DNA of 64,000 nt, taken from Streptococcus henryi DSM 19005 (GTDB lineage: Bacteria > Bacillota > Bacilli > Lactobacillales > Streptococcaceae). Location of the stretch: contig NZ_AQYA01000033.1 of the NCBI RefSeq assembly GCF_000376985.1, positions 1-64,000 of the forward strand. The letters are read 5' to 3'. This document shows positions 1-64,000 of the stretch, in pieces. Made by a program: the position numbers and the translations under genes. The notes beneath the pieces are model-generated. The model saw nothing but the letters and a program-made list of their open reading frames with translations. It ran no database searches and was not told the origin of the DNA. Within the stretch, counting starts at the first letter, position 1; each line of letters opens with the position of its first letter.

Positions 1-185
1 TTCAAAAGCATAGCCGGATGGAAGGCTGGTCGGCCAGTATGAGACTTTTCTTCCAGTAAAACATGATTAGGGATACTGTCCACGAAAAGACTGATGAGTC
101 TAACTTCATGGTTCATGGGAATATCGTAAGCAAGATTTAGTTCCAAACTTAACTGATTTGTGTTATACTCTTTATACATAGTCAT
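1..185 (-). CDS. IS1182-family transposase, N-terminal fragment cut by the window edge
   Basis: The minus strand from an ATG at 185 (or 179) reads MTMYKEYNTNQLSLELNL and continues open to base 1, so the gene runs off the left edge. The start, with the MYKEYNTNQLSL-type opening followed by an NHxVRLISxFVDSI-like stretch and a TGRPAFHP motif, is typical of IS1182-family DDE transposases. Only about 60 residues are visible, so it cannot be said whether the element is intact. No terminal repeat could be assigned. Confidence 0.7.
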   Translation of the reverse strand, partial: MTMYKEYNTNQLSLELNLAYDIPMNHEVRLISLFVDSIPNHVLLEEKSHTGRPAFHPAMLL

Positions 186-234
186 GGCTTTCTAATTGTT
201 TTGTCGTTATTATAATTATAAACCATGACATAGG

Positions 235-275
235 AAAACGAGCATCTCCAACTGCGGAAATGCCCGTTTTTTTTT
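235..275. terminator. hairpin with T-run, probable bidirectional terminator
   Basis: AAAACGAGCATCTCC pairs with GGAAATGCCCGTTTT around a short loop (two mismatches), with nine T on the + side and four T on the - side. It lies 50 bp downstream of gapA, so it can end gapA transcripts. It may equally be part of the insertion sequence at the left edge. Confidence 0.6.
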
Positions 276-320
276 GTGTTCTGAAGCTAGTTTTTGCCCA
301 GCCTCTAGCTAAGTAATGAA

Positions 321-1331
321 TTATTTAGCGATTTTTGCGAAGTACTCAAGAGTACGTACAAGTTGTGAAGTGTAAGACATTTCGTTGTCATACCATGAAA
401 CAACTTTAACCAATTGTTCGCCATCAACTTCGATTACTTTAGTTTGAGTTGCATCAAACAACGAACCGTTTGAGATACCAACGATATCTGAAGAAACGAT
501 TTGGTCTTCAGTGTAACCAAATGATTCGTTTGAAGCAGCTTTCATAGCAGCGTTAACTTCTTCAGCAGTAACTTTTTTGTCAAGAGTTGCAACCAATTCA
601 GTTACAGAACCTGTTGGAACTGGAACACGTTGTGCAGCACCGTCAAGTTTACCGTTAAGTTCTGGGATAACAAGACCGATAGCTTTAGCAGCACCAGTTG
701 AGTTAGGAACGATGTTAGCTGCAGCAGCACGAGCACGACGAAGGTCACCACCACGGTGTGGTCCGTCAAGAACCATTTGGTCACCAGTGTAACCGTGGAT
801 AGTAGTCATAAGACCTTTTTGTACGCCGAAGTTATCGTGAAGAGCTTTAGCCATTGGTGCAAGACAGTTTGTAGTACATGAAGCACCTGAGATAACTGTT
901 TCTGTACCATCAAGGATGTCGTGGTTAGTGTTGAAAACAACAGTTTTAACATCGTTTCCACCAGGAGCTGTGATAACAACTTTTTTAGCACCATTTGCAT
1001 GGATGTGTTGTTCAGCTTTTTCTTTAGATGCAAAGAAACCAGTAGCTTCAAGAACGATTTCTACACCGTCAGTAGCCCAGTCAATGTTTGCTGGTTCGCG
1101 TTCAGCAGAAACTTTAACGAATTTACCGTTAACTTCGAATCCACCTTCTTTAACTTCAACTGTACCGTCGAAACGACCTTGAGTTGTGTCGTATTTCAAC
1201 AAGTGAGCAAGCATGTTTGGATCTGTAAGGTCGTTGATACGAGTAACTTCAACACCTTCTACGTTTTGGATACGACGGAATGCAAGACGACCGATACGAC
1301 CGAAACCGTTAATACCAACTTTAACTACCAT
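321..1331 (-). CDS. gapA: glyceraldehyde-3-phosphate dehydrogenase
   Basis: Glycolytic NAD-dependent GAPDH that converts glyceraldehyde-3-phosphate to 1,3-bisphosphoglycerate in the cytoplasm. In streptococci it is also found on the surface, where it binds plasminogen (family knowledge, not visible here). At 336 residues it is full length. The NAD fold opens with [10 protein letters not shown] (6-15), the catalytic cysteine is C152 in SGASCTTN, and the general base is H179 in [10 protein letters not shown]. It is a single gene with its own promoter and a strong AGGAGG site in front of the ATG. Codon use is highly biased, as expected of an abundant protein. Confidence 0.98.
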
Positions 1332-1372
1332 TAGTGATTTCCTCCTTATGAAAATCTCAAATATTTAAATTT

Positions 1373-1388
1373 AGAGAGTCACCTCTCT
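1373..1388 (-). other. small hairpin in the gapA 5' leader
   Basis: AGAGAGTCACCTCTCT forms a six-base-pair stem in the untranslated leader between promoter and start codon. A stabilising role for the gapA mRNA is a guess. Further upstream in the same leader an inverted repeat TTGCAAACGGGTGCAA is also visible. Confidence 0.4.
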
Positions 1389-1442
1389 ACCAATTGTGAA
1401 AAGAATAACTTGCAAACGGGTGCAACATCTTTCAACAGTCTT

Positions 1443-1471
1443 ATTATATAACTATTTCAGAAAAATTGCAA
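1443..1471 (-). promoter_or_regulatory. gapA promoter
   Basis: On the minus strand, TTGCAA (1466-1471) and TATAAT (1443-1448) are separated by exactly 17 bp. This gives a leader of about 100 nt before the gapA ATG. Confidence 0.75.
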
Positions 1472-1494
1472 ATCATATAACCGTTTTCACAAAG

Positions 1495-1522
1495 AAAAAA
1501 GGTATCCAATGGACACCTTTTT
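1495..1522 (-). terminator. fusA rho-independent terminator
   Basis: GGTATCC-AAT-GGACACC flanked by A- and T-runs just downstream of the fusA stop. It reads as a terminator on both strands. Confidence 0.85.
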
Positions 1523-1530
1523 AATAGTGA

Positions 1531-3609
1531 TTATTCACCTGAGTTTTTCTTAATGATTTCTTCTTGAACAGATTTTGGAACATCTTCATAGTGGTCAAAT
1601 ACCATCATGAATGTACCGCGACCTTGTGTTGCAGAACGAAGAACTGTTGCATAACCAAACATTTCAGCAAGCGGAACATATGCACGAACGATTTGGCTAG
1701 CTCCATGAGCTTCCATACCATCAACGCGTCCACGACGTGCTGTCACGTGTCCCATAACATCACCAAGGTTATCTTCTGGTGCTGTGATAGTAACAAGCAT
1801 CATTGGTTCAAGGATAGCAGGTTGTGCTGTTTTAGCTGCTTCTTTAAGTGCAAGTGAAGCTGCAATCTTGAAGGCAGTTTCAGATGAATCGACATCGTGA
1901 TATGAACCGTCGTAAAGTTTAGCTTTAACGTCAACCATTGGGTATCCTGCAAGAACCCCGTTAGCCATTGATTCTACCAAACCTTTTTCGACCGCTGGGA
2001 TGAATTCACGTGGAACCACACCACCGACGATTGCATTTTCAAATTCGAAACCTTTACCTTCTTCGTTTGGAGTGAATTCAATCCAAACATCACCAAATTG
2101 ACCTTTACCACCAGATTGGCGTTTGAAGAAACCACGAGCTTGTGTTGAAGCGCGGAATGTTTCGCGGTAAGATACTTGAGGAGCACCTACGTTAGCTTCA
2201 ACTTTAAATTCGCGTTTCATACGGTCAACAAGGACGTCAAGGTGAAGTTCACCCATACCAGAGATAACTGTTTCACCAGTTTCAACGTTAGTTTCGACGC
2301 GGAATGTTGGATCTTCTTCAGCAAGTTTTTGAAGGGCAACACCCATCTTATCTTGGTCAGCTTTAGATTTTGGTTCAACCATCAATTGGATAACTGGTTC
2401 TGGAACTTCAATTGACTCAAGAATAACTTTTGCTTTTTCATCAGTCAATGAGTCACCAGTTGTGGTATCTTTCAAACCAACAGCTGCAGCGATATCACCA
2501 GAGTAAACTGTTTCAATTTCTTTACGAGTGTTTGCGTGCATTTGAAGGATACGTCCGATACGTTCACGTTTACCTTTTGTAGTGTTCAATACGTATGAAC
2601 CTGAATTAAGAACACCTGAGTAAACACGGAAGAATGTCAAACGACCTACGAATGGGTCAGTCATAATCTTGAAGGCAAGAGCTGCAAATGGCTCATCATC
2701 AGATGCAGGACGAGTTTCTTCTTCATCAGTATCTGGATTTACACCTTTGATTGCTGGGATATCAAGTGGGCTTGGCAAGTAGTCAAGAACTGCATCAAGC
2801 ATCAATTGAACACCTTTATTTTTGAAGGCAGATCCACAAAGTACTGGGTAGAATTCAACGTTGATAGTTGCTTTACGGATAGCAGCTTTCAATTCATCGT
2901 TAGTGATTTCTTCACCTTCAAGATATTTCATCATAAGATCTTCGTCAGTTTCAGCAACTGCTTCGATCAATTTTTCACGGTATTCTTGAGCTTGTTCAAG
3001 GTAATCAGCTGGAATATCTTCTTCAAGAATATCTGTACCAAGGTCGTTAGTATAGATTTCAGCTTTCATTTTGATCAAGTCAATAATACCACGGAAATCA
3101 TCCTCAGATCCGATTGGCAATTGAATTGGGTGAGCGTTAGCTTGAAGACGGTCATGAAGAGTTTGTACTGAGTAAAGGAAGTCAGCACCAATTTTATCCA
3201 TCTTGTTAGCGAATACGATACGTGGAACACCGTATTCTGTAGCTTGACGCCATACTGTTTCAGTTTGAGGCTCAACACCTGATTGTGAGTCAAGAACTGT
3301 TACAGCACCATCAAGAACGCGGAGTGAACGTTGAACTTCGATTGTGAAGTCAACGTGTCCTGGTGTGTCGATGATGTTAACGCGTGTATCTTTCCATTGT
3401 GCAGTTGTTGCTGCTGATGTGATTGTGATACCACGTTCTTGTTCTTGCTCCATCCAGTCCATTTGTGAAGCACCTTCGTGTGTTTCACCAATTTTGTGAA
3501 TTTTACCAGTGTAGTAAAGAATACGCTCAGTTGTAGTTGTTTTACCAGCATCGACGTGAGCCATGATACCGATATTACGAGTTTTTTCTAGTGAAAATTC
3601 GCGTGCCAT
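1531..3609 (-). CDS. fusA: translation elongation factor G
   Basis: GTPase that drives translocation of tRNA and mRNA on the ribosome and, with RRF, ribosome recycling. The full-length 692-residue protein has the G1 motif AHVDAGKT (17-24), DTPGH (G3) and NKMD (G4), followed by domains II-V. It is the third gene of the str block rpsL-rpsG-fusA. Here it is separated from rpsG by about 250 bp holding two hairpins and its own extended -10, so it can be transcribed separately. Confidence 0.98.
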
Positions 3610-3644
3610 GAGGTTGTTTCTCCTATATTTTTATTTCTGTTTCT

Positions 3645-3653
3645 ATTATATCA
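3645..3653 (-). promoter_or_regulatory. extended -10 promoter of fusA
   Basis: The minus strand reads TGATATAAT, an extended -10 (TGnTATAAT), about 36 bp upstream of the fusA ATG. No good -35 is visible, which is usual for extended -10 promoters. Confidence 0.55.
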
Positions 3654-3662
3654 TATTTAATA

Positions 3663-3691
3663 AGAACGGATAGGCAGGACCTACCCGTTCT
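3663..3691. terminator. hairpin between rpsG and fusA
   Basis: AGAACGG-TAGG pairs with CCTA-CCCGTTCT, a strong GC stem directly upstream of the fusA -10. No T-run follows on the minus strand, so it may be an attenuator, processing site or regulatory structure rather than a full terminator. Confidence 0.5.
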
Positions 3692-3722
3692 AACATGATT
3701 TATTTTATTTGCTTTGTAAGAT

Positions 3723-3756
3723 TTTCAATTAAACTAACTTGTCAGTTTAATTGAAA
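3723..3756. terminator. perfect inverted repeat downstream of rpsG
   Basis: TTTCAATTAAACT and AGTTTAATTGAAA form a perfect 13-bp stem with an 8-nt loop, about 105 bp past the rpsG stop. It lacks a clear T-run. Probably the 3' end of the rpsL-rpsG transcript. Confidence 0.5.
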
Positions 3757-3861
3757 CCGATCGGCGTACTATCAGTGAAAAAAGATAAGCTCACTTGGTT
3801 GTAAACAACCAGCGTCACCTTCCTATTTTTCACATGTCCGCTCGCCCTTGGTATCTTATTC

Positions 3862-4332
3862 TTACCAGCGGAAGTGTGCGAATGCACGGTTTGCTTCAGC
3901 CATTTTGTGAGTGTCTTCACGTTTTTTAACTGATGCACCAGTGTTGTTTGCAGCGTCCATGATTTCTTTTGCAAGACGATCTTTCATAGTGTGTTCTCCA
4001 CGAGCACGTGAAGCATTTACCAACCAACGAAGACCAAGTGTGATGCGACGTTCTGGACGTACTTCAACTGGGACTTGGTAGTTAGAACCACCGACACGAC
4101 GTGCACGTACTTCAAGAACAGGCATGATGTTTTCCATAGCTGTTTCGAATACTTCGAGTGCATCAGTTTCAGTAGCTTCTTTGATTGCTTCAAAAGCATC
4201 ATAAACGATTGTTGCTGCTGTACCACGTTTACCATCAAGCATTACACGGTTGATAAGACGTGTTACAAGTTGTGAATTATACAATGGATCTGCCAAAACT
4301 TCGCGTTTTGGAGCACGATTTTTACGACTCAT
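3862..4332 (-). CDS. rpsG: 30S ribosomal protein S7
   Basis: Assembly protein of the 30S head that binds 16S rRNA. The 156-residue length is typical, with an N-terminal [11 protein letters not shown] opening and the [11 protein letters not shown] and [12 protein letters not shown] conserved blocks. It follows rpsL with an 18-nt gap that carries a ribosome binding site, so the two are cotranscribed. Confidence 0.98.
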
Positions 4333-4350
4333 TTTTACTTATCTCCCTTC

Positions 4351-4764
4351 TTATCCTTTTGGACGTTTAGCACCGTATTTAGAACGGCTTTGTTTACGAT
4401 CAGCTACACCTGCTGTATCAAGTGCACCACGAACGATATGGTAACGTACCCCTGGAAGGTCTTTTACACGTCCACCACGGATAAGAACAACACTGTGTTC
4501 TTGAAGGTTGTGTCCGATACCTGGGATGTAAGCTGTAACTTCGATAAGGTTGCTCAAACGTACACGAGCGAATTTACGAAGGGCAGAGTTAGGTTTTTTA
4601 GGTGTCATTGTTCCAACACGAGTTGCAACACCACGTTTTTGTGGTGCAGAAACGTTAGTTTGAACTTTTTTATGGCTGTTGTAACCAACGTTAAGAGCTG
4701 GTGATTTAGATTTTTCAACTTTTGATTGACGTGGTTTACGTACCAATTGGTTGATAGTAGGCAT
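4351..4764 (-). CDS. rpsL: 30S ribosomal protein S12
   Basis: Decoding-site protein of the small subunit. The 137 residues include the conserved [11 protein letters not shown] and [13 protein letters not shown] segments. Both lysines linked to streptomycin resistance in other bacteria are wild type (K56 here corresponds to E. coli K42; the Lys of GGRVKD to K87), so the gene shows no resistance signature. First gene of the str block. Confidence 0.98.
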
Positions 4765-4797
4765 CTACTTTTCTCCTGTAAGATTTTATTTTTGGTT

Positions 4798-4867
4798 GAT
4801 GTGGCACTTGGTGACAGCCCACATCTGTGTGTACTTTTGCAACAATTGTCAGCACGTCTCTGTACAC
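4798..4867 (-). ncRNA. structured rpsL leader
   Basis: The leader of about 130 nt before rpsL folds into at least two elements. GATGTGG (4798-4804) pairs with CCACATC (4819-4825). GTGTAC (4828-4833) pairs with GTACAC (4862-4867), enclosing an internal region. Autogenous control of str operons is known in other bacteria. Whether this structure does that is inference. Confidence 0.4.
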
Positions 4868-4902
4868 TTTTGAGAGACCAAAAGTAAAAAGTACCGTTAA
4901 AT

Positions 4903-4932
4903 ATAATATCATAATCCAGTTAGTACTGTCAA
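4903..4932 (-). promoter_or_regulatory. rpsL (str operon) promoter
   Basis: Minus strand TTGACA (4927-4932), 18 bp, then TATTAT (4903-4908) preceded by TGA as an extended -10. Near-consensus, as expected for ribosomal protein genes. Confidence 0.75.
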
Positions 4933-5087
4933 TTGTTTTACTCTATTTTATTATTTTTTTCTTTAGGGGAAATTTTTCAAAGTAAGTTCCTATTCACCTT
5001 GTAATGCTGTATAAATTTAGTTTTAAAAAAAATGGCAACAGTCATACTGCTACCATAATTTTAGATAAATTTTTAAGAATATTATCC

Positions 5088-5275
5088 TAGTATCAGACTT
5101 TTTATAGTCGAATGAATTAGCTTTCAGACAAGGAACAAAAGCGAAGACAGCTCAAACAGTCAGGGAAGTGACTGTTTGAGGCGGGTCTTAAGGAAACGTC
5201 TTTCACTCAGCCGAGAGTACGGCAAACTGATAGTGACGATGTATCAAAGCTAATTCAAATGACTGATAGTATTAT
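5088..5275. repeat. long inverted-repeat element, copy 1 of 2
   Basis: A block of about 165-190 bp bounded by near-perfect terminal inverted repeats (AGTCGAATGAATTAGCTTT at 5106-5124 and AAAGCTAATTCAAATGACT at 5246-5264). The complementarity extends outward as TAGTATCAGAC / GACTGATAGTA. The interior shares long stretches (CAGACAAGGAACA, AAGGAAACGTCTTTCACTC, AGTGACGATGTATCAAA) with the element at 24619-24786. It has no coding capacity, so it is MITE- or BOX-like. Its right end reaches the stop of the next gene. Confidence 0.75.
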
Positions 5276-5616
5276 TGTCCTATATTTACACTGGTGCCAT
5301 TTCCATCATTAACTGAAATACTACCATCTTCATTAACACTCACGCTTGCTGTTCCATCAGTTGCGTTGATACCCTCACTGTTAACATCTGCAGAATTTCC
5401 CTCACCATCAGATGCTTCTACGTCAACAGTATCATCAAGGTTTACACTTGTACCTGCCTTATCAGAGACTTCAACAGAGTCATCACTAACGGAAACACTA
5501 ACTGTGTCTGACGATGACGATGTCGAAGTGTCACTTGAATCAGTTTTAGAATTCCCACAAGCAGCAAGACCTAGAGCCATAAGCGTAAGTAGCGAAAGTT
5601 TCATTGTTTTTTTCAT
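5272..5616 (-). CDS. small Ser/Asp-rich lipoprotein
   Basis: A 114-residue secreted lipoprotein of unknown function. The start at 5616 is chosen because GGAG lies 6 nt upstream; a longer start at 5628 would overlap the SD. A signal peptide ends in the lipobox LAAC, and the Cys would be lipidated and anchored in the membrane. The rest is a low-complexity Ser/Thr/Asp/Val tract in which short SVSV-, SVN- and DGxGTSVN-type units recur, suggesting a repetitive beta or unstructured exposed stalk. It is monocistronic, and its stop lies in the inverted-repeat element. Confidence 0.75.
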   Translation of the reverse strand: MKKTMKLSLLTLMALGLAACGNSKTDSSDTSTSSSSDTVSVSVSDDSVEVSDKAGTSVNLDDTVDVEASDGEGNSADVNSEGINATDGTASVSVNEDGSISVNDGNGTSVNIGQ

Positions 5617-5714
5617 AAAAAACTCCATTTCTTAATTTAAGATCATTCTACTAAACTAATATTAAAGAATTATTATAAAACATTACAAAACAACTACGCT
5701 AAGGTTAGGATTAT

Positions 5715-6530
5715 TTATTTTTCGAAAATATTACCAACTTCAACAGTTACTTTATTATTTTTGACATCAATTTCAGAAACTTTTAGAAGTGATTTATAGG
5801 TCATTTGATCGCGTTCTTCTTGAGCATTTTCTGCAAATACAGCAACACCCACTAGTGTTGAATCAAACTCCGTTAAGAGACTAGCCATACCGTTAATCGT
5901 ACCTCCACCTTTTAGGAAGTCATCAACAATTAAAACACGGCTGTTTGGTTTCAAGCTACGTTTTGATAAGAACATTTTTTCGATACGATCACTTGAGCCG
6001 CTAGCATAGTTCACTGATACTGTTGAACCTTCAGTGATCTTTAAATCTCGTCTTACAATGACAAAAGGCACATTCAAGATATTGGCTACTGCATTTGCCA
6101 AAGGAACACCTTTGGTTGCAACTGTCATAACTGCGTCGATTTTTTGTCCTTTAAAAGCATTAGCAATAATTCGACCAACATTTTGAAGAATTTTCGGAGT
6201 GCTTAATAGATCAGACAAGTAAATATAACCACCAGGCAAGATACGATTACTTTCAGACAGACTTTGACAGAGTTCTTCAACAATAGATACCGCTTCTTCT
6301 TCACTAATACTCGGAGTAAAGATAACACCGCCACTTGCGCCTGTCACAGTATCAATTTGGCCAATTCCTGCCTCCTCAAAAGCTTTCTTAATGATAGAAA
6401 TATCTTCTGAGATAGATGATTTTGCTGCTTCATATTTTTCAGCAAATGTGTTCAAACTTGTTAATTTGTATGGGTTGTTAATAAGGTAATTTGAGATAAC
6501 AACCATTCGTTCACTACGTCGTAATTTCAT
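5715..6530 (-). CDS. purR: pur operon regulator PurR
   Basis: PRPP-responsive regulator of purine genes. In lactic bacteria the family works mainly as an activator on PurBoxes. The 271 residues comprise an N-terminal winged helix (about 1-75, LRRSERMVVISNYL) and a C-terminal phosphoribosyltransferase-type domain with the PRPP loop VLIVDDFLKGGGT. It follows the yhaM gene with its own promoter (extended -10 at 6561-6569) and a GGTGA site before the ATG. Confidence 0.95.
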   Translation of the reverse strand: MKLRRSERMVVISNYLINNPYKLTSLNTFAEKYEAAKSSISEDISIIKKAFEEAGIGQIDTVTGASGGVIFTPSISEEEAVSIVEELCQSLSESNRILPGGYIYLSDLLSTPKILQNVGRIIANAFKGQKIDAVMTVATKGVPLANAVANILNVPFVIVRRDLKITEGSTVSVNYASGSSDRIEKMFLSKRSLKPNSRVLIVDDFLKGGGTINGMASLLTEFDSTLVGVAVFAENAQEERDQMTYKSLLKVSEIDVKNNKVTVEVGNIFEK

Positions 6531-6560
6531 TTTTTCACCATTTTAAAATATTTTTTTACT

Positions 6561-6569
6561 ATTGTACCA
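6561..6569 (-). promoter_or_regulatory. purR extended -10
   Basis: The minus strand reads TGGTACAAT, about 30 nt upstream of the purR ATG, a good extended -10 without an obvious -35. Confidence 0.5.
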
Positions 6570-6576
6570 CATATCA

Positions 6577-6618
6577 CAAAAAAAGACGAACAATGAACTA
6601 TTATTCGTCTACTTTTTT
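6577..6618 (-). terminator. terminator after yhaM
   Basis: AAAAGACGAA pairs with TTCGTCT, with T-rich sequence on both sides just downstream of the yhaM stop. It separates yhaM from purR. Confidence 0.75.
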
Positions 6619-6624
6619 CGGAAT

Positions 6625-7572
6625 TTATTGATTATATTTGGGTTTGTAGAATGAGCGATTATCCATGGCAAAGATGCGACCGGTCATTTCACCTTCACTT
6701 ACTCGACTGAGAGCAGTCGTCATCATCATCATTTCTGCGTCAATATTATCAATCATATGAATAATTTCTGCTTCCATAATCCTTGGTCGTACTGGGCTAC
6801 CATACTCCAATTGTCCATGGTGACTCAATATAACATGACGTAAGACTATCACTTCTTCCTTGTCATCAGGAATATTAAGCTCAGTAATTACTTTGGTAAT
6901 TTCTTCATCAATTAAAGCAATGTGTCCAATCAGATTCCCACGTACAGTGTACTCTGTATTTTCCGGTCCACTTAATTCAATGACTTTTGCTAAGTCGTGA
7001 AGCATAATACCTGCAAAGAGCAAGCTCTTATCAAGCTCGGGATAGATATCTCCGATTGCATCTGCTAAGCGAACCATTGTCGCTGTATGATAAGCTAAAC
7101 CTGATTCAAAGGCGTGATGGTTAGTTTTAGCCGCAGGAAAAGTAAAGAATGCCTTATCATATTTACGGTAAAGAGCTCGTACAAGACGTTGCCAAGTAGC
7201 ATTTTCGATTTTAAACATCATCTGTTCAAGATAATCTTTAACATCACTTACGTTTACCGGTGGTTTTTCCTTAAAATCCCTAGGATCGTTAGGTTCCCCA
7301 TCATTTGGCAATCGTAGCGTAATCTGATTTACCTGAGGTGTACCATTATAGACCTCACGACGTCCTCGCATATAGACTACTTTACCAGCAACGAAAGTTT
7401 CTGCATTATATGGCTGAGCATCCCAAAGATTGCCAGAAATTTCACCGCTGTCGTCCTGGAAAGTAAAGGAAATATAATCTTTTCCAGCTCGGGTTTTTCG
7501 AACTTCCGATGTCTTAATAAGGTAGAAACCTTCAAAAAGCTCATCCTTTTTCATTTGGTTAATTTTCATCAT
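6625..7572 (-). CDS. yhaM: 3'-5' exoribonuclease YhaM
   Basis: YhaM trims 3' ends of RNA in Firmicutes, leaving short remnants. The 315 residues show an N-terminal OB-fold (KDYISFTFQDDSGEISGNLW, about 30-50) and a central HD domain with the metal-binding HD of AGIMLHDLAKV and a later HHG. Length and order match the family. It ends the rsgA-rpe-thiN-rmuC-yhaM row, with 45 bp between it and rmuC. Confidence 0.93.
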   Translation of the reverse strand: MMKINQMKKDELFEGFYLIKTSEVRKTRAGKDYISFTFQDDSGEISGNLWDAQPYNAETFVAGKVVYMRGRREVYNGTPQVNQITLRLPNDGEPNDPRDFKEKPPVNVSDVKDYLEQMMFKIENATWQRLVRALYRKYDKAFFTFPAAKTNHHAFESGLAYHTATMVRLADAIGDIYPELDKSLLFAGIMLHDLAKVIELSGPENTEYTVRGNLIGHIALIDEEITKVITELNIPDDKEEVIVLRHVILSHHGQLEYGSPVRPRIMEAEIIHMIDNIDAEMMMMTTALSRVSEGEMTGRIFAMDNRSFYKPKYNQ

Positions 7573-7618
7573 TATTTACTTGGAACTAGACAATTTCTTC
7601 ATAACAGTCTTAATGAAT

Positions 7619-8893
7619 CTAGTCTTGTTCCGTCCTTTCCTCTTCTATTTGGGGAATATTTAAAAGCGACTGAGTCGACTGGTCTTGGTAAGCTTCAACA
7701 GTATTGAGAGCTCTGATAATGGCATTTGTTCTAGTGGAAATGAGGTTGTCCAAGGTGGTGTTTGCAGTGTTAAGCTGTTTTTGTGCTTTGATAAGCATAT
7801 TACCAAATTTACCAAACTCAACTTTAACATTTCCTAAAATTTTGCTGATATCATCGGCATTTTTTTGAATGTTGAGCGTTTTAAAACCAACTGATAAAGA
7901 ATTTAGCAGGGCAGATAAGGTTGATGGCCCTGCTACCACGATATTTTCATCTCGACGAAGGCTATCAAAGAAAGCTGCATTGCGAACAACTTCCGAGTAA
8001 AGGCCTTCTGTTGGCAAAAACATAATGCCGAAGTTCGTTGTTTCAGGCGGATTAAGGTATTTTTTATGAATGTCTTTAGCAAAGCGCTTGATGCTATTTA
8101 ATAGTGACTTGCGATAAAGTTCAATCTGGTCCTTATCTCCTGTCTCATAGGCACCTTCCAAGCGGTAGTAATCTTCCAGCGGAAACTTGGAATCAATGGG
8201 GAGATAGATATAATCTCCCTCACTATTGCCAGGCAATTTAATGGCATATTCGACACGTTCAGTAGAGCCAGTGACTGTGGCAAATTCACGCTCATACTGA
8301 CTGCTTGTCATAATATCTTCAATGATTTGTCCCAGTTGAAGTTCACCTAGAATACCTCGAGTTTTGGTATTGGCGAGAACCTTATTCAGGGTTCCAACAT
8401 CTTGGGCCACCGTTTTCATTTCACCTAAACCTTGATTGACTGATTCTAGCTGTTTGGAGACTGTCTCAAAGGAAGCCTGGAGGCGATTTTGCAGGGTTTG
8501 TTCTAGTTTTTCTTCTACTGTTTGACGCATCTCTTCCAAGCGTTTTTCATTGGATGCTTGCATTTCCTTGACTGATTGGGTCAAATTAGAATTAATGACC
8601 TCTAATCTCTGATCTGATCGGTCTCGGCTTTCAGTCAGATTTTGATGAAGAACCTGACGAACATCATTTAGCTGCTGATAGAGGTCTGCTTGAAGACGAT
8701 TGATTTGGTTGGCCAACTCTAATGATTGGTCTTTACTAGCCATTTCAAGCTGATAAGAAACCTGATCAGATAGATTATCTGCATTATCTTCAAGAGTTTC
8801 TTTTAATTGACCTTGTAGCTCTGCTATTTTCATAAATAAAAAGCTAATCATAGCAAGGCTAGCCAGAGCTATGACTACTAGTACGATATCCAT
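7619..8893 (-). CDS. rmuC: RmuC family DNA recombination protein
   Basis: RmuC proteins limit inversions between short inverted repeats, probably as a membrane-tethered nuclease-like factor. The 424-residue product has one N-terminal membrane helix (MDIVLVVIALASLAMISFLF), a long coiled coil (about 25-190) and a conserved C-terminal domain with TKTRGILGELQL and PIDSKFPLEDY. Start 8893 is chosen because AGGAG lies 5 nt upstream and it begins 1 bp after thiN. An upstream in-frame ATG would overlap thiN. Confidence 0.92.
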   Translation of the reverse strand: MDIVLVVIALASLAMISFLFMKIAELQGQLKETLEDNADNLSDQVSYQLEMASKDQSLELANQINRLQADLYQQLNDVRQVLHQNLTESRDRSDQRLEVINSNLTQSVKEMQASNEKRLEEMRQTVEEKLEQTLQNRLQASFETVSKQLESVNQGLGEMKTVAQDVGTLNKVLANTKTRGILGELQLGQIIEDIMTSSQYEREFATVTGSTERVEYAIKLPGNSEGDYIYLPIDSKFPLEDYYRLEGAYETGDKDQIELYRKSLLNSIKRFAKDIHKKYLNPPETTNFGIMFLPTEGLYSEVVRNAAFFDSLRRDENIVVAGPSTLSALLNSLSVGFKTLNIQKNADDISKILGNVKVEFGKFGNMLIKAQKQLNTANTTLDNLISTRTNAIIRALNTVEAYQDQSTQSLLNIPQIEEERTEQD

Positions 8894-8894
8894 T

Positions 8895-9527
8895 TTAACT
8901 CCTGTCTCTACTATGTATAACAATTAGGTAGCCATGCTCAAGGGTAACCTCAATAGATTTATTCGTAAATTCATTGCTAGAATAGATTTTTTTCTTAAAA
9001 AAATTGGCTGCATTAAGCTCATACTTGGCACCCTCAATGGTTAAATCAGCATCACCATCAGCCATAAAAGATACATAGGTCATACCTTCTACCATTTCAA
9101 CAGATTGAGTTCCACTAGGATAAAATTCAATTAGATTCTGATAATCTAATAGACGAATTTGGCGCATAAAGGGTGCTAGAGCTGGATCGCTAGGAAGAAA
9201 GAGATTCGACATAAAATGGTCTAATCGGCCTCCGAAAGCTCCAAAAAGAGAAAGCTGAGCTTGAGGAAAGCGGGTTAAGATAGTTTTGAGAGCTAATTCT
9301 GTGTCGGTATCATTTTTAGCGGCGGGAGCTTTAATAACTTCTTTAGCAGCTGTGGTGATTTGCTTAAATTCTTCAACAGTGACGGAGTCAAAATCACCTA
9401 TAGCCATATCTAAAGGAAGCCCATTTTCAAGTAAAAACAGGCTTCCGCGGTCAACCCCGATAAAATAATCAAAATCGGTCTCAAAATCTTGTAAATCTCC
9501 GCCAGCAAAAAGTGCTATCCTAGTCAT
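8895..9527 (-). CDS. thiN: thiamine pyrophosphokinase
   Basis: Transfers pyrophosphate from ATP to thiamine to give thiamine diphosphate. The 210 residues open with MTRIALFAGGDL, followed by the substrate-binding GVDRGSLFLLENG and GDFDSV motifs and LFGAFGGRLDH. The start at 9527 overlaps the rpe stop by 8 bp, and no strong SD is visible, so translational coupling to rpe is likely. The rsgA-rpe-thiN order is conserved in Firmicutes. Confidence 0.94.
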   Translation of the reverse strand: MTRIALFAGGDLQDFETDFDYFIGVDRGSLFLLENGLPLDMAIGDFDSVTVEEFKQITTAAKEVIKAPAAKNDTDTELALKTILTRFPQAQLSLFGAFGGRLDHFMSNLFLPSDPALAPFMRQIRLLDYQNLIEFYPSGTQSVEMVEGMTYVSFMADGDADLTIEGAKYELNAANFFKKKIYSSNEFTNKSIEVTLEHGYLIVIHSRDRS

Positions 9528-10182
9528 TGAGAGCCACACGAAGTGTCTCAACCTGAGCCGTCAAATCTTGGGCTTTAAAAAGGTAAGATCCTGCCACGAA
9601 GACATTAGCTCCTGCATCATAGCAGGCTTTTATAGTTTGATTGTCAACACCACCATCAACTTCAATGTCAAAGTTATAACCCTTTTGGTCACGAATTTGA
9701 GCAACTTGGGTCACTTTTTCAAGGCATTCTGGAATAAAGGCTTGTCCACCAAAACCAGGATTGACAGTCATGATGAGAACTTGGTCTACCAAATTCAAAA
9801 CTGGAAGCAAGGCTTGAATGGGAGTTCCTGGATTGATGACAACTCCTGCTTTCATACCGGCTGCCTTGATTTTTTGAAGAGCTCCATGAATATGTTGAGT
9901 CGCTTCAACGTGAATAGTCATGATATCTGCTCCTGCTTGAGCAAAAGCATCAACATATCTTTCTGGATCAACGACCATCAAATGGCAGTCAAAGACTAGT
10001 TTAGAATGTTTGCGCATGCTGGCAACGACATCAGCTCCAAAGCTGATATTTGGAACAAATTGTCCATCCATAATATCAATATGGACATATTCTGCACCAG
10101 TTGCTTCAATACGTTTGAGTTCACTGGCAAAGTTAGCGTAATCAGCAGCTAGGATTGAAGGAGCAATTTTATTGTTTGACAT
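9520..10182 (-). CDS. rpe: ribulose-phosphate 3-epimerase
   Basis: Interconverts ribulose-5-phosphate and xylulose-5-phosphate in the pentose phosphate pathway. It is a 220-residue TIM barrel with KIAPSILAADYAN, the metal/catalytic HIDIMDG, DCHLMV, MTVNPGFGGQ and EVDGGVD, all canonical. It lies 8 bp after rsgA and is cotranscribed with it. Functionally it links to the transketolase gene 1.6 kb away. Confidence 0.97.
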   Translation of the reverse strand: MSNNKIAPSILAADYANFASELKRIEATGAEYVHIDIMDGQFVPNISFGADVVASMRKHSKLVFDCHLMVVDPERYVDAFAQAGADIMTIHVEATQHIHGALQKIKAAGMKAGVVINPGTPIQALLPVLNLVDQVLIMTVNPGFGGQAFIPECLEKVTQVAQIRDQKGYNFDIEVDGGVDNQTIKACYDAGANVFVAGSYLFKAQDLTAQVETLRVALND

Positions 10183-10190
10183 GGGAGGTC

Positions 10191-11063
10191 CTACTTTCTT
10201 TTTATGGTTTTCTTATATGTTTCGCGGCGATTTTCAATTTCACTTAAGAATTGAAGGTAATTATCATATCGGACTTGCCAGAGGTCACCTGCCTCAAGGG
10301 CTTCTTTTACAGCACACGAAGGTTCATGAGTATGTGTGCAAGAGCGAAACTTGCAAGAGTGGCTTAATTTACGGATTTCTGGGAAGGCTTCATTCAAGTC
10401 TTCGGCATTATCCACTTCGTAGTCCAGGGAAGAGAATCCTGGGGTATCCGCAATCTTTCCGCCGTGAACAGTGTAAAGACTGACTGCACGCGTCGTATGG
10501 CGACCACGCCCCAAGGTCTCAGAGATTTCACCTGTTTCTAAATCTAGTTCTGGTGCAATTTTATTAAGCAAGGTTGACTTGCCCACTCCTGTTTGTCCCA
10601 TGAAAACAGAAACCTTATCCCTAAGATGCGGCAGTAATTCTTCCAAAGAATAACAGAAATGATAACCTATGGCCTCATAACGGGCACGGATAGCATCCAT
10701 GTCAGCTCTGCTATTGAGCAAATCAAGCTTGGAAATATAGATGAGGGGCTGGATATTTTTGTGCTCCAAAAGAACTAGAAAGCGATCCAATAGGTTCCCG
10801 TTGAAGTCAGGCTCCTTGGCCGACATGATGACCACTGCTTGATCAATGTTAACGATGGGAGGACGAACTAGGCTGTTTTTACGCTCATGGATAGCTAGAA
10901 TGTAGCCCTCTGAGTTCTCTTCAGCTGAAAAGTCAACAAAATCCCCAACATAAGGTGTTTGTCCTTTTTTTCTAAAATTGCCACGCGCACGTGTTTGATA
11001 AACGGTATCATCAGCCTCAACATAATAAAAACCGGCTAATGATTTGATAATTCTACCTTGCAA
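10191..11063 (-). CDS. rsgA: small ribosomal subunit biogenesis GTPase RsgA
   Basis: Circularly permuted GTPase that checks late 30S maturation. The 290 residues carry an N-terminal OB-fold and then the permuted G motifs SKLDLL (G4), GQTGVGKST (G1) and DTPGFS (G3). A C-terminal zinc knuckle [14 protein letters not shown] follows. It has its own extended -10 (TGGTATAAT, 11093-11100) and heads the rsgA-rpe-thiN-rmuC-yhaM series. Confidence 0.97.
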
Positions 11064-11146
11064 ATGATTTTCCTTTACACATTAATAGTTCCATTATACC
11101 AGAAAGCAAACCTTAATTCAGCCATTAAGGAAAGATTCCTGCAGAA

Positions 11147-11175
11147 TTGCCATATATTTTAAAAAGGCGTATAAT
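11147..11175 (+). promoter_or_regulatory. tRNA-Leu promoter
   Basis: TTGCCA (11147-11152), 17 bp, TATAAT (11170-11175), ending 13 bp before the mature tRNA 5' end. It is divergent from the rsgA promoter. Confidence 0.8.
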
Positions 11176-11188
11176 GAAATTGTTCTCA

Positions 11189-11270
11189 GCGGAGGTGGTG
11201 GAACGGCAGACACGCATGCTTCAGGCGCATGTGCTCATAGAGCGTGAGGGTTCAAATCCCTTTCTCCGCA
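11189..11270 (+). tRNA. tRNA-Leu, anticodon CAG
   Basis: An 82-nt cloverleaf. The acceptor stem GCGGAGG pairs with TTCTCCGC plus discriminator A. The anticodon stem CATGC/GCATG encloses the loop TTCAGGC (anticodon CAG, reads CUG). A long class II variable arm and a T loop (GGTTCAAATCC) are present. CCA is not encoded. Confidence 0.93.
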
Positions 11271-11407
11271 TTTTGGATATTTTGATATCTTAAGTTAGCT
11301 CAATATGGTTATTATAGAATTCTACTCTCTAAAAATTCTTCTAAAATTAGAATAGAGGTCTAGTAATCATATCTCTTCATCTAAAAAACTAATCACATGG
11401 TCTATTA

Positions 11408-11505
11408 CTAATACCCAAATAAAATCAATGGAGAGTAGGCAAACAAAGCCAGATAGACGAGAAGGCTTGACGACTTATCATCTTGATTTTCACAGAATAT
11501 AAACA
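11408..11505. repeat. degenerate about 100-bp MITE (TACTC family)
   Basis: It begins CCCAAATAAAATCAA and ends ATCTTGATTTTCACAGAATA, matching the ends of the element at 11601-11689 with several mismatches. The terminal TACTC/GAGTA are lost. The interior has the GACGA..CGACTTATCA pieces of the family. Confidence 0.5.
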
Positions 11506-11543
11506 AGCTTGTTCAACTCTGCTGATATTTATTAGTTCACTCC

Positions 11544-11578
11544 AAAAAAGTCTGGAATTCCTTTATCCCAGGCTTTTT
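11544..11578. terminator. bidirectional terminator between tRNA-Leu and tkt
   Basis: AAAAAAGTCTGG pairs with CCCAGGCTTTTT, with A- and T-runs on the two sides. It can end both the tRNA transcript and tkt. Confidence 0.75.
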
Positions 11579-11600
11579 AGTTTTATAAGTTATATTTTTA

Positions 11601-11689
11601 TACTCAAATAAAATCAAAATCAGACGAGGGCAGTACTAGGGTACAGCAAGTCGAAGCTGACGACGTATCATTTTGATTTTAAAAGAGTA
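11601..11689. repeat. 89-bp MITE with TTA duplication
   Basis: Terminal repeats TACTC...GAGTA extend inward as TACTCAAATAAAATCAAAAT / ATTTTGATTTTAAAAGAGTA, directly flanked by TTA on both sides. The interior can fold (TAGGGTACAGCAAGTCGAAG). It belongs to the same family as the elements at 15131, 26510, 27886 and 27957. Confidence 0.75.
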
Positions 11690-11776
11690 TTAATACGAAA
11701 CAACACCCACCAAGATATCCCTAACTCGGAGATTGTGAGTCTCAGAATAGCTTAGTAGGTGTAACAGAGGAACGAT

Positions 11777-13750
11777 TTAAAGAGATTTAACAAGCTCGAC
11801 AACATTGTCTACAGTGAAGCCATATTTTTCAATAACTTCTGCTGCTGGTGCTGAAGCTCCGAAGTTGTCAATGCCTAGAACTTTTCCGTCAAGACCAACA
11901 TATTTGTACCAAGGCTGTGTCGCTGCCATTTCAATGGCAAGACGTTTTCTGACAGCATTTGGCAAAATACTTTCCTTGTATTCTTCTGATTGAGCATCAA
12001 AGAGGTCCGTAGAAGGAACAGAAACGACACGGACTTTTTGACCTTGAGCAGCCAAAACTTTAGCGGCCTTGACTGCTAAGTTAACTTCAGAACCTGATGC
12101 TAAAAGAATGGTATCGAAGTCTGGACCGGATTCATAGGTCACGTAGGCTCCCTTAGCTACCTTATTAAAGTCAGAACCTTCTTCAACCTCAAGATTTTGA
12201 CGTGTCAAGACAAGGGCAGTCGGTGTAGACTGATTCGTCAAGGCATAATGCCAAGCTGCCTGTGTTTCACGGGCATCAGCTGGACGAAGGACTGTCAAGT
12301 TTGGAATAGCACGCAAACCTGCCAAGTGTTCAATTGGCTCATGAGTCGGGCCGTCTTCACCAACGGCAATTGAATCATGAGTAAAGACATAGGTTACTGG
12401 CAATCCTTGAAGGGCTGACAGACGAACAGCAGCCTTGAGGTAATCTGAGAAGACAAAGAAGGTACCGCCGAACACTCGAAGTCCGCCATGCAAAGCCATA
12501 CCATTAAGAACCGTAGCCATGGCAAATTCACGAACTCCGAATTGGATGTTACGATAGAGCGGATGATCGGCATCTTGAAGACCATCTTCCTTAATATAGG
12601 TCATGTTAGAGTGGGCTAAGTCAGCAGATCCACCCAAGAAGGTTGGTAAGACAGCCGCTGCCGCATTAATAGCATCTTGAGATGAATTACGTGTCGCTTG
12701 AGAGAAGCCATTTTCGTAAGTCGGGAAATCTGCTTCTGTAATAGTCACTGGGTCCTGACCAGCTATGATAGCTTCTACTTCCTTGGCTTCTTTAGGATAG
12801 AGGGCTTTGTAAGCTAGAACTAAATCTGCCCAATCTTCATAAGCAGCAAGACCTCTGTCAGCAACATTTTCCTTGAAGTCTGCATAGACTTCTTGAGGTA
12901 CTTCAAATGGAGCATATGTCCAGCCTAGATTTTCTCTTGTTGCTGCTGCTTCTTCAGCACCGAGTGGGGCACCATGGACAGCATTGGTTCCGCCTTTAGA
13001 TGGAGCACCGTGACCGATGACCGTTTTAATTTCGATTAGACTAGGCTTCTTGGCTGTTTTTGCTTGGTCAATAGCAGAGCTAATTGCAGCTAAATCTGTT
13101 CCGTCAGCTACAAGGTCTGTATGCCAACCGTAAGCATCATAGCGGGCTCTGATATTTTCCGTAAAGGCCTCATGAGTTTCTCCATCAAGACAGATGTCAT
13201 TGGAATCATAAAGGACAATCAATTTGTCCAGATTTTGTTTGGCAGCATAAGAAGAAGCCTCACTGGAAACACCCTCCATGAAGTCACCATCACCAGCGAT
13301 AACGAAGGTATAGTGATCAAAAATTGGGAATCCATCTTTATTGTATTTAGCAGCTAAGAAACGTTCTGCCTGAGCAAAACCAACAGCGGTCGAAATGCCC
13401 TGTCCCAGAGGACCAGATGTGGCATCTACTCCGGCAGTATGGCCAAATTCAGGGTGCCCAGGTGTTTTAGAGCCCCACTGGCGGAAATTCTTGATTTCGT
13501 CAATAGAAACATCTTCAAAACCTGATAGGTGAAGGAGGGCATAGAGTAGCATGGAGCCATGCCCAGCAGAGAGGATGAAGCGGTCGCGATTGATCCAATT
13601 AGGAACTTGTGGATTGATGCGCATGTGCTTGCTGAAAAGACTATAAGCCATTGGCGCCGCACCCATGACGACACCAGGGTGACCAGATTTTGATTTTTCG
13701 ATAGCATCAATGCCTAAAAAACGAATGGCATTAACAGATAAATGTGACAT
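11777..13750 (-). CDS. tkt: transketolase
   Basis: Thiamine-diphosphate enzyme of the pentose phosphate pathway that moves two-carbon units between sugar phosphates. The 657 residues have the ThDP motif GDGDFMEGVSSEA, an N-terminal GHPGVVMG and the pyrimidine-domain stretch HDSIAVGEDGPTHEP. It is monocistronic in this window. It lies next to the ula regulon, whose product xylulose-5-phosphate it can use. Confidence 0.97.
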   Translation of the reverse strand: MSHLSVNAIRFLGIDAIEKSKSGHPGVVMGAAPMAYSLFSKHMRINPQVPNWINRDRFILSAGHGSMLLYALLHLSGFEDVSIDEIKNFRQWGSKTPGHPEFGHTAGVDATSGPLGQGISTAVGFAQAERFLAAKYNKDGFPIFDHYTFVIAGDGDFMEGVSSEASSYAAKQNLDKLIVLYDSNDICLDGETHEAFTENIRARYDAYGWHTDLVADGTDLAAISSAIDQAKTAKKPSLIEIKTVIGHGAPSKGGTNAVHGAPLGAEEAAATRENLGWTYAPFEVPQEVYADFKENVADRGLAAYEDWADLVLAYKALYPKEAKEVEAIIAGQDPVTITEADFPTYENGFSQATRNSSQDAINAAAAVLPTFLGGSADLAHSNMTYIKEDGLQDADHPLYRNIQFGVREFAMATVLNGMALHGGLRVFGGTFFVFSDYLKAAVRLSALQGLPVTYVFTHDSIAVGEDGPTHEPIEHLAGLRAIPNLTVLRPADARETQAAWHYALTNQSTPTALVLTRQNLEVEEGSDFNKVAKGAYVTYESGPDFDTILLASGSEVNLAVKAAKVLAAQGQKVRVVSVPSTDLFDAQSEEYKESILPNAVRKRLAIEMAATQPWYKYVGLDGKVLGIDNFGASAPAAEVIEKYGFTVDNVVELVKSL

Positions 13751-13784
13751 AATATGAACCTCTTTTTTAGATAGAAAGACCTAG

Positions 13785-13845
13785 CCCGAGTTTAATTTCG
13801 GGTTTTTCTTTAAAAAATACCCGCACATCGTGCGATATGCGGATA
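13785..13845. other. two hairpins in the tkt-ulaG intergenic region
   Basis: CCCGA-8 nt-TCGGG followed by TTTTT (13785-13807) reads as a terminator only on the + strand, where no gene precedes it. CGCAC-ATC-GTGCG (about 13825-13837) is a second, tight hairpin. On the minus strand they lie between the ulaG stop and the tkt start and could be the ulaG 3' end or part of the tkt leader. Confidence 0.4.
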
Positions 13846-13894
13846 TGGGAGTTTTTGAAAAGGGTAAAAACGTTTAACTTATTGGATTAGTGAC

Positions 13895-14986
13895 TTACAA
13901 GAGAGCCTTGAATTGAATATCAGAATCTTCAAGGAAGTAATCATCAAAGCCACGTGGGTGATGGTATTCAATTCTATCCTTATCTTGTGGATATGTGTAT
14001 TTACCACCAACTTCCCAGATGAATGGATGGAATTTGTATTGGAGACGTTCTTTACGCATTTTCCAAAGTTGGATAATTTCATCTGTTGAAGCCATGAAGT
14101 TAGACCAGATATCATAGTGAACTGGGATGATAACATTTGTACCAAGGTTTTCAGCCATACGAAGAAGGTCGATTGAAGTCATCTTATCTTGGATACCGAT
14201 TGGGTTATCCCCGTAGTTGTTGATAGCCACATCAATATTGAAATCACGTCCATGTTTTGCAAAGTAATTTGAGAAGTGAGAATCGGCACCATGGTAGATA
14301 GTTCCTCCAGGAGTTTCAAAGACGTAGTTAACTGCCTTACTTGCCATAAGCTCATCAGTAACTGGGAGACCACTCAAACTATTGCCGTTTTCTTCATAGC
14401 CTTCAATAGGAAGAGTTACAAGACAAGTACGGTCAAATGATTCAACTGCTGTTACTTTGATGTCTTTAAATTCAAAAGAGTCACCTGGCTTAACAATTTG
14501 GATACGGTCTTCTGGAACTCCCCAACCTTTCCAAATGTCTGCACAGCCACTTGGACCAACGAATTTAACATGTGCAAGTTTTGGATTATTAAGGATAGCT
14601 GCAGAAGTTGAGATATCCATGTGGTCTGAATGAACATGAGATACAAGGTAATAGTCCAATTCATTGATAGCAAATGGATCAATTACCATAGGTTGCACGC
14701 GCAAGTTTGGTTGTAATTTACGAACACCTGACATGTTAGCCATTTGGTGTCCCCAAATCATATCTTTAACTTTTTTAGTTGATTTTCCACGGTTTGCCCA
14801 AAGGTCCATAACCACGTTAGCTCCGCCTGGAGTTTTAATCCAGACACCACAGTTACCAAGCCACCACATGGCAAAGTTGCCTTCTGGCACCACTTCTTCT
14901 TCAATTTCTTCATTTAGCCAAGTTCCCCATTCTGGGAAGGTACTTAAAATCCATGATTCACGTGTAATATCTTTAACATTTGCCAT
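13895..14986 (-). CDS. ulaG: L-ascorbate-6-phosphate lactonase
   Basis: Metallo-beta-lactamase-fold enzyme that opens L-ascorbate-6-phosphate to 3-keto-L-gulonate-6-phosphate, the first step after PTS uptake. The 363 residues include the metal motif SHVHSDHMD and a later YHGADSHFS. The start at 14986 has AGGAGG 9 nt upstream; longer in-frame starts have no SD. It is transcribed alone from a promoter that shares its 37-bp operator with ulaA, so it belongs to the same regulon although 8 kb from it. Confidence 0.96.
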   Translation of the reverse strand: MANVKDITRESWILSTFPEWGTWLNEEIEEEVVPEGNFAMWWLGNCGVWIKTPGGANVVMDLWANRGKSTKKVKDMIWGHQMANMSGVRKLQPNLRVQPMVIDPFAINELDYYLVSHVHSDHMDISTSAAILNNPKLAHVKFVGPSGCADIWKGWGVPEDRIQIVKPGDSFEFKDIKVTAVESFDRTCLVTLPIEGYEENGNSLSGLPVTDELMASKAVNYVFETPGGTIYHGADSHFSNYFAKHGRDFNIDVAINNYGDNPIGIQDKMTSIDLLRMAENLGTNVIIPVHYDIWSNFMASTDEIIQLWKMRKERLQYKFHPFIWEVGGKYTYPQDKDRIEYHHPRGFDDYFLEDSDIQFKALL

Positions 14987-15036
14987 CTTAACTTTCCTCC
15001 TTGTGAAGATTATTACTTTTATTTGTTTACAATAAC

Positions 15037-15102
15037 AGTATAATCCTAAAAACGTTTTCAAAAAAGACCAAGAAATACACAGGCATGTGTGCAAAAATGT
15101 AC
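15037..15102 (-). promoter_or_regulatory. ulaG promoter with UlaR-type operator and cre
   Basis: Minus strand: a 37-bp operator (15066-15102, core TGCACACATGCCTGTGT then TCTTGGTC), exactly 23 bp, then -10 TATACT (15037-15042). The -35 region is poor, fitting an activated promoter. A cre-like site TGAAAACGTTTTTA (15047-15060) lies between operator and -10, suggesting CcpA repression. Confidence 0.75.
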
Positions 15103-15130
15103 CCTATGAAGCTTGATAGGAACTGAAGAC

Positions 15131-15230
15131 TATTCTTTTAAATCATGATGATACATTGTTGAGCTTTTTCGCCAACCTCCAGGCATCCCTCTGTCAGTTC
15201 GCTTTGTCTGATTTTGATTTTCTTTGAGTA
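15131..15230. repeat. about 100-bp MITE (TACTC family), degenerate left end
   Basis: It starts TATTCTTTTAAATCATGATGATAC and ends with GTCTGATTTTGATTTTCTTTGAGTA in two adjoining parts, matching the reverse of the 11601 element. It lies between the ulaG operator and the ulaR terminator. Confidence 0.6.
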
Positions 15231-15329
15231 TAAGTCTTGAACACAGACGAAATTTTGACATCTTTTTCCAAAATAATTTTTCTGAACATCTGGCTATGGT
15301 AAGAGACTTAAAAGCATTCCAATATAAGA

Positions 15330-15375
15330 AAGAACCTCAAATCAAATTCTCTAAAAATCTTGATTTGAGGTTCTT
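15330..15375 (-). terminator. ulaR terminator
   Basis: AAGAACCTCAAATCAA (15330-15345) pairs perfectly over 16 bp with TTGATTTGAGGTTCTT (15360-15375), 42 bp after the ulaR stop. It reads on both strands. Confidence 0.85.
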
Positions 15376-15416
15376 AAACATTTATTAGTCTATATTTTAA
15401 AATAGATAAATCTAAT

Positions 15417-17084
15417 TTATTCTCCCATATCAGCAGAAACAAGTTCCTGATTGATGAGTTTTTCAATTTGTGTTTTCAAGACAAATCGGTCTTTATCATC
15501 AGGAACATAAGCTTTTAGACACTTCTCTAATTTCTGACTAAAGTGAGTTTTATTTCCCTCCTCATGCATTCTTGAAAAGCGAATGAGTTTAATGATGTCT
15601 TCATTGCTGAGGATAGGATGGACGACAATGAGTGGAAATTTGGTGTCAATAACGTCACTGGTTGAAATGATCATATCAGTTTCAATGATATCACTGACGC
15701 TAACAAATTGTTCTGAAGTAAAGACTGCTTCAATATCACAGTTCGGGAGATATGTTTTACATTGACTCAAGAGAAGTTTCTGAACACCAATTCCCTCGTC
15801 ACAAATAAGGGTCACCTGACGTCGTGTCTTCTCTTCTATTTTTTCTTTTTGTAATTCTCCACCTAGATGGATTGCGATGTAGGAAATATCATCATCAGTC
15901 ATTTGTATCTTCCAGGCATCTTCCAAAATCGGAACACTGGCCTTGGTTATTTCAAAAAGCTCTGCATATTTTTCTTTAATATACTTGGTTAGAGGGTTTA
16001 AGGACAAGACACCATAAATCTTTCGGTAAAGCATGGCTTTGCAATGGGTCAAAAGCTGATTAAGCAGAGCGTCTCGATGTGCAAAAGTCAACCCATAATT
16101 GTAATAAAGTCCATCTAAAAAGAGATCTAGCATTCTACGCATTTCTGCGTAATCTCGACTCTCCAAGTGAAAATCACTGTCCTTACGAAAAGATAAAAGC
16201 AACATAGCAATAAGGCTAGTTTCAACCTTATCCAGTTTAATGTCAAAAGTCTCGTACAAGCCCTGTGCAATTTGTCTAGCTAACTGATATTCTTTTCTCT
16301 GCCATGTCATGCTGAGTTCACGCTTAATGACAATTTCCTCATCCTCTGACAATTCAAGACTTCGGTAGCTCAAAATTAAATAAGGTAGAATTTTAACCAT
16401 AAAAAGGCTATCCTGAGAATTAATTTTCTTCCCTAAACTTTCCTGAGCATTTGCCAATCTATCTTGCAAATAGTCATTTATTTCGTCAGAAAAATAACTC
16501 TCAAAACCCGCAGTATCAATCATACGATCTCTGATAATATCTATAAAACTCCTGTTCCCTTGAGTATAAATATTGTAAAGCAGGCGGTAGAGAAACTGTA
16601 TTTTTGATAAGGGATGACATTTTAAATAGTAACCACATGCTTTTGTCACATGTAATTGAATATCGTATTCTTCAGATGCCAATTTCTGACGAATTTCATT
16701 CAAATCATTTAGAATGGTATTTCTGGATACATCGTTAAGTTGCATCAGTTTATCAATAGTAACCCGGTCCTTTGAGATAGCAATATAGATCAAACTCAGC
16801 TCACAGCGTTCTGAAGATGACATGACATAAGAATAATCATCTAATTCTTCTAACAAAAGCTGACAAGCCTTACGCTGCGCCTCATTGAGGAGTATCCCAA
16901 CACGAGGATAGGAAACAATTTTTTCCACACCCTCTGGAAGGGAATCATTGATTTTATCTAAATGATAATAAATTTTTCGACGCGATTGATTTAGCTTTTT
17001 AGAAATAGACATGACTGTTTCAGGCTCATCCAGACTTAACAAGTAGGACAGCAAGTCATAACTCTTCTTGTCTAAAATAATCAT
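15417..17084 (-). CDS. ulaR: PRD-containing PTS-type regulator, probable UlaR
   Basis: BglG/MtlR-type transcription activator, probably of the ascorbate genes. The 555 residues are arranged as an N-terminal HTH (about 1-55, MSISKKLNQSRRKIYYHLDK), a second HTH (about 110-140, MQLNDVSRNTILNDL), two PRD regions (about 185-400, where HPr or EII phosphorylation of His controls activity) and an EIIB-like domain. That domain has the phosphorylatable Cys in TLICDEGIGVQK. The C-terminal EIIA-like domain found in many 650-700-residue relatives is absent. The assignment rests on position between ulaG and the ula operon. A GGAGGG site precedes the ATG. Confidence 0.85.
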   Translation of the reverse strand: MIILDKKSYDLLSYLLSLDEPETVMSISKKLNQSRRKIYYHLDKINDSLPEGVEKIVSYPRVGILLNEAQRKACQLLLEELDDYSYVMSSSERCELSLIYIAISKDRVTIDKLMQLNDVSRNTILNDLNEIRQKLASEEYDIQLHVTKACGYYLKCHPLSKIQFLYRLLYNIYTQGNRSFIDIIRDRMIDTAGFESYFSDEINDYLQDRLANAQESLGKKINSQDSLFMVKILPYLILSYRSLELSEDEEIVIKRELSMTWQRKEYQLARQIAQGLYETFDIKLDKVETSLIAMLLLSFRKDSDFHLESRDYAEMRRMLDLFLDGLYYNYGLTFAHRDALLNQLLTHCKAMLYRKIYGVLSLNPLTKYIKEKYAELFEITKASVPILEDAWKIQMTDDDISYIAIHLGGELQKEKIEEKTRRQVTLICDEGIGVQKLLLSQCKTYLPNCDIEAVFTSEQFVSVSDIIETDMIISTSDVIDTKFPLIVVHPILSNEDIIKLIRFSRMHEEGNKTHFSQKLEKCLKAYVPDDKDRFVLKTQIEKLINQELVSADMGE

Positions 17085-17385
17085 ACTCCCTCCTTTAAGT
17101 GAGATATAAAGTCCTATAGAAAGTCCTATAGAAAGCTAAGCAAAATAGGAGTTTTGATGAGGGGTGCTTATACCCTCAGACAAATTATTTTTTTGTATAA
17201 CTCCCAGATTGTATTCGGTTCAAATAGGATACTAGGCCCTAAAAGTCTCTCAATAACTACAAAAGCTAGTAGCCTTCGGACAGACCTAGCTTAGAATAAC
17301 TTATTTTTAAATTTAAATTAGAGTCAATCAAATTTTTTCGCGTTTACCATTATACCACAGCCCCCACAAATCATGTAAATCGTTT
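17085..17385. other. intergenic region upstream of ulaR
   Basis: This 300-bp gap holds a perfect 12-bp tandem repeat AGTCCTATAGAA x2 (17110-17133) in the ulaR leader, and a hairpin GAGGGG...ACCCTC at about 17158-17178. The remaining AT-rich sequence has no convincing gene. A clear ulaR promoter could not be assigned, and no copy of the 37-bp operator occurs here. Confidence 0.5.
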
Positions 17386-18003
17386 TCAATAAAATCCTTT
17401 TATAATTTCTACACGTGTGATAGTGTCTCCGTGCATCTTATCAATTCGCAAAGCAACATTTTTCAAATAAACACAAGCTCCAACAGCGACAGTCTTATCT
17501 TCTTCACTCAACTTTCTTGTAATAAAATCGCGGAGCGTCTCACTTTTATTAGCTTGAATATTAACACGAGCAATGACATTGGCAATTTTAACCTTTTGGC
17601 TGGCGCGCATAATAATATTGTTGGTCGCATCAAATTGTGTGAAAAGATATTTTCGTACAGCAAATAAAATGGCAACTGCTAGGATCCCAATTAAAAAATC
17701 TAAAATGTTAGCATGATCTAAAACCAACTGCCTAGCTAGAGCAAAAAGAAGTACCTCAATAACAGTATTTGGAGAAGGCTTTGAGAACATCTTAATCAAT
17801 TCGACTCCGACTGCCAAAGTCATAGCTTTACCAAGGAAGCGTTGTAAGAGAACTTCGTCACTAGACTCTAGAGATAAAAAAACTGACAAATCTTTTATCA
17901 AAGATAAGGAAAAAAACAAGAGTGCAAAGGCTAAAATGGCTGATAAAATTATCTCTAAATAATAGGATAGTTCGGTCACTGTGTCTTGCAAAAATTTTCG
18001 CAT
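17386..18003 (-). CDS. PsiE-like membrane protein under the ula operator
   Basis: A 205-residue integral membrane protein with three to four predicted helices (about 15-45, 60-80, 90-120) and a hydrophilic C-terminal domain. The domain arrangement resembles the phosphate-starvation-inducible PsiE-like family. The function is not known. The third copy of the 37-bp ula operator lies upstream at the standard 23-bp distance from its -10, so it should be induced with ascorbate uptake. It may be an accessory to transport or metabolite export; this is inference from regulation only. AAGGAG is the SD. Confidence 0.6.
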   Translation of the reverse strand: MRKFLQDTVTELSYYLEIILSAILAFALLFFSLSLIKDLSVFLSLESSDEVLLQRFLGKAMTLAVGVELIKMFSKPSPNTVIEVLLFALARQLVLDHANILDFLIGILAVAILFAVRKYLFTQFDATNNIIMRASQKVKIANVIARVNIQANKSETLRDFITRKLSEEDKTVAVGACVYLKNVALRIDKMHGDTITRVEIIKGFY

Positions 18004-18148
18004 AAAATCTCCTTGTCAAAAATTGCTTATTTTGCATGATGCTTCAGCAAAGTTCCTTACTCTTTAAAATTCTGAACTGAAAAAGTTTACTTGAAGATAG
18101 ATTTTCCTAAGTAATAACTTAGGTCAGTTAGATCCCCCTTATAATCCA

Positions 18149-18214
18149 AGTATAGTCAAAATATCATCTCTCATAAAGCCCAAGATGTACACAAAATTGT
18201 GTTCAAGTATGGAC
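18149..18214 (-). promoter_or_regulatory. promoter of the PsiE-like gene with third UlaR-type operator
   Basis: Minus strand: a 37-bp operator (18178-18214, core TTGAACACAATTTTGTGT then TCTTGGGC), exactly 23 bp, then -10 TATACT (18149-18154). The layout is the same as at ulaG and ulaA, but no cre is visible. It begins 1 bp after the ula operon terminator. Confidence 0.7.
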
Positions 18215-18215
18215 C

Positions 18216-18259
18216 AAAAAACCACTTTTCCAAAAGAGTCAAACTTTATAAAAAGTGGT
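18216..18259 (-). terminator. terminator of the ula operon
   Basis: Minus strand ACCACTTTT pairs with AAAAGTGGT, followed by a T-run. It lies 65 bp after the ulaF stop. Confidence 0.8.
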
Positions 18260-18324
18260 AATGATTAATATTATTTTAAAAAGACTAAAGCAGATTTTGT
18301 AAGAATACCAAGTCAATCAACTTC

Positions 18325-19041
18325 TTAATGAGCATCACCTTTTTGTCCGTAATAGGCGTTTGGTCCATGTTTACGAAGGTAATGTTTATCCAAAATATAT
18401 TGCGGTGCTGGTTCCACTCGTGGGTTGATTTGTTCTGTGAAGCGGTTCATTTTAGCCACTTCTTCCAAGACTACAGAATGGTAAACAGCTTGCGCTGGAT
18501 CCTTGCCCCAAGTGAATGGTCCGTGATTACGTACAACAATACCTGGTACGGCAACCGGATCGATGCCGCGACGGGTAAATTCTTCAACGATAACAGTGCC
18601 CGTTTCTTTTTCATAAGCACTATCCACTTCATCTGCAGTCAATGAGCGTGCGCAAGGAACTGGACCGTAGAAATAATCCGCATGAGTTGTACCATAAAAT
18701 GGAATATCACGACCTGCTTGTGCCCAGCCAACTGCTTCAGTTGAGTGGGTATGGACAATGCCACCAATAGCTGGCCAAGCCTTATAAAGCTCAACGTGTG
18801 TTGGAAGGTCAGATGATGGATTAAGGTCTCCCTCAACAATGTTACCATCAAGGTCCGTTACCACCATGTTTTCAGGTGTCAACAAATCGTAATCCACCCC
18901 AGAAGGTTTAATGACAATGAGACCTGCCTCACGGTCTACTTCTGAAACATTGCCCCAGGTAAATTTAACCAGACCATGTTCAGGTAAGGATTTATTGGCT
19001 GCGCAGACCCGTTCGCGCATTTCTTGTAATGATTTTGCCAT
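18325..19041 (-). CDS. ulaF: L-ribulose-5-phosphate 4-epimerase
   Basis: Class II aldolase-fold zinc enzyme that makes D-xylulose-5-phosphate, the last ula step before the pentose phosphate pathway. The 238 residues have the zinc ligands in IVHTHSTEA and a later VYHSVVLEEVA, and the phosphate-binding NVSEVD and KPSGVDYD segments. It follows ulaE by 2 bp and is the last gene of ulaABCDEF. Confidence 0.95.
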   Translation of the reverse strand: MAKSLQEMRERVCAANKSLPEHGLVKFTWGNVSEVDREAGLIVIKPSGVDYDLLTPENMVVTDLDGNIVEGDLNPSSDLPTHVELYKAWPAIGGIVHTHSTEAVGWAQAGRDIPFYGTTHADYFYGPVPCARSLTADEVDSAYEKETGTVIVEEFTRRGIDPVAVPGIVVRNHGPFTWGKDPAQAVYHSVVLEEVAKMNRFTEQINPRVEPAPQYILDKHYLRKHGPNAYYGQKGDAH

Positions 19042-19043
19042 TG

Positions 19044-19907
19044 CTAATTTAGCCCCGCTTTCTCAATTAATGGGTAAAGGAAGTCTTGGGCTTCTTTGAT
19101 GGCTGCCCGTGTTTCTTCTACCGTTTCACAATTTTCTGACCACATTTCAATCAAAAATGGTCCCTTATAGTTGGTTTTCTTGATAACATCAAACATTTCT
19201 TGCCAATTGACACAGCCTTGGCCAAATGGTACGTCACGGAATTGGCCTTTGGAACTTTCTGTCACAGCATAGGTATCCTTAAGATGGAGCGCAGCTATTG
19301 ACCTATGGCCAAGATAGAACTCACTCCAAAGATCGTTGTGCCAAGCTGAGACATTACCTGTATCTGGATAGACGAAGAGGTAAGGAGAGTCGATTTCCTT
19401 CTCAACAGCCAAGTACTTTTCGATTGAATTGATGAAAGGATCATCCATGATTTCAATGGAGAGCATGACCTGAGCTTCTTCTGCCCAATCACAAGATTGA
19501 CGCAAATTTTTGATGAAGCGGGCTCTGGTTTCAGGCGATTTTTCCTCATAATAGACATCATATCCAGCCAGCTGAATGGTCCGAACACCTAAATCTTGAG
19601 CCAATTCAATACACTTTTTCATGAGTTCCAAAGATTTAGCTTCAATTTCAGGATCATTTGAACCCAGCGGATAGCGACGGTGTCCAGAGAAGCAAATCGT
19701 TGGGATACGGATGCCAGTTTCATAAATATTCTTAACAATCTCAAGACGCTGCTCCTTGGTCCATTCCAGACGAGCCAAGCGGTCATCAGATTCATCCACA
19801 GACATTTCCACGAAGTCAAAGCCCAGTTCCTTAGCGAAATTGAGACGTTCCAACCATGTAAAGTGTTTTGGGGTAGCTTTTTCATAAATACCAATTGGAC
19901 GAGCCAT
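19044..19907 (-). CDS. ulaE: L-ribulose-5-phosphate (L-xylulose-5-phosphate) 3-epimerase
   Basis: TIM-barrel epimerase converting L-xylulose-5-phosphate to L-ribulose-5-phosphate. The 287 residues include an N-terminal PIGIYEKATPKHFTW, metal-site segments SIEIMDDPF and HLKDTY, and a C-terminal IEMWSEN. It is flanked closely by ulaD (5 bp) and ulaF (2 bp), so it is translationally coupled in the operon. Confidence 0.95.
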   Translation of the reverse strand: MARPIGIYEKATPKHFTWLERLNFAKELGFDFVEMSVDESDDRLARLEWTKEQRLEIVKNIYETGIRIPTICFSGHRRYPLGSNDPEIEAKSLELMKKCIELAQDLGVRTIQLAGYDVYYEEKSPETRARFIKNLRQSCDWAEEAQVMLSIEIMDDPFINSIEKYLAVEKEIDSPYLFVYPDTGNVSAWHNDLWSEFYLGHRSIAALHLKDTYAVTESSKGQFRDVPFGQGCVNWQEMFDVIKKTNYKGPFLIEMWSENCETVEETRAAIKEAQDFLYPLIEKAGLN

Positions 19908-19912
19908 AGCAC

Positions 19913-20578
19913 TTACCCCCAGATTCGTTTGATTTCGTCTTTAAATTCACGCGCTGCTGCTGCTGGATTTTCAGCTTCAGTAATACCACGTCCAGCAATA
20001 AAGGTGAAGACATCTACGCCTTCAAAAAGTTTGAGCGTATCAACATCAAGACCACCTGTTACAGAGACACGGAAGCCCATATCAATGAGTTTCTTAACCT
20101 TGTTAAGGTCTTTTTCACCCCAAGTTTCTCCAGCAAGAAGAGCATCACGAGATTGGTGGTAGATAGCTTGTGAAATACCTGCATCAAGCCATTGTTGAGC
20201 TTGTTCAAAAGTCCAGTCACCATAAAGCTCAATTTGAATTTCTCCTTTTTCAGGGTTAACTTCTTCAATAGCTTTACGAGCAGCCTTCATAGTCGGAATA
20301 GTGGCACAGCAGATACATGTCATCCAGTCAGCACCGCGTTCAGCATTGTTTTTGGCAACTGTTCCACCAGCATCAGCACATTTTGTATCAGCTACGATGA
20401 TTTTATTTGGGAAAAGGCTGCGCAGAACTTCTACCAGTTCAGAACCAACTTGAAGCAGACAAACAGTACCAGCTTCGATAACATCAACTTCATCACCGAC
20501 AGAAACAGCTGCTGTAATAGCTCCTTGCAAATCTGAATGGTCAAGTGCAACTTGTAAATTTGGTAAGCGTTTTGTCAT
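19913..20578 (-). CDS. ulaD: 3-keto-L-gulonate-6-phosphate decarboxylase
   Basis: OMP-decarboxylase-superfamily enzyme that decarboxylates 3-keto-L-gulonate-6-phosphate to L-xylulose-5-phosphate with Mg2+. It has 221 residues with the family motif ADTKCADAGGT (DxKxxDxG) and a GGLDVDTLKLF phosphate-binding end. It heads the catabolic half of the operon, after a 240-bp spacer filled by tandem repeats. Confidence 0.95.
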   Translation of the reverse strand: MTKRLPNLQVALDHSDLQGAITAAVSVGDEVDVIEAGTVCLLQVGSELVEVLRSLFPNKIIVADTKCADAGGTVAKNNAERGADWMTCICCATIPTMKAARKAIEEVNPEKGEIQIELYGDWTFEQAQQWLDAGISQAIYHQSRDALLAGETWGEKDLNKVKKLIDMGFRVSVTGGLDVDTLKLFEGVDVFTFIAGRGITEAENPAAAAREFKDEIKRIWG

Positions 20579-20656
20579 AGTTTTATTCCAAGAGCTAAGA
20601 GATTCATAAAACTGCCCTAGCTCATTCCTTTCTTAAATATAAATCATGTGATTTTG

Positions 20657-20820
20657 AGGAATACCGTATCTTTTCTGTTCCCACCCCAAACGTCCCCCGG
20701 ACACCAGGATGGAATACTATGTATTCCTTATTTCCAACCTAAAAATGTCCCCCGGACATCAGGGTGGAATACTTCGTATTCCTTATTTCCCACCTAAAAA
20801 TGTCCCCCGGACATTTTTAG
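20657..20820. repeat. three-unit 55-bp tandem repeat between ulaC and ulaD
   Basis: GTCCCCCGGACA recurs at 20692, 20747 and 20802, exactly 55 bp apart, and a partial older unit precedes the first. Each unit holds a hairpin GGAATAC-TTC-GTATTCC-type palindrome and a CTAAAAATGTCC/GGACATTTTTAG palindrome (perfect at 20794-20820). The last palindrome includes the ulaC stop codon. The repeats could terminate or process the mRNA between PTS and enzyme genes. Confidence 0.85.
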
Positions 20821-21302
20821 CTATCTAGGTCCAGGCCTTCCAAATAAGGGCTGTCTTTGGATTCTTCTACCATTGCCAAGACTTCTTCTTTGGTTTGGCA
20901 GTTGACTAGGCGTTCAATAGAGTTTTCTAATTCAAAGAGGGCGATGATTTGTGGGATGGCTACTGAGGTGTGGATTTGTGAACTTGTTGCTGCCAAGGCT
21001 AGTAGAACTTGGACGTCTTTACCATCTGAGAATCTCACAGGTTTAGTCAGAGTAATCAATGAAAAGGCATCTCTTTGAACCCCAGCTTCAGGGCGAGCAT
21101 GAGGCATTGCCATACCAGGCATCAAAATATAGTAGGGACCATATTGTTTGGTTGAATCAATAATAGCATCATAGTACTCTTCCTTAACTGCTCCACTTTC
21201 AATCAGCGGTTCAACAGATAATTTAACTGCTTCTTCCCAACTCTCTGCAGTCAGACCTAAGCGAATCGAGTCATTTTCAATAAAGGCTTGTTTTAAATTC
21301 AT
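20817..21302 (-). CDS. ulaC: PTS ascorbate-specific EIIA component
   Basis: Cytoplasmic phosphocarrier that receives phosphate from HPr and passes it to UlaB. It has 161 residues, and the active-site histidine is H68 in MPGMAMPHARPEAG, typical of the mannitol/fructose-type EIIA fold. It sits between ulaB (100 bp) and the tandem repeats. The stop codon lies inside a perfect palindrome. Confidence 0.94.
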   Translation of the reverse strand: MNLKQAFIENDSIRLGLTAESWEEAVKLSVEPLIESGAVKEEYYDAIIDSTKQYGPYYILMPGMAMPHARPEAGVQRDAFSLITLTKPVRFSDGKDVQVLLALAATSSQIHTSVAIPQIIALFELENSIERLVNCQTKEEVLAMVEESKDSPYLEGLDLDS

Positions 21303-21401
21303 AAGTCATTCTCCTTAAGACTCCAAATGAGAAGGTGCTTCCAATTCTCTTTGAAAGCACCCATTCAATTTTTACTCTTCGATAATCGAAGAATTATTAA
21401 A

Positions 21402-21683
21402 CTACTTCAATGCGGCTTCCAATTTTGTTTTGATTTCATTATCATCCATCAAATTGTCAAGACCAATGAGTTTACCATTTGTACGACCATCCAATTCATG
21501 AATCAAATGGTTTGAAGCGACCACGATATCATAACCTGATGCCAAACCTTTTGCTTCACCAACTGAGCAAGAAGCAGATTCCACATTAGCTACGCCAAGC
21601 TGGCGAAGAGCATTTTCAACTTTCATTTTGATAACCATGGATGACCCCATACCGTTACCACATGCTGTAAGAACTTTAACCAT
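21402..21683 (-). CDS. ulaB: PTS ascorbate-specific EIIB component
   Basis: Phosphorylated on a cysteine and donates to the incoming ascorbate on UlaA. The 93-residue product has the active Cys in VLTACGNGMGSS near the N-terminus. Two adjacent ATGs (21686 and 21683) follow GGAGG; the second has the better 8-nt spacing. A longer in-frame reading back to 21749 has no SD and is not used. Confidence 0.93.
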   Translation of the reverse strand: MVKVLTACGNGMGSSMVIKMKVENALRQLGVANVESASCSVGEAKGLASGYDIVVASNHLIHELDGRTNGKLIGLDNLMDDNEIKTKLEAALK

Positions 21684-21711
21684 CATTTTTTCCTCCGTTT
21701 TTTTATCAATC

Positions 21712-21743
21712 TTTTTGGAAAATAGCAGAGCTATTACCAAAAA
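21712..21743 (-). other. intercistronic hairpin between ulaA and ulaB
   Basis: TTTTTGG...CCAAAAA encloses ATAGC/GCTAT, a stem of at least 12 bp. It contains one of the twelve AATAGCAGAGCT motifs of the window (21721-21732). It may set the expression ratio of UlaA to UlaB by partial termination or processing. Confidence 0.55.
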
Positions 21744-21787
21744 TGTCATAATTTTAGATGATTTACTTTGTTTATTACTAATACCTA

Positions 21788-23248
21788 CTATTCAGCAGGA
21801 ACATCACCGCGATAGTAAGCTTCTTTATCTTTAGCTTTTGCAAATTGCAATTGAGGGATAGCGAACAAGAAAATCATAACTAGGGCATAACCGATGATAC
21901 CGATGTATTTGAAGATGTAAGCAAATGGCACCCATGGAATTTCAAAGTCGATGTTTCCGTGGTAACCACCAAAGTTAGCCAAGCCGAGAAGTGATACGGC
22001 AACCGCACCAAGTGCAACTTGAAGCACCCCTGAAATGAAGGATAGAACAACAGCTGCTTTCCAGCCACCGCGTTTATCTGCATAAACTGCAATCGCCGCA
22101 TTATCGAAGAACACTGGTACGAAACCTGTGATAATCAAGACTGGGTTTCTAAAGATAATTAAGAGAACAATGGTAATCAATTGACCAACAAGACCAGTCG
22201 CAAAACCAAAGAGTGGAGCTGCTGCTGAACCAAAACCATAAGATGCTGCAACGTCGACCGCAGGGAATGAACCTGGGAGCAGTTTAGCAGAGATACCTTG
22301 GAAGGCATTAGTCAATTCACCAACGAACATACGTACACCTTGCATAAGGACAAAGATGTAAACTGAGAAGGTAAGTGCTGTTTGGAAAACATACATGAAG
22401 AAGGATTGTTTTTCTGGACTATAGAGAGTACCAGATGTAATCACTTCTGGGTTAGACATAATTTCAGGACCCAAGATAGCCAAGATAGCACCAAAGAACA
22501 CCAACATCAAGGTTGCTGAAGCAACAACTGTGTCATGGAAGATATTCAAGAAGCCTGGCAATTTAAGGTCATCAAGGTTTTCTTCTTTTTTACCAAGTTT
22601 ATGTGCAACCTTATCAACAAACCAGATGGCAAATTGTTGTTGGTGACCAATAGCAAAGCCACCACCCTTTGTCAAACGTTGTGTTGCTTCAACGGTCATG
22701 TTTGAGCTGACTGCCCAGTAGGTTCCACAGAGAATACCGATTAAGGCTGTTCCCAAGAAACTGTTTTTACCAATCATTGGGATTGTTACTAAGAGAATCA
22801 AGGAAATCGTTGCTGCTTGTTGAACCATGATATGACCAGTAATGAACAAGGTACGAATCTTAGTGATTTTACGAAGGGCAACTAGTAGGATATTCCAGAA
22901 GAAACCAATCAAGAGGGCTGTTGCTGCCGCTGCTGTAAAGGCTGGAAATTCTTCTGCAATCTTAGTGTTGGCTGCTGTCAAACCGAAGTAAGGGTCAATA
23001 ACTGCCGCACCGATATTGAATTTTACGTTCAAGGCTGCTAGAATTGGACGAAAGGTCGAAACCAGTCCCCCCGCACCAACATCCAGAATCATATAACCTA
23101 CGGTTGCTTTGATAAAGCCGGCATAAACATCATGTGGTTTCTTCTTTAAAAGAATATAACCAATAAATACAATCAGACCGACGAAGAAAGCTGGTTTTTG
23201 CAAAATATTTTGCGAGAACCAAGTTAAAGGAACTAAGAGTGCATTCAT
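21788..23248 (-). CDS. ulaA: PTS ascorbate-specific EIIC component
   Basis: Membrane permease of the ascorbate PTS. The 486-residue polytopic protein has about eleven hydrophobic helices and conserved loops such as VDVAASYGFGSAAAP and IGHQQQFAIWF, typical of the UlaA/SgaT family. It is the first gene of ulaABCDEF, with an activator operator and a cre upstream. Confidence 0.95.
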   Translation of the reverse strand: MNALLVPLTWFSQNILQKPAFFVGLIVFIGYILLKKKPHDVYAGFIKATVGYMILDVGAGGLVSTFRPILAALNVKFNIGAAVIDPYFGLTAANTKIAEEFPAFTAAAATALLIGFFWNILLVALRKITKIRTLFITGHIMVQQAATISLILLVTIPMIGKNSFLGTALIGILCGTYWAVSSNMTVEATQRLTKGGGFAIGHQQQFAIWFVDKVAHKLGKKEENLDDLKLPGFLNIFHDTVVASATLMLVFFGAILAILGPEIMSNPEVITSGTLYSPEKQSFFMYVFQTALTFSVYIFVLMQGVRMFVGELTNAFQGISAKLLPGSFPAVDVAASYGFGSAAAPLFGFATGLVGQLITIVLLIIFRNPVLIITGFVPVFFDNAAIAVYADKRGGWKAAVVLSFISGVLQVALGAVAVSLLGLANFGGYHGNIDFEIPWVPFAYIFKYIGIIGYALVMIFLFAIPQLQFAKAKDKEAYYRGDVPAE

Positions 23249-23293
23249 AAGATAACTCCTTTTCTAAATTGTTTTATGATTTCTTATGCTTCT

Positions 23294-23359
23294 ATTATAG
23301 TTTTTGAAAGCGCAAACAAAAAGACCAAGAAACACACAGCCAAGTGTTCACAAATGTGC
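23294..23359 (-). promoter_or_regulatory. ulaA operon promoter with UlaR-type operator and cre
   Basis: Minus strand: a 37-bp operator (23323-23359, core GTGAACACTTGGCTGTGT then TCTTGGTC), exactly 23 bp, then -10 TATAAT (23294-23299). A cre-like TGAAAGCGCAAACA (23305-23318) lies between them, as at ulaG. Confidence 0.8.
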
Positions 23360-23381
23360 TGAAGTAGTAATATTAAATAAA

Positions 23382-23439
23382 AAAAGTGAGACGACAGAAT
23401 CGATATTTCAAAAGAAATCGATTCTGTCGTCTCACTTTT
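23382..23439 (-). terminator. long terminator after the VOC gene
   Basis: A perfect 23-bp stem (arms 23382-23404 and 23417-23439, ending GTGAGACGACAGAATCGAT) with a T-run on each side. It separates the VOC gene from the ula promoter. Confidence 0.85.
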
Positions 23440-23609
23440 ACAAATCTCTATCAGCATAAAAAAGCTGTCAAGATAGGAGATAAAGTCAATTAAAACTGTC
23501 TTTGGTCAATAGGTAATATTTAAATAATCATCAGTTTGCTTTTCTACATCGCTCAAGAAATCATAGTCATGTATCTGAAAACTATTTTGTCTTGACTCCA
23601 GTTGCAAAA

Positions 23610-24464
23610 CTATTTCTCCAAGGTAACTTTTGTACGGATACCATCTGAATCTTCCATCAAGAAGCTGTTTTCAGACTTTTCAAGGATGGTCAGACCATAA
23701 AGCTCTGCCTTTTTCAAAGAAGCCTTAAAGAAAATCTCATCTGAAACAAAAATGGTTAGGTGGTTGAGGCCTGGAAGCTTCTCACCACGTTTTGCCAAGT
23801 TCGGTCCAGCCCATTGATTAAAGGCCAGCTGATGATGATAGTTGCCCGAAGCAATCCAAGAAGCAGAGGGAATCGTCATCTTGTCGCCAAGATCAAAGAC
23901 ACGTTGATAAAGCTTAGAAGAGACCAGAGCATTTTTGACGCTCAAATGCACATGGCCAACAATGGTCCCCTCTGACAGAGCAAAATTCTCCTGAACCAGA
24001 CTCTCAGCCAAGACACCATCTGCATCCATCTCCTCAGTCACCCCAATAATTCGCCCATCCTCACGGATATCCCATTCAGACACAGGCTTGTCACGATAAA
24101 TCTCGATACCATTTCCTTCAATGTCGTCTAGGTAAATGGCTTCGCTGTAGCCGTGATCAGCTCCACCAGTGAGGGGGACACCATTTGTTAACAAGTGCTT
24201 AAGCGCTGCACCCAAACTAGGGCGATCAGGCACCAAGATGGCAGTATGATAGAGACCGTAATTATCTTGAGCAGGCAAGTCAGTCTTAACCAAACGCATA
24301 AGAACCTCATCAGAGCCAGCAATGCCCAAATGCACTTGATCTGAAGTTTGATTTAAAACCTTAAAACCGATAAAGTCTCTATAAAAAATAGTTTGTTTTT
24401 CCAAGTCATGAACATTTAAAACAACCTCTCCTAAACGGATAGCTGATTGGTATCTATAAGTCAT
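23610..24464 (-). CDS. VOC (glyoxalase/extradiol dioxygenase) family protein
   Basis: A 284-residue cytoplasmic metalloprotein of the CatE-like group. Two vicinal-oxygen-chelate modules are visible, one starting RLGEVVLNVHDLEKQTIFYR (about 9-28) and one starting VGHVHLSVKNALVSSKLYQR (about 165-185). A conserved YLDDIEGNGIEIYRDKP supplies a metal-ligand Glu. The substrate is not known; relatives have been called catechol dioxygenases, but this is unproven in streptococci. Monocistronic, ended by a strong terminator. Confidence 0.8.
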   Translation of the reverse strand: MTYRYQSAIRLGEVVLNVHDLEKQTIFYRDFIGFKVLNQTSDQVHLGIAGSDEVLMRLVKTDLPAQDNYGLYHTAILVPDRPSLGAALKHLLTNGVPLTGGADHGYSEAIYLDDIEGNGIEIYRDKPVSEWDIREDGRIIGVTEEMDADGVLAESLVQENFALSEGTIVGHVHLSVKNALVSSKLYQRVFDLGDKMTIPSASWIASGNYHHQLAFNQWAGPNLAKRGEKLPGLNHLTIFVSDEIFFKASLKKAELYGLTILEKSENSFLMEDSDGIRTKVTLEK

Positions 24465-24618
24465 AGTTTTCCTTCTTTCATTGTAACTTCTCTAGTTACA
24501 CTTCTTGAAAAGAATTATAACTAATTAGTGATAGTTTGACAAATTATTTGATTAAAAAAACTGATTCGAAACGAAATCAGTTTTCATACTTCCTAAAACG
24601 GAAGATGGCATTTATAAA

Positions 24619-24786
24619 TATAGTGAGATGAATCATCTCTCAGACAAGGAACAGAGGCGCAGATAGCTCCAACAGTCTGGGGAGTGAGTGTTTGAGGTGG
24701 GAAATTAAGGAAACGTCTTTCACTCAGCCGAGAGTAGGGCAAAATGAAAGTGACGATGTATCAAATCTAATTCAAATGACTATAGT
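24619..24786. repeat. long inverted-repeat element, copy 2 of 2
   Basis: It shares CTCAGACAAGGAACA, TTAAGGAAACGTCTTTCACT, CAGCCGAGAGTA and GTGACGATGTATCAAA with the element at 5088-5275. Its ends (TATAGTGAGATGAATCATCT and AATTCAAATGACTATA) are imperfect inverted repeats. The right 20 bp provide the last codons and stop of the CPBP gene. Confidence 0.75.
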
Positions 24787-25468
24787 ATAATGGATTGCTA
24801 ATCAACCACTGAATTAGCCCCCAAAATGCATAGGTGTTCCATGCCATATGTAGTAAAATGGGGTAATAAATTGATTGTGTTTTAGCAAAAAGAATCGCGA
24901 TTATCGAAGAGGGGATAAAGTAGTACAAGAAATCTACTAACGACCAGTCATAATGATAAATATGTAGTATTGAAAAAAGACTTGCTGAAAAAAGAACTGA
25001 AAATAACAGGTCGCGCCCTTTAGATTTCCAAACAGACATAAGTGCACCACGGTATAAAAGTTCCTCGACAATCGGTGATAAGAGGCAGCCATCTATGACC
25101 ATTAAATATAAGAAATACGATCCAGAATGGCTTTGCATATCTTGGGCAATAGCAGAGCTGTTTTGTGTCACAATGACATTATTAAGAAAAATGCAAAGAG
25201 CAAAATAGACTATACTAAGAATAAAGAATATCAAAGTGTTCTTTTTATCAATCTTATTTTTTTGAAAGATAGATATTTTTCCAAAATACACTAAAACAAT
25301 GATAGATAATACTCCAACTAAAGCTATACTAACCATCCGAAAGAGATACCACTGATCATTAACAGGTCTAGGAAAATGAGCAAGGTAAGCTACCAGATAG
25401 GGAAAAATCTGAATACGCAAAAAAATTATCACCATTACACAAAGAAATTGTAAAGTCTTTTGTTTCAT
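24767..25468 (-). CDS. CPBP-family intramembrane metalloprotease, blp-regulated
   Basis: A 233-residue polytopic protein of the CPBP (Abi) family. The catalytic Glu pair and Arg are in SPIVEELLYRGALM, and the metal histidines lie in later helices (ILHIYHYD, LLHMAWNT). In lactic bacteria such proteins often act in bacteriocin self-immunity or peptide maturation. Its promoter carries the full bacteriocin-regulon box pair at standard spacing, so it belongs to the blp regulon although mutS2 and other genes lie between. The C-terminus is built from the end of a repeat element. Confidence 0.85.
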   Translation of the reverse strand: MKQKTLQFLCVMVIIFLRIQIFPYLVAYLAHFPRPVNDQWYLFRMVSIALVGVLSIIVLVYFGKISIFQKNKIDKKNTLIFFILSIVYFALCIFLNNVIVTQNSSAIAQDMQSHSGSYFLYLMVIDGCLLSPIVEELLYRGALMSVWKSKGRDLLFSVLFSASLFSILHIYHYDWSLVDFLYYFIPSSIIAILFAKTQSIYYPILLHMAWNTYAFWGLIQWLISNPLYYSHLN

Positions 25469-25505
25469 TTACCCACCTTTCTTCTTAATTTAATAGTTTT
25501 AACTG

Positions 25506-25572
25506 AGTGTAGCACATTTAGGATTTTAGTTTGTCTGATTTCCTAAAAGGTCATTGAACTTTCCTAAACGGT
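25506..25572 (-). promoter_or_regulatory. blp-regulon promoter of the CPBP gene
   Basis: Boxes read on + as CCTAAAAGGT (25542-25551) and CCTAAACGGT (25563-25572), 21 bp apart. A gap of exactly 30 bp leads to -10 TACACT (minus strand, 25506-25511), extended by TG. Same geometry as the promoters in the island. Confidence 0.8.
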
Positions 25573-25605
25573 TAATTCTCCTCAAAAACAATTACTTCTT
25601 GATAC

Positions 25606-26421
25606 TCATTTCAACTCCAAATCATCTGCATTATACCAGCGGAAGCCATTTTTTTGGCAATATTCGTCAATCTCTCTTGCTAAGGTTGGATCAGCTCCGT
25701 ATTCCAGAAGATAGACTGCTAAATCAGCCTCTTTAACCTTTTCAAGATAACCTTGGAAATAGTCTCTTTCTTTCTCAGCTTGTATACCGCTACTTCTCTT
25801 TTCAAAATCAATACTGGTAAAGACAGCCTCTTGATTGACTCCATCAAAGAGGGAACTAGCTGTATCTTGTTTAATACACTTTGTCACAAAAACATCTCCA
25901 CCATTTATTATTAGCGGCAGCTTATAAGCTTTCAAACCTGAAAGAATCTGACATAGCCCCTCAAAAATGTCATCTGTTGGATAATGGTAATATACGTCAG
26001 CATTGTCCAAGAAAAAACCATCCAAGCCCTTATCAACATAGTCTTTGCCAAGTTCATTGACAATAAAATCCTGCCATTGATTTGACGACACATCTAGCCA
26101 TTCCTCATCAGGCCAATTTTCATAAAGCCCCAGACTTAGGTTCTTGAATCTATCATAATAGGGACGATAGTTTTCTATAGCACCTATATTGATATAGCCA
26201 TAGACTGTCTTACCTTCATCTTGAAGCTCCTTTATCTGTTCAGCCTCAAATTCTGACGGGTCGATAACGATCAAATTATAATCCTTAAGCCGATCCATCT
26301 GTCCGCCGTTTATTCCAAGAAAGACCCCATACCCCTGTGTTGACTTGCTTGAACAGCTGACAATCGGCACCAGACAGGCTAGAGCTATTATGATACCGAG
26401 TAACCATTTCTTAAATATCAT
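25606..26421 (-). CDS. GH114-like glycosidase lipoprotein
   Basis: A 271-residue surface lipoprotein. The signal peptide ends at the lipobox IVSC. The rest is a TIM-barrel-type domain like endo-alpha-1,4-polygalactosaminidases (GH114), with YGYINIGAIENYRPYY, LDVSSNQWQDFI and the acidic GLDGFFLDNADVYYHYP strand that probably holds catalytic Asp residues. The likely role is cutting galactosamine-containing polysaccharide outside the cell. The substrate is inference. Monocistronic; no box pair upstream. Confidence 0.75.
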   Translation of the reverse strand: MIFKKWLLGIIIALACLVPIVSCSSKSTQGYGVFLGINGGQMDRLKDYNLIVIDPSEFEAEQIKELQDEGKTVYGYINIGAIENYRPYYDRFKNLSLGLYENWPDEEWLDVSSNQWQDFIVNELGKDYVDKGLDGFFLDNADVYYHYPTDDIFEGLCQILSGLKAYKLPLIINGGDVFVTKCIKQDTASSLFDGVNQEAVFTSIDFEKRSSGIQAEKERDYFQGYLEKVKEADLAVYLLEYGADPTLAREIDEYCQKNGFRWYNADDLELK

Positions 26422-26509
26422 CTCACAACTCCTTGCCGCAGACCTTAGATTTCATCACAAAGCATACGGAACTTTGGGTTTAACTAAGGACAATCTCCAG
26501 TAGGACTTA

Positions 26510-26610
26510 TACTCTTCGAAAATCAAAATGATAGGTCCTTAAGCCTTCTTGCCTACCATTAGGTATGTCTGCGTCGTCTTGCCTTCTCTAATTTTGATTT
26601 TCATTGAGTA
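26510..26610. repeat. 101-bp MITE inserted at a stop codon
   Basis: TACTCTTCGAAAATCAAAAT ... ATTTTGATTTTCATTGAGTA is flanked by TTA on both sides (26507-26509, 26611-26613). The right TTA is the stop codon (TAA on the minus strand) of the next gene. The interior matches the outer element at 27886-28091 in reverse. Confidence 0.8.
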
Positions 26611-26835
26611 TTAATCCTCGTATTGCGTCAAATCCTGATTGAGCAAAAATCGGTAAATGTCTCCATATGGCCCTGCATAACCCAGATCGTGGCCATTGTA
26701 AACTAATTTAAGGGCTGTTAGATAATCAGGGATGTCATGCCAACAGGCCTGTTGGGAACGCACAAACTCGCTGTAGGATTCAAAAATCACTTTTTTCTCA
26801 CGTTTTGCAGCATCTCTATAAATAATTTCAAGCAT
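26611..26835 (-). CDS. DUF4649 family protein
   Basis: A 74-residue conserved streptococcal protein of unknown function. Recognisable features are the MLEIIYRDAAKREK start, the FVRSQQACWHDIPDYL centre and a GHDLGYAGPYGDIYRFL end. It is soluble, with no signal or membrane helix. It is followed immediately by a MITE whose target duplication forms the stop codon. SD is GAAGG-like ahead of the ATG. Confidence 0.75.
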   Translation of the reverse strand: MLEIIYRDAAKREKKVIFESYSEFVRSQQACWHDIPDYLTALKLVYNGHDLGYAGPYGDIYRFLLNQDLTQYED

Positions 26836-26921
26836 CTTTTTTCCTTCTATTTCTTCTATTCTGTTCTTCTCTATTATAACACCTTATGCTATACTAAGAA
26901 AAAAATAAGAAAGACTTAACC

Positions 26922-27269
26922 ATGACAGAAATTGAAAACTACATCAAAACAGCAGATAGGCAAAACCAAGACTGCCTCAAGACGATTTACCAACTCATGA
27001 AAGACCTCCTTCCTGACTGTCAGGAAAAAATCTCCTATGGTATGCCCACATTCTGGAAAGGAAGAAACATCATCCACTTCGCTGCCCAGAAAAAACATCT
27101 GGGTATCTACCCCGGTTCTGGTCCCATTGTGGAAATGGCAGAGCTCTTTGACCAAGCTGGTATCACATACAGCAAGGGGACGGTTCAATTTCCCTATAAT
27201 CAAGAACTCCCGCTAGATTTAATCACTGAGCTTATTAAAGTAGCTTATAAAGTCAATCATAAAGACTAA
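26922..27269 (+). CDS. DUF1801 (YdhG-like) protein
   Basis: A 115-residue cytoplasmic protein of the YdhG/DUF1801 fold, sometimes called an iron-chaperone-like family. Typical motifs are EKISYGMPTFWKGRNIIHFAAQK split over residues about 40-62, then HLGIYPGSGPI and a C-terminal KGTVQFPYNQELP. It is a lone + strand gene between minus-strand genes and is divergent from the DUF4649 gene. The biological role is unknown. Confidence 0.8.
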   Translation: MTEIENYIKTADRQNQDCLKTIYQLMKDLLPDCQEKISYGMPTFWKGRNIIHFAAQKKHLGIYPGSGPIVEMAELFDQAGITYSKGTVQFPYNQELPLDLITELIKVAYKVNHKD

Positions 27270-27301
27270 TAGTCATCCAAATATTAACATACTAATGAAT
27301 C

Positions 27302-27340
27302 AAAAAGGATTTAGGCTCATCAATGGCTTAAATCCTTTTC
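27302..27340. terminator. convergent terminator
   Basis: AAAAGGATTTAGGC pairs with GGCTTAAATCCTTTT, with A- and T-runs. It serves the DUF1801 gene (+) and the thioredoxin-like gene (-). Confidence 0.85.
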
Positions 27341-27344
27341 TTTT

Positions 27345-27818
27345 CTAATCTTTCACACCGTATCTTTCAATAAAGGCTTTAATCTCTTCTACACTTGATT
27401 CACTGCCTTTTACTAAGCTATCAATCTGTTGATTGTCGGCATAGTAACTAAAATTGGGCACGGTTTTAATCTTAAAATGACTCGTAAAGTCATTAAATGT
27501 TTGTTCGTCTGCCTTATCTGAGTCCACATAGTAAATAGTCACCGATTTATCTTGGTAAGCTTGCGCTAATTTTGGGACAAAGATATTGCAGTAGTCACAG
27601 GTCGGGCGACCCAAGTAAAGAATAAAATTTTCAGAATTAGCGATTTTATCAATAGCTTGGTCCAAACTAATTTCTTGCAAATCAGCTACTGCTTCCTTAT
27701 AGATTTCCACTTGTTCAGCCTCTTGATTTTCTTGACTTTGACTTGTGGAATGACCGCAAGCCGCAAGCATAATCACAGTTAAACTCATAACAAGAATGAT
27801 ATAACATTTTTTTAACAC
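27345..27818 (-). CDS. thioredoxin-like lipoprotein
   Basis: A 157-residue membrane-anchored thiol protein. The signal peptide ends in LAAC21, and a thioredoxin fold carries the redox pair C74-x-x-C77 (RPTCDYCNIF) and a cis-Pro-type segment KIKTVPNFSYY. It resembles the PedC/bacteriocin-accessory thioredoxin group. Such proteins make disulfides in secreted peptides; here a role in maturing the nearby two-Cys bacteriocin is possible, but no regulon box precedes the gene. A general extracytoplasmic redox role is the alternative. Confidence 0.78.
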   Translation of the reverse strand: MLKKCYIILVMSLTVIMLAACGHSTSQSQENQEAEQVEIYKEAVADLQEISLDQAIDKIANSENFILYLGRPTCDYCNIFVPKLAQAYQDKSVTIYYVDSDKADEQTFNDFTSHFKIKTVPNFSYYADNQQIDSLVKGSESSVEEIKAFIERYGVKD

Positions 27819-27848
27819 ATCATTTCCCTTTCTTTTTATTATCAGAAC

Positions 27849-27876
27849 AAGGCTAGGAAAAAATCCCAGCCTTTAG
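27849..27876 (-). terminator. terminator downstream of mutS2
   Basis: AAGGCTAGGA-AAAAA-TCCCAGCCTT hairpin with a T after it, between the MITE pair and the thioredoxin-like gene. Confidence 0.65.
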
Positions 27877-27885
27877 TAATATTGA

Positions 27886-28091
27886 TACTCAATGAAAATC
27901 AATGTTAGAGAAGGCAAGCCGACGCAGGCTTACCTGATGGTAGACAAGAAGGCTTATACTCTTTTAAAATCAAAATAATACTTCGTCTGTTTCGACTTGC
28001 CGTACTAAAGTACTGTCTTCGTCTCACTTCCTCGTCTGATTTTGATTTTATTTGAGTATTAACAATCTATCATTTTGATTTTCGAAGAGTA
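27886..28091. repeat. MITE interrupted by a second MITE
   Basis: The outer element starts TACTCAATGAAAATCAA and ends ATTTTGATTTTCGAAGAGTA. With the insert at 27957-28058 and one TTA removed, it aligns with the reverse of 26510-26610, including GAGAAGGCAAG, GACGCAG, GGTAG and CAAGAAGGCTTA. It lies 32 bp from the mutS2 stop. Confidence 0.8.
27957..28058. repeat. nested 102-bp MITE with TTA duplication
   Basis: TACTCTTTTAAAATCAAAAT ... TTTTGATTTTATTTGAGTA flanked by TTA (27954-27956 and 28059-28061). It matches the reverse of the 11601 element. The uninterrupted homologue at 26510 shows a single TTA at the insertion point, so the duplication is demonstrated within this window. Confidence 0.85.
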
Positions 28092-28123
28092 AAAGTTATA
28101 TTTTGGACACTTTAGTTATTAGT

Positions 28124-30463
28124 TCATCCCAGTGTAGCAATGGTACAGCCTGAGCCCCCTGCTGTTTGCGGAGCATACTCAAAGTGTTTGACATGTTTGT
28201 TACGGCGGAGGTATTTGGTAACAGCCTCACGAATAACACCAGTCCCGATACCGTGGATAATGTCCACTTGGGCCATGTTATTGAGAAGGGCTTGATCGAT
28301 GAATTCATCCAATTCCTGCATGGCTTCTTCATAGCGCTTGCCACGCAAGTCCAGGCGCGCTCGCGGACCGCCTGAAGATTTTTGAGCCTTCTTGACCACA
28401 TGAACCTGTTTCTTCTTAGGTTTTTGGACTTCTTCTTGCACCTTGACAAGACTGAACTCGTCTTCTTTGAGGGTCATCTTAATGAGACCAATCTGCGCTT
28501 CCCATTTCCCATCTTTCAACTGCTTAATAAGGGTACCATGCTGGCCATAAGCAGTTACCACAATATCATCTCCCACGCGCGGCGCACGGAGTTTCTTAGC
28601 CTTCTTCAAGACCTTGTTCTTAGACAGGTCAACTTCCGGAGCTAATTTCTTAATCTTGCCCTTGGCTTCAATGATTTCATGGGGCTTAAGCTCAGCCTTA
28701 GCATGAAGATTTTTGAGAATTTCCTCGCTCTCAGCCAGAGCCATATCCACAATTTCTTGAGCCTGGACGCGGACCTTATCCATCTCCTTGTCGCGTTCAT
28801 GCGAAAATTCATTGTAAATTTTCTTAACGGCACGGTTAAACTTAAGGTTCTCCTGCTCTACTTCCTTGATGTGGTCCAGGCGCTTGCGGCTTTCATGCGT
28901 CTGCTGCTCCAGCTTCTCAATGATGCGGTTAACATCACTGTCCCTATCGGTCATCTGCTCTGCCTCATTGACAATAAGGTCAGCCAAACCAAGACGGCGC
29001 GCAATCTCAAAGGCGTTAGAACGTCCAGGGACCCCCTGCATAAAGTGGTAGGTAGGACTCAGGGTCTCAGTATCAAACTCCATGCTGGCATTTTCCACAT
29101 ACTTGGTCTCAATCCCATAGGCCTTAAGCTCGGGATAGTGGGTAGTCGCCATGGTTTTGATTTGCATCAGACGGAGATGTTCTAGGATGGCCATAGCCAA
29201 GCTGGCACCTTCTTGGGGATCCGTACCAGCCCCCAACTCATCAAAGAGGACCAGACTATCGCTGTCTGCCGCTTCCAAGATCTCTACAATGTGAGTCATG
29301 TGGCTGGAGAAGGTTGATAAACTCTGCTCAATGGATTGTTCATCACCAATATCAGCAAAAATCTGGTTGAAAATAGCCACCTTACTGCCCTCGTCTGCCA
29401 GAATTGGCAAACCTGATTGGGCCATGAGCTGAGCAAGTCCCAGAGTTTTAAGCATAATAGTCTTACCACCCGTATTAGGACCAGTAATGACAATTGCAGT
29501 CAAGCCATCCATGAAATGCAAATCATTTGGCACAGGATTAGTCAAGAGGGGATGACGGACATTAAGCAGTTGGACAGTCTTGTCAGCTGATAATATTGGA
29601 ACATTGGCCCCATTGTCCTGCATGTAGAGAAACTTAGCTCGTACAAAATCCAGATGCCCAAGCAACCAAGCATTGTTGCGGATGGCATTGGTATGAGGGC
29701 GGAGCATGTTGGACAACTCACGCAGAATTCTTGCCATTTCATGGCGTTCATCCGCACGGAGCTGGGTGATTTCTTCATTTAATTGGACAACAGCGCGTGG
29801 TTCGATGTAGACGGTGCTGCCAGATGATGAAATATCATGCACAACACCTGCTACCTTGTTACGATAGGTATTTTTGACAGGAAGCACACTGCGTCCATTA
29901 CGGCTGGCGATGAGACTTTCTGTCAAATAGTCTCCCTGTTTTTTGAGAACATCTTGTAAAACCTGACGGACTTGACTTTCGCTGTTATTAATCTGACGGC
30001 GAATCTTATCCAGCTCTGGACTGGCAAAATTTTCAATAAAGCCACCGTCATTAATGGCCTGAAGACTGCCTTGTAGACTTGGGAAAGTCTCGATTTTTTC
30101 AAAAATCTGATGTAAAGCAGCGAGATTTACATTTTCTAATTCCTTATAGAAGCGCTGCATTTCCGCAGAAACCTGTAAAACCTTCTTTATGTCAATGATT
30201 TCTGCAATGTTAACATCCGCCTCTAATTCCAGACGGCGAAGCCCTTCTGAAATATCACGAAGAGTTCCCATACCGAAGGAATGGTGTTCAATGAAAAGCT
30301 GCTCCATGTCAGACATTTCTGAAAAAGCCCGCGAAATACGGTCTGGCTCTGTCATGGGTTCCAGACGACGTAACTCCTTCTGCCCCTGCTCAGTCTGAAG
30401 AGCGCCAGCAAAGAGAGTCTTAACCTTATCAAATTCTAACTGTTCTAAAATCTTGTTATTCAT
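28124..30463 (-). CDS. mutS2: MutS2 (ribosome-rescue/anti-recombination ATPase)
   Basis: A 779-residue MutS2. It has an N-terminal clamp and core (about 1-310), an ATPase with Walker [11 protein letters not shown] (about 328-337) and Walker [14 protein letters not shown], a long coiled coil, then a KOW-like segment and a C-terminal Smr domain starting [12 protein letters not shown] with [10 protein letters not shown]. Described roles are suppression of recombination and splitting of collided ribosomes via Smr. It splits the bacteriocin regulon (CPBP gene on one side, island on the other). Confidence 0.96.
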
Positions 30464-30533
30464 AGCTTTTATTATAGCAGATTTTCAGAAATAAGGCTGT
30501 TTAGCCACCGAAAATTAATCAAGGATAAACACA

Positions 30534-30556
30534 AAATCCCCTAGTTTTGGGGACTT
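30534..30556 (-). terminator. terminator ending the left bacteriocin-island transcript
   Basis: Minus strand GTCCCC-AAAACTA-GGGGAT followed by TTTTGTGTTT. It lies just upstream of mutS2. Confidence 0.7.
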
Positions 30557-30678
30557 CAAAACTGTATAAGATTTATTAAGCCAATCAAAAGTGTTAATAA
30601 GCCTTGGTATAGCTCCTGACAGCTTATCATATGGCTCATTTTCTCAAAGACATAATGGCATAAAATTGGAAATATCAT
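30556..30678 (-). CDS. possible 40-residue hydrophobic peptide
   Basis: A short open frame from ATG 30678 with an AGAAAGG site 5-6 nt upstream, ending just before the terminator. The product has a polar middle (EKMSHMISCQELYQ) and a hydrophobic C-terminal helix (GLLTLLIGLINLIQF). It would be the second gene on the blp-regulated transcript that starts at 31205 or so. No double-glycine leader is visible. It could be a small membrane immunity factor or simply untranslated sequence. Confidence 0.35.
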   Translation of the reverse strand: MIFPILCHYVFEKMSHMISCQELYQGLLTLLIGLINLIQF

Positions 30679-30789
30679 GGTTAGCCTTTCTCTGGATTAG
30701 GTAATGTTTTCTATAATTTACATTTTTTAATTTAAATATTAAAAACAGAAACTAGAACTGGCATGTTTAAAACTTAGCAAGGAAAGACA

Positions 30790-31146
30790 TCATTTCCCAA
30801 TCATATGTGGATAGCTTGAGACTAGGATTCCATTTACTAACATGATATACAAGGTTATCGGATTGTCTCTGTTCAAGATGGAAAATAAGCTTATTAAAAT
30901 CGTCATGAGGCTCACTAGTACTATCACGTTTTTTTGCTCCTTTGACCAAGAATAAGGTATTCTTTTAAATTTAATGAGGATTAAGGAAGCTACAGACAGG
31001 CAAACATGGAGGAGAGTTAAACTTAACATCCATATTACAATACCGCTTCTTTTTCCGGTGATATCACCAATCCATAAAAAAATAACAATAATATCAACCA
31101 GGAGACTCAATAATCTACCTAATTGTAATTTGGACTTAGTTGTCAT
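30790..31146 (-). CDS. four-helix membrane protein of the bacteriocin island (immunity-type)
   Basis: A 118-residue very hydrophobic protein with about four helices (LLSLLVDIIVIFLWIG, IVIWMLSLTLLHVCLSVASL, VIVLVSLMTILISLF, ITLYIMLVNGILV). It matches no specific family that I recognise. Size, topology and its own bacteriocin-regulon promoter fit a Blp-type immunity protein (inference). The ATG at 31146 is used; a TTG two codons upstream has better spacing to the AAAGGG site and may be the real start. Confidence 0.65.
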   Translation of the reverse strand: MTTKSKLQLGRLLSLLVDIIVIFLWIGDITGKRSGIVIWMLSLTLLHVCLSVASLILIKFKRIPYSWSKEQKNVIVLVSLMTILISLFSILNRDNPITLYIMLVNGILVSSYPHMIGK

Positions 31147-31210
31147 TATCAATAATCATCCCTTTATTTCTTTTTAGCTGTTTTATTTTTTATACCAGCT
31201 ACGAAATCAA

Positions 31211-31277
31211 AGTATAATACAAAAATCCTCTTTTTTCCGTCCATTTCCTAAACGGTCATTGAAACGTCCTGAATGGT
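31211..31277 (-). promoter_or_regulatory. blp-regulon promoter of the membrane protein gene
   Basis: Boxes CCTAAACGGT (31247-31256) and CCTGAATGGT (31268-31277), 21 bp apart. A 30-bp gap leads to -10 TATACT (minus, 31211-31216). Confidence 0.85.
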
Positions 31278-31336
31278 GTGATTTTGAGCACATAAGCTTA
31301 TATGATTATTTTGTAGATTGATCAAAATTAAATAGT

Positions 31337-31366
31337 AAAACAATCCCTAGTGACTGGGATTGCTTT
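31337..31366 (-). terminator. terminator after blpG and the GG peptide
   Basis: CAATCCC-8 nt-GGGATTG hairpin with TTTT on the minus side, 30 bp after the short peptide gene. Confidence 0.75.
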
Positions 31367-31389
31367 ACTATTTATTTGCGTTAAGAGAG

Positions 31390-31545
31390 TTACATAATTT
31401 CTGTTTTTGGTCGGATTGGTTCCGGTTTAGGAATAATAATTGGTCTAGTTCTTGAATAATTATAGTCATCGCCTAGAATCAGCTGTATTAAACTACTTCC
31501 TCCAAGAATGTCATTAAGTTCTTGTTCACACAATTCTTTAATCAT
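31390..31545 (-). CDS. short double-glycine leader peptide, Pro/Ile-rich mature part
   Basis: A 51-residue precursor too short for ordinary gene calling. AAGGAG lies 8 nt before the ATG. The leader MIKELCEQELNDILGG has the ELxxI-GG pattern cut by C39 peptidases such as BlpA. The mature part of about 35 residues starts SSLIQLILGDDYNYSRT and ends in a proline-rich tail (PIIIPKPEPIRPKTEIM). It lacks GxxxG motifs and cysteines, so it is not a classic class II bacteriocin. A signal peptide or accessory peptide is possible. Cotranscribed with blpG. Confidence 0.6.
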   Translation of the reverse strand: MIKELCEQELNDILGGSSLIQLILGDDYNYSRTRPIIIPKPEPIRPKTEIM

Positions 31546-31604
31546 TACTTTTTCTCCTTAAGTATTGCTTTTATTAGTTTACTAACTATGTGATAGCTTA
31601 AAAT

Positions 31605-32423
31605 CTATCGTTTTTTGTTCTTTTTCAAAGATTTGGATATTGTTTTTGATGATTTGTTATTTTTGTTGTTTTTTGAATTCTTTTTCACTTTTTTGGATTT
31701 TTGGGATGGATTTTTTGAATTTGTCTTACCATCTTCAGCAGTAGAACTCTGACTTTCTTGTTCAGAATTTGGAACGTTTTCCTGACTACTTTCTGGTTCC
31801 AAAATCTCGCTTTCTGACTCTTGAGCGACCACTTCAGGCTCTTCAACTGACTGACTTTGATAAATAAAGTTATAAAGATTTTGGGCAGTTACTCCGCCTC
31901 CTACCCAACCAGAAACCACCTGACCATTCTTAATATGAAGAATTGTCGGAGTTCCTGGGATTCCTAGTGTTTGAAAAACAAATTCTCTTGCACTTTCATC
32001 AAAATCTTCCCCGGAAGTATCGTAATATTCTAACTTACCATCAATTAATTGATTAAACTCTCTCAATTCTGGAGAAAACTGGCGGCAGTAATAACAAGTT
32101 CCTCGTCCAAAATAGATAGTATGCTCCAATCCATCTTCTGTAAAGTCTAAATGTAGCTCACTAATACTAATTTTATTGAAGTCAGTAACATTTTCCTCAT
32201 ATTCTTCAATACTAATTTCAATTGCATTCTCAGAGTCAGCTGAATTTGCTTCATCTGATACCTTATTGACTACCTCTTCTGGCACTTCATCCTCTACAAG
32301 AACTGTCACAGCTTGTTCAGCTGAAGATACAGCTTTCTCCGCATCAGCAAGTACCGCACTTGTTCCTAAAGTAAGCAAGATTGCTAAGCTGAATAAAAGT
32401 GATTTGAGTAATTGTTTTCTCAT
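31605..32423 (-). CDS. blpG: secreted thiol:disulfide oxidoreductase of the bacteriocin locus
   Basis: A 272-residue exported thioredoxin-fold protein. The signal peptide of about 26 residues ends near VLADA. An acidic linker follows, then the redox motif C110-Y-Y-C113 ([11 protein letters not shown]) and the cis-Pro region [14 protein letters not shown]. The C-terminal 80 residues are a low-complexity Glu/Ser then Lys/Asn/Ser tail that may bind cell wall or membrane. In S. thermophilus the BlpG thiol oxidase is needed for thermophilin 9 activity. Here the two-Cys class IIa peptide is the obvious client. It has a strong blp-regulon promoter. Confidence 0.85.
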
Positions 32424-32453
32424 ATCTGAAGCTCCTTTATATTTGATAAGACT

Positions 32454-32559
32454 ATTTTACACGTTTTATTCATTTGAAAATGCTTATATCCTAAACAGTC
32501 ATTTAACTTTCCTGAATGGTAAAATTTGACCGTTTAAGCCCCTCAAGTTACCGTTTAGG
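32454..32559 (-). promoter_or_regulatory. blpG promoter with back-to-back box pairs
   Basis: Minus-facing boxes CCTAAACAGT (32490-32499) and CCTGAATGGT (32511-32520); 30 bp to -10 TAAAAT (32454-32459). A plus-facing pair ACCGTTTAAG (32529-32538) and ACCGTTTAGG (32550-32559) starts 8 bp further on. No -10 stands 30 bp after the plus pair. Confidence 0.8.
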
Positions 32560-32620
32560 AATTGTTTTTAGCCTTACCATCTGAGATATTGTGGAGACTG
32601 TATTGTTTTTATGGTCAAAG

Positions 32621-32669
32621 ACAAAAAGCACTCCAATCCCTAGTTTACCAGATTTGATAGAAGTGCTTT
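32621..32669 (-). terminator. terminator after the class IIa immunity gene
   Basis: AAAGCACT (32625-32632) pairs with AGTGCTTT (32662-32669), followed on the minus strand by TTTTTGTCTTT. About 80 bp after the immunity stop. Confidence 0.75.
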
Positions 32670-32750
32670 ATATTTCTAAATTAATAGTGGGGTTCAAATT
32701 TATCAGTAGAATTATAAAAACTAAACAAATTTAACCAACAAAAACCATTC

Positions 32751-33047
32751 TTAGTATCCATATCTAATATTAGATATCTCTCTTAATTTCTTTATCTTAT
32801 CGGATTGACTTTCAGATAAACAAAGTTTTTGTTCAATTAAAACATGAGAAATTTCAGTATTCATTCGACTAAGAATATAGGGAACAGACGTACCATCATT
32901 CTTCAGCTCATTTTTATAAGAAATCAATAGTTTTTTCAAAGGAATAAATTGTTGATCGTATTTAATATCTTGAATTAAATCATCTAAAATAGCGATAGCT
33001 TGGCTTCGCCTTTCCGATCCACCTGAGAACCATTTCAATCTATTCAT
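32751..33047 (-). CDS. class IIa bacteriocin immunity protein (EntA_Immun type)
   Basis: A 98-residue soluble, charged, helical protein that protects the producer from its pediocin-like peptide, in this family by binding the mannose-PTS/bacteriocin complex from inside. Family marks are the LKWFSGGSERRSQA start, the DDLIQDIKYD helix and a C-terminal LSESQSDKIKKLREI helix. The ATG at 33047 overlaps the stop of the bacteriocin gene (TGATG), so the two are translationally coupled. Confidence 0.88.
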   Translation of the reverse strand: MNRLKWFSGGSERRSQAIAILDDLIQDIKYDQQFIPLKKLLISYKNELKNDGTSVPYILSRMNTEISHVLIEQKLCLSESQSDKIKKLREISNIRYGY

Positions 33048-33262
33048 CACAATGGTCCACCTGAGTACCAACCTGCGTTACCGCCAGATAGACCGTTCAT
33101 AGTTGAGTTAGTAATAATAATATTAATAGCTTCTGCCCAATTAACCCAACAACCTTTAGTTTCGTTACAATATAATCCATTTCCATAATAAACTGTTTTT
33201 CCACCATTAACGGTCGTAAGCATTTCTGTGTCTAATACTTCAAATTGTTCAATTGTATTCAT
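33047..33262 (-). CDS. class IIa (pediocin/ubericin-like) bacteriocin precursor
   Basis: The precursor of 71 residues has a 21-residue double-glycine leader ([21 protein letters not shown]) and a 50-residue mature peptide beginning [11 protein letters not shown]. It contains the pediocin box YGNGLYC...CWVNWAEA and a Gly-rich end ([14 protein letters not shown]). From memory it is close to ubericin A of S. uberis. The two cysteines are separated by five residues (NETKG) instead of the usual four. ATG 33265 is an alternative start next to the same AGGAG. It overlaps its immunity gene and carries its own regulon promoter. Confidence 0.92.
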
Positions 33263-33315
33263 CATGAATATCTCCTATGCATTTTATTTTGTCCAGTTGC
33301 AAGCTTGACAAGTTT

Positions 33316-33422
33316 AGTATAGCACTTCTTCAAAAAAATATAGCTGTATTTCCTGAAAGGTCATTGAACTTTCCTAAATGGTAAAAGGAATACCGTTTAG
33401 GTCATAATTCTAACCATTCAGG
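33316..33422 (-). promoter_or_regulatory. class IIa bacteriocin promoter with back-to-back box pairs
   Basis: Minus-facing boxes CCTGAAAGGT (33352-33361) and CCTAAATGGT (33373-33382); 30 bp to -10 TATACT (33316-33321). A plus-facing pair ACCGTTTAGG (33392-33401) and ACCATTCAGG (33413-33422) follows after 9 bp. From the -10 to the start codon it is nearly identical to the promoter at 35548. Confidence 0.85.
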
Positions 33423-33431
33423 TGTTTTTTT

Positions 33432-33548
33432 TCAGATTAACTTTTTCTTCTTTTTAACATATTCCATAATAAAACAAGCATAATCATAAAAGTTGATACC
33501 CAACCATAAAGCAATTTCAAAAATAGTTTCAAATTTTGAAATTGACAT
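33432..33548 (-). CDS. possible 38-residue membrane peptide
   Basis: An open frame from ATG 33548, with GGTGG 5 nt and GAGGAGG 11 nt upstream. The product has a hydrophobic aromatic centre (FEIALWLGINFYDYACFIM) and a Lys-rich tail (EYVKKKKKLI). A second overlapping frame (TTG start) would also give a hydrophobic segment ending LLWNMLKRRKS, so the true frame is uncertain. The last 25 bp recur at about 35660-35685 upstream of the second bacteriocin, evidence of a duplicated unit. Confidence 0.4.
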   Translation of the reverse strand: MSISKFETIFEIALWLGINFYDYACFIMEYVKKKKKLI

Positions 33549-33695
33549 ATTGTCCACCGCCTCCTCGGTAAAAGCTAGTACAAGTGATTATTACAATAGC
33601 ATTTCTTGCAAATTCTGCCTTGTCACACTTCTATAAATTATTAAAAACTACTACGTCTGTCTATTGCGGTCCTGAATAATAAAGTGATCTAAAAT

Positions 33696-34676
33696 AATAG
33701 TAGTACCCGTGGTGCTAGTTGATAAAGAACCCTAAATTATAGAGCAATATAGCTCTTTCGATCTCAGCTTGAATACCTGATAAGGATTTCGCTGAAGGGT
33801 GTTCAATATCAAATTCTGAACATAGCATAGAAAATCGAGTTTCTATAGTTCTTCTGATGGCTAGAATATCGTAATTGTTATGCTGTCTAGCTCCGTCCAT
33901 GTTGGAGCGTAGCGGGGTCCAAAGAGTCACACCTCTACTTTCTAAGTCTAGCTTCAAGGCTTTGCTTAAATAACCCAAATCAGCTAGGACATGCGGAGCC
34001 CTAATCCCATCTAGTAGTTCCTTAACTACTTGGCTATCATGGACGGATGCTGGCGTGACAATATAATTCAGAATATAACCTGACTCGGTGACAGCCATAT
34101 GAACTTTGAAGCCATAAAACCACATCTGTTTTGAAGCATTGTAACCAATGTTGGCAAAGTCATTCAATAATCTAGCTCTTAAATTTCTGACAGGATGGCA
34201 TAATAGTATCGGAAAGCTATCGATGATGACTAATTCTTGGAAGTCCAACTGATTAAACCGTGCTCGTATCAATTGAAAGAGTGGAACGAGGTAGCGACAT
34301 CTTCTGTTGAAACGACTTCGTTCTAACTGTGAGGAGGCTGCTAAAAGCTGATAAATACGGTAAAACTTTCTCTGAGATTTAATCCCAATTTCAGCTTGAA
34401 AGAGCATCATGTAAGGATGGCAATATCAGAAACCTTACATTTATCAATGTTTTTTCGGCATTTGCACTCTGCTGGAGCAACGCTCTCATATAATTCCTGA
34501 CAAATTAGTCATAATTGTGCCATTGACAATTGAAGATGATGGTGTTTAGGGGTATAATGTAAGTGACTCATTTGGATTACCTCTGTTTGTTTAGTCACTT
34601 GCAGTATAAACCAAATGGGTTATTTTGTTAACTAAAAAGCTATAAAATATCAACTAGCACCACGGGTAATAGTAGT
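33696..34676. mobile_element. IS982-family insertion sequence with 9-bp target duplication
   Basis: The element spans 33705-34667 (963 bp). Its ends are perfect inverted repeats (ACCCGTGGTGCTAGTTGATA). The flanking AATAGTAGT at 33696-33704 and 34668-34676 is the target-site duplication. The transposase reading frame is broken, so the copy is not autonomous, yet the intact ends and duplication suggest recent insertion. It lies between the two bacteriocin units. Confidence 0.92.
33715..34571 (-). pseudogene. IS982-family transposase, inactivated
   Basis: The frame starts at ATG 34571 (MSHLHYTPKHHHLQ). It is stopped by an in-frame TGA after 20 codons, reads on to a TGA near 34410, and then needs a one-base shift to join the long C-terminal part (33715-34410) beginning MLFQAEIGIKSQRKFYRI. 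The DDE segments VIIDSFPILLC and VLADLGYLSK are present. Two lesions make it non-functional unless frameshifting and readthrough occur. Confidence 0.85.
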
Positions 34677-34740
34677 ACATCGTATTATTCATTGTTATTA
34701 GTTTTCTGTCTCAACAAGAACTCACGGAATAAGCAGTATA

Positions 34741-34776
34741 AAAAAGGTAAACGACTTATCAACGCTTACCTTTTTA
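34741..34776 (-). terminator. terminator of the second bacteriocin unit
   Basis: AAAAAGGTAA (34742-34751) pairs with TTACCTTTTT (34767-34776). About 90 bp after the membrane protein stop; bidirectional in form. Confidence 0.8.
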
Positions 34777-34865
34777 AAAAACTATAAGTTGGAAAGAGGT
34801 TTCGAAAATATGACGAAAATAATTTATCTTCTATTGGGAGACAGTCACTGTTATGCAACAAGAAG

Positions 34866-35222
34866 CTATTTCTCTCTATTTTTGTAAATTCTCACAATAG
34901 ATAGGGCAATTAACAAAATTCCTATTCCTAAAACAACAAGTATCATTATATTATTTAGCATAACAGGCATAGTATCAATGCGATTCACAAGACGTAACAA
35001 AGATAAACTTGCCATTATTAGTAAGGCGGATGATTCTAATCTGACCAAAGAAGTCTTATTAGAATCAACTGCCGATAAAAATATCGGTAGTAAAAAAAAC
35101 GTAACTACTATAACAAACAGATTAGAAACAATCTCTTCTCCATTGTTAAAAAAAGAGAGCAATAGAATATTGGATATTATTATTACTGCAGAACAAATGA
35201 TGAAAGAACTTCTATTTTTCAC
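34866..35222 (-). CDS. four-helix membrane protein paired with the second bacteriocin (immunity-type)
   Basis: A 118-residue protein with four hydrophobic helices (SSFIICSAVIIISNILLLSF, LFVIVVTFFLLPIFL, SALLIMASLSLLRL, IMILVVLGIGILLIALSIV) and a short basic tail. A GTG start at 35222 is chosen because GAGGTGA precedes it by 4 nt; longer in-frame starts would run back into the bacteriocin gene. It lies 38 bp after the bacteriocin and is cotranscribed, the usual place of an immunity gene. Family not recognised. Confidence 0.65.
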   Translation of the reverse strand: MKNRSSFIICSAVIIISNILLLSFFNNGEEIVSNLFVIVVTFFLLPIFLSAVDSNKTSLVRLESSALLIMASLSLLRLVNRIDTMPVMLNNIMILVVLGIGILLIALSIVRIYKNREK

Positions 35223-35260
35223 TTTTCTCACCTCAAATTTTATATTTTTAGCAAAATTTA

Positions 35261-35494
35261 TTATGTTGCCAAACCGTACCCAATATAGGCTCCTGAAGCA
35301 GCACAGGTCGCAAGGTAGGCTGCTCCAGCTGTCCAACCAATTGGATTAGTAGCCATTGCTACTGCCATGGTTGCACCTAAATAAACCGAAGCTCCTCCAA
35401 AAACACGATCCCAGTTAGCACCAGCTTCAATTGTCATCAAATCTTCTTCTGTGAGCATCACAAACTCAGTACTATCGAATGCCATTGTATTCAT
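35261..35494 (-). CDS. class II bacteriocin precursor with Ala-Gly leader end
   Basis: A 77-residue precursor. The leader of 25 residues (MNTMAFDSTEFVML...MTIEAG) follows the C39-peptidase pattern but ends in Ala-Gly instead of Gly-Gly. The mature part of 52 residues (ANWDRVFGGASVYLG... ending SGAYIGYGLAT) is rich in Gly and Ala with GxxxG-like spacings, as in two-peptide or Blp-type pore formers. No second partner peptide is adjacent. ATG 35497 is an alternative start. Its promoter and leader DNA are a near duplicate of the class IIa unit. Confidence 0.8.
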   Translation of the reverse strand: MNTMAFDSTEFVMLTEEDLMTIEAGANWDRVFGGASVYLGATMAVAMATNPIGWTAGAAYLATCAASGAYIGYGLAT

Positions 35495-35547
35495 CATGAA
35501 TACCTCCTATGTATTTTATTTTGTCCAGTTGCAACCTTGACAAGTTT

Positions 35548-35653
35548 AGTATAGCACTTCTTCAAAAAAAATTTCCTTCATTTCCTAAACAGTCATTGAA
35601 TCGTCCTAAACGGGAAATTTTATCCGTTTAGGTCCTAATGGTAACCGTTCAGG
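35548..35653 (-). promoter_or_regulatory. promoter of the second bacteriocin with back-to-back box pairs
   Basis: Minus-facing boxes CCTAAACAGT (35584-35593) and CCTAAACGGG (35605-35614); 30 bp to -10 TATACT (35548-35553). A plus-facing pair TCCGTTTAGG (35623-35632) and ACCGTTCAGG (35644-35653) follows after 8 bp, with no -10 at the standard place. Confidence 0.85.
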
Positions 35654-35685
35654 AATTGTTTTTCAGATTAACTTTTTCTTCTTTT

Positions 35686-35752
35686 ACCATTTAAGACGTT
35701 TCGATGACCGTTTAAGATTTACTTGTTTCTTTCTTTCATTTTTTGAGATAAT
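35686..35752 (+). promoter_or_regulatory. blpA promoter
   Basis: Boxes ACCATTTAAG (35686-35695) and ACCGTTTAAG (35707-35716), 21 bp apart; 30 bp to -10 GATAAT (35747-35752). Drives the exporter genes blpAB. Confidence 0.85.
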
Positions 35753-35779
35753 TAGTCTATCATTTTGAAAGGAAATACT

Positions 35780-37933
35780 ATGGTAAACTACAAAAAAACA
35801 TTTGTTCCTCAGATAGATGCAAGGGATTGTGGCGTAGCTGCACTAGCTTCTATTGCTAAATTTTACGGTTCTGATTTTTCCCTTGCCCATTTAAGAGAGC
35901 TGGCAAAAACAGACAAAGAGGGAACAACCGCTCTTGGGATTGTCAAAGCAGCTAAAGAAATGGGCTTTGAAACAAGAGCTATTCAGGCAGATATGAGTCT
36001 TTTTGATATGGATGATGTCCCATATCCTTTTATAGTCCATGTGAACAAGGATGGAAAAATACAACATTACTATGTGGTGTACAAGGTACTCAAAAATGCC
36101 ATTCTGATTGGCGATCCAGATCCCAGTGTAAAAGTCACTCGTTTGAGTAAAGAAAAGTTTGCTGAAGATTGGACTGGCGTGGCCATTTTTCTAGCACCTG
36201 AACCAAGCTATAAGCCTCATAAAGATAAGAAAAATGGCTTATTGAGCTTTCTGCCTCTCATCTTTAAACAACGATCCTTAATAGTTTATATTGTACTTGC
36301 AAGTCTCTTAGTAACTTTAATAAACATTTTAGGTTCATACTATTTACAAGGCATTCTTGATGAATATATCCCCAATCAGATGAAATCCACTCTAGGAATT
36401 ATCTCTATTGGCCTTATTATTACCTATACACTGCAACAAATGATGAGCTTTTCTAGGGATTATCTTCTAACAGTCCTTAGCCAACGTTTAAGCATTGATG
36501 TTATTTTGTCTTATATCCGTCATATCTTTGAACTCCCCATGTCCTTCTTTGCAACAAGGAGAACGGGGGAAGTTATTTCACGATTTACAGATGCTAATTC
36601 CATTATCGATGCCTTAGCTTCTACTATCCTATCACTTTTCCTAGATGTCTCTATTTTAGTTATTGTTGCAAGTGTCTTACTAATTCAAAATACCAATCTT
36701 TTTCTTCTTTCTTTAATTTCAATTCCTATCTACATTGTCATCATTTTTGCTTTTATGAAACCTTTCGAAAAGATGAATAATGAAGTCATGCAAAGTAATT
36801 CTATGCTTAGCTCTGCTATTATTGAAGATATCAACGGTATTGAAACCATTAAATCACTAACCAGCGAGGAGAGTCGCTATCAAAAAATTGATAGTGAATT
36901 TGTAGATTATTTAGACAAGTCTTTTAAACTCAACAAATATTCCATTTTACAAACTAGCCTTAAGCAAGGAGCACAGCTTATTCTTAATGTTGCCATTCTT
37001 TGGTTTGGAGCACAGTTAGTGATGACTGGTAAAATCTCTGTTGGACAACTCATTACCTTTAATACACTCTTGACCTATTTTACCAATCCTCTTGAAAATA
37101 TTATCAATCTTCAAACCAAACTACAATCTGCAAAGGTTGCAAATAATCGTCTTAATGAAGTCTATCTCGTTTCTTCCGAATTCGAGGACAAACAAAGCCT
37201 GACTAATCCTGAATTTCTCAAAGGAGATATCCAATTTGAAGATCTTTCCTATAAGTACGGATTTGGACGGGATACTCTTTCAGATATTAATTTGACAATT
37301 AAAAAAGGAGATAAGGTTAGTCTTGTTGGTATTAGCGGCTCCGGAAAGACAACACTGGCAAAGATGATTGTGAATTTCTTTGAGCCATATAAAGGGCGTA
37401 TTACTCTTAATAAGAACGACCTCAAAATGATTGATAAAAAAGTCTTACGTCAGCATATCAACTATCTACCACAACAAGCTTATATCTTTAGTGGCTCTAT
37501 TCTAGAGAACTTAACTCTTGGTGCCAATCAAATGATAAGCCAAGAAGATATTATAAAAGCTTGTGAGATTGCAGAAATTCGTAGAGATATCGAACAAATG
37601 CCAATGGGGTACCAGACACAGCTTTCTGATGGGGCTGGACTATCTGGAGGACAAAAGCAGCGTATCGCACTTGCGAGGGCACTGCTAACCAAGGCTCCTG
37701 TTCTTATTTTAGACGAAGCAACCAGTGGCCTAGATGTTTTAACAGAGAAAAAAGTCATTGATAATCTTATGGCATTACCTGATAAAACCATTATTTTTGT
37801 AGCACATCGTCTCAGTATTTCAGAGCGTACCAATCAGGTCATTGTCCTTGATCAAGGAAAGATAATCGAGACCGGATCACATCAAGAATTAATGGATCAA
37901 GATAGTTTCTATCATCACCTATTTAGTAAGTAA
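35780..37933 (+). CDS. blpA: bacteriocin/pheromone ABC exporter with C39 peptidase
   Basis: Membrane ATPase that cuts double-glycine leaders and exports the peptides, here BlpC and the bacteriocins. The 717 residues include an N-terminal C39 peptidase with C17 (ARDCGVAAL), H96 (QHYYVVY) and D112, a six-helix transmembrane domain (about 155-440) and an ATPase with Walker A GISGSGKTT, LSGGQKQR and Walker B VLILDEATSGLD. Start 35780 is chosen for its AAGGA at 6 nt. The frame is intact; many streptococci carry a broken blpA, so this cell can probably process its own pheromone. Confidence 0.95.
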   Translation: MVNYKKTFVPQIDARDCGVAALASIAKFYGSDFSLAHLRELAKTDKEGTTALGIVKAAKEMGFETRAIQADMSLFDMDDVPYPFIVHVNKDGKIQHYYVVYKVLKNAILIGDPDPSVKVTRLSKEKFAEDWTGVAIFLAPEPSYKPHKDKKNGLLSFLPLIFKQRSLIVYIVLASLLVTLINILGSYYLQGILDEYIPNQMKSTLGIISIGLIITYTLQQMMSFSRDYLLTVLSQRLSIDVILSYIRHIFELPMSFFATRRTGEVISRFTDANSIIDALASTILSLFLDVSILVIVASVLLIQNTNLFLLSLISIPIYIVIIFAFMKPFEKMNNEVMQSNSMLSSAIIEDINGIETIKSLTSEESRYQKIDSEFVDYLDKSFKLNKYSILQTSLKQGAQLILNVAILWFGAQLVMTGKISVGQLITFNTLLTYFTNPLENIINLQTKLQSAKVANNRLNEVYLVSSEFEDKQSLTNPEFLKGDIQFEDLSYKYGFGRDTLSDINLTIKKGDKVSLVGISGSGKTTLAKMIVNFFEPYKGRITLNKNDLKMIDKKVLRQHINYLPQQAYIFSGSILENLTLGANQMISQEDIIKACEIAEIRRDIEQMPMGYQTQLSDGAGLSGGQKQRIALARALLTKAPVLILDEATSGLDVLTEKKVIDNLMALPDKTIIFVAHRLSISERTNQVIVLDQGKIIETGSHQELMDQDSFYHHLFSK

Positions 37934-37945
37934 GGAGCACTTTTT

Positions 37946-39307
37946 ATGAATCCAAACCTTTTTAAAAGTGCTGAGTTTTATCAGCGACGCTATCACAATT
38001 TTGCAACATTCTTAATTATTCCTCTAGTCTTATTGGTAGGCTTTCTGTTCACCTTTTCCTTTTTTGCAAAAAAAGAAGTCACACTAACTTCCCGTGGTGA
38101 GATTACACCTACAAAGATTATCGCTTCTATTCAATCTACTAGTAACAATACCATCACTGCCAACCATTTGATAAATAATCAATTTGTTGAAAAAGATAAA
38201 GTTGTTATTCAATATTCAGAGACGATGGAAAGTAGTCAAAAGAAATCTTTGGAAAAACAATTAACAAATCTTGAGCGACAAAAGGAATGTTTAACGATCT
38301 TAAAATCAAGTCTCGAACAGGGAACAAATCTTTTTCAAGGAGAAGACGAATTTGGCTATATCTCTACCTTTAATCAATTTCTAGCACAATCTCAGGAAAT
38401 CGAACTTGGAATCACCAAAACTAACACCGAGATTAGGAATCAAGCTACTATAGCAAATAATACAATATCAGCAATAGATAACCAGATAAATAATATTTAT
38501 CAGCAGATTTTTGATTATGAAGAATTACGTACTGCTATTGAAAATTCTTCAAAAAGTCTCTCTCCTGAAAATCCGCATCAATCAACATTGGATAGCTATC
38601 ATTCTACATTCCAAGAGAGCCAAGGAGCAAGTACAACTGAGCAATACATCTCTCAAATTAATCAAAATATTTCACAACTACAAGCATCAATTGATAATCT
38701 CAATATTCAAAAAGCAAGTACATCGAATATTTCAACCTATGACAACAGCCTTAATTCAAAAGTTGAAAGCCTTCGTAGTCAGTTCTTACAAAATGCTTCC
38801 CAGCAACAAACTACTATTGATACTCAGATAATAGATATCCAATCTCAGCTTGAACAAGCTTCAGAACAACTTAAAAATAATATAATTAAAGCACCAGAAA
38901 GCGGTATCGTCTCTCTTAATAATGAGTTTGAAGGCAAGAGATTAATACCTTCAGGTAATGAAATTGCGCAAATTTACCCTAATATAACTGAAAGTAAGGA
39001 AGTCTTCATCACCTACTATGTTAGTTCAGAATATGTTAGCTTACTTAAGGAAAATCAAAGTGTTCGTTTAGAACTTGAAAAAATTGGTAATCAATCGATT
39101 ATCATTAATGGCATTGTTGAAAGTATTGATGAAACTGCTACAAAAACTGAACAGGGCAACCTTTTTAAAGTAATCGCAAGAGCCTCACTATCAAAAGAAA
39201 AAAGCTCTCTTATTCAATACGGACTTCAAGGACGTGTCACTAGTGTGATAGCCAAAAAAAACTTCTTTGATTACTATAAAGATAAGATTTTTAAAAATAC
39301 CAACTAA
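37946..39307 (+). CDS. blpB: bacteriocin export accessory protein (ComB/BlpB type)
   Basis: HlyD-like membrane-fusion partner of BlpA. The 453 residues have one N-terminal membrane helix (FATFLIIPLVLLVGFLFTFSF, about 19-39, split by the helix start), two lipoyl-like half-motifs (near 60-90 and KAPESGIVSLNNEFEG) and a long coiled coil between them. It follows blpA by 12 bp with GGAG upstream, and the whole frame is intact. Confidence 0.93.
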   Translation: MNPNLFKSAEFYQRRYHNFATFLIIPLVLLVGFLFTFSFFAKKEVTLTSRGEITPTKIIASIQSTSNNTITANHLINNQFVEKDKVVIQYSETMESSQKKSLEKQLTNLERQKECLTILKSSLEQGTNLFQGEDEFGYISTFNQFLAQSQEIELGITKTNTEIRNQATIANNTISAIDNQINNIYQQIFDYEELRTAIENSSKSLSPENPHQSTLDSYHSTFQESQGASTTEQYISQINQNISQLQASIDNLNIQKASTSNISTYDNSLNSKVESLRSQFLQNASQQQTTIDTQIIDIQSQLEQASEQLKNNIIKAPESGIVSLNNEFEGKRLIPSGNEIAQIYPNITESKEVFITYYVSSEYVSLLKENQSVRLELEKIGNQSIIINGIVESIDETATKTEQGNLFKVIARASLSKEKSSLIQYGLQGRVTSVIAKKNFFDYYKDKIFKNTN

Positions 39308-39373
39308 CCATTTAGGAAGTTTCAATGACATTTCAGGATATGAACAAGAATATTACTGAAAATAGTTTATAAT
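39307..39373 (+). promoter_or_regulatory. blpC promoter
   Basis: Boxes ACCATTTAGG (39307-39316, overlapping the blpB stop) and ACATTTCAGG (39328-39337), 21 bp apart; 30 bp to -10 TATAAT (39368-39373). This makes the pheromone gene autoinduced. Confidence 0.85.
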
Positions 39374-39407
39374 AGAAATAGAAATATAAAAACAAAGGAG
39401 GTCCTCT

Positions 39408-39557
39408 ATGGACAAGCAAAAAACAATCAATTCATTCACAGAACTTACATCAACTGAACTTAATGACATCAAAGGTGGAGGTATTTTAGAATATCTTTTA
39501 GAAAAAATCAATAACTCGCAAAAAAAAGCCAGTGAACCACGTTATAAAATTGGATGA
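39408..39557 (+). CDS. blpC: BlpC-type inducing pheromone precursor
   Basis: A 49-residue precursor. The leader is 24 residues (MDKQKTINSF then TELTSTELNDIKGG), matching BlpC leaders closely. The mature peptide is about 25 residues starting GILEYLLEKINN and ending PRYKIG. An AAAGGAGG site lies 6 nt upstream. It is expected to be cut and exported by BlpAB and sensed by BlpH. The mature part differs from pneumococcal BlpC types as I recall them, so it probably defines its own pherotype. Confidence 0.88.
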   Translation: MDKQKTINSFTELTSTELNDIKGGGILEYLLEKINNSQKKASEPRYKIG

Positions 39558-39669
39558 TAAACTCTAATAATAGTTGTTACCAATCTTTATTGATGACAAA
39601 ATTCAAAATATAATCAGCCAATTAATTCGATTTCAAATAAAACCAACCCTTGTTATCTGGTACACTCCC

Positions 39670-39725
39670 CTCATAGTTTCTAGTGAAATAACAAAACATT
39701 TCACTAGAAACTATGAGGTTTTTTC
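39670..39725 (+). terminator. long perfect hairpin terminator after blpC
   Basis: CTCATAGTTTCTAGTGAAAT (39670-39689) pairs over 20 bp with the stretch at 39698-39717, followed by GTTTTTTCG. It ends blpC and shields the following IS remnant; it may have come with that element. Confidence 0.8.
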
Positions 39726-39727
39726 GT

Positions 39728-40467
39728 ATGTCCAAAAGAAGTAAAAAGAGTATTGAAGAAAAGTTAGATACTGTCTTGTCTCACCTTGAGAAGGGGAAAT
39801 CACTAGGTCAGTTATCAAGGAGATTTGATGTCGCCATGCAGTCTCTCGAAAAATGGACTAGATGTCATCAATCTGATGGTATAGATGTTCTTGTGGAAAG
39901 TCATACTTGGAAGAAATACACATCGGAATTGAAGAAGTCTGCTGTTGAAGACAATCTCCTTAATCGAGACTTTACCGCCACTGCTCCCAATCAGAAATGG
40001 TGTACAGATGTCACTTTTATGACCTATGGATTAGGCAGTAAGGCCTATTTAAGTGCTATTAAGGATCTCTACGATGTCTCAATCGTAGCCTATCATATCA
40101 GCCAACTAACGATAATCCACTGGTCATGGCAACACTAACTAAAGCTATGGAAGCCAACCCTGGTGCCAGACCTCTTCTTCATAGTGACCGAGGCTCTCAA
40201 TATACTTCTAGAGAGTACCGTACGGTGACCACACAATATCAGATAACACGTTCTATGTCCCGTGTTGGCAAGTGTATTGATAACGCTCCGATAGAAAGCT
40301 GCTTTGGTCATTTTAAGACAGAGTGCTACGATTTAAAAATGTACAAGACTTTTGAAGAATTAGTCACAGATATTGATACCTACATCTATTTTTACAATAA
40401 CCAACGTTTTCAAGAGAAGAACAATGGCCTTGCTCCTCTTGAAATGAGGAACAAGGCCGTTGCTTAA
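39728..40467 (+). pseudogene. IS3-family (IS150-type) transposase remnant
   Basis: The N-terminal part (MSKRSKKSIEEKLDTVLSHL) is an OrfA helix-turn-helix. It is fused by an internal deletion near codon 80 to the OrfB catalytic domain (RDFTATAPNQKWCTDVTF). A one-base loss near 40110 (after AYHISQ) shifts the frame into the second half (SDRGSQYTSREY and NNQRFQEKNN). DDE residues are present but the gene is broken. It separates blpC from blpH. Imperfect ends lie near 39657 and 40510. Confidence 0.85.
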
Positions 40468-40611
40468 TCTTTTATTATTTCATTGTCCACTTGACAGGGA
40501 GCAGTTCAAGTTTTTAGTTTTTTAATAATCAATATAAAACGTTAACAATAAATCTATTATTAAATACATAAACATTTTTCCTAAGAGAGTGCTATAACAT
40601 CCTCCCTACTA

Positions 40612-41934
40612 TCACATCCTAATCTCAAATACCTGACAAAATTTATGATTTTGGCTAGATGTATTTATTGATACATTTGGATACTTATCAATAATTTTCA
40701 GTACATTATTTAATCCAATTCCTCTGCCTTCCCCTTTGGAACTAACACCGTATGAGTAGAGCTCCGGGGTAGGCACTGTTTCTTGCTTACTAGCATTCTC
40801 TATAATAAATAAATGCTTTTTATCCACTTTGAGGTAGGCAATATTTATAAAAGAATTTTTTTCTACTTCAAGGGCTGCTTCAATAGCATTATCACACAAG
40901 ATAGAAACGATTGTAATAAAATCAACCAATTCCATTCCCTGTGGCTCTATAGCTTCAGGAACTTCTAGAGTCACAGAGATATTATTTTCACTTGCCTGCA
41001 TGAATTTTGCGGATAAAAGACTTTTTAAGGCTGGATTATTAATATTAATTAATCGTCCTATATCATATTTTTTATTATGAAACTGTTGATTGGTATCCTT
41101 AAGCACAGAATTGTAGACTTCTTTAATTTGTTCAAGATTTTCATCCTCAATCCCTAATCTTAGTGTCGTCAATAAATTGGTATAATCATGCCTGAACCCT
41201 TTAACCTCACGATAGAGCTCCTCAATGTGAGTACTATAGTTTTCCATATTAATCAATTGTAGCTCCTGCTGAAAGTTCAGTTTTTCTTGAAGCCTGTCTT
41301 TCAAATGTCTATCTAGCGAAGTAATCATTCCCATAAAAATAATCAGATATAGAATAATCATGATTTCTCTATAACTCTGAGTATTAATCTTTTTCTCAAA
41401 TTCTAAGTAAGTCAACATCTGTACAATAATATAGTAACTAACCATAATCCAATTAGTCAGATAAAGGATATTTCTGTCTTTTCTATCCAGAAGATCACTC
41501 CTCAATTTTGAAAAATCGTACTTCAGCCACTTCAAAAAAAGTAGTACTAGTAAAATAGCAATAAAATCTAGAATTGTATTGTAAAAGCTACTTTCAAAAA
41601 AAAGGGAATCTATACCAAATAATGGTAGCACAAAAAAACTGATTGATCTGTAAAACAGGTTCCATAAAGTAATTGGAAATAACCCATAAAAAATAATTAG
41701 GACTTTAGAAAGATGTCTCCATATCAAAAATGATAATAGAATCATGTATATGGGTAGTGATAAATAATAAAAGACATGTTCCGAACTTAAAGGTAATAAC
41801 ATTATGGCTATCCTAATTAGAAATGCTACCGTCAATTCCTTTGAACTAAACCTATTAGCATTAACTTTAGAAAACAGAAAAATAGGTAGACCAATATCAA
41901 TTAGTAAATAAATAATCTTATAAACTGCAGTCAT
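40612..41934 (-). CDS. blpH: pheromone-sensing histidine kinase
   Basis: HPK10-type quorum-sensing kinase for the BlpC peptide. The 440 residues comprise six to seven N-terminal membrane helices (about 1-205), a short coiled coil, the phospho-acceptor H249 in GFRHDYTNLL, an N box SILCDNAIEAALE and a G box GEGRGIGLNN. It lies 13 bp after blpR and is cotranscribed with blpS-blpR. The frame is complete. Confidence 0.94.
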   Translation of the reverse strand: MTAVYKIIYLLIDIGLPIFLFSKVNANRFSSKELTVAFLIRIAIMLLPLSSEHVFYYLSLPIYMILLSFLIWRHLSKVLIIFYGLFPITLWNLFYRSISFFVLPLFGIDSLFFESSFYNTILDFIAILLVLLFLKWLKYDFSKLRSDLLDRKDRNILYLTNWIMVSYYIIVQMLTYLEFEKKINTQSYREIMIILYLIIFMGMITSLDRHLKDRLQEKLNFQQELQLINMENYSTHIEELYREVKGFRHDYTNLLTTLRLGIEDENLEQIKEVYNSVLKDTNQQFHNKKYDIGRLININNPALKSLLSAKFMQASENNISVTLEVPEAIEPQGMELVDFITIVSILCDNAIEAALEVEKNSFINIAYLKVDKKHLFIIENASKQETVPTPELYSYGVSSKGEGRGIGLNNVLKIIDKYPNVSINTSSQNHKFCQVFEIRM

Positions 41935-41947
41935 TCCATTCTCCTAA

Positions 41948-42685
41948 TCAATGTAATTTATCTATCGCCTTTATAACATCATCAACCTTATTTCTCGCAA
42001 TTAGACAAGTTGTACCATTTTCAAAATAAGCAAGGCGCTCCTGTCTATCCACTTTGACCACATTTGAAGGGTTGATGAGGAAAGAACGATGACATCGAAT
42101 CAGCCTTTTTTCTTGTTTTAGAATGTCTGATAAATTAGCTGTAAATTCCATTCGGTCTGTATTAGTATATAAGATAACTCGGTGCGGACGAGGAGAAGTC
42201 TCTAGATAAAGCAATTCCTTATAGGGATACTGGACTTGAGCATACTTTGAAGTAAAGTAAAAAGAATCTTCGGCGATAGTCTTAGCATTTTTAGAATAAG
42301 CATAAGTCAGAGCATCCTCAATTCGTTTCTCAAAATTTTCTGCCGATAACTCCTTATCAATATAATCTAAAGCTGAAATTTGATATCGGAAAGATAATGG
42401 CATGAATTCTGAATGTGTTGTCACAAATACAATAATAGCATAAGGGTCCTTATTTCTAATCTGTCTAGCGACCTCAAGACCTTTTTTCTCTTCCTCCTTA
42501 ATTTCAATATCTAAAAAGAAGAGTTGATGAGCGCCTTTTTCTTCAACAGCAGCTAACAATTGATCTGGCTTTCCAAAAACCTCAAATATTTTGGGCTCAA
42601 TTTGATGTTTCCTAATTAATCCTGTTAAAGTAGTCTCAATCCTAGCCTGCTGAGTAAAATCATCTTCTAAAACAAATATATTCAT
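41948..42685 (-). CDS. blpR: LytTR response regulator
   Basis: Activator expected to bind the 21-bp-spaced box pairs of this island. The 245 residues begin with a receiver domain with acidic pocket E7-D8-D9 and phospho-acceptor D59 (LFFLDIEIKEE). A LytTR DNA-binding domain follows (about 140-245, RLIRCHRSFLINPSNV). Start 42685 is chosen because AAGGAG is 9 nt upstream; an earlier ATG directly abuts the SD. It begins 1 bp after the blpS stop. Confidence 0.94.
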   Translation of the reverse strand: MNIFVLEDDFTQQARIETTLTGLIRKHQIEPKIFEVFGKPDQLLAAVEEKGAHQLFFLDIEIKEEEKKGLEVARQIRNKDPYAIIVFVTTHSEFMPLSFRYQISALDYIDKELSAENFEKRIEDALTYAYSKNAKTIAEDSFYFTSKYAQVQYPYKELLYLETSPRPHRVILYTNTDRMEFTANLSDILKQEKRLIRCHRSFLINPSNVVKVDRQERLAYFENGTTCLIARNKVDDVIKAIDKLH

Positions 42686-42686
42686 G

Positions 42687-43028
42687 TCACGCATCTCCTT
42701 TATTCAATAGCAATTCACGTAAGTAACCATAGCGACGTCTTGAAAATTTAACCCTGTATTGGCCACTATTTCCTAAGATGAGTTCTTTTTCTTGAAAGCG
42801 AACCTCTCTTATCTGAGAAATGTTGACCAAGCAATTTCGATGACACCTGGCCAGATCTTCTGAAAAATTTATCTCCCAGTTCTTCAGTTTATCTATTACA
42901 TCATAATTAGTGTCCGCAGTAATAACTTGAACATAATGAGGTTTTTCAGGATGGGTTCTGATGTAATAAATATCTGATAAATTTAATTTGATAATATCCT
43001 GATTCTTGTTAATAATTACAGTAGTCAT
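42687..43028 (-). CDS. blpS: LytTR-only DNA-binding protein
   Basis: A 113-residue protein consisting only of a LytTR domain (SDIYYIRTHPEKPHYVQV, LARCHRNCLVNISQIREV and a C-terminal VKFSRRRYGYLREL). It has no receiver. BlpS of S. pneumoniae has the same make-up and position (blpSRH), with no settled function. Start 43028 has GGAGG 8 nt upstream. It is autoregulated through a box pair and probably competes with or assists BlpR on the same sites. Confidence 0.88.
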   Translation of the reverse strand: MTTVIINKNQDIIKLNLSDIYYIRTHPEKPHYVQVITADTNYDVIDKLKNWEINFSEDLARCHRNCLVNISQIREVRFQEKELILGNSGQYRVKFSRRRYGYLRELLLNKGDA

Positions 43029-43049
43029 TCGTTTACCCTCCATAGAATC

Positions 43050-43191
43050 AGAGTAACACAAAATAGGAAAGAAAAACTTTCATATCCTAAACGGTTGTTG
43101 AAACATCTTAAACGGTATTTATTTACAGTTCAGGACAGTTCAATGACTGTTTAGGATATAGTCATCCGAACTGATTTTTCTATGTTAGACT
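43050..43191. promoter_or_regulatory. bidirectional blp-regulon promoter (blpS / pseudo-receiver gene)
   Basis: Minus-facing boxes CCTAAACGGT (43086-43095) and CTTAAACGGT (43107-43116); 30 bp to -10 TACTCT (43050-43055). Plus-facing boxes ACAGTTCAGG (43125-43134) and ACTGTTTAGG (43146-43155); 30 bp to -10 TAGACT (43186-43191). The two pairs are 8 bp apart, as in the three back-to-back bacteriocin promoters. Confidence 0.85.
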
Positions 43192-43220
43192 ATATCTAAC
43201 TAAAAAAGAAAGGGCGAGAT

Positions 43221-43601
43221 ATGATTTCAATTTTACCCAATTCCCTGATGAGTGTGGTGACTATGCTAATGGTCAGACTTTACTTATTAGAGAACCAACA
43301 AATTTTAAAAATAAAAGTAATTCTTGGATATTATCCTTGTAAAACGTTTGCACCTAGCACTTATTTTATCATAAAATCAAGATTCCTCACAGCAGAACAG
43401 ATGCACTCCTATCTGAAGGATATTCGACAAAGATCCCAATTAGCTACGATTATTATTATCGGTAAAGATATCAATTACGAAGAACTCTTTAAAAATCATT
43501 ACCGTGTTTTTGGAGTCATTGACACTAGCGACAAGTTCTCATTACGAGACATTCGAAAACAAATCAACGATTGCCTAGATGCTATCTACTCAACAAACTA
43601 A
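43221..43601 (+). CDS. receiver-like protein without phospho-acceptor (pseudo-receiver)
   Basis: A 126-residue soluble protein that I do not recognise by name. Its second half aligns with the BlpR receiver: LKDIRQRSQLATIIIIGKD with ARQIRNKDPYAIIVFVTTH, and FGVIDTSDKFSLRDIRKQI with SALDYIDKELSAENFEKRI. Where BlpR has FFLD59, this protein reads FIIK, and the N-terminal acidic pair is missing, so it cannot be phosphorylated in the usual way. There is no DNA-binding domain. It is driven by the blp boxes and divergent from blpS. It may bind BlpR, BlpS or BlpH and modulate the circuit (inference). Confidence 0.6.
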   Translation: MISILPNSLMSVVTMLMVRLYLLENQQILKIKVILGYYPCKTFAPSTYFIIKSRFLTAEQMHSYLKDIRQRSQLATIIIIGKDINYEELFKNHYRVFGVIDTSDKFSLRDIRKQINDCLDAIYSTN

Positions 43602-43608
43602 AAAAACA

Positions 43609-43690
43609 GCCCAACCATTTCTGGTCGGGCTATTAGTGTCGTCAAAAATTCATTTATTTTTAGGAAATGGCAGAGCAGCTCTGCTATTTT
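43609..43690 (+). terminator. two hairpins after the pseudo-receiver gene
   Basis: AGCCCAACC-6 nt-GGTCGGGCT (about 43610-43633) and AAATGGCAGAGC-A-GCTCTGCTATTT (43665-43689) followed by TTC. The second contains an AATAGCAGAGCT motif and is close enough to cvpA to act for convergent transcripts. Confidence 0.55.
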
Positions 43691-43707
43691 TCAAAAGCCT
43701 AAATAGT

Positions 43708-44259
43708 CTATTTCAAAATCATGCTTACCCAAAAGTGTTTGATTAATGCTGTTAAAATCGGGAAGCCATTGATTAAGAAAGTAATAAAAGGATTACTGTA
43801 TAGGAGATTCTGTACAAATGCCATAGGAATGGTTGCCAAAGTACTGAAGCCTAGACTCATAAAAATTAGAGTCAATAAGACACCTAATAAACCGCTGATA
43901 AGATGAGCTGGGGTACGGTCAAAATAATCAATAGGAGCAAAATGCACAAAAATGCCTAGTAAACGCATCACTAAATAGCTTGCAAAAAAGACCAGACAGA
44001 ATGCGACACCTGCATAGTAAACATAGTGCAGGTCAAAAAGCGCTACTTCCTTAAAGAAGTAAACACTAGCTCCCTCAGCAGGATTGGAATAGGGAACCCA
44101 CAGCGTAATCGCTTCTGCTACTTTTTGATAGAAGCGCGTTGCCACAAAAAAGGACAAAATGACTCCTAGAGTATAGAAGCCCTGCAAAATAATGCCACGG
44201 CTATATCCGATATAAAAACTCCAAACTAGGATTAGTAAAATCAAGAGTGATAACATCAT
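43708..44259 (-). CDS. cvpA: CvpA family membrane protein
   Basis: A 183-residue integral membrane protein of the colicin V production/CvpA family with four helices (LSLLILLILVWSFYIGYSRG and others). The precise function is unsettled. CvpA proteins are linked to envelope stress and septation. The ATG overlaps the zapA stop by one base, so the two form an operon. Conservation next to zapA in streptococci suggests a cell-envelope or division role rather than bacteriocin production. Confidence 0.82.
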   Translation of the reverse strand: MMLSLLILLILVWSFYIGYSRGIILQGFYTLGVILSFFVATRFYQKVAEAITLWVPYSNPAEGASVYFFKEVALFDLHYVYYAGVAFCLVFFASYLVMRLLGIFVHFAPIDYFDRTPAHLISGLLGVLLTLIFMSLGFSTLATIPMAFVQNLLYSNPFITFLINGFPILTALIKHFWVSMILK

Positions 44260-44567
44260 TATTCCTCATCAGTCTCTGGTTGACTTGCTTTTTCCTGTAA
44301 ATCATCAATTGCCCTTAGGCGCAATTCTTGCAACTCTTTTTCCATTGCTTCAACTTCAATCTCACGAGATAATTGTGTTGAGAGAGAATTAATGGTCATT
44401 AAAATCGCTAATGTTTCATTGTCAGCTTGGGGAAGTTTTTCTTTGATAGCATTGTATTTTTCTTTGGCTACACGCTCAACTTCTTCCATGAATAAATTAT
44501 CTTTGTCTGTTGTCAAGGTTAGCGTTTTTTCACCAAATGTAAATTTGTAACGATTCTTGTTTTTCAT
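44259..44567 (-). CDS. zapA: cell division protein ZapA
   Basis: A 102-residue coiled-coil protein that bundles FtsZ at the septum. The N-terminal beta region (RYKFTFGEKTLTLTTDKDN) and the long helix (LAILMTINSLSTQLSREIEV...) match the family. A GAGGTG site lies 5 nt upstream. Divergent from rnhC, as commonly seen in streptococci (rnhC/zapA/cvpA/mutS2 neighbourhood). Confidence 0.88.
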   Translation of the reverse strand: MKNKNRYKFTFGEKTLTLTTDKDNLFMEEVERVAKEKYNAIKEKLPQADNETLAILMTINSLSTQLSREIEVEAMEKELQELRLRAIDDLQEKASQPETDEE

Positions 44568-44780
44568 ACAGTCACCTCTTTTAGCATTATACCTTAAAAT
44601 AAGGATTTCGTAAAATTTTGCCCCTTTTTCTAGTAAAAATCAAGTTTGGTAATGAACTATTGCGCTTACTTTTGGCATTACATTTTAGAAGCAAATCCTC
44701 ATCTGAATTATGCTGAATACGGCTTAAAAATTTTCCTCTAAGTTTTAAAGTCAGTTCCAAAAACTTTGACAATTTTATGA

Positions 44781-44786
44781 TAAAAT
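44781..44786 (+). promoter_or_regulatory. rnhC extended -10, probable leaderless transcript
   Basis: TGATAAAAT (extended -10) ends 7 nt before the rnhC ATG, so transcription should start at or next to the A of the start codon. No SD is present. Confidence 0.6.
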
Positions 44787-44793
44787 AATAAGC

Positions 44794-45711
44794 ATGAATA
44801 CTTTTGTTGCCACACCTGATAAAGAAACTTTGGATAATTTAAAAACACAGCTGCAAGCTCAACAGATTGCCAACAACAATCCTTATGTTGCCTTTGCTGC
44901 CAGAATTGAGAAAGCTACGCTTCTTATTTATACTTCTGGAAAACTTGTCATCCAAGGTAATGCTGCGAACTCAGTGGCTCAAAAGTTAGGCTTAATGACA
45001 GCTCTGGAAAGCTCTGCTATGTCTAATAGCTCTGCTTCTAAAGTATCTCAAAATTTGGCGCTTGTTGGGTCAGATGAAGTGGGAAATGGTTCCTATTTTG
45101 GAGGGATTGCTGTTGTAGCAAGTTTGGTAAGACCTGAGGATCATGCTTTCCTTAAGAAGTTGGGAGTGGATGATTCTAAAAATTTGAATGACATCAAAAT
45201 TCGTCAAATTGCTCCTATCTTAGAAGAAAAAATTCCTCACAAAGCTCTGCTATTGTCCCCAAATAAATACAACCAAGTTGTTGGTAAGGGAAAACGTCAT
45301 AATGCCGTCTCTGTTAAAGTAGCGCTCCACAATCAGGCGCTTTACCTGCTTCTTCAAGAGGTGGAAAAGCCTGATAAAATTGTTATCGATGCTTTTACCA
45401 GTCAAAAAAACTACGAAAAATATGTCAAAGCTGAGGCCAATCAGTTTAATAATCCTCTGACTTTTGAAGAAAAAGCTGAAGGAAAATATCTTGCTGTAGC
45501 TGTCAGCTCAATCATTGCGCGTAATCTCTTCTTGGAAAATCTTGAAAAACTCAGTCAAGAAACGGGTTATCAGCTTCCAAGCGGAGCCGGCAGCAAATCA
45601 GATAAAGTTGCCAGTCAAATCCTTGCGGCCTATGGCATGGCAGGATTAGAACACACAGCTAAATTACACTTTGCGAACACACAGAAAGCGCAAGCACTAT
45701 TAAATAAATAA
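44794..45711 (+). CDS. rnhC: ribonuclease HIII
   Basis: Cuts RNA in RNA-DNA hybrids. The 305 residues have an N-terminal TBP-like substrate-binding domain (about 1-85) and a catalytic domain beginning [15 protein letters not shown] with the acidic DE pair, later [11 protein letters not shown] and [10 protein letters not shown]. The frame and length are normal. No ribosome binding site precedes the ATG, which sits 7 nt from an extended -10. It contains one AATAGCAGAGCT motif. Confidence 0.95.
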
Positions 45712-45724
45712 GGACTATTAGAAT

Positions 45725-46318
45725 ATGAAACAATTTCTCAGAGAATGGGGACTTTTTATCCTCTTTATGCTTGTTTTCGGCCTAAGCCGTTTGTTTGTTT
45801 GGCAGCCTGTTAAGGTTGACGGACACTCTATGGACCCAACTCTTGCTAATAATGAACGCCTGATTGTCCTTAAAACAACATCAATTGACAGATTTGATAT
45901 TGTCGTTGCAAGAGAAACTGAAAATGGTCAAACAAAAGATATTGTGAAACGTGTTATCGGTATGCCTGGTGATAAAGTGACCTATAAAGATGATGCACTC
46001 TATATTAATGATAAGCTTGTCCAAGAAGCCTACTTAAGTGCTTACCAAAAAGCCTTTAAAGCAGATAAGCTCCAAAGCACCTATTCATACAATACTTTGT
46101 TCCAACAATTAGCACAAACCTCTCAAGCTTTCACTACTGATGCTCTTGGAAACACTGAATTCACTGTTGAGGTTCCAGAAGGAGAGTACTACCTTTTAGG
46201 AGATGACCGTATTGTGTCAAAAGATAGTAGAGAAGTTGGTACCTTTAAAAAATCTGCTATTATCGGTGAAGTTAAATTACGTTTTTGGCCATTAAGTAGT
46301 TTTGGAAGTGTTGAATAG
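45725..46318 (+). CDS. lepB: signal peptidase I
   Basis: Membrane serine protease that removes signal peptides of secreted proteins. The 197 residues have one N-terminal anchor (WGLFILFMLVFGLSRLFVW), the catalytic Ser in VDGHSMDPTL and the catalytic Lys in DIVKRVIGMPGD, with GDDRIVSKDSREVG near the end. It is 13 bp after rnhC and cotranscribed. Confidence 0.95.
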   Translation: MKQFLREWGLFILFMLVFGLSRLFVWQPVKVDGHSMDPTLANNERLIVLKTTSIDRFDIVVARETENGQTKDIVKRVIGMPGDKVTYKDDALYINDKLVQEAYLSAYQKAFKADKLQSTYSYNTLFQQLAQTSQAFTTDALGNTEFTVEVPEGEYYLLGDDRIVSKDSREVGTFKKSAIIGEVKLRFWPLSSFGSVE

Positions 46319-46379
46319 ACTTCTCTAAATCTTAGAATTCATTTTCTACACTGCCACTACAATTATGATATTAAGAATT

Positions 46380-46408
46380 AAGGAGCTAGGACGTTTTGCC
46401 CAGCTCCT
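46380..46408 (+). terminator. terminator between lepB and recD2
   Basis: AGGAGCTAGG pairs with CCCAGCTCCT, followed by TTC. A moderately strong rho-independent structure. Confidence 0.7.
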
Positions 46409-46429
46409 TTCAAATAGTAAGGAATAGAT

Positions 46430-48886
46430 ATGGAAGTCTCATTTTCAGGAACAATTGATCGCATTATTTTTGAAAATGCTAGTAATTTTTTTAAAATTCT
46501 TCTCCTAGAGATTGATGATACTGATGCCCAAGATTACGATGATTTTGAAATCATTGTTACTGGTACCATAGCTGATGTTATTGAAGGGGAGCAGTACACT
46601 TTTTGGGGCGAATTAACTCAGCATCCCAAATACGGAGAGCAGCTCAAAGTCACGCGCTACGAACGTGCTAAGCCAACTTCTTCTGGGCTGGTTAAATATT
46701 TCTCAAGCGACCATTTTAAAGGTATCGGGAGAAAAACTGCTGAAAAAATCGTTCAGCTCTACGGCGATAATACCATTGATAAAATTCTTGATGACCCTAG
46801 TCAGCTTGATCAAATCTCTGGTTTATCCAAGGTCAACAAGGAAGCTTTTATTGCCAAACTCAAACTCAATTACGGCACGGAACAAATTCTTTCCAAGTTG
46901 GCTGAATATGGCTTAACTAATCGTGTTGCCGTTGAAATCTTTAACAAATATAAAGAAGAAGCCTTGGACATTGTCCAAGCCAATCCTTATCAGCTAGTTG
47001 AAGATATCCAAGGGGTTGGCTTTAAAAGTGCAGATAGCTTAGCTGAACAACTGGGAATTACTGCCGATTCTCCTCAGCGTTTTCGCGCAGCTATTGTCCA
47101 TAGCCTCTTTGAACTGTCAATTGAGGGAGGCGATACTTATGTTGAGGCGCGTGATTTATTAGAACATGCCATTATCATGCTGGAGGAAGCACGTCAAGTC
47201 GAACTGGATCCTGCCAGTGTTGCTCAAGAACTGACTACCCTAATTGCAGAAGACAAGGTTCAAAATATTGAAACTAGAATTTTCGATAATACTCTATTCT
47301 ATGCTGAAGCCGGAATTAAGAAGCATTTGACTCGAATTATGGACACACCTGTTGCTGACCACTATTCAGATGACAAACTTTCCGATGAAATTGACCGTGT
47401 TGAAGAAGATTTTGGTATTCACTATGATGATATTCAAAAAAATGCCATCAAACAAGCCTTAAATAGTAAAGTATTCATTCTGACAGGCGGTCCAGGAACT
47501 GGTAAAACAACTGTTATCAACGGTCTAATCAACGCTTACGCCCACCTCCACCGCATAGACCTCAAAAAGAACGATATCCCAATTGTCCTTGCTGCTCCAA
47601 CGGGACGAGCCGCCCGTCGTATGAATGAGTTAACTGGCCTACCCGCAGCAACCATTCATCGTCATCTGGGACTTAACGGTGACAACGATTACCAATCAAT
47701 GGATGATTATCTGGACTGCGACCTCATCATCATAGATGAATTCTCCATGGTAGATACTTGGTTAGCCAACCAGCTTTTCAGCGCCATTTCCTCAAACACT
47801 CAAGTTATTATCGTAGGTGACAGTGACCAGTTGCCTTCTGTCGGACCTGGCCAAGTCTTGGCAGATCTTTTAAAAATAGCAGAGCTGCCACAAACTGCCC
47901 TCAGAAAGATTTTTCGACAATCAGAAGATTCGACAATCGTTACCCTAGCAGCCCAGATGCGAGAAGGGGTGTTACCAACTGATTTTACACAGAAAAAGGC
48001 AGACCGTTCTTTCTTTGAAGCACAGAGTCAACATATCCCGACCATGGTGCAAAAAATTGTCAGCTCTGCTATTAAAAGCGGAATCGCCCCTCAAGAAATT
48101 CAAATCTTAGCACCAATGTATCGAGGACAAGCTGGTATCAATACCCTAAATAATCTCATGCAAGATTTATTAAATCCATTAGCAGACGGTAACGAGTTCC
48201 TCTTTAACGACATTAAATTCCGTCGAGGAGATAAAATCCTGCATCTGGTTAATGATGCTGAGCTAAATGTTTTCAATGGAGATATCGGTGTCATTACCGA
48301 TTTGATTCCTGCAAAATACACGGAGTCTAAACAAGATGAAATCTACATGGAATTTGACGGTACTGAGGTCATCTATCCACGAAATGAATGGCTGAAAATC
48401 ACACTTGCTTATGCCATGTCTATCCACAAATCACAGGGTAGTGAATTCCAAGTTGTGATACTGCCAATCACGCGCCAGAGCGGACGTATGTTGCAGCGTA
48501 ACCTCATCTATACAGCCATCACACGTTCTAAGAGTAAGCTAGTCATGCTTGGAGAAATCTCTGCCTTTGACTACGCTGTTAAAAATGAAGGCTCAAAACG
48601 TCAAACTTATCTTGTGCAACGTTTTACAGGAAGTGATCTAGCTAGCGAATCCCTTTCACAAGATTCTAATGAAATATCAGCAGACAGTCTAGAAGAAGCT
48701 GCTCCACAATCAAGTGAAACTGAAGAAACTAGTAAGTCTTTATCCACAGAACAGGTCACACTTGATTTAGAAGATCAAGTAAACACAGACGAACCTGAGA
48801 CATATACACTGACTGAAAAGAATATTTTCCTTATTGATCCTATGATAGGCATTAATCAGGAAGATATTGATACATTTTTTAAATAA
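46430..48886 (+). CDS. recD2: RecD2 5'-3' DNA helicase
   Basis: SF1B helicase of the RecD2/TraA type, involved in repair and replication-fork restart, without RecBC partners. The 818 residues have an N-terminal OB-like and HhH region (GIGRKTAEKIVQLYG), Walker A TGGPGTGKTT, motif II IIDEFSMVDT and the UvrD-like C-terminal motifs (AYAMSIHKSQGSEF, IYTAITRSKSKL). A variable acidic tail follows. It holds two AATAGCAGAGCT motifs. SD AAGGA. Confidence 0.95.
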   Translation: MEVSFSGTIDRIIFENASNFFKILLLEIDDTDAQDYDDFEIIVTGTIADVIEGEQYTFWGELTQHPKYGEQLKVTRYERAKPTSSGLVKYFSSDHFKGIGRKTAEKIVQLYGDNTIDKILDDPSQLDQISGLSKVNKEAFIAKLKLNYGTEQILSKLAEYGLTNRVAVEIFNKYKEEALDIVQANPYQLVEDIQGVGFKSADSLAEQLGITADSPQRFRAAIVHSLFELSIEGGDTYVEARDLLEHAIIMLEEARQVELDPASVAQELTTLIAEDKVQNIETRIFDNTLFYAEAGIKKHLTRIMDTPVADHYSDDKLSDEIDRVEEDFGIHYDDIQKNAIKQALNSKVFILTGGPGTGKTTVINGLINAYAHLHRIDLKKNDIPIVLAAPTGRAARRMNELTGLPAATIHRHLGLNGDNDYQSMDDYLDCDLIIIDEFSMVDTWLANQLFSAISSNTQVIIVGDSDQLPSVGPGQVLADLLKIAELPQTALRKIFRQSEDSTIVTLAAQMREGVLPTDFTQKKADRSFFEAQSQHIPTMVQKIVSSAIKSGIAPQEIQILAPMYRGQAGINTLNNLMQDLLNPLADGNEFLFNDIKFRRGDKILHLVNDAELNVFNGDIGVITDLIPAKYTESKQDEIYMEFDGTEVIYPRNEWLKITLAYAMSIHKSQGSEFQVVILPITRQSGRMLQRNLIYTAITRSKSKLVMLGEISAFDYAVKNEGSKRQTYLVQRFTGSDLASESLSQDSNEISADSLEEAAPQSSETEETSKSLSTEQVTLDLEDQVNTDEPETYTLTEKNIFLIDPMIGINQEDIDTFFK

Positions 48887-48994
48887 GAGGAATTGCAGTA
48901 GCTATTTTGTCAAAAATGCAAGTATTTTAATGCTAAATCCTTCAAATGACAGAAAATACTTTACTTTCTCATAATTTATGGTAAACTATCTGTA

Positions 48995-49011
48995 TTGTAT
49001 TAATAATACAA
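48995..49011. promoter_or_regulatory. perfect palindrome at a promoter
   Basis: TTGTATTAATAATACAA (7-bp arms) lies about 10 bp downstream of an extended -10 (TGGTAAACT, 48979-48987) and 27 bp before the next gene. Position and symmetry are those of a repressor operator; the regulator is unknown. Confidence 0.5.
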
Positions 49012-49038
49012 AAAATGAAAATTTTAGGAGACCGATCT

Positions 49039-49506
49039 ATGATTTCATATGAAAAAGTAAAGCAATCTTTTCGCAGTTTTACAATTGTTAACATTGTCCT
49101 TAATGCAATCTTGACAGTTCTCTATATCTTTGGAATTTTTGGGATTTTCATTATCAAAATGAATCTTGATAATCCAGAATTTACTGCACTCTACACAGAA
49201 GAGCAACTGGCAGCCCTCAAATCGAGTGTTACTCCTTTTGCCATTTTTACAACTGTTCTTTATATTGCCATAGCTATTGCTATCATTGTTTTGAGCGCCA
49301 TCAACCTTTCTAAAGCTAAAAAAGATTTAGAGCTCAGCTATATCCCACATTTTATGGGAACTGCTATTGCTGTATTTAATATTATTTTTAGTTTTACTAA
49401 TGGTTTTTCTCTAACTACAATCTTGATGCAATCAGCCTTCATCGCTCTTTACTTCTACACCTATACACGTGCTAAGACTCTTAACAACAGAGAAATTGAA
49501 GAATAA
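49039..49506 (+). CDS. four-helix membrane protein of unknown function
   Basis: A 155-residue protein with four hydrophobic helices (IVLNAILTVLYIFGIFGIFI, FTTVLYIAIAIAIIVL, GTAIAVFNIIFSFT, AFIALYFYTYTRA). A short extracytoplasmic loop lies after helix 1. The start at 49039 is set by AGGAG 8 nt upstream. Monocistronic, with a palindromic site in its leader and a terminator after it. No family recognised. Confidence 0.65.
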   Translation: MISYEKVKQSFRSFTIVNIVLNAILTVLYIFGIFGIFIIKMNLDNPEFTALYTEEQLAALKSSVTPFAIFTTVLYIAIAIAIIVLSAINLSKAKKDLELSYIPHFMGTAIAVFNIIFSFTNGFSLTTILMQSAFIALYFYTYTRAKTLNNREIEE

Positions 49507-49513
49507 AAAAATA

Positions 49514-49545
49514 ACTTCCCTTCTAAGACAGATAGGGAAGTTTTT
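49514..49545 (+). terminator. terminator shared with dinB
   Basis: AACTTCCCT pairs with AGGGAAGTT, with TTTTT on the + side and an A-run on the other. It separates convergent genes. Confidence 0.8.
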
Positions 49546-49566
49546 GATTCTTATGAAGATTTTCTT

Positions 49567-50664
49567 TCAATACAAGTCAAGTGGAATATCAATTTTTCCA
49601 TCTTCCAAACCAGTTACAGTCACACCCAGCAGACGAATTCCTGCTGGGTTTTCATCTAGACTGTCGTAGATTGAACGAGCAGACTGGTTAATAAGATCAA
49701 AATCCGACGTTACATCATCCAGAGTCACACGCTTGGTGAGAGTTGAAAAATCTGCATAACGCACCTTTAAAACGACTGTTCTTCCGACCTTCTTATTCTT
49801 TTTAAGCGTCTCAGTCACTCGCTGAGCATTGCGAGAAATCTCAGCCTTAATATCAGCTTCATCATAAAGTAATTTCCCATAAGTTCGCTCACTGCCAATC
49901 GACTTACGTACCCTGTCAGCCCTGACTGGCGAATTAGAAATGCCCCTAGCTTTTCGATACAAATCGTAGCCAAAACGTCCAAAATGATCAATCAACTCCC
50001 ATTCCGATAACTCTAACAAATCTGCACCACTGTAGACGCCTAATTCATGTAATTTTTCAACTGATTTTTTACCTACGCCATGAAATTTTTCGATTGGAAG
50101 TTTTTCTAAAAATGCTTGCGCTTCTTCTGGCAAAACCAAAGTCAGACCGCGCGGCTTTTCAAAATCCGACGCTAGTTTGGCTAAAAACTTGTTATAAGAA
50201 ACACCAGCAGAGCAGGTCAAATGCACTTCTTTCCAGATATCATATTGAATCATCTTTGCAATTTTGACAGCTGATTTGATGCCCTGCTTATTTTCAGTAA
50301 CATCCAGATACGCCTCATCAATTGACATAGGTTCTACTAAATCAGTATATCGCTTAAAAATCTCACGGATTTGGTAACCTATTTCCCTGTATTTGCGATG
50401 GTTTCCAGAAATAAAAATAGCCTGAGGGCATCGTTCAAATGCCTCTTTTGAAGACATAGCCGAATGAACACCGAATTTCCGTGCTTCGTAATTACAAGTA
50501 GAGACAACACCGCGGCCACCAGATTTACGAGGATCTGCACCAATAATAACAGGCTTTCCTTTAAGTTCAGGATTATCACGCTCCTCAACCGCAGCAAAAA
50601 AGGCATCCATGTCAATGTGGATAATTTTACGTGATGTGTCGTTAATCAACGGAAAAATTAACAT
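49567..50664 (-). CDS. dinB: DNA polymerase IV
   Basis: Y-family translesion polymerase. The 365 residues have the metal motif [14 protein letters not shown], the steric-gate region and [10 protein letters not shown], then HhH and little-finger domains ([32 protein letters not shown]). It lacks an obvious beta-clamp peptide at the very end. It follows the membrane gene at 50682 by 17 bp and is probably cotranscribed with it. Confidence 0.95.
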
Positions 50665-50681
50665 GAAGCCTCCTTAAAGTC

Positions 50682-51341
50682 TCAAAGCATGAATAAAATA
50701 GTCACAATAATAAAAGTTTTCTTATAGTCTTTATTGACCAAAAGATAGACACTACCAAATAAAAAGCCTGCTAAACAGGTCATGATACCTGTCAAAACAC
50801 TGCCTTTTGACAAAATGTGCATCAAGCCCCAAGTCAGCCCAAGTAAAATACCGCCATAAGGGATTTTATCATTTTTAAACCAGGTTTCAAAAGCCTTTTG
50901 CCCAAAAACCAATACTAAGGAAATCAAAAAACTTTCAGCAATATAATAGAGGTATTGGAAGATAAACTTTAACCAACCTAAGCGCTGGAATTCAAGGAGA
51001 ATTTTGAAGCCATTCCAGTCCCAGTATTGCACAAGCATAACTAGAACGAAACTCAAAGCAATCGCTAACCATTGCCAAGGTAATATTTCCTTTTTTTCAC
51101 TACTTAAGAGATTAAAGCCTGTCTGTTTCTTGGCCAAAGCAATGATAGCTAAGCCTATACCCAGCCAACCTAGGCTTGTTATGGTCCAGTGAGCAATCAT
51201 CTGCAAAGTGCTTGCCTGACTGAGAGTAATACCCAAGAAATTCTCAACAATAACCAAGACAATTTCAAATAGAAAGGCAGCTGTTGCATACAGAGCTAGC
51301 CACAAAAAAGTAAAACCTGTAACATTGTTGTTTTTCATCAT
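50682..51341 (-). CDS. CPBP-like membrane protein, degenerate active site
   Basis: A 219-residue polytopic protein with six to seven helices. The end (YIAESFLISLVLVFGQKAFE, ILLGLTWGLMHILSKG) resembles CPBP proteins in layout. The usual EExxxR pair is reduced to one Glu (AESFLISLVLVFGQ), so catalysis is doubtful. It has a promoter with TTGGAT-18-TATAAT (51378-51407) and precedes dinB. Function unknown. Confidence 0.6.
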   Translation of the reverse strand: MMKNNNVTGFTFLWLALYATAAFLFEIVLVIVENFLGITLSQASTLQMIAHWTITSLGWLGIGLAIIALAKKQTGFNLLSSEKKEILPWQWLAIALSFVLVMLVQYWDWNGFKILLEFQRLGWLKFIFQYLYYIAESFLISLVLVFGQKAFETWFKNDKIPYGGILLGLTWGLMHILSKGSVLTGIMTCLAGFLFGSVYLLVNKDYKKTFIIVTILFML

Positions 51342-51377
51342 GAGAGACCTCCTTTAACTTTGCAATTTCCTAATTTT

Positions 51378-51407
51378 ATTATACTCCTTTTCATCATTTT
51401 CATCCAA
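51378..51407 (-). promoter_or_regulatory. promoter of the membrane gene / dinB unit
   Basis: Minus strand TTGGAT (51402-51407), 18 bp, TATAAT (51378-51383). Confidence 0.6.
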
Positions 51408-51487
51408 ATTTTCATATTTATAGGACAGTTAGAGCATTCTTAAAAAACTGTACTACAAAAGAATGTACAAATTGTCAAACATTTTGT

Positions 51488-51516
51488 TTTAGAAAACGCT
51501 TCCTGTATGATAAACT
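51488..51516 (+). promoter_or_regulatory. pflB promoter with cre
   Basis: An extended -10 TGATAAACT (51508-51516) is preceded by a cre-like TAGAAAACGCTTCC (51490-51503) over the -35 region, suggesting direct CcpA control of pyruvate formate-lyase. Confidence 0.65.
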
Positions 51517-51567
51517 ATAGTTGTAAATGTAACAGATGTCCTGTTACTAGATTTAAGGAGAAATAAA

Positions 51568-53895
51568 ATGGCAACTGTTAAAACTAACACAGATGTTTTT
51601 GAAAAAGCTTGGGAAGGCTTTAATGGTACTGATTGGAAAGAAAAAGCAAGTATTGCTCGTTTCGTACAAGCAAACTACACTCCATATGATGGAGATGAAA
51701 GTTTCCTTGCAGGTGCAACAGAACGTTCACTTAAAATTAAAAAAATCGTAGAAGAAACTAAAGCAAACTATGAAGCTACACGTTTCCCATACGATAGCCG
51801 CCCTTCTTCAATCGCTGGTATCCCTGCTGGATACATTTCAAAAGAAGATGAGTTGATTTACGGTATCCAAAACGATGAATTGTTCAAATTGAACTTCATG
51901 CCAAAAGGTGGTATCCGTATGGCTGAAACAGCTATGAAAGAAAATGGTTTTGAACCAGATCCAGCTGTTCATGAAATCTTCACTAAATACGTTACAACAG
52001 TAAATGACGGTATCTTCCGTGCTTATACTTCAAACATCCGTCGTGCTCGTCACGCCCACACTGTAACTGGTCTTCCAGATGCCTACTCACGTGGACGTAT
52101 CATCGGTGTTTATGCACGTCTTGCTCTCTACGGTGCTGACTACTTGATGCAAGAAAAAGTTAACGACTGGAACGCAATCACTGAAATTGATGAAGAATCT
52201 ATCCGTCTTCGCGAAGAAGTTAACCTTCAATACCAAGCACTTGGTGAAGTTGTTAAATTGGGTGACCTTTACGGAGTTGACGTTCGCAAACCTGCTATGA
52301 ACGTTAAAGAAGCTATCCAATGGGTTAACATCGCATTCATGGCTGTCTGCCGTGTTATCAATGGTGCTGCTACTTCTCTTGGACGTGTACCTATCGTTCT
52401 TGACATCTTTGCAGAACGTGACCTTGCTCGCGGAACATTTACTGAATCAGAAATCCAAGAATTTGTTGATGATTTCGTTATGAAACTTCGTACAGTTAAA
52501 TTCGCTCGTACAAAAGCTTATGACGAACTTTACTCAGGTGACCCAACATTCATCACAACTTCTATGGCTGGTATGGGTGCTGACGGACGTCACCGTGTTA
52601 CTAAAATGGACTACCGTTTCTTGAACACTTTGGACAACATCGGTAACGCTCCAGAACCAAACTTGACAGTTCTTTGGACTGACAAATTGCCTTATGCATT
52701 CCGTCGCTACTGTATGGCTATGTCACACAAACACTCTTCAATCCAATACGAAGGTGTGACTACTATGGCTAAAGACGGTTACGGTGAAATGTCATGTATC
52801 TCATGTTGTGTATCACCACTTGACCCAGAAAATGAAGAACAACGTCACAACATCCAATACTTTGGTGCACGTGTTAACGTTCTTAAAGCCCTTCTTACTG
52901 GTCTTAACGGTGGTTATGACGATGTTCATAAAGACTACAAAGTATTTGATATCGATCCTATTCGTGATGATGTTCTTGACTTCGATACCGTAAAAGCTAA
53001 CTTTGAAAAATCTCTTGACTGGTTGACTTCAACTTACGTAGATGCATTGAACATCATCCACTACATGACTGATAAATACAACTACGAAGCTGTTCAAATG
53101 GCCTTCTTGCCAACACATCAACGTGCTAACATGGGATTCGGTATCTGTGGTTTCGCTAACACTGTTGATACATTGTCAGCTATTAAGTACGCTACAGTTA
53201 AACCACTTCGTGACGAAGATGGCTACATCTACGATTACGAAACAACTGGTGACTACCCACGTTGGGGTGAAGATGACCCACGTTCAAACGAATTGGCTGA
53301 ATGGTTGATCGAAGCTTACACTACTCGTCTTCGCAGCCACAAACTTTACAAAAACGCTGAAGCAACTGTATCACTTCTTACAATCACTTCAAACGTTGCT
53401 TACTCTAAACAAACTGGTAACTCACCAGTTCACAAAGGTGTATACCTCAACGAAGATGGTACTACAAACCTTTCTAAACTTGAATTCTTCTCACCAGGTG
53501 CTAACCCATCAAACAAAGCTAAAGGTGGATGGTTGCAAAACCTTAACTCACTTGCTAGCCTTGACTTCTCATACGCAGCTGATGGTATCTCATTAACAAC
53601 TCAAGTTTCTCCACGTGCTCTTGGTAAAACATTCGATGAACAAGTAGACAACTTGGTAACAATCCTTGATGGTTACTTTGAAAACGGTGGACAACACGTT
53701 AACTTGAACGTTATGGACCTTAAAGATGTTTACGAAAAAATCATGGGTGGTGAAGATGTTATCGTTCGTATCTCTGGATACTGCGTAAACACTAAATACC
53801 TTACACCTGAACAAAAAACTGAATTGACTCAACGTGTCTTCCACGAAGTACTTTCAATGGACGATGCAGCTGAAGCTCTTTCAGGACAAGCTTAA
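51568..53895 (+). CDS. pflB: pyruvate formate-lyase
   Basis: Glycyl-radical enzyme that splits pyruvate with CoA into acetyl-CoA and formate, the main anaerobic mixed-acid route. The 775 residues include the adjacent active-site cysteines in [13 protein letters not shown] and the glycyl-radical loop near the C-terminus ([15 protein letters not shown]). Codon use is very biased, as for glycolytic genes. It stands alone; the activating enzyme is not in this window. Confidence 0.98.
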
Positions 53896-53907
53896 TCGCT
53901 AAATTAA

Positions 53908-53949
53908 AAGGCTTTGCTACTTGGCAAAGTCTTTTTTCTATCTTATAAT
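53908..53949 (+). promoter_or_regulatory. pflB terminator overlapping a strong promoter
   Basis: AAAAGGCTTTGC-TACTT-GGCAAAGTCTTTTTT is a terminator for pflB. Its right arm contains TTGGCA (53921-53926), which with TATAAT (53944-53949) at 17 bp forms a near-consensus promoter. Its start point would fall on the next gene's ATG. Confidence 0.75.
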
Positions 53950-53955
53950 AGACCT

Positions 53956-54393
53956 ATGAAAATCAAACAAACACGTAATACACTCTCAGACACCTATCTT
54001 GATGCAGTTAAAATTCGTCAAATAGTCTTTGTTAAAGGGCAAGGCGTCCCAGCTTCTCTTGAAATTGATCAGAATGAAGCCTATTGCCTGCACTTTGTTC
54101 TTTATGATGACAATGGCAGAGCTGCTGCCACATGTCGAATCTTGCCAAATCAAGAACACACTCAAGCTACTCTTCAGCGTATGGCTGTGCTAGACACTTA
54201 TCGTGGTCAAGGACTTGGAAAAATCCTCCTAGAAGACGTCCTCTCCTTCTGCAAGCAACAAGGATTTCAAAAAGTAACCCTTCATGCTCAATTAACTGCT
54301 AGAGGATTTTATGATAAAATGAACTTCCTGCCAATTGGAGAAATCTTTGAAGAAGCAGGTATCCAACATATTACAATGGGAAAAACATTATAA
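53956..54393 (+). CDS. GNAT family N-acetyltransferase
   Basis: A 145-residue GNAT enzyme. The acetyl-CoA loop is RMAVLDTYRGQGLGKILLED, followed by GFQKVTLHAQLTARGFYDKM, of the ElaA/YjcF-like group. The substrate is unknown. The ATG at 53956 is seven bases after a near-consensus -10 and has no SD, so the mRNA is probably leaderless. Longer in-frame starts would lie inside the pflB terminator. Holds an AATGGCAGAGCT near-match of the 12-mer. Confidence 0.85.
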   Translation: MKIKQTRNTLSDTYLDAVKIRQIVFVKGQGVPASLEIDQNEAYCLHFVLYDDNGRAAATCRILPNQEHTQATLQRMAVLDTYRGQGLGKILLEDVLSFCKQQGFQKVTLHAQLTARGFYDKMNFLPIGEIFEEAGIQHITMGKTL

Positions 54394-54444
54394 AACAGTA
54401 TTATCTCAGCTAATAAATTAAAACTGAGATAATACTGTTTTTTT
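54392..54444 (+). terminator. terminator after the GNAT gene
   Basis: AAAACAGTATTATCTCAG pairs over 18 bp with CTGAGATAATACTGTTTT, then TTTT. Confidence 0.9.
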
Positions 54445-54511
54445 AATTCTCTATCAAAGATGCTCTGCTATTTCCAAAAACCTACTATCGACTATATATA
54501 AGACCATCTAA

Positions 54512-55213
54512 CTAGTCTTTCTTGGTGATCTCAGTCATATAGCCTGCCGTGACGATACCGGCTGGCAAGGCGATAATTGCTATGCCCAGAACAGAAGAAA
54601 TCATGGTGATGAGTTTCCCCAGCACTGTTGTTGCGATAATATCGGAATAGCCAACCGTGGTCAGTGACATGGTCACCCAATAGACGGCCTCAAAAAAGGT
54701 CCCGAAGGTAGAGTCTGGTTCGACATTATAAATCAGCAGTGCTGTGATGATGGTATAGCTAAGCGCTAGACCTGCAACCACTAACAAAGCCTCCTTTTGT
54801 TCACGAATGACATTTCTGATAATCTCAATGTTTCGAGAATGGCGAATAACCCTGAAGACACGAAGCATGCGACCCATACGAATAATTTTCAAGAGTTTAA
54901 AACTGCTGTTAAACATCAGGAAGTTTGGCAGAATACTGACTAAATCGACAATGGCTAATACTGTAAATGGATAAATAATAAATGACCACTTTCCACGTTT
55001 GAGTTTCAAGTCAGCTGTAAAGAGGCGCAAAAAATAATCAATCCCAAAAATAATGGCCGTGCTATGATCCATAATGGTCAAAACTGGTAAGCTGGCCTTG
55101 GTCATCAAAGGGATAAGGCTGATTAAAATGGTTAAAAGCATCAAAACATTGTAGGCCTTAGAAAGAAAAGTCTCGTCTTCATGCTCTAAAATATTATAAA
55201 GTTCTCTTCTCAT
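54512..55213 (-). CDS. voltage-gated-type potassium channel
   Basis: Six-helix cation channel subunit. The 233 residues have an S4 segment with regularly spaced Arg ([18 protein letters not shown]), a pore loop with selectivity filter TTVGYSD and an inner helix ([16 protein letters not shown]). A single-gene, KvAP-like protein without a cytoplasmic RCK domain. The start at 55213 has GGGAGG 6 nt upstream, and the gene overlaps the end of tmcAL by 20 bp. Confidence 0.9.
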
Positions 55214-56306
55214 CTCCATCCTCCCTAATCGGCACTCGTCCCCAGGTCTGCTCTGCAATCTCGCTATTGCCCAACTGATAGACTTGGTCGGCTTGCTGGG
55301 TCATGACATCCCAAGGTTTTGCACCGATGCGGGCTACGATTTCCACAGATTTTTTCACAGTTTTGAGGTGTTCTCGCCCTTTTCGGCTGAATCCTAGCAC
55401 ATGAACAACCTCTGGCAGCGGCTTTTCCACAGCATTGACCAAAATGTAGGTCAAGATTCGGCGCACACGGGCTTTAGTATAGCGTTTGGTAGCCACTTTA
55501 TCCACTAAGTCTTCCATAGTCGCTACGCTCCTAATAGCAGAGCTGATACGCACAGCTAGCTCTTCATTAACCTGAAAAACAGTGGTTAAATCAGGATTTG
55601 TCAGGATTTGGTAGCGGAGCAGAGGGAAATAATTATCCCAAGAGACCTGTGGAGAAGTCAAAATCAAGTCCGAGTTGGGAGCAGACTTTTCCACAAAGGC
55701 TTGGTCAGCAATGTGCTTACGAATGGCGGTTGCTGAAGCGATGTCATGGTGCTTAGCATCCGAATGAAAGCCCGCCCCCAAGCGCTTGATAGGCTGCAGT
55801 TGAATATTTTTACCAGCGCTAGCCTTGGCGTAGGCAAGAGCCAAGATATGATTAGGCGTATCGCCTGTGAACTGAATCCCTGCAAATTTTTCCCACATGG
55901 CTTGTGTTTTCTGTGGATAAGTCAGGGAATCTGGTAGCGTCGAAAGAAAATCGCGCATCTGCTCAGCATTTTTTTCATAAAGGCCAGCTATTTTCTGATA
56001 ATCAAGCAACTCTTCGGTACCGAAGGCCAGGGTGTTTATGCCAAGCTTGGCTAGGATATCCACAGCCCCTTGGGCGAAATAATCAGCAGACTGAACCGCC
56101 ACCAGAAAAGGCAGCTCGACCACCAGATCAGCACCGTTTTCCAGCGCCATCTGGGCCCTGGTCCACTTATCCACAAGGGCTGGCTCACCACGCTGCATGA
56201 AATTACCAGACATGGCAACAATTTTGAGACCAGACGCCTGCTCCAGCAGGTACTTGTGACCATTATGAAAAGGATTGAATTCGGCAACAATGCCAGTAAT
56301 TGTCAT
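55194..56306 (-). CDS. tmcAL: tRNA(Met) cytidine acetate ligase
   Basis: Adds acetate to the wobble cytidine of elongator tRNA-Met using ATP. The 370 residues have the nucleotidyltransferase signature [18 protein letters not shown] at the N-terminus, a [16 protein letters not shown] block and a C-terminal RNA-binding part ([16 protein letters not shown]). It is the last member of the yqeG...rsfS-methyltransferase-tmcAL neighbourhood, here displaced by a toxin module. It holds an AATAGCAGAGCT motif. Confidence 0.92.
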
Positions 56307-56354
56307 AGGGATGCTCCTGAAATTTCTACTACTCCTTTTATTATAACATGTAAG

Positions 56355-56405
56355 GGAAGGATAATGAGGCTATCGGAAGGATATTTAGCAATTAACGGAA
56401 GGATA
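56355..56405. repeat. three direct repeats GGAAGGATA upstream of tmcAL
   Basis: GGAAGGATA at 56355, 56375 and 56397 (spacing 20 and 22 bp), ending 11 bp from a TATAAT (56339-56344, minus strand) that should serve tmcAL. Helical-turn spacing suggests an activator or repressor site. Confidence 0.5.
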
Positions 56406-56526
56406 GAAAAAGACCAGCAGAAAAAACTTGCTGGTATAGTTGGTTTTCATCTCTTTTTACGAATAATAATATTGAGAAGGTTCCGAAGTCGGGGCAGAAA
56501 TCTAAAAACGAGTGGAGGTGTTGCCT

Positions 56527-56583
56527 ATGGAAAACACGTTCTTCTCTAGAAAGGTTCTGCTATGTCAGTTTACGAAGCGCTAG
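56527..56583 (+). CDS. short leader peptide overlapping the toxin gene
   Basis: An 18-codon frame (MENTFFSRKVLLCQFTKR) with GGAGG 8 nt before the ATG. It ends 20 bp inside the toxin gene in another frame. Such leader frames can couple or limit toxin translation; this is inference. Confidence 0.4.
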   Translation: MENTFFSRKVLLCQFTKR

Positions 56584-56648
56584 CGCTTATGATAAACTCA
56601 GGCATATTCTTACTGGCATTATTAGCTTATCTAAAAGATAAAAAATAA
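56562..56648 (+). CDS. holin-like toxin of a type I toxin-antitoxin module
   Basis: A 28-residue membrane peptide, MSVYEALALMINSGIF then LLALLAYLKDKK, matching the short putative holin-like toxins of Firmicutes (MSxYEAL-xMI start, one helix, basic end). AAAGG lies 7 nt upstream. The gene ends in a long inverted repeat that can serve as a shared terminator with an antisense RNA from the right, the layout of TxpA/RatA-like systems. The antitoxin RNA itself is not proven here. Confidence 0.65.
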   Translation: MSVYEALALMINSGIFLLALLAYLKDKK

Positions 56649-56649
56649 A

Positions 56650-56703
56650 ACAGTAAAACCGCACTTCTAACTTTGACAGGTAACGAATTGCGGTTTTTAC
56701 TGT
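56650..56703. terminator. bidirectional terminator of the toxin module
   Basis: ACAGTAAAACCGCA (56650-56663) pairs with TGCGGTTTTTACTGT (56689-56703). T-runs occur on both sides. The 25-nt loop would be common to sense and antisense transcripts. Confidence 0.75.
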
Positions 56704-56740
56704 AATCAAAATCTGTCCCGTCTTTAAAACGGTCTTATCA

Positions 56741-56764
56741 GGGGTTGAGTTGGCGCTTAACCCC
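56741..56764. terminator. hairpin between toxin module and methyltransferase
   Basis: GGGGTTGAG-TTGGCG-CTTAACCCC. Followed by ATTTTC on the + side. It could end a + transcript or mark the 3' end of the methyltransferase mRNA. Confidence 0.55.
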
Positions 56765-56806
56765 ATTTTCTATTATCATTTTACTAATTAAAGTGAGGCA
56801 TGTCAA

Positions 56807-57544
56807 CTATTTCTCACACACAAAGAACCATCTTGCGCTGGTTTCTGTTGGTTCCTTGTCTTCAAAGTCGGCGTAGACTTTGACATTTTTGAAGCCTGCT
56901 TGTTCCAAGAGGATATCGTAAGTCAGCAAGTCATAGGTGCGCTCTTCGTGGACTTCGTCAAAGCGTGTGAAGCGTCCGTCTTCGTCTTGGATAAAGAAGG
57001 TCAATTCGTGGACCACTGAGTGTGGCGCCTCATCTTCATAAGTGTCCCAAACCATAGCAAAATCTTCCGCATTTTCATGGTAAGAATAGTCTGGGAAAAC
57101 CTCATCAGTTTGGTAAGTTGAGTGGACATCAAAAATAAAAGTACCACCCTCATTGAGATGCTCGTAAACCTGAACAAAAACATCACCAACGTCAACTTCA
57201 TCATCCATGTAACAGATAGAATCTGAATAACAAGTCACATAATCAAAAGTCCCAACTGATGATAAATCCAGCATATTGCCCTGAACAAAGGGAATGTTGA
57301 CCTTGGCTGATTTGGCACGTTTTTCTGCCAAATCCAGCATGTCCTGACTCAAGTCTAGTCCTGTCACATCAAAGCCCGCTTGTTTGAAGCGGATAGACTG
57401 AATCCCAGTTCCGCAGGCCAACTCCAAAAGTTTGGCATTTTTCTTTTTAGGTAAATGGCGGAGCGAAAAATCCGTCCACAAGTCATAGAGCGAGTCATCC
57501 ATGATTGAATCATAGACCCTCGCAAATGTTTCATAAGTAGCCAT
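56807..57544 (-). CDS. class I SAM-dependent methyltransferase
   Basis: A 245-residue methyltransferase of the YqeM-like group. Motif I is KLLELACGTGIQSI, followed by GLDLSQDMLDLAE and VTCYSDSICYMDD. The substrate is unknown. It is the last gene of the yqeG-yqeH-yhbY-nadD-yqeK-rsfS run, 80 bp after rsfS with a terminator-like hairpin between. Confidence 0.85.
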   Translation of the reverse strand: MATYETFARVYDSIMDDSLYDLWTDFSLRHLPKKKNAKLLELACGTGIQSIRFKQAGFDVTGLDLSQDMLDLAEKRAKSAKVNIPFVQGNMLDLSSVGTFDYVTCYSDSICYMDDEVDVGDVFVQVYEHLNEGGTFIFDVHSTYQTDEVFPDYSYHENAEDFAMVWDTYEDEAPHSVVHELTFFIQDEDGRFTRFDEVHEERTYDLLTYDILLEQAGFKNVKVYADFEDKEPTETSARWFFVCEK

Positions 57545-57569
57545 ATTAAAATCTTTCTAATCGTCATGA

Positions 57570-57610
57570 AAAATAGTCTGGGACATTAAGAGGTTCCAGA
57601 CATATTTTTT
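57570..57610 (-). terminator. hairpin after rsfS
   Basis: GTCTGG (57576-57581) pairs with CCAGAC (57596-57601); the minus side continues TATTTTTC. Probably partial, since the methyltransferase gene follows without a clear promoter. Confidence 0.55.
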
Positions 57611-57624
57611 GTATCAGTTTTGCC

Positions 57625-57972
57625 TTATGCAAGGTAGCCTGTGACATCAACCACAGGAGCTTCGTGCCAAAGTTTTTCAAGATTATAATGAAGACGCTCA
57701 TCTTCTGTAAAGATATGAACGATAACATCATTAAGGTCAATCAAAATCCAACCATCTTTACCTTCAGAATGGCTAGCATCTCCACCAGCTTCTTTAACTT
57801 TCTCACGAATGTTATCAGCAATGGCGTCCAATTGACGGCTATTTGTTGCTGACAAAATCACAAAATAATCTGTCAAGCTTGTCAAACCAGCCAAATCCAG
57901 GGCAACAATGTCCTCAGCGCGTTTTTCATCAGCCGCACGGACTACTAATTCTAATAATTCTTCTTTAGTCAC
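57625..57972 (-). CDS. rsfS: ribosome silencing factor RsfS
   Basis: Binds ribosomal protein L14 and blocks subunit joining in poor conditions. The 115 residues have [20 protein letters not shown] and a [20 protein letters not shown] end, the standard family pattern. It lies 2 bp after yqeK in the operon. Confidence 0.95.
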
Positions 57973-57974
57973 TA

Positions 57975-58568
57975 TTAATCCTCTTTCAAATACTTGTAAA
58001 ATGCATTATAAGTTTCAATGGTTTGTGGGAAAATAGGCAGAGCTTGGTGAGCCAAATGTTCTACTGTATGAACAGTTTCGAAGGCTACTGCCTTATCCAA
58101 ATTCTGCTGTGCTATCACACGCGCTTCCTGCACTAGTGGGAAATTCCGGTTATGTTCAATGTAATCTGCCACATAAACAATCTTATCCAGCAAGCTCATC
58201 TCACTTGCTCCGACCGTATGAATCTCAATACTGCGCAAGATTTCGGAATCTGTGATTCCTAAGTCCTCTTGAATTTTGTAAATCCCGACCAGACCATGCC
58301 AGACATTATTGCCCCATTTTTTGAGTTCAGGGTCAAGCTGGTACTTATCAATCAGGTCCAGAAAGTCTTGGTCTGGTAATTCCTTAGCGTAATCATGAAT
58401 CAGTCCTGCAAGTCCTGCCTTTTCCTTGTCACACTTGTAAAGCTCAGCCAAGTCGATAGCTGCCTTTTCCACACCTAAAACATGGTTGAAACGTTTTTCA
58501 GACATGACGCTCTGCACTTTTTCCAATAAAGCCTCACGAGACATACCTGTATACTTTTGGTAGGTCAT
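57975..58568 (-). CDS. yqeK: HD-domain phosphohydrolase YqeK (diadenosine tetraphosphatase)
   Basis: Symmetrical Ap4A hydrolase of the YqeK family. The 197 residues have the HD metal site in [14 protein letters not shown] and [20 protein letters not shown]. The ATG overlaps the nadD stop by 4 bp, so the two are translationally coupled. Confidence 0.93.
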
Positions 58569-59197
58569 AGATATAGCCCTTCTTTCTCGATATAATCAAG
58601 AACAGGTTTAGGTAACAGGAAGTTTGGTTTGCAACCAATGGCAATGCGGTGGCGAATCATGCTTGATGAGATATCCATGAGCGGCATATCAACCCAAATA
58701 ACTGGATATGATGTTCCAGCCTTATATTTAGGACGTTGAACACCAACAAACTGTACCATTTGAATCAGTTCTTCAATTCGGTGCCATTTAGGTAAATAAT
58801 CCACCATATCTGCACCAATGATGAAATAATAGTCTACATCTGGATTTTTCTCAATCAAGAGTTTCATGGTATCGTATGTGTAGCTGATACCTTTACGTTC
58901 CAACTCAATTGTTTCAATACCCAGACCTTCAGTACCTTCAAGAGCTAGTTCAAGCATCTTAAGGCGATGTTTTTCATCAATGGTTTCTTTTTTATCTACA
59001 TGAGGTGGCTGGTATTCTGGCATGAGCAAAACCTCATCCAAGCCAAGTTGCTGACGTACTTGATCAGCCATAAGTAAATGGGCATTGTGAACGGGATTAA
59101 AATTTCCGCCCAGGATACCAATTTGTTTACGATTTTTATCTTTTTTCTCTTTCTCTAACTCCACCTTTGTAAAAGGAGTCAGTAATTCAATTGCCAT
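58565..59197 (-). CDS. nadD: nicotinate-nucleotide adenylyltransferase
   Basis: Makes NaAD from NaMN and ATP in NAD synthesis. The 210 residues have the nucleotidyltransferase motif [20 protein letters not shown] and the C-terminal [12 protein letters not shown]. An N-terminal extension of about 25 residues ([20 protein letters not shown]) is found in streptococcal NadD. Confidence 0.95.
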
Positions 59198-59263
59198 AGT
59201 GCCTCCAAACGACGTTAGGGTCTTACCTTTTTCTATCTAGCTTACCTCAAACTAAGCTCTTTA

Positions 59264-59578
59264 TTATTTATTAATAGCTTTTACTTTTGGTGATAGTTTA
59301 CGGTTTTCTTTTTTAGCTGATTCTTTATAGAGAATAAGGATACGTCCAATTTTAAGTACAGTATCGCAGCCAATTTCTTCTTCCAAGATTTCCGCAACTT
59401 CATATATATCTTCATCAGTATTTTGAAGAAGAGTTACCTTAATCAATTCACGGGCATCAAGAGCGTTACGAACGCTTGTTTTGATTTGGTCATTAAGACC
59501 ATTTTTCCCAATTTGAACAATGGGTTTAAGTGTATGTGCTTCTGATTTTAAGAAGGCACGCTGTTTAGATGTTAGCAT
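59264..59578 (-). CDS. yhbY: YhbY-type RNA-binding (CRM domain) protein
   Basis: A 104-residue CRM-domain protein that associates with pre-50S particles. Family marks are LTSKQRAFLKSEAHTLKPI, the loop VQIGKNGLND (GxxG) and a C-terminal VLKIGRILILY. It lies between yqeH and nadD, as in other streptococci, with a 345-bp structured spacer to yqeH. Confidence 0.93.
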   Translation of the reverse strand: MLTSKQRAFLKSEAHTLKPIVQIGKNGLNDQIKTSVRNALDARELIKVTLLQNTDEDIYEVAEILEEEIGCDTVLKIGRILILYKESAKKENRKLSPKVKAINK

Positions 59579-59608
59579 ATATTATGATACGAAGCCCGTA
59601 AACTGCAA

Positions 59609-59730
59609 TGTGAAAAAAAGTAAGACCAAAATCGTTCTTTCCAAGAAATTGATTTTGCAGACGCACCCTCTTCAAGATGCAGACTCTTTCAAGATACTTG
59701 TGTCTTGGAAAAATCTTTATCTTTTTCACA
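59609..59730. other. long imperfect inverted repeat between yqeH and yhbY
   Basis: The outer arms TGTGAAAAAAAG...CTTTTTCACA and inner arms TTTCCAAGA...TCTTGGAAA fold a 120-nt region. The centre also has the near-repeats GCAGACGC and GCAGACTC. No coding frame. It could be an mRNA processing structure or a non-autonomous element. Confidence 0.5.
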
Positions 59731-59748
59731 TAGCTCTTAGGGCCTGTT

Positions 59749-59826
59749 CAAATCAGAAAATATTCTGACTCGAACATCCTTTCTTTTTATTTTCTTTCCT
59801 TGAGCTGGCTTGTCTGGCAAGCCGAC
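59749..59826. other. two further hairpins downstream of yqeH
   Basis: GTTC-AAA-TCAGAA-AATA-TTCTGA-CTC-GAAC (about 59748-59776) and GGCTTG-TCTGG-CAAGCC (about 59807-59823). The rest of the spacer (59827-59923) shows nothing clear. Confidence 0.45.
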
Positions 59827-59923
59827 CTCTTTCTTTTGTGTTTTTCTTATGTAAGCTAATCAGTTCATCTTATAAATGATACCTTCAGCATAAGCCGTCA
59901 ACAAGTCCAGTCCTAAACAAGTC

Positions 59924-61042
59924 TTAAATAAGAGCTTTTCTGATGACGACACCGACACCTTCTGGTGCCCATGCAGCGATTTTTACAGGATTATCTTGCT
60001 TGCCTTGGATGCGAATCCAGCCTAGTCCTGAGTAGACGATGTCCATCTTGTCCTTGATGGTAAATTCATGGCGAACAAGTTTTGGAAAATCTGCCACTTC
60101 TTTTGGTCCAGGCGGCATAAGAAGGCTTCCAACATGCTTGTCATAGAAAGCGTCAGCTCCCTCAAGCTTGGTACGGTGAAGATTGAGATTATTGTCAAAG
60201 TAAGCTGTGAAGCCCTGCTTATTGCCCTGAATAAAATCAAAGCGACCCAAGCCACCCAAGAAAAGGGTTTGCTCAGGGTTGAGCTGATAGGTTTTTGGTT
60301 TGATTTCTTTCTTAGGACTGACATATTTGAGGTTTTTGGCGCTCAAATAGTGGGCCATCTGGTGACGGTGAATAATCCCCGGTGTGTCAAAGATGTAGCT
60401 ACCGTCATCCAAAGGTATTTCAATCTTATCAAGGGTTGTTCCTGGGAAACGTGAAGTGGTAATGATATCCTTATCTCCTGTGATTTCCTTGATAATAGCG
60501 TTGATAAGAGTTGATTTACCAACATTGGTTACACCAACCACATAGACATCACGACCTTTACGGTACTTGTCAACACAATCAATCAAGTCTTTGATAGCAT
60601 GATGGTTTTGAGCACTGGTCAAAATGACATCAACTGGACGAAGACCTTCTTCGTGGGCGCGCTCTGCTAACCATTGTGTCACCTTGCCGTCTTTTACTGA
60701 CTTAGGCAAAATGTCTTTTTTATTGCCGACTAAAAGGACGTCATTACCAGAGACGAAACGTGACAAGCCAGGAATAACTGAGCCATTGAAGTCAAAAATA
60801 TCAACCACATTGACCACAAGGGCGTCACTGTCACCAACTTCGTGAAGGAGTTTCAAAAACTCATCATCTGTGATGTGAACGTCCACGATTTCATTGTAAT
60901 GACGCAAGCGGAAACAGCGTTGGCAATAAAGTTCACCCGTTTCCTCTGCTTTTTGAATTGAGCTGGCAGGGGTATAGCCAGCCTTTTCCTTATCTTCCGT
61001 TTGGATTTTGGCTCCACAGCCAATACAAAATAGTTCTTCCAT
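59924..61042 (-). CDS. yqeH: ribosome biogenesis GTPase YqeH
   Basis: Circularly permuted GTPase for 30S assembly. The 372 residues have an N-terminal zinc finger (CIGCGAKIQ ... CQRCFRLRHY), permuted motifs VGNKKDILP (G4), GVTNVGKSTLINA (G1) and DTPGIIHRHQMA (G3), and a C-terminal RNA-binding domain. Its ATG overlaps the yqeG stop by one base. Confidence 0.96.
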   Translation of the reverse strand: MEELFCIGCGAKIQTEDKEKAGYTPASSIQKAEETGELYCQRCFRLRHYNEIVDVHITDDEFLKLLHEVGDSDALVVNVVDIFDFNGSVIPGLSRFVSGNDVLLVGNKKDILPKSVKDGKVTQWLAERAHEEGLRPVDVILTSAQNHHAIKDLIDCVDKYRKGRDVYVVGVTNVGKSTLINAIIKEITGDKDIITTSRFPGTTLDKIEIPLDDGSYIFDTPGIIHRHQMAHYLSAKNLKYVSPKKEIKPKTYQLNPEQTLFLGGLGRFDFIQGNKQGFTAYFDNNLNLHRTKLEGADAFYDKHVGSLLMPPGPKEVADFPKLVRHEFTIKDKMDIVYSGLGWIRIQGKQDNPVKIAAWAPEGVGVVIRKALI

Positions 61043-61569
61043 TAAATTCCTTTATGATATACGATTTTTCCGTATTTTTCTTCAAGTTTGGCCCAAACTC
61101 GACGTTCGCGCCAGCGATTAATCTTAGTATTCCAAGCATCAGATTTGATTAATGGTTTAACAAGAACTGATTTAATACCAGCTCGATGACTAGCTCTGAT
61201 ATCAGTCATGAGCTGATCTCCAACCATAATCACTTCATCTTTATCAAATCCGTAGCGCTCCATAACAATGTCAATACCTCGTGTGAGTGGCTTCATAGCG
61301 CGGCTGACAAAGTCAACACCAAATCTTGCCACAGCACGCTCTACACGAGAGTGATTGTTATTAGACACAACAACTACTGAAATGTCGGCAATGGTCATCT
61401 CATCCAGCCAAGCACGCACCTCAGGCGTACCATCAGGATTATTCCAGGCTATAAGGGTATTATCCAAATCAACTAAGACTGCACGAATACCATGACGCAA
61501 CAAATCTTCCGCTCTTAAATCATAAACTGCCTCAACCACGAAGGTCGGCCTATAATCATCAATACTCAA
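61042..61569 (-). CDS. yqeG: YqeG family HAD-IIIA phosphatase
   Basis: A 175-residue HAD hydrolase. Motif I is VLVDLDNTLIAW, motif II VVVSNNN and motif III MVGDQLMTDIRAS. Physiological substrate unknown. First gene of the conserved yqeG-yqeH block. Confidence 0.93.
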   Translation of the reverse strand: MSIDDYRPTFVVEAVYDLRAEDLLRHGIRAVLVDLDNTLIAWNNPDGTPEVRAWLDEMTIADISVVVVSNNNHSRVERAVARFGVDFVSRAMKPLTRGIDIVMERYGFDKDEVIMVGDQLMTDIRASHRAGIKSVLVKPLIKSDAWNTKINRWRERRVWAKLEEKYGKIVYHKGI

Positions 61570-61660
61570 GGTTTATTCTATTCTCCAATTTTTTATAGTC
61601 TACCTCTTATTTTACCATATTTTCGGGAAAATAGCAGAGCTTTATAGCTTGAAGAAAAAG

Positions 61661-61690
61661 AAAAAGCCAACCGAAGTTAGCTTTCATTTT
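61661..61690 (-). terminator. terminator after cvfD
   Basis: Minus strand AAAGCTAAC-TTCG-GTTGGCTTT with a UUCG-type tetraloop and a T-run. Directly after the cvfD stop region. Confidence 0.75.
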
Positions 61691-62048
61691 ATTTTTTATC
61701 TTGCAGAAACTCTAGTGCTTCTTTTGTCCATTTTGGAAGACTATCTCCAAGCGGTTTAAAGCCGATTTTGTATCGACTGTTTGAAAAACGATGGCGATGT
61801 GGAAAGTGATGTTTTTCCTCTTCCAAGGTACGTAGTGAGAGGCTAGCTTTTTGGGTAAATTCATCAAAATCCACCACTTGAACAAGTACTTCCTCGCCAA
61901 GAGTCAAGGAATTATAGATATTATCTATATAGCCTGTCTTAATTTCTGAAATATGAATGAGACCTGTCGTCCCATTATCAAGGGCGACAAAGGCACCGTA
62001 AGGCTTGATGCCTGTAATCGTCCCAGTGAGTTTGTCGCCAATCTTCAT
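61689..62048 (-). CDS. cvfD: S1-domain RNA-binding regulator
   Basis: A 119-residue protein with one S1 domain (GDKLTGTITGIKPYGAFVAL, GLIHISEI) and a basic, His-rich tail. It is like CvfD/GSP13, post-transcriptional regulators in Gram-positives; called pnpB in the S. mutans lia operon. The ATG overlaps the end of ppiB by one base, so it is cotranscribed with it. Confidence 0.88.
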   Translation of the reverse strand: MKIGDKLTGTITGIKPYGAFVALDNGTTGLIHISEIKTGYIDNIYNSLTLGEEVLVQVVDFDEFTQKASLSLRTLEEEKHHFPHRHRFSNSRYKIGFKPLGDSLPKWTKEALEFLQDKK

Positions 62049-63448
62049 TAGTCAGCTACCTCGATTGTTTCAATAACAACATCCTCTACAGGTTTGTCTT
62101 GAGCACCAGTTTGAACACCAGCAATAGCATCAAGAACTTGATAAGATGCTTCATCCATCAATTGACCAAAAACAGTGTGACGACGATCCAAATGTGGTGT
62201 TCCACCTTTTGCAGCATAAAGCTCTGCGATTGGTGCAGGCCAGCCACCACGCTCTAATTCTTTTTGAGCATAAGGAATTTTATCGTTTTGCACGATAAAG
62301 AATTGGCTTCCATTAGTGTTTGGTCCAGCATTAGCCATAGAAAGGGCACCGCGAACATTGTAAAGTTCATCTGAAAACTCATCTTCAAAGCTATCACCAT
62401 AGATAGATTGTCCACCCATACCAGTTCCTGTTGGGTCACCACCTTGAATCATGAAATCTTTGATAATACGGTGGAAGATAATACCATCATAGTAGCCATC
62501 TTTAGCCAAAGCTACAAAGTTTGCTACTGTTTTTGGTGCATGTTCTGGGAAGAGTTTAATCTTCATGTCACCATGATTTGTTTTAATTGTTGCTACAGGA
62601 CCTTCAATACTTGAAAGGTCAACTTGTGGGAAGTTTAATTGTTTTTCTACCAAACCGAGTTCCTCCAAGGCATACAAAATGCCATCTTCTTCTACTTTTT
62701 TCGTAATAAAATCTGCTTTTTTCTGCAATTCTGGATGGGACACACCCATAGCTACCGCCAATCCAGCATAATCAAAGAGTTCCATGTCATTGAGTTCATC
62801 GCCAAAGACAAGAACATTCTCTGGTTTAAGCCCCTCTTTTTCAAGAACATGGGCAACGCCAGAAGCTTTTGAAATGCCTTCACGAATAACATCTGATGAA
62901 TGAGGATGCCATGGCACTAGACGCAAGTCACTAGCCAAATTTTCTGGCAAAACAAGCTCAGCATTATTATCTGCAAAGGTCCACATAAGGTAAACATCAT
63001 TTGATAAATGATAATCCGGATCTACAAGTCCTAGACCATAAACAGGAATAATGGCATCATCAACAAGTTGAGAGCGTTCTGAAACGACTGCAGTGTCTGA
63101 ACCAGCAAAACCATAGGCAATGCCTTTCTCCTTACACCAAGCAACATAGTCTTTAACAAGTTCTGGGTTTACAGGGTCTTTATAGACTATTTCCCCCTTC
63201 TTGTCTAAAATACAGGCACCATTAATGGTAACAAAAACATCTGGCTTAAGAGCACGAATGTCATCAACTACACCATAAATAGCTCGCCCAGAAGCAATAC
63301 CTGTCAGAATTCCTTTTGACTTTAGTTGTTCAAAAACATAAGTAATAGATTCTGGCATATATCCTGTCTCTTTAATACGGAGAGTCTCATCAATGTCAAA
63401 GAAAACAGCCTTGATTTTCTTAGCTTTATATTTCGTTTTTACGTCCAT
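62048..63448 (-). CDS. ppiB: fused HAD phosphatase and cyclophilin-type prolyl isomerase
   Basis: A 466-residue two-domain protein. The N-terminal Cof-type HAD-IIB phosphatase (about 10-260) has [11 protein letters not shown] and [14 protein letters not shown]. The C-terminal cyclophilin (about 285-460) has [22 protein letters not shown] and NGSQFFIVQ. This fusion is usual in streptococci. Start 63448 fits the family; a longer in-frame ATG at 63505 follows an extended -10 (TGGTATAAT, about 63528-63536) and cannot be excluded. Lies downstream of liaR. Confidence 0.9.
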
Positions 63449-63538
63449 ATTTCTATTAAGAAAGGGATAATCACTTATTTGTTTTAGCCCCTCTAAGTCC
63501 TCCATTAGTCTTTAAAAAGCATAGGTATATTATACCAT

Positions 63539-64000
63539 TTATTCATCGTCTTGTGCGACTAAATGATGTTTAAAAGCGTAGACGACTGCCTGAGTACGGT
63601 CATCAACCTCTAACTTGGCAAGAATATTTGAAACGTGTGTTTTAACCGTTTTTAATGAAATAAAGAGCTCGTCAGCAATAGTCTGATTATCATAACCTTT
63701 GGCAAGGAGGGCCAAAATATCGCGTTCACGCGCCGTTAAATCCTCATGTAAGTCTGGTTTAGCATCGTGGGCTTTGATTTTCTTATCAACCTCGGTTTCG
63801 ATGGCCAATTCTCCTCTGGACACCTTACGAATGGCATTTAAAATTTCTGCAGCGCTTGAGGTTTTTAACATGTATCCTTTAGCGCCAGCATCAATAACTG
63901 GATAAATTTTTTCATTATCCAAGTAAGATGTCAGTACTAAAATTTTTGCCTCTGGCCATTCTTTTAAAAGTGCCAAAGTTGCTTCTACGCCATTCATCTC
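63539..64000 (-). CDS. liaR: LuxR-type response regulator, probably LiaR, truncated by the window edge
   Basis: The C-terminal 153 residues of a NarL/LuxR response regulator. The receiver end (VLTSYLDNEKIYPVIDAGAKGYMLKTSS) and an HTH (LTARERDILALLAKGYDNQTIADEL, SLKTVKTHVSNIL) are visible. The N-terminus with the phospho-Asp is beyond the window. The gene order liaR-ppiB-S1 protein is that of the liaFSR-ppiB-pnpB operon of S. mutans, supporting LiaR, the cell-envelope stress regulator. Confidence 0.82.
   Translation of the reverse strand, partial: EMNGVEATLALLKEWPEAKILVLTSYLDNEKIYPVIDAGAKGYMLKTSSAAEILNAIRKVSRGELAIETEVDKKIKAHDAKPDLHEDLTARERDILALLAKGYDNQTIADELFISLKTVKTHVSNILAKLEVDDRTQAVVYAFKHHLVAQDDE

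Follow-up and report, generated by a model that had tools for sequence, protein, structure and literature searches.

A stand-alone relative of the BlpR receiver, predicted to be phosphorylation-dead, in blp loci of Streptococcus henryi and other streptococci

The blp locus of Streptococcus henryi DSM 19005 encodes a small protein, here called pRec, that is derived from a BlpR/ComE-type receiver domain; the homology is real. Judged from its residues, pRec is a phosphorylation-dead receiver, which should be unable to take phosphate from the kinase BlpH in the usual way. Our tentative proposal, which we would not call probable, is that BlpR induces this pseudo-receiver and that pRec then pairs with the receiver of BlpR and so may limit the response, although its effect could also be of the opposite sign. 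The window, that is the whole stretch of DNA analysed (64,000 nt, contig NZ_AQYA01000033.1), contains the following parts of the locus.

43221-43601, plus strand: pRec, stand-alone pseudo-receiver of 126 aa, beta1-alpha1-beta2-beta3-alpha3-beta4-alpha4-beta5-alpha5 in the model, alpha2 not formed
43183-43191, plus strand: putative extended -10 element TGTTAGACT, a sequence match only, 29 nt past the pRec-facing box
43129-43156, plus strand: blp box (BlpR-type direct repeat) facing pRec, 4 mismatches to the consensus, matrix score 39.4
43085-43112, minus strand: blp box facing blpS-blpR-blpH, no good -10 element behind it
42687-43028, minus strand: BlpS, LytTR-only protein, 113 aa from the ATG (Pfam LytTR, E 4.9e-20, with a query two residues short)
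41948-42694, minus strand: BlpR, response regulator with receiver and LytTR domains, phospho-accepting Asp intact (Pfam Response_reg, E 1.6e-9; LytTR, E 6.2e-17)
40612-41934, minus strand: BlpH, AgrC-type histidine kinase (NCBIfam AgrC model, E 1.3e-41, below the cut-off of the model)
39408-39557, plus strand: BlpC-like pheromone precursor with double-glycine leader, from its match to a BlpC query (E 2.4e-6)

Transposase-like fragments, recognized by eye, lie between blpC and blpH (39713-40467). Farther away, a gene at 31605-32423 (minus strand) has a blp box to itself and codes for a secreted-looking protein of 272 aa that contains the motif CYYC; this protein may correspond to the gallocin thioredoxin-domain protein for which the name BlpT is also in use. 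The same genome has a second module (G000:C24:48000-54000), in which a 118-aa paralogue of pRec (L062) is divergent from its own BlpS, BlpR and BlpH and is adjoined by ABC transporter genes.

The pRec reading frame starts with ATG and has AAAGGG upstream. Among its relatives, the median dN/dS was 0.18 (range 0.04-0.57) over 58 non-independent pairs with dS of 0.1-2.0, and 56 of these pairs were below 0.5; the window copy, whose identity to other members does not exceed 56%, is absent from the 40 pairs listed. Since the relatives are under purifying selection, pRec is a gene and not a chance open reading frame. Domain libraries gave nothing near significance for the window protein, with best E values of 0.15 in Pfam and 0.072 in NCBIfam and nothing up to E 0.1 in PHROGs. 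It stays below the gathering threshold of the Pfam receiver model Response_reg (PF00072), with no match up to E 10, and the homologues L128 and L061 gave weak matches to this model, also below the cut-off.

The kinship with BlpR emerged from comparisons within the family and with known structures. A family profile (A1), built from 22 pRec sequences, matched the receiver of the window's own BlpR (G000:C33:42287-42529) with an E value of 3.6e-6 in a search of one genome, and blastp with the window BlpR found the remote pRec members L031 (1.7e-7) and L002 (4.9e-6) in a small set of open reading frames from 32 loci. Searched against 177,635 distinct PDB sequences, the profile had ComE receivers as its top three matches, with E values of 1.2e-4 to 6.9e-4. 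The AlphaFold (AF2) model of pRec (pLDDT 89, pTM 0.84) has the CheY-like beta/alpha topology of a receiver except for alpha2, which is missing; Foldseek placed the ComE receiver first (E 3.1e-4, the sole match below 0.001), and VIA-align gave ComE a Z of 15.0 (rmsd 2.4, 122 residues aligned) and the best non-ComE chain a Z of 11.9. For L081, a distant member whose locus has no blpS (model pLDDT 87.7), ComE was again first with Z 13.4, just 1.0 above Spo0F (Z 12.4). The initial annotation, made from the sequence of the window, had aligned the protein with the BlpR receiver and named structure prediction against receiver domains as a check; profile, blastp, PDB sequences and predicted fold all bear this alignment out, and the protein does stand alone, without a DNA-binding domain.

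All five catalytic positions of the window pRec differ from those of BlpR. The BlpR residue Asp62 (numbered from the listed start of the open reading frame; Asp59 from the next Met) aligns with Ile51 of pRec, YFII standing against FFLD, while the acidic pair D11/D12 is replaced by N7/S8, Thr92 by Gly81 and Lys114 by Thr102. The loss of the acidic pair had been recognized in the initial annotation, which also read FFLD59 as replaced by FIIK; the Asp is indeed lost, but that register was off by one, the Asp falling on Ile51 and not on Lys52. In a joint alignment of 33 pRec sequences below 85% identity (from 56 full-length ones) with 31 neighbouring BlpRs, the Asp is lost in 33 of 33 homologues (I in 28, V in 4, T in 1) and the catalytic Lys is likewise absent in all of them. 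The first acidic position is acidic in none and the second in one (L062), with two gaps at each, and Ser or Thr is kept at the Thr position in 17 of 33 (G 13, S 12, T 5, A 2, D 1). The neighbouring BlpRs retain the Asp in 31 of 31 and the Lys in all 28 that align there (three gaps). The Asp, acidic pair and Lys of a functional CheY-type response regulator are thus not found in pRec, and because Asp and Lys are lost family-wide and the acidic pair nearly so, the usual phosphate uptake from BlpH is not expected.

Searched as a single sequence, pRec had matches in 30 of 147 Streptococcus genomes (E 0.01), and a scan of a genome collection with this sequence alone named one locus, in S. suis DE512T1 (L032). 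The family profile found matches with E values of at most 1.7e-15 in 56 of 284 Streptococcus genomes, five of which (G054, G058, G113, G168, G194) hold degenerate pieces and no pRec open reading frame. At the weaker cut-off of E 1e-4, 177 of the 284 genomes match, and most of the weaker matches fall in open frames of 240-280 aa, which we interpret as BlpR/ComE receivers. Among 295 genomes drawn from the order, one of another family (G355) holds a full copy.

Gene order was compared in 72 fetched regions (L061-L131, L160; the window's own locus excluded), of which 59, many of them close relatives and therefore not independent, have a pRec open reading frame at E < 1e-10. The other 13 regions were left out for want of such a frame: degenerate or truncated copies (L076, L090, L091, L092, L093), 176-aa proteins of uncertain kinship (L095-L098), BlpR-type fragments (L099, L100) and weak matches (L130, L131). 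Four of the frames kept are short, with 71-94 aa (L063, L075, L094, L114). In 55 of 59 loci, the pRec frame and a BlpR-type regulator are transcribed away from each other; 31 of these loci have blpS-blpR, one blpS and a split blpR, and 23 blpR directly, without blpS; these 23 include L114, in which the adjacent blpS is broken by stops, and L094, which has an assembly gap. A survey of the linkage to blpS had been suggested at the outset, and this linkage holds for 32 of the 55 divergent loci but not for the other 23. Among the 33 sequences below 85% identity, 21 (window included) are with blpS, 11 without and one elsewhere. Distances between pRecs correlate with those between the adjacent BlpRs (r 0.81, 52 loci, 0 of 999 permutations), so the two are inherited as a module.

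The four frames not beside blpR are those of L064-L066 and L075; at L064-L066, pRec adjoins a blpA-like transporter gene, with no blpR nearby and a box on either strand. In one genome, G136, both kinds of locus are present (G136:C5, G136:C27), one having blpS and the other not, and each has a pRec of its own. The N-terminal part of the 176-aa protein of L095 (2541-3071) and L096-L098 resembles the pRec family (profile E 2e-8 to 4e-8), no blpS, blpR or blpH being found there within the 5.5 kb retrieved; L096, L097 and L098 do not differ in the first 70 residues of the protein.

The promoter region of pRec was compared with a blp-box consensus drawn by eye from the window and with a matrix made from seven other boxes of the window, for which the 99.9th percentile of random 170-nt stretches is 10.4. 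Eleven window sites match the consensus with at most 9 mismatches, and each of five shuffles (mononucleotide, one strand) gave 0 or 1. The spacing of 29 nt between the pRec-facing box and its -10 element recurs at the minus-strand boxes at 35583 and 33351, which stand at the same distance from TGCTATACT and are followed by small genes that read like bacteriocin precursors. The window pRec thus has a blp box with a -10 element at the spacing of the BlpR regulon, and its induction by pheromone via BlpR is to be expected from these elements. A blp-box promoter divergent from blpS had been proposed to drive the gene, and the box at 43129-43156 together with TGTTAGACT agrees with this proposal. Elsewhere, the pRec-facing box exceeds the matrix threshold in 25 of 59 loci and not in 34, the threshold coming from 170-nt stretches and about 240 nt being scanned per locus; a variant TTCATGA-type repeat was seen by eye in several of the loci below it. 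In S. pneumoniae D39, the single-gene promoter PblpT is reported to be BlpC-dependent and PblpS is not (PMC4739728, in the part consulted).

The surfaces of pRec bear on the question of its partner. In complexes of histidine kinases with response regulators, alpha1 and the beta5-alpha5 loop are the surfaces in contact with the kinase, and the fold by itself keeps the beta strands of every receiver conserved. Conservation within the pRec family is high at beta3 (0.76), beta5 (0.74), alpha4 and beta4 (0.64 each) and the alpha4-beta5 loop (0.62), and low at alpha3 and alpha5 (0.42 each) and at alpha1 and the beta5-alpha5 loop (0.37 each); the alpha2 region is poorly kept. By alignment, the best-conserved helix and loop, alpha4 and alpha4-beta5, are the dimer face of ComE, whose interface is formed by the alpha4/alpha4-beta5 stretch with the Val102-Leu105 loop (PMC6010298, in the part consulted). 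A near-invariant residue of pRec, His93 (32 of 33, the exception being L127), is aligned to Gln101 of ComE, which sits where alpha4 ends, beside this loop. Measured by BLOSUM likeness to BlpR, alpha4 is the highest-scoring helix (+1.55; alpha1 +0.22, alpha3 +0.78, alpha5 +0.18). However, mimicry of the interface is partial, because the likeness of the alpha4-beta5 loop to BlpR scores 0.01 and, in plain identity, alpha3 (0.25) ranks above alpha4 (0.21). Furthermore, the alpha4-beta5 stretch is no more like the cognate BlpR than like other BlpRs, so co-adaptation with the cognate regulator is not seen there. Identity to the adjacent BlpR is 0.14 at alpha1 and 0.02 at the beta5-alpha5 loop, and here too similarity is no higher than to other BlpRs. 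Since alpha4 is by BLOSUM the most BlpR-like helix and the kinase surfaces are not BlpR-like, pairing of receiver with receiver is, with these caveats, favoured over docking on the kinase.

In the mechanism that we propose, the pheromone, BlpH and phosphorylated BlpR would switch on pRec through its own blp box, alongside the bacteriocin genes. The conserved alpha4-beta5 face is the most likely site at which the protein would then pair with the BlpR receiver, and the resulting heterodimer would carry a single DNA-binding domain where the BlpR dimer has two. As fewer active dimers of BlpR would occupy the two-part blp boxes, induction may be limited or ended, while BlpS would be a separate accessory brake on DNA. 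As pRec would be a product of the induced state, this amounts to delayed negative feedback. More speculatively, pRec may represent an unnamed and widespread kind of quorum-induced dominant-negative receiver, in which a bare copy of the BlpR receiver, devoid of its chemistry, would serve independently of BlpS as a timed brake by poisoning BlpR dimers, and a single circuit could then hold the full regulator and both of its halves; we put this forward as a conjecture that is possible but falls well short of probable.

The same anatomy would suit the opposite effect, in which pRec holds un- or singly phosphorylated BlpR in an active state and strengthens or prolongs the response, and mutual activation of receivers in heterodimers has been discussed for CmrT/CmrR (PMC12632262, in the part consulted). 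Boosting at two-part boxes is made less simple by the missing DNA-binding domain, and we think such a positive co-regulator rather unlikely. Titration of BlpH, one of the roles first suggested, would make pRec a non-phosphorylatable substrate that docks on the kinase in competition with BlpR. Its receiver fold is kept, and the same review (PMC12632262) speaks of such binding competitors, but the kinase-docking surfaces are poorly conserved in pRec and do not look like those of the neighbouring BlpR. That variability is weak evidence against docking, because alpha1 (0.57), the beta5-alpha5 loop (0.58) and alpha5 (0.45) are also the less conserved parts of BlpR, as expected for the first two if each protein follows its own kinase; the suggestion is thus weakened and not overturned, and we judge it improbable. 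Much the same degree of doubt applies to a free-standing effector, a pRec homodimer that would act elsewhere, for instance on a transporter, a protease or immunity, and be regulated solely by its BlpR-dependent induction. Its own blp box, as found at bacteriocin-type genes, would suit this role, as would the three blpR-less loci beside a blpA-like gene and the model, put forward in PMC12632262, of a constitutively active pseudo-receiver controlled through its expression; against it stands the fact that 55 of 59 loci have pRec linked to blpR.

A role of pRec as dimer partner of the LytTR-only BlpS had also been suggested, and the two would then form a split response regulator. The two genes face each other in 32 of 59 loci, and BlpS and pRec occur together in 33 of 284 genomes (odds ratio 4.3, Fisher p 3.9e-6, uncorrected for kinship). 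At the thresholds used, however, 23 of the 56 pRec genomes have no BlpS match and 57 of the 90 BlpS genomes no pRec. When 23 genomes with blpS-less loci were re-examined by profile search, a BlpS-like open reading frame was not found in 15. Judged from open-frame lengths, ten of these 15 have LytTR frames of 151-196 aa listed, and five (G020, G052, G072, G075, G283; G052 being 86% complete) have no LytTR-only open frame. Because these five carriers show no LytTR-only protein, a role dedicated to BlpS is very unlikely, and this part of the initial annotation is not supported as worded, also in view of the 23 of 55 divergent loci without blpS. Finally, pRec could be a decaying, functionless remnant of a duplicated response regulator, as the degenerate copies (L076, L090, L091, L092, L093) and the short frames (L063, L075, L094, L114) might suggest, but purifying selection, wide conservation, near-invariant residues and the promoter box contradict this, and it is hardly credible. 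The reading that we retain, with the reserve stated above, is that of a BlpR-induced partner of BlpR that would limit the response, in keeping with the titration of BlpR suggested at the outset.

In the pneumococcal locus, the position of pRec is comparable to that of blpT, a single-gene unit of unknown function at the blpS end with its own promoter controlled by BlpR/BlpC (PMC4739728, PMC4517551, PMC4860687, in the parts consulted). Four of the loci fetched (L144-L147) are taken to be pneumococcus-like, and in these the pRec profile matched nothing but BlpR at E 1. This assignment is presumed for G264 and others from the BlpC of G264, which is 98% identical to the BlpC query. Upstream of blpS, the slot (L144:2624-3227, with equivalents in L145 and L146) encodes a 107-aa protein and an 83-aa double-glycine peptide, neither of which, in L144, has a Pfam match up to E 1; we presume the slot protein to be BlpT from the gene order. 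An orthology of pRec with pneumococcal BlpT, suggested by the shared position, was rejected, the slot proteins of the pneumococcus-like loci being unrelated. The S. gallolyticus gene also named blpT (gallo_rs10370), which has a thioredoxin domain, is a different gene (PMC10100652, in the part consulted).

The literature searched, mostly outside subscription journals, covered the locus, pseudo-receivers in bacteriocin systems, ComE, receivers and shut-off, and a receiver-only protein of blp loci was not found described in it, in line with the initial annotation, which knew of no counterpart; the consulted parts of PMC9638458, PMC10826417, PMC10059821 and PMC8515946 contain no such protein. Pseudo-receivers and BlpS are already known, and it is the BlpR-linked family of bare pseudo-receivers that is apparently undescribed in this literature. 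Pseudo-receivers, or aspartate-less receivers, are a known class (PMC12632262, PMC4395418, in the parts consulted), and their mechanisms in bacteria 'remain a mystery' according to a 2025 review (PMC12632262). As a bare domain beside its parent type of regulator, with and without BlpS, pRec is a minimal case of such a protein, and the small pheromone circuits to which it belongs lend themselves to reporter assays. With pRec, the blp loci gain a gene that is conserved and unannotated, and if it is a brake, it would be a new way of limiting bacteriocin quorum responses.

The closest known structures are the ComE/BlpR receivers (PDB 4mld, 4ml3, 4cbv), which share sequence family and fold with pRec, whereas pRec has lost the Asp, the acidic pair, the Lys, alpha2 and the DNA-binding domain. 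With the pseudo-receivers at large it shares a receiver fold without the phosphorylation chemistry, and one of them, CmrT, likewise sits inside an otherwise normal two-component system (PMC12632262, in the part consulted). RitR of streptococci and CmrT of Clostridioides are atypical response regulators, while pRec is a bare domain (PMC12632262). In contrast to both, pRec is divergent from its likely parent, stands under the parent's type of promoter and leaves the Pfam receiver model silent. For the pairing proposed here, the parallel is WhiI/BldM, in which an atypical receiver protein heterodimerizes with another regulator, but WhiI acts with its partner as a response regulator and pRec has no output domain (PMC12632262). 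BlpS, a LytTR-only repressor in S. gallolyticus (PMC8545106, in the part consulted), is, like pRec, half of a BlpR-type regulator in the same locus. It is the DNA-binding half, whereas pRec is the receiver half and is present also without BlpS. The feedback that we infer for pRec and BlpR is comparable in its logic to that of DprA and ComE, and DprA is not known to have any kinship to receivers. Induced downstream of ComE, DprA inactivates phosphorylated ComE and so limits the response (PMC7665891, in the part consulted).
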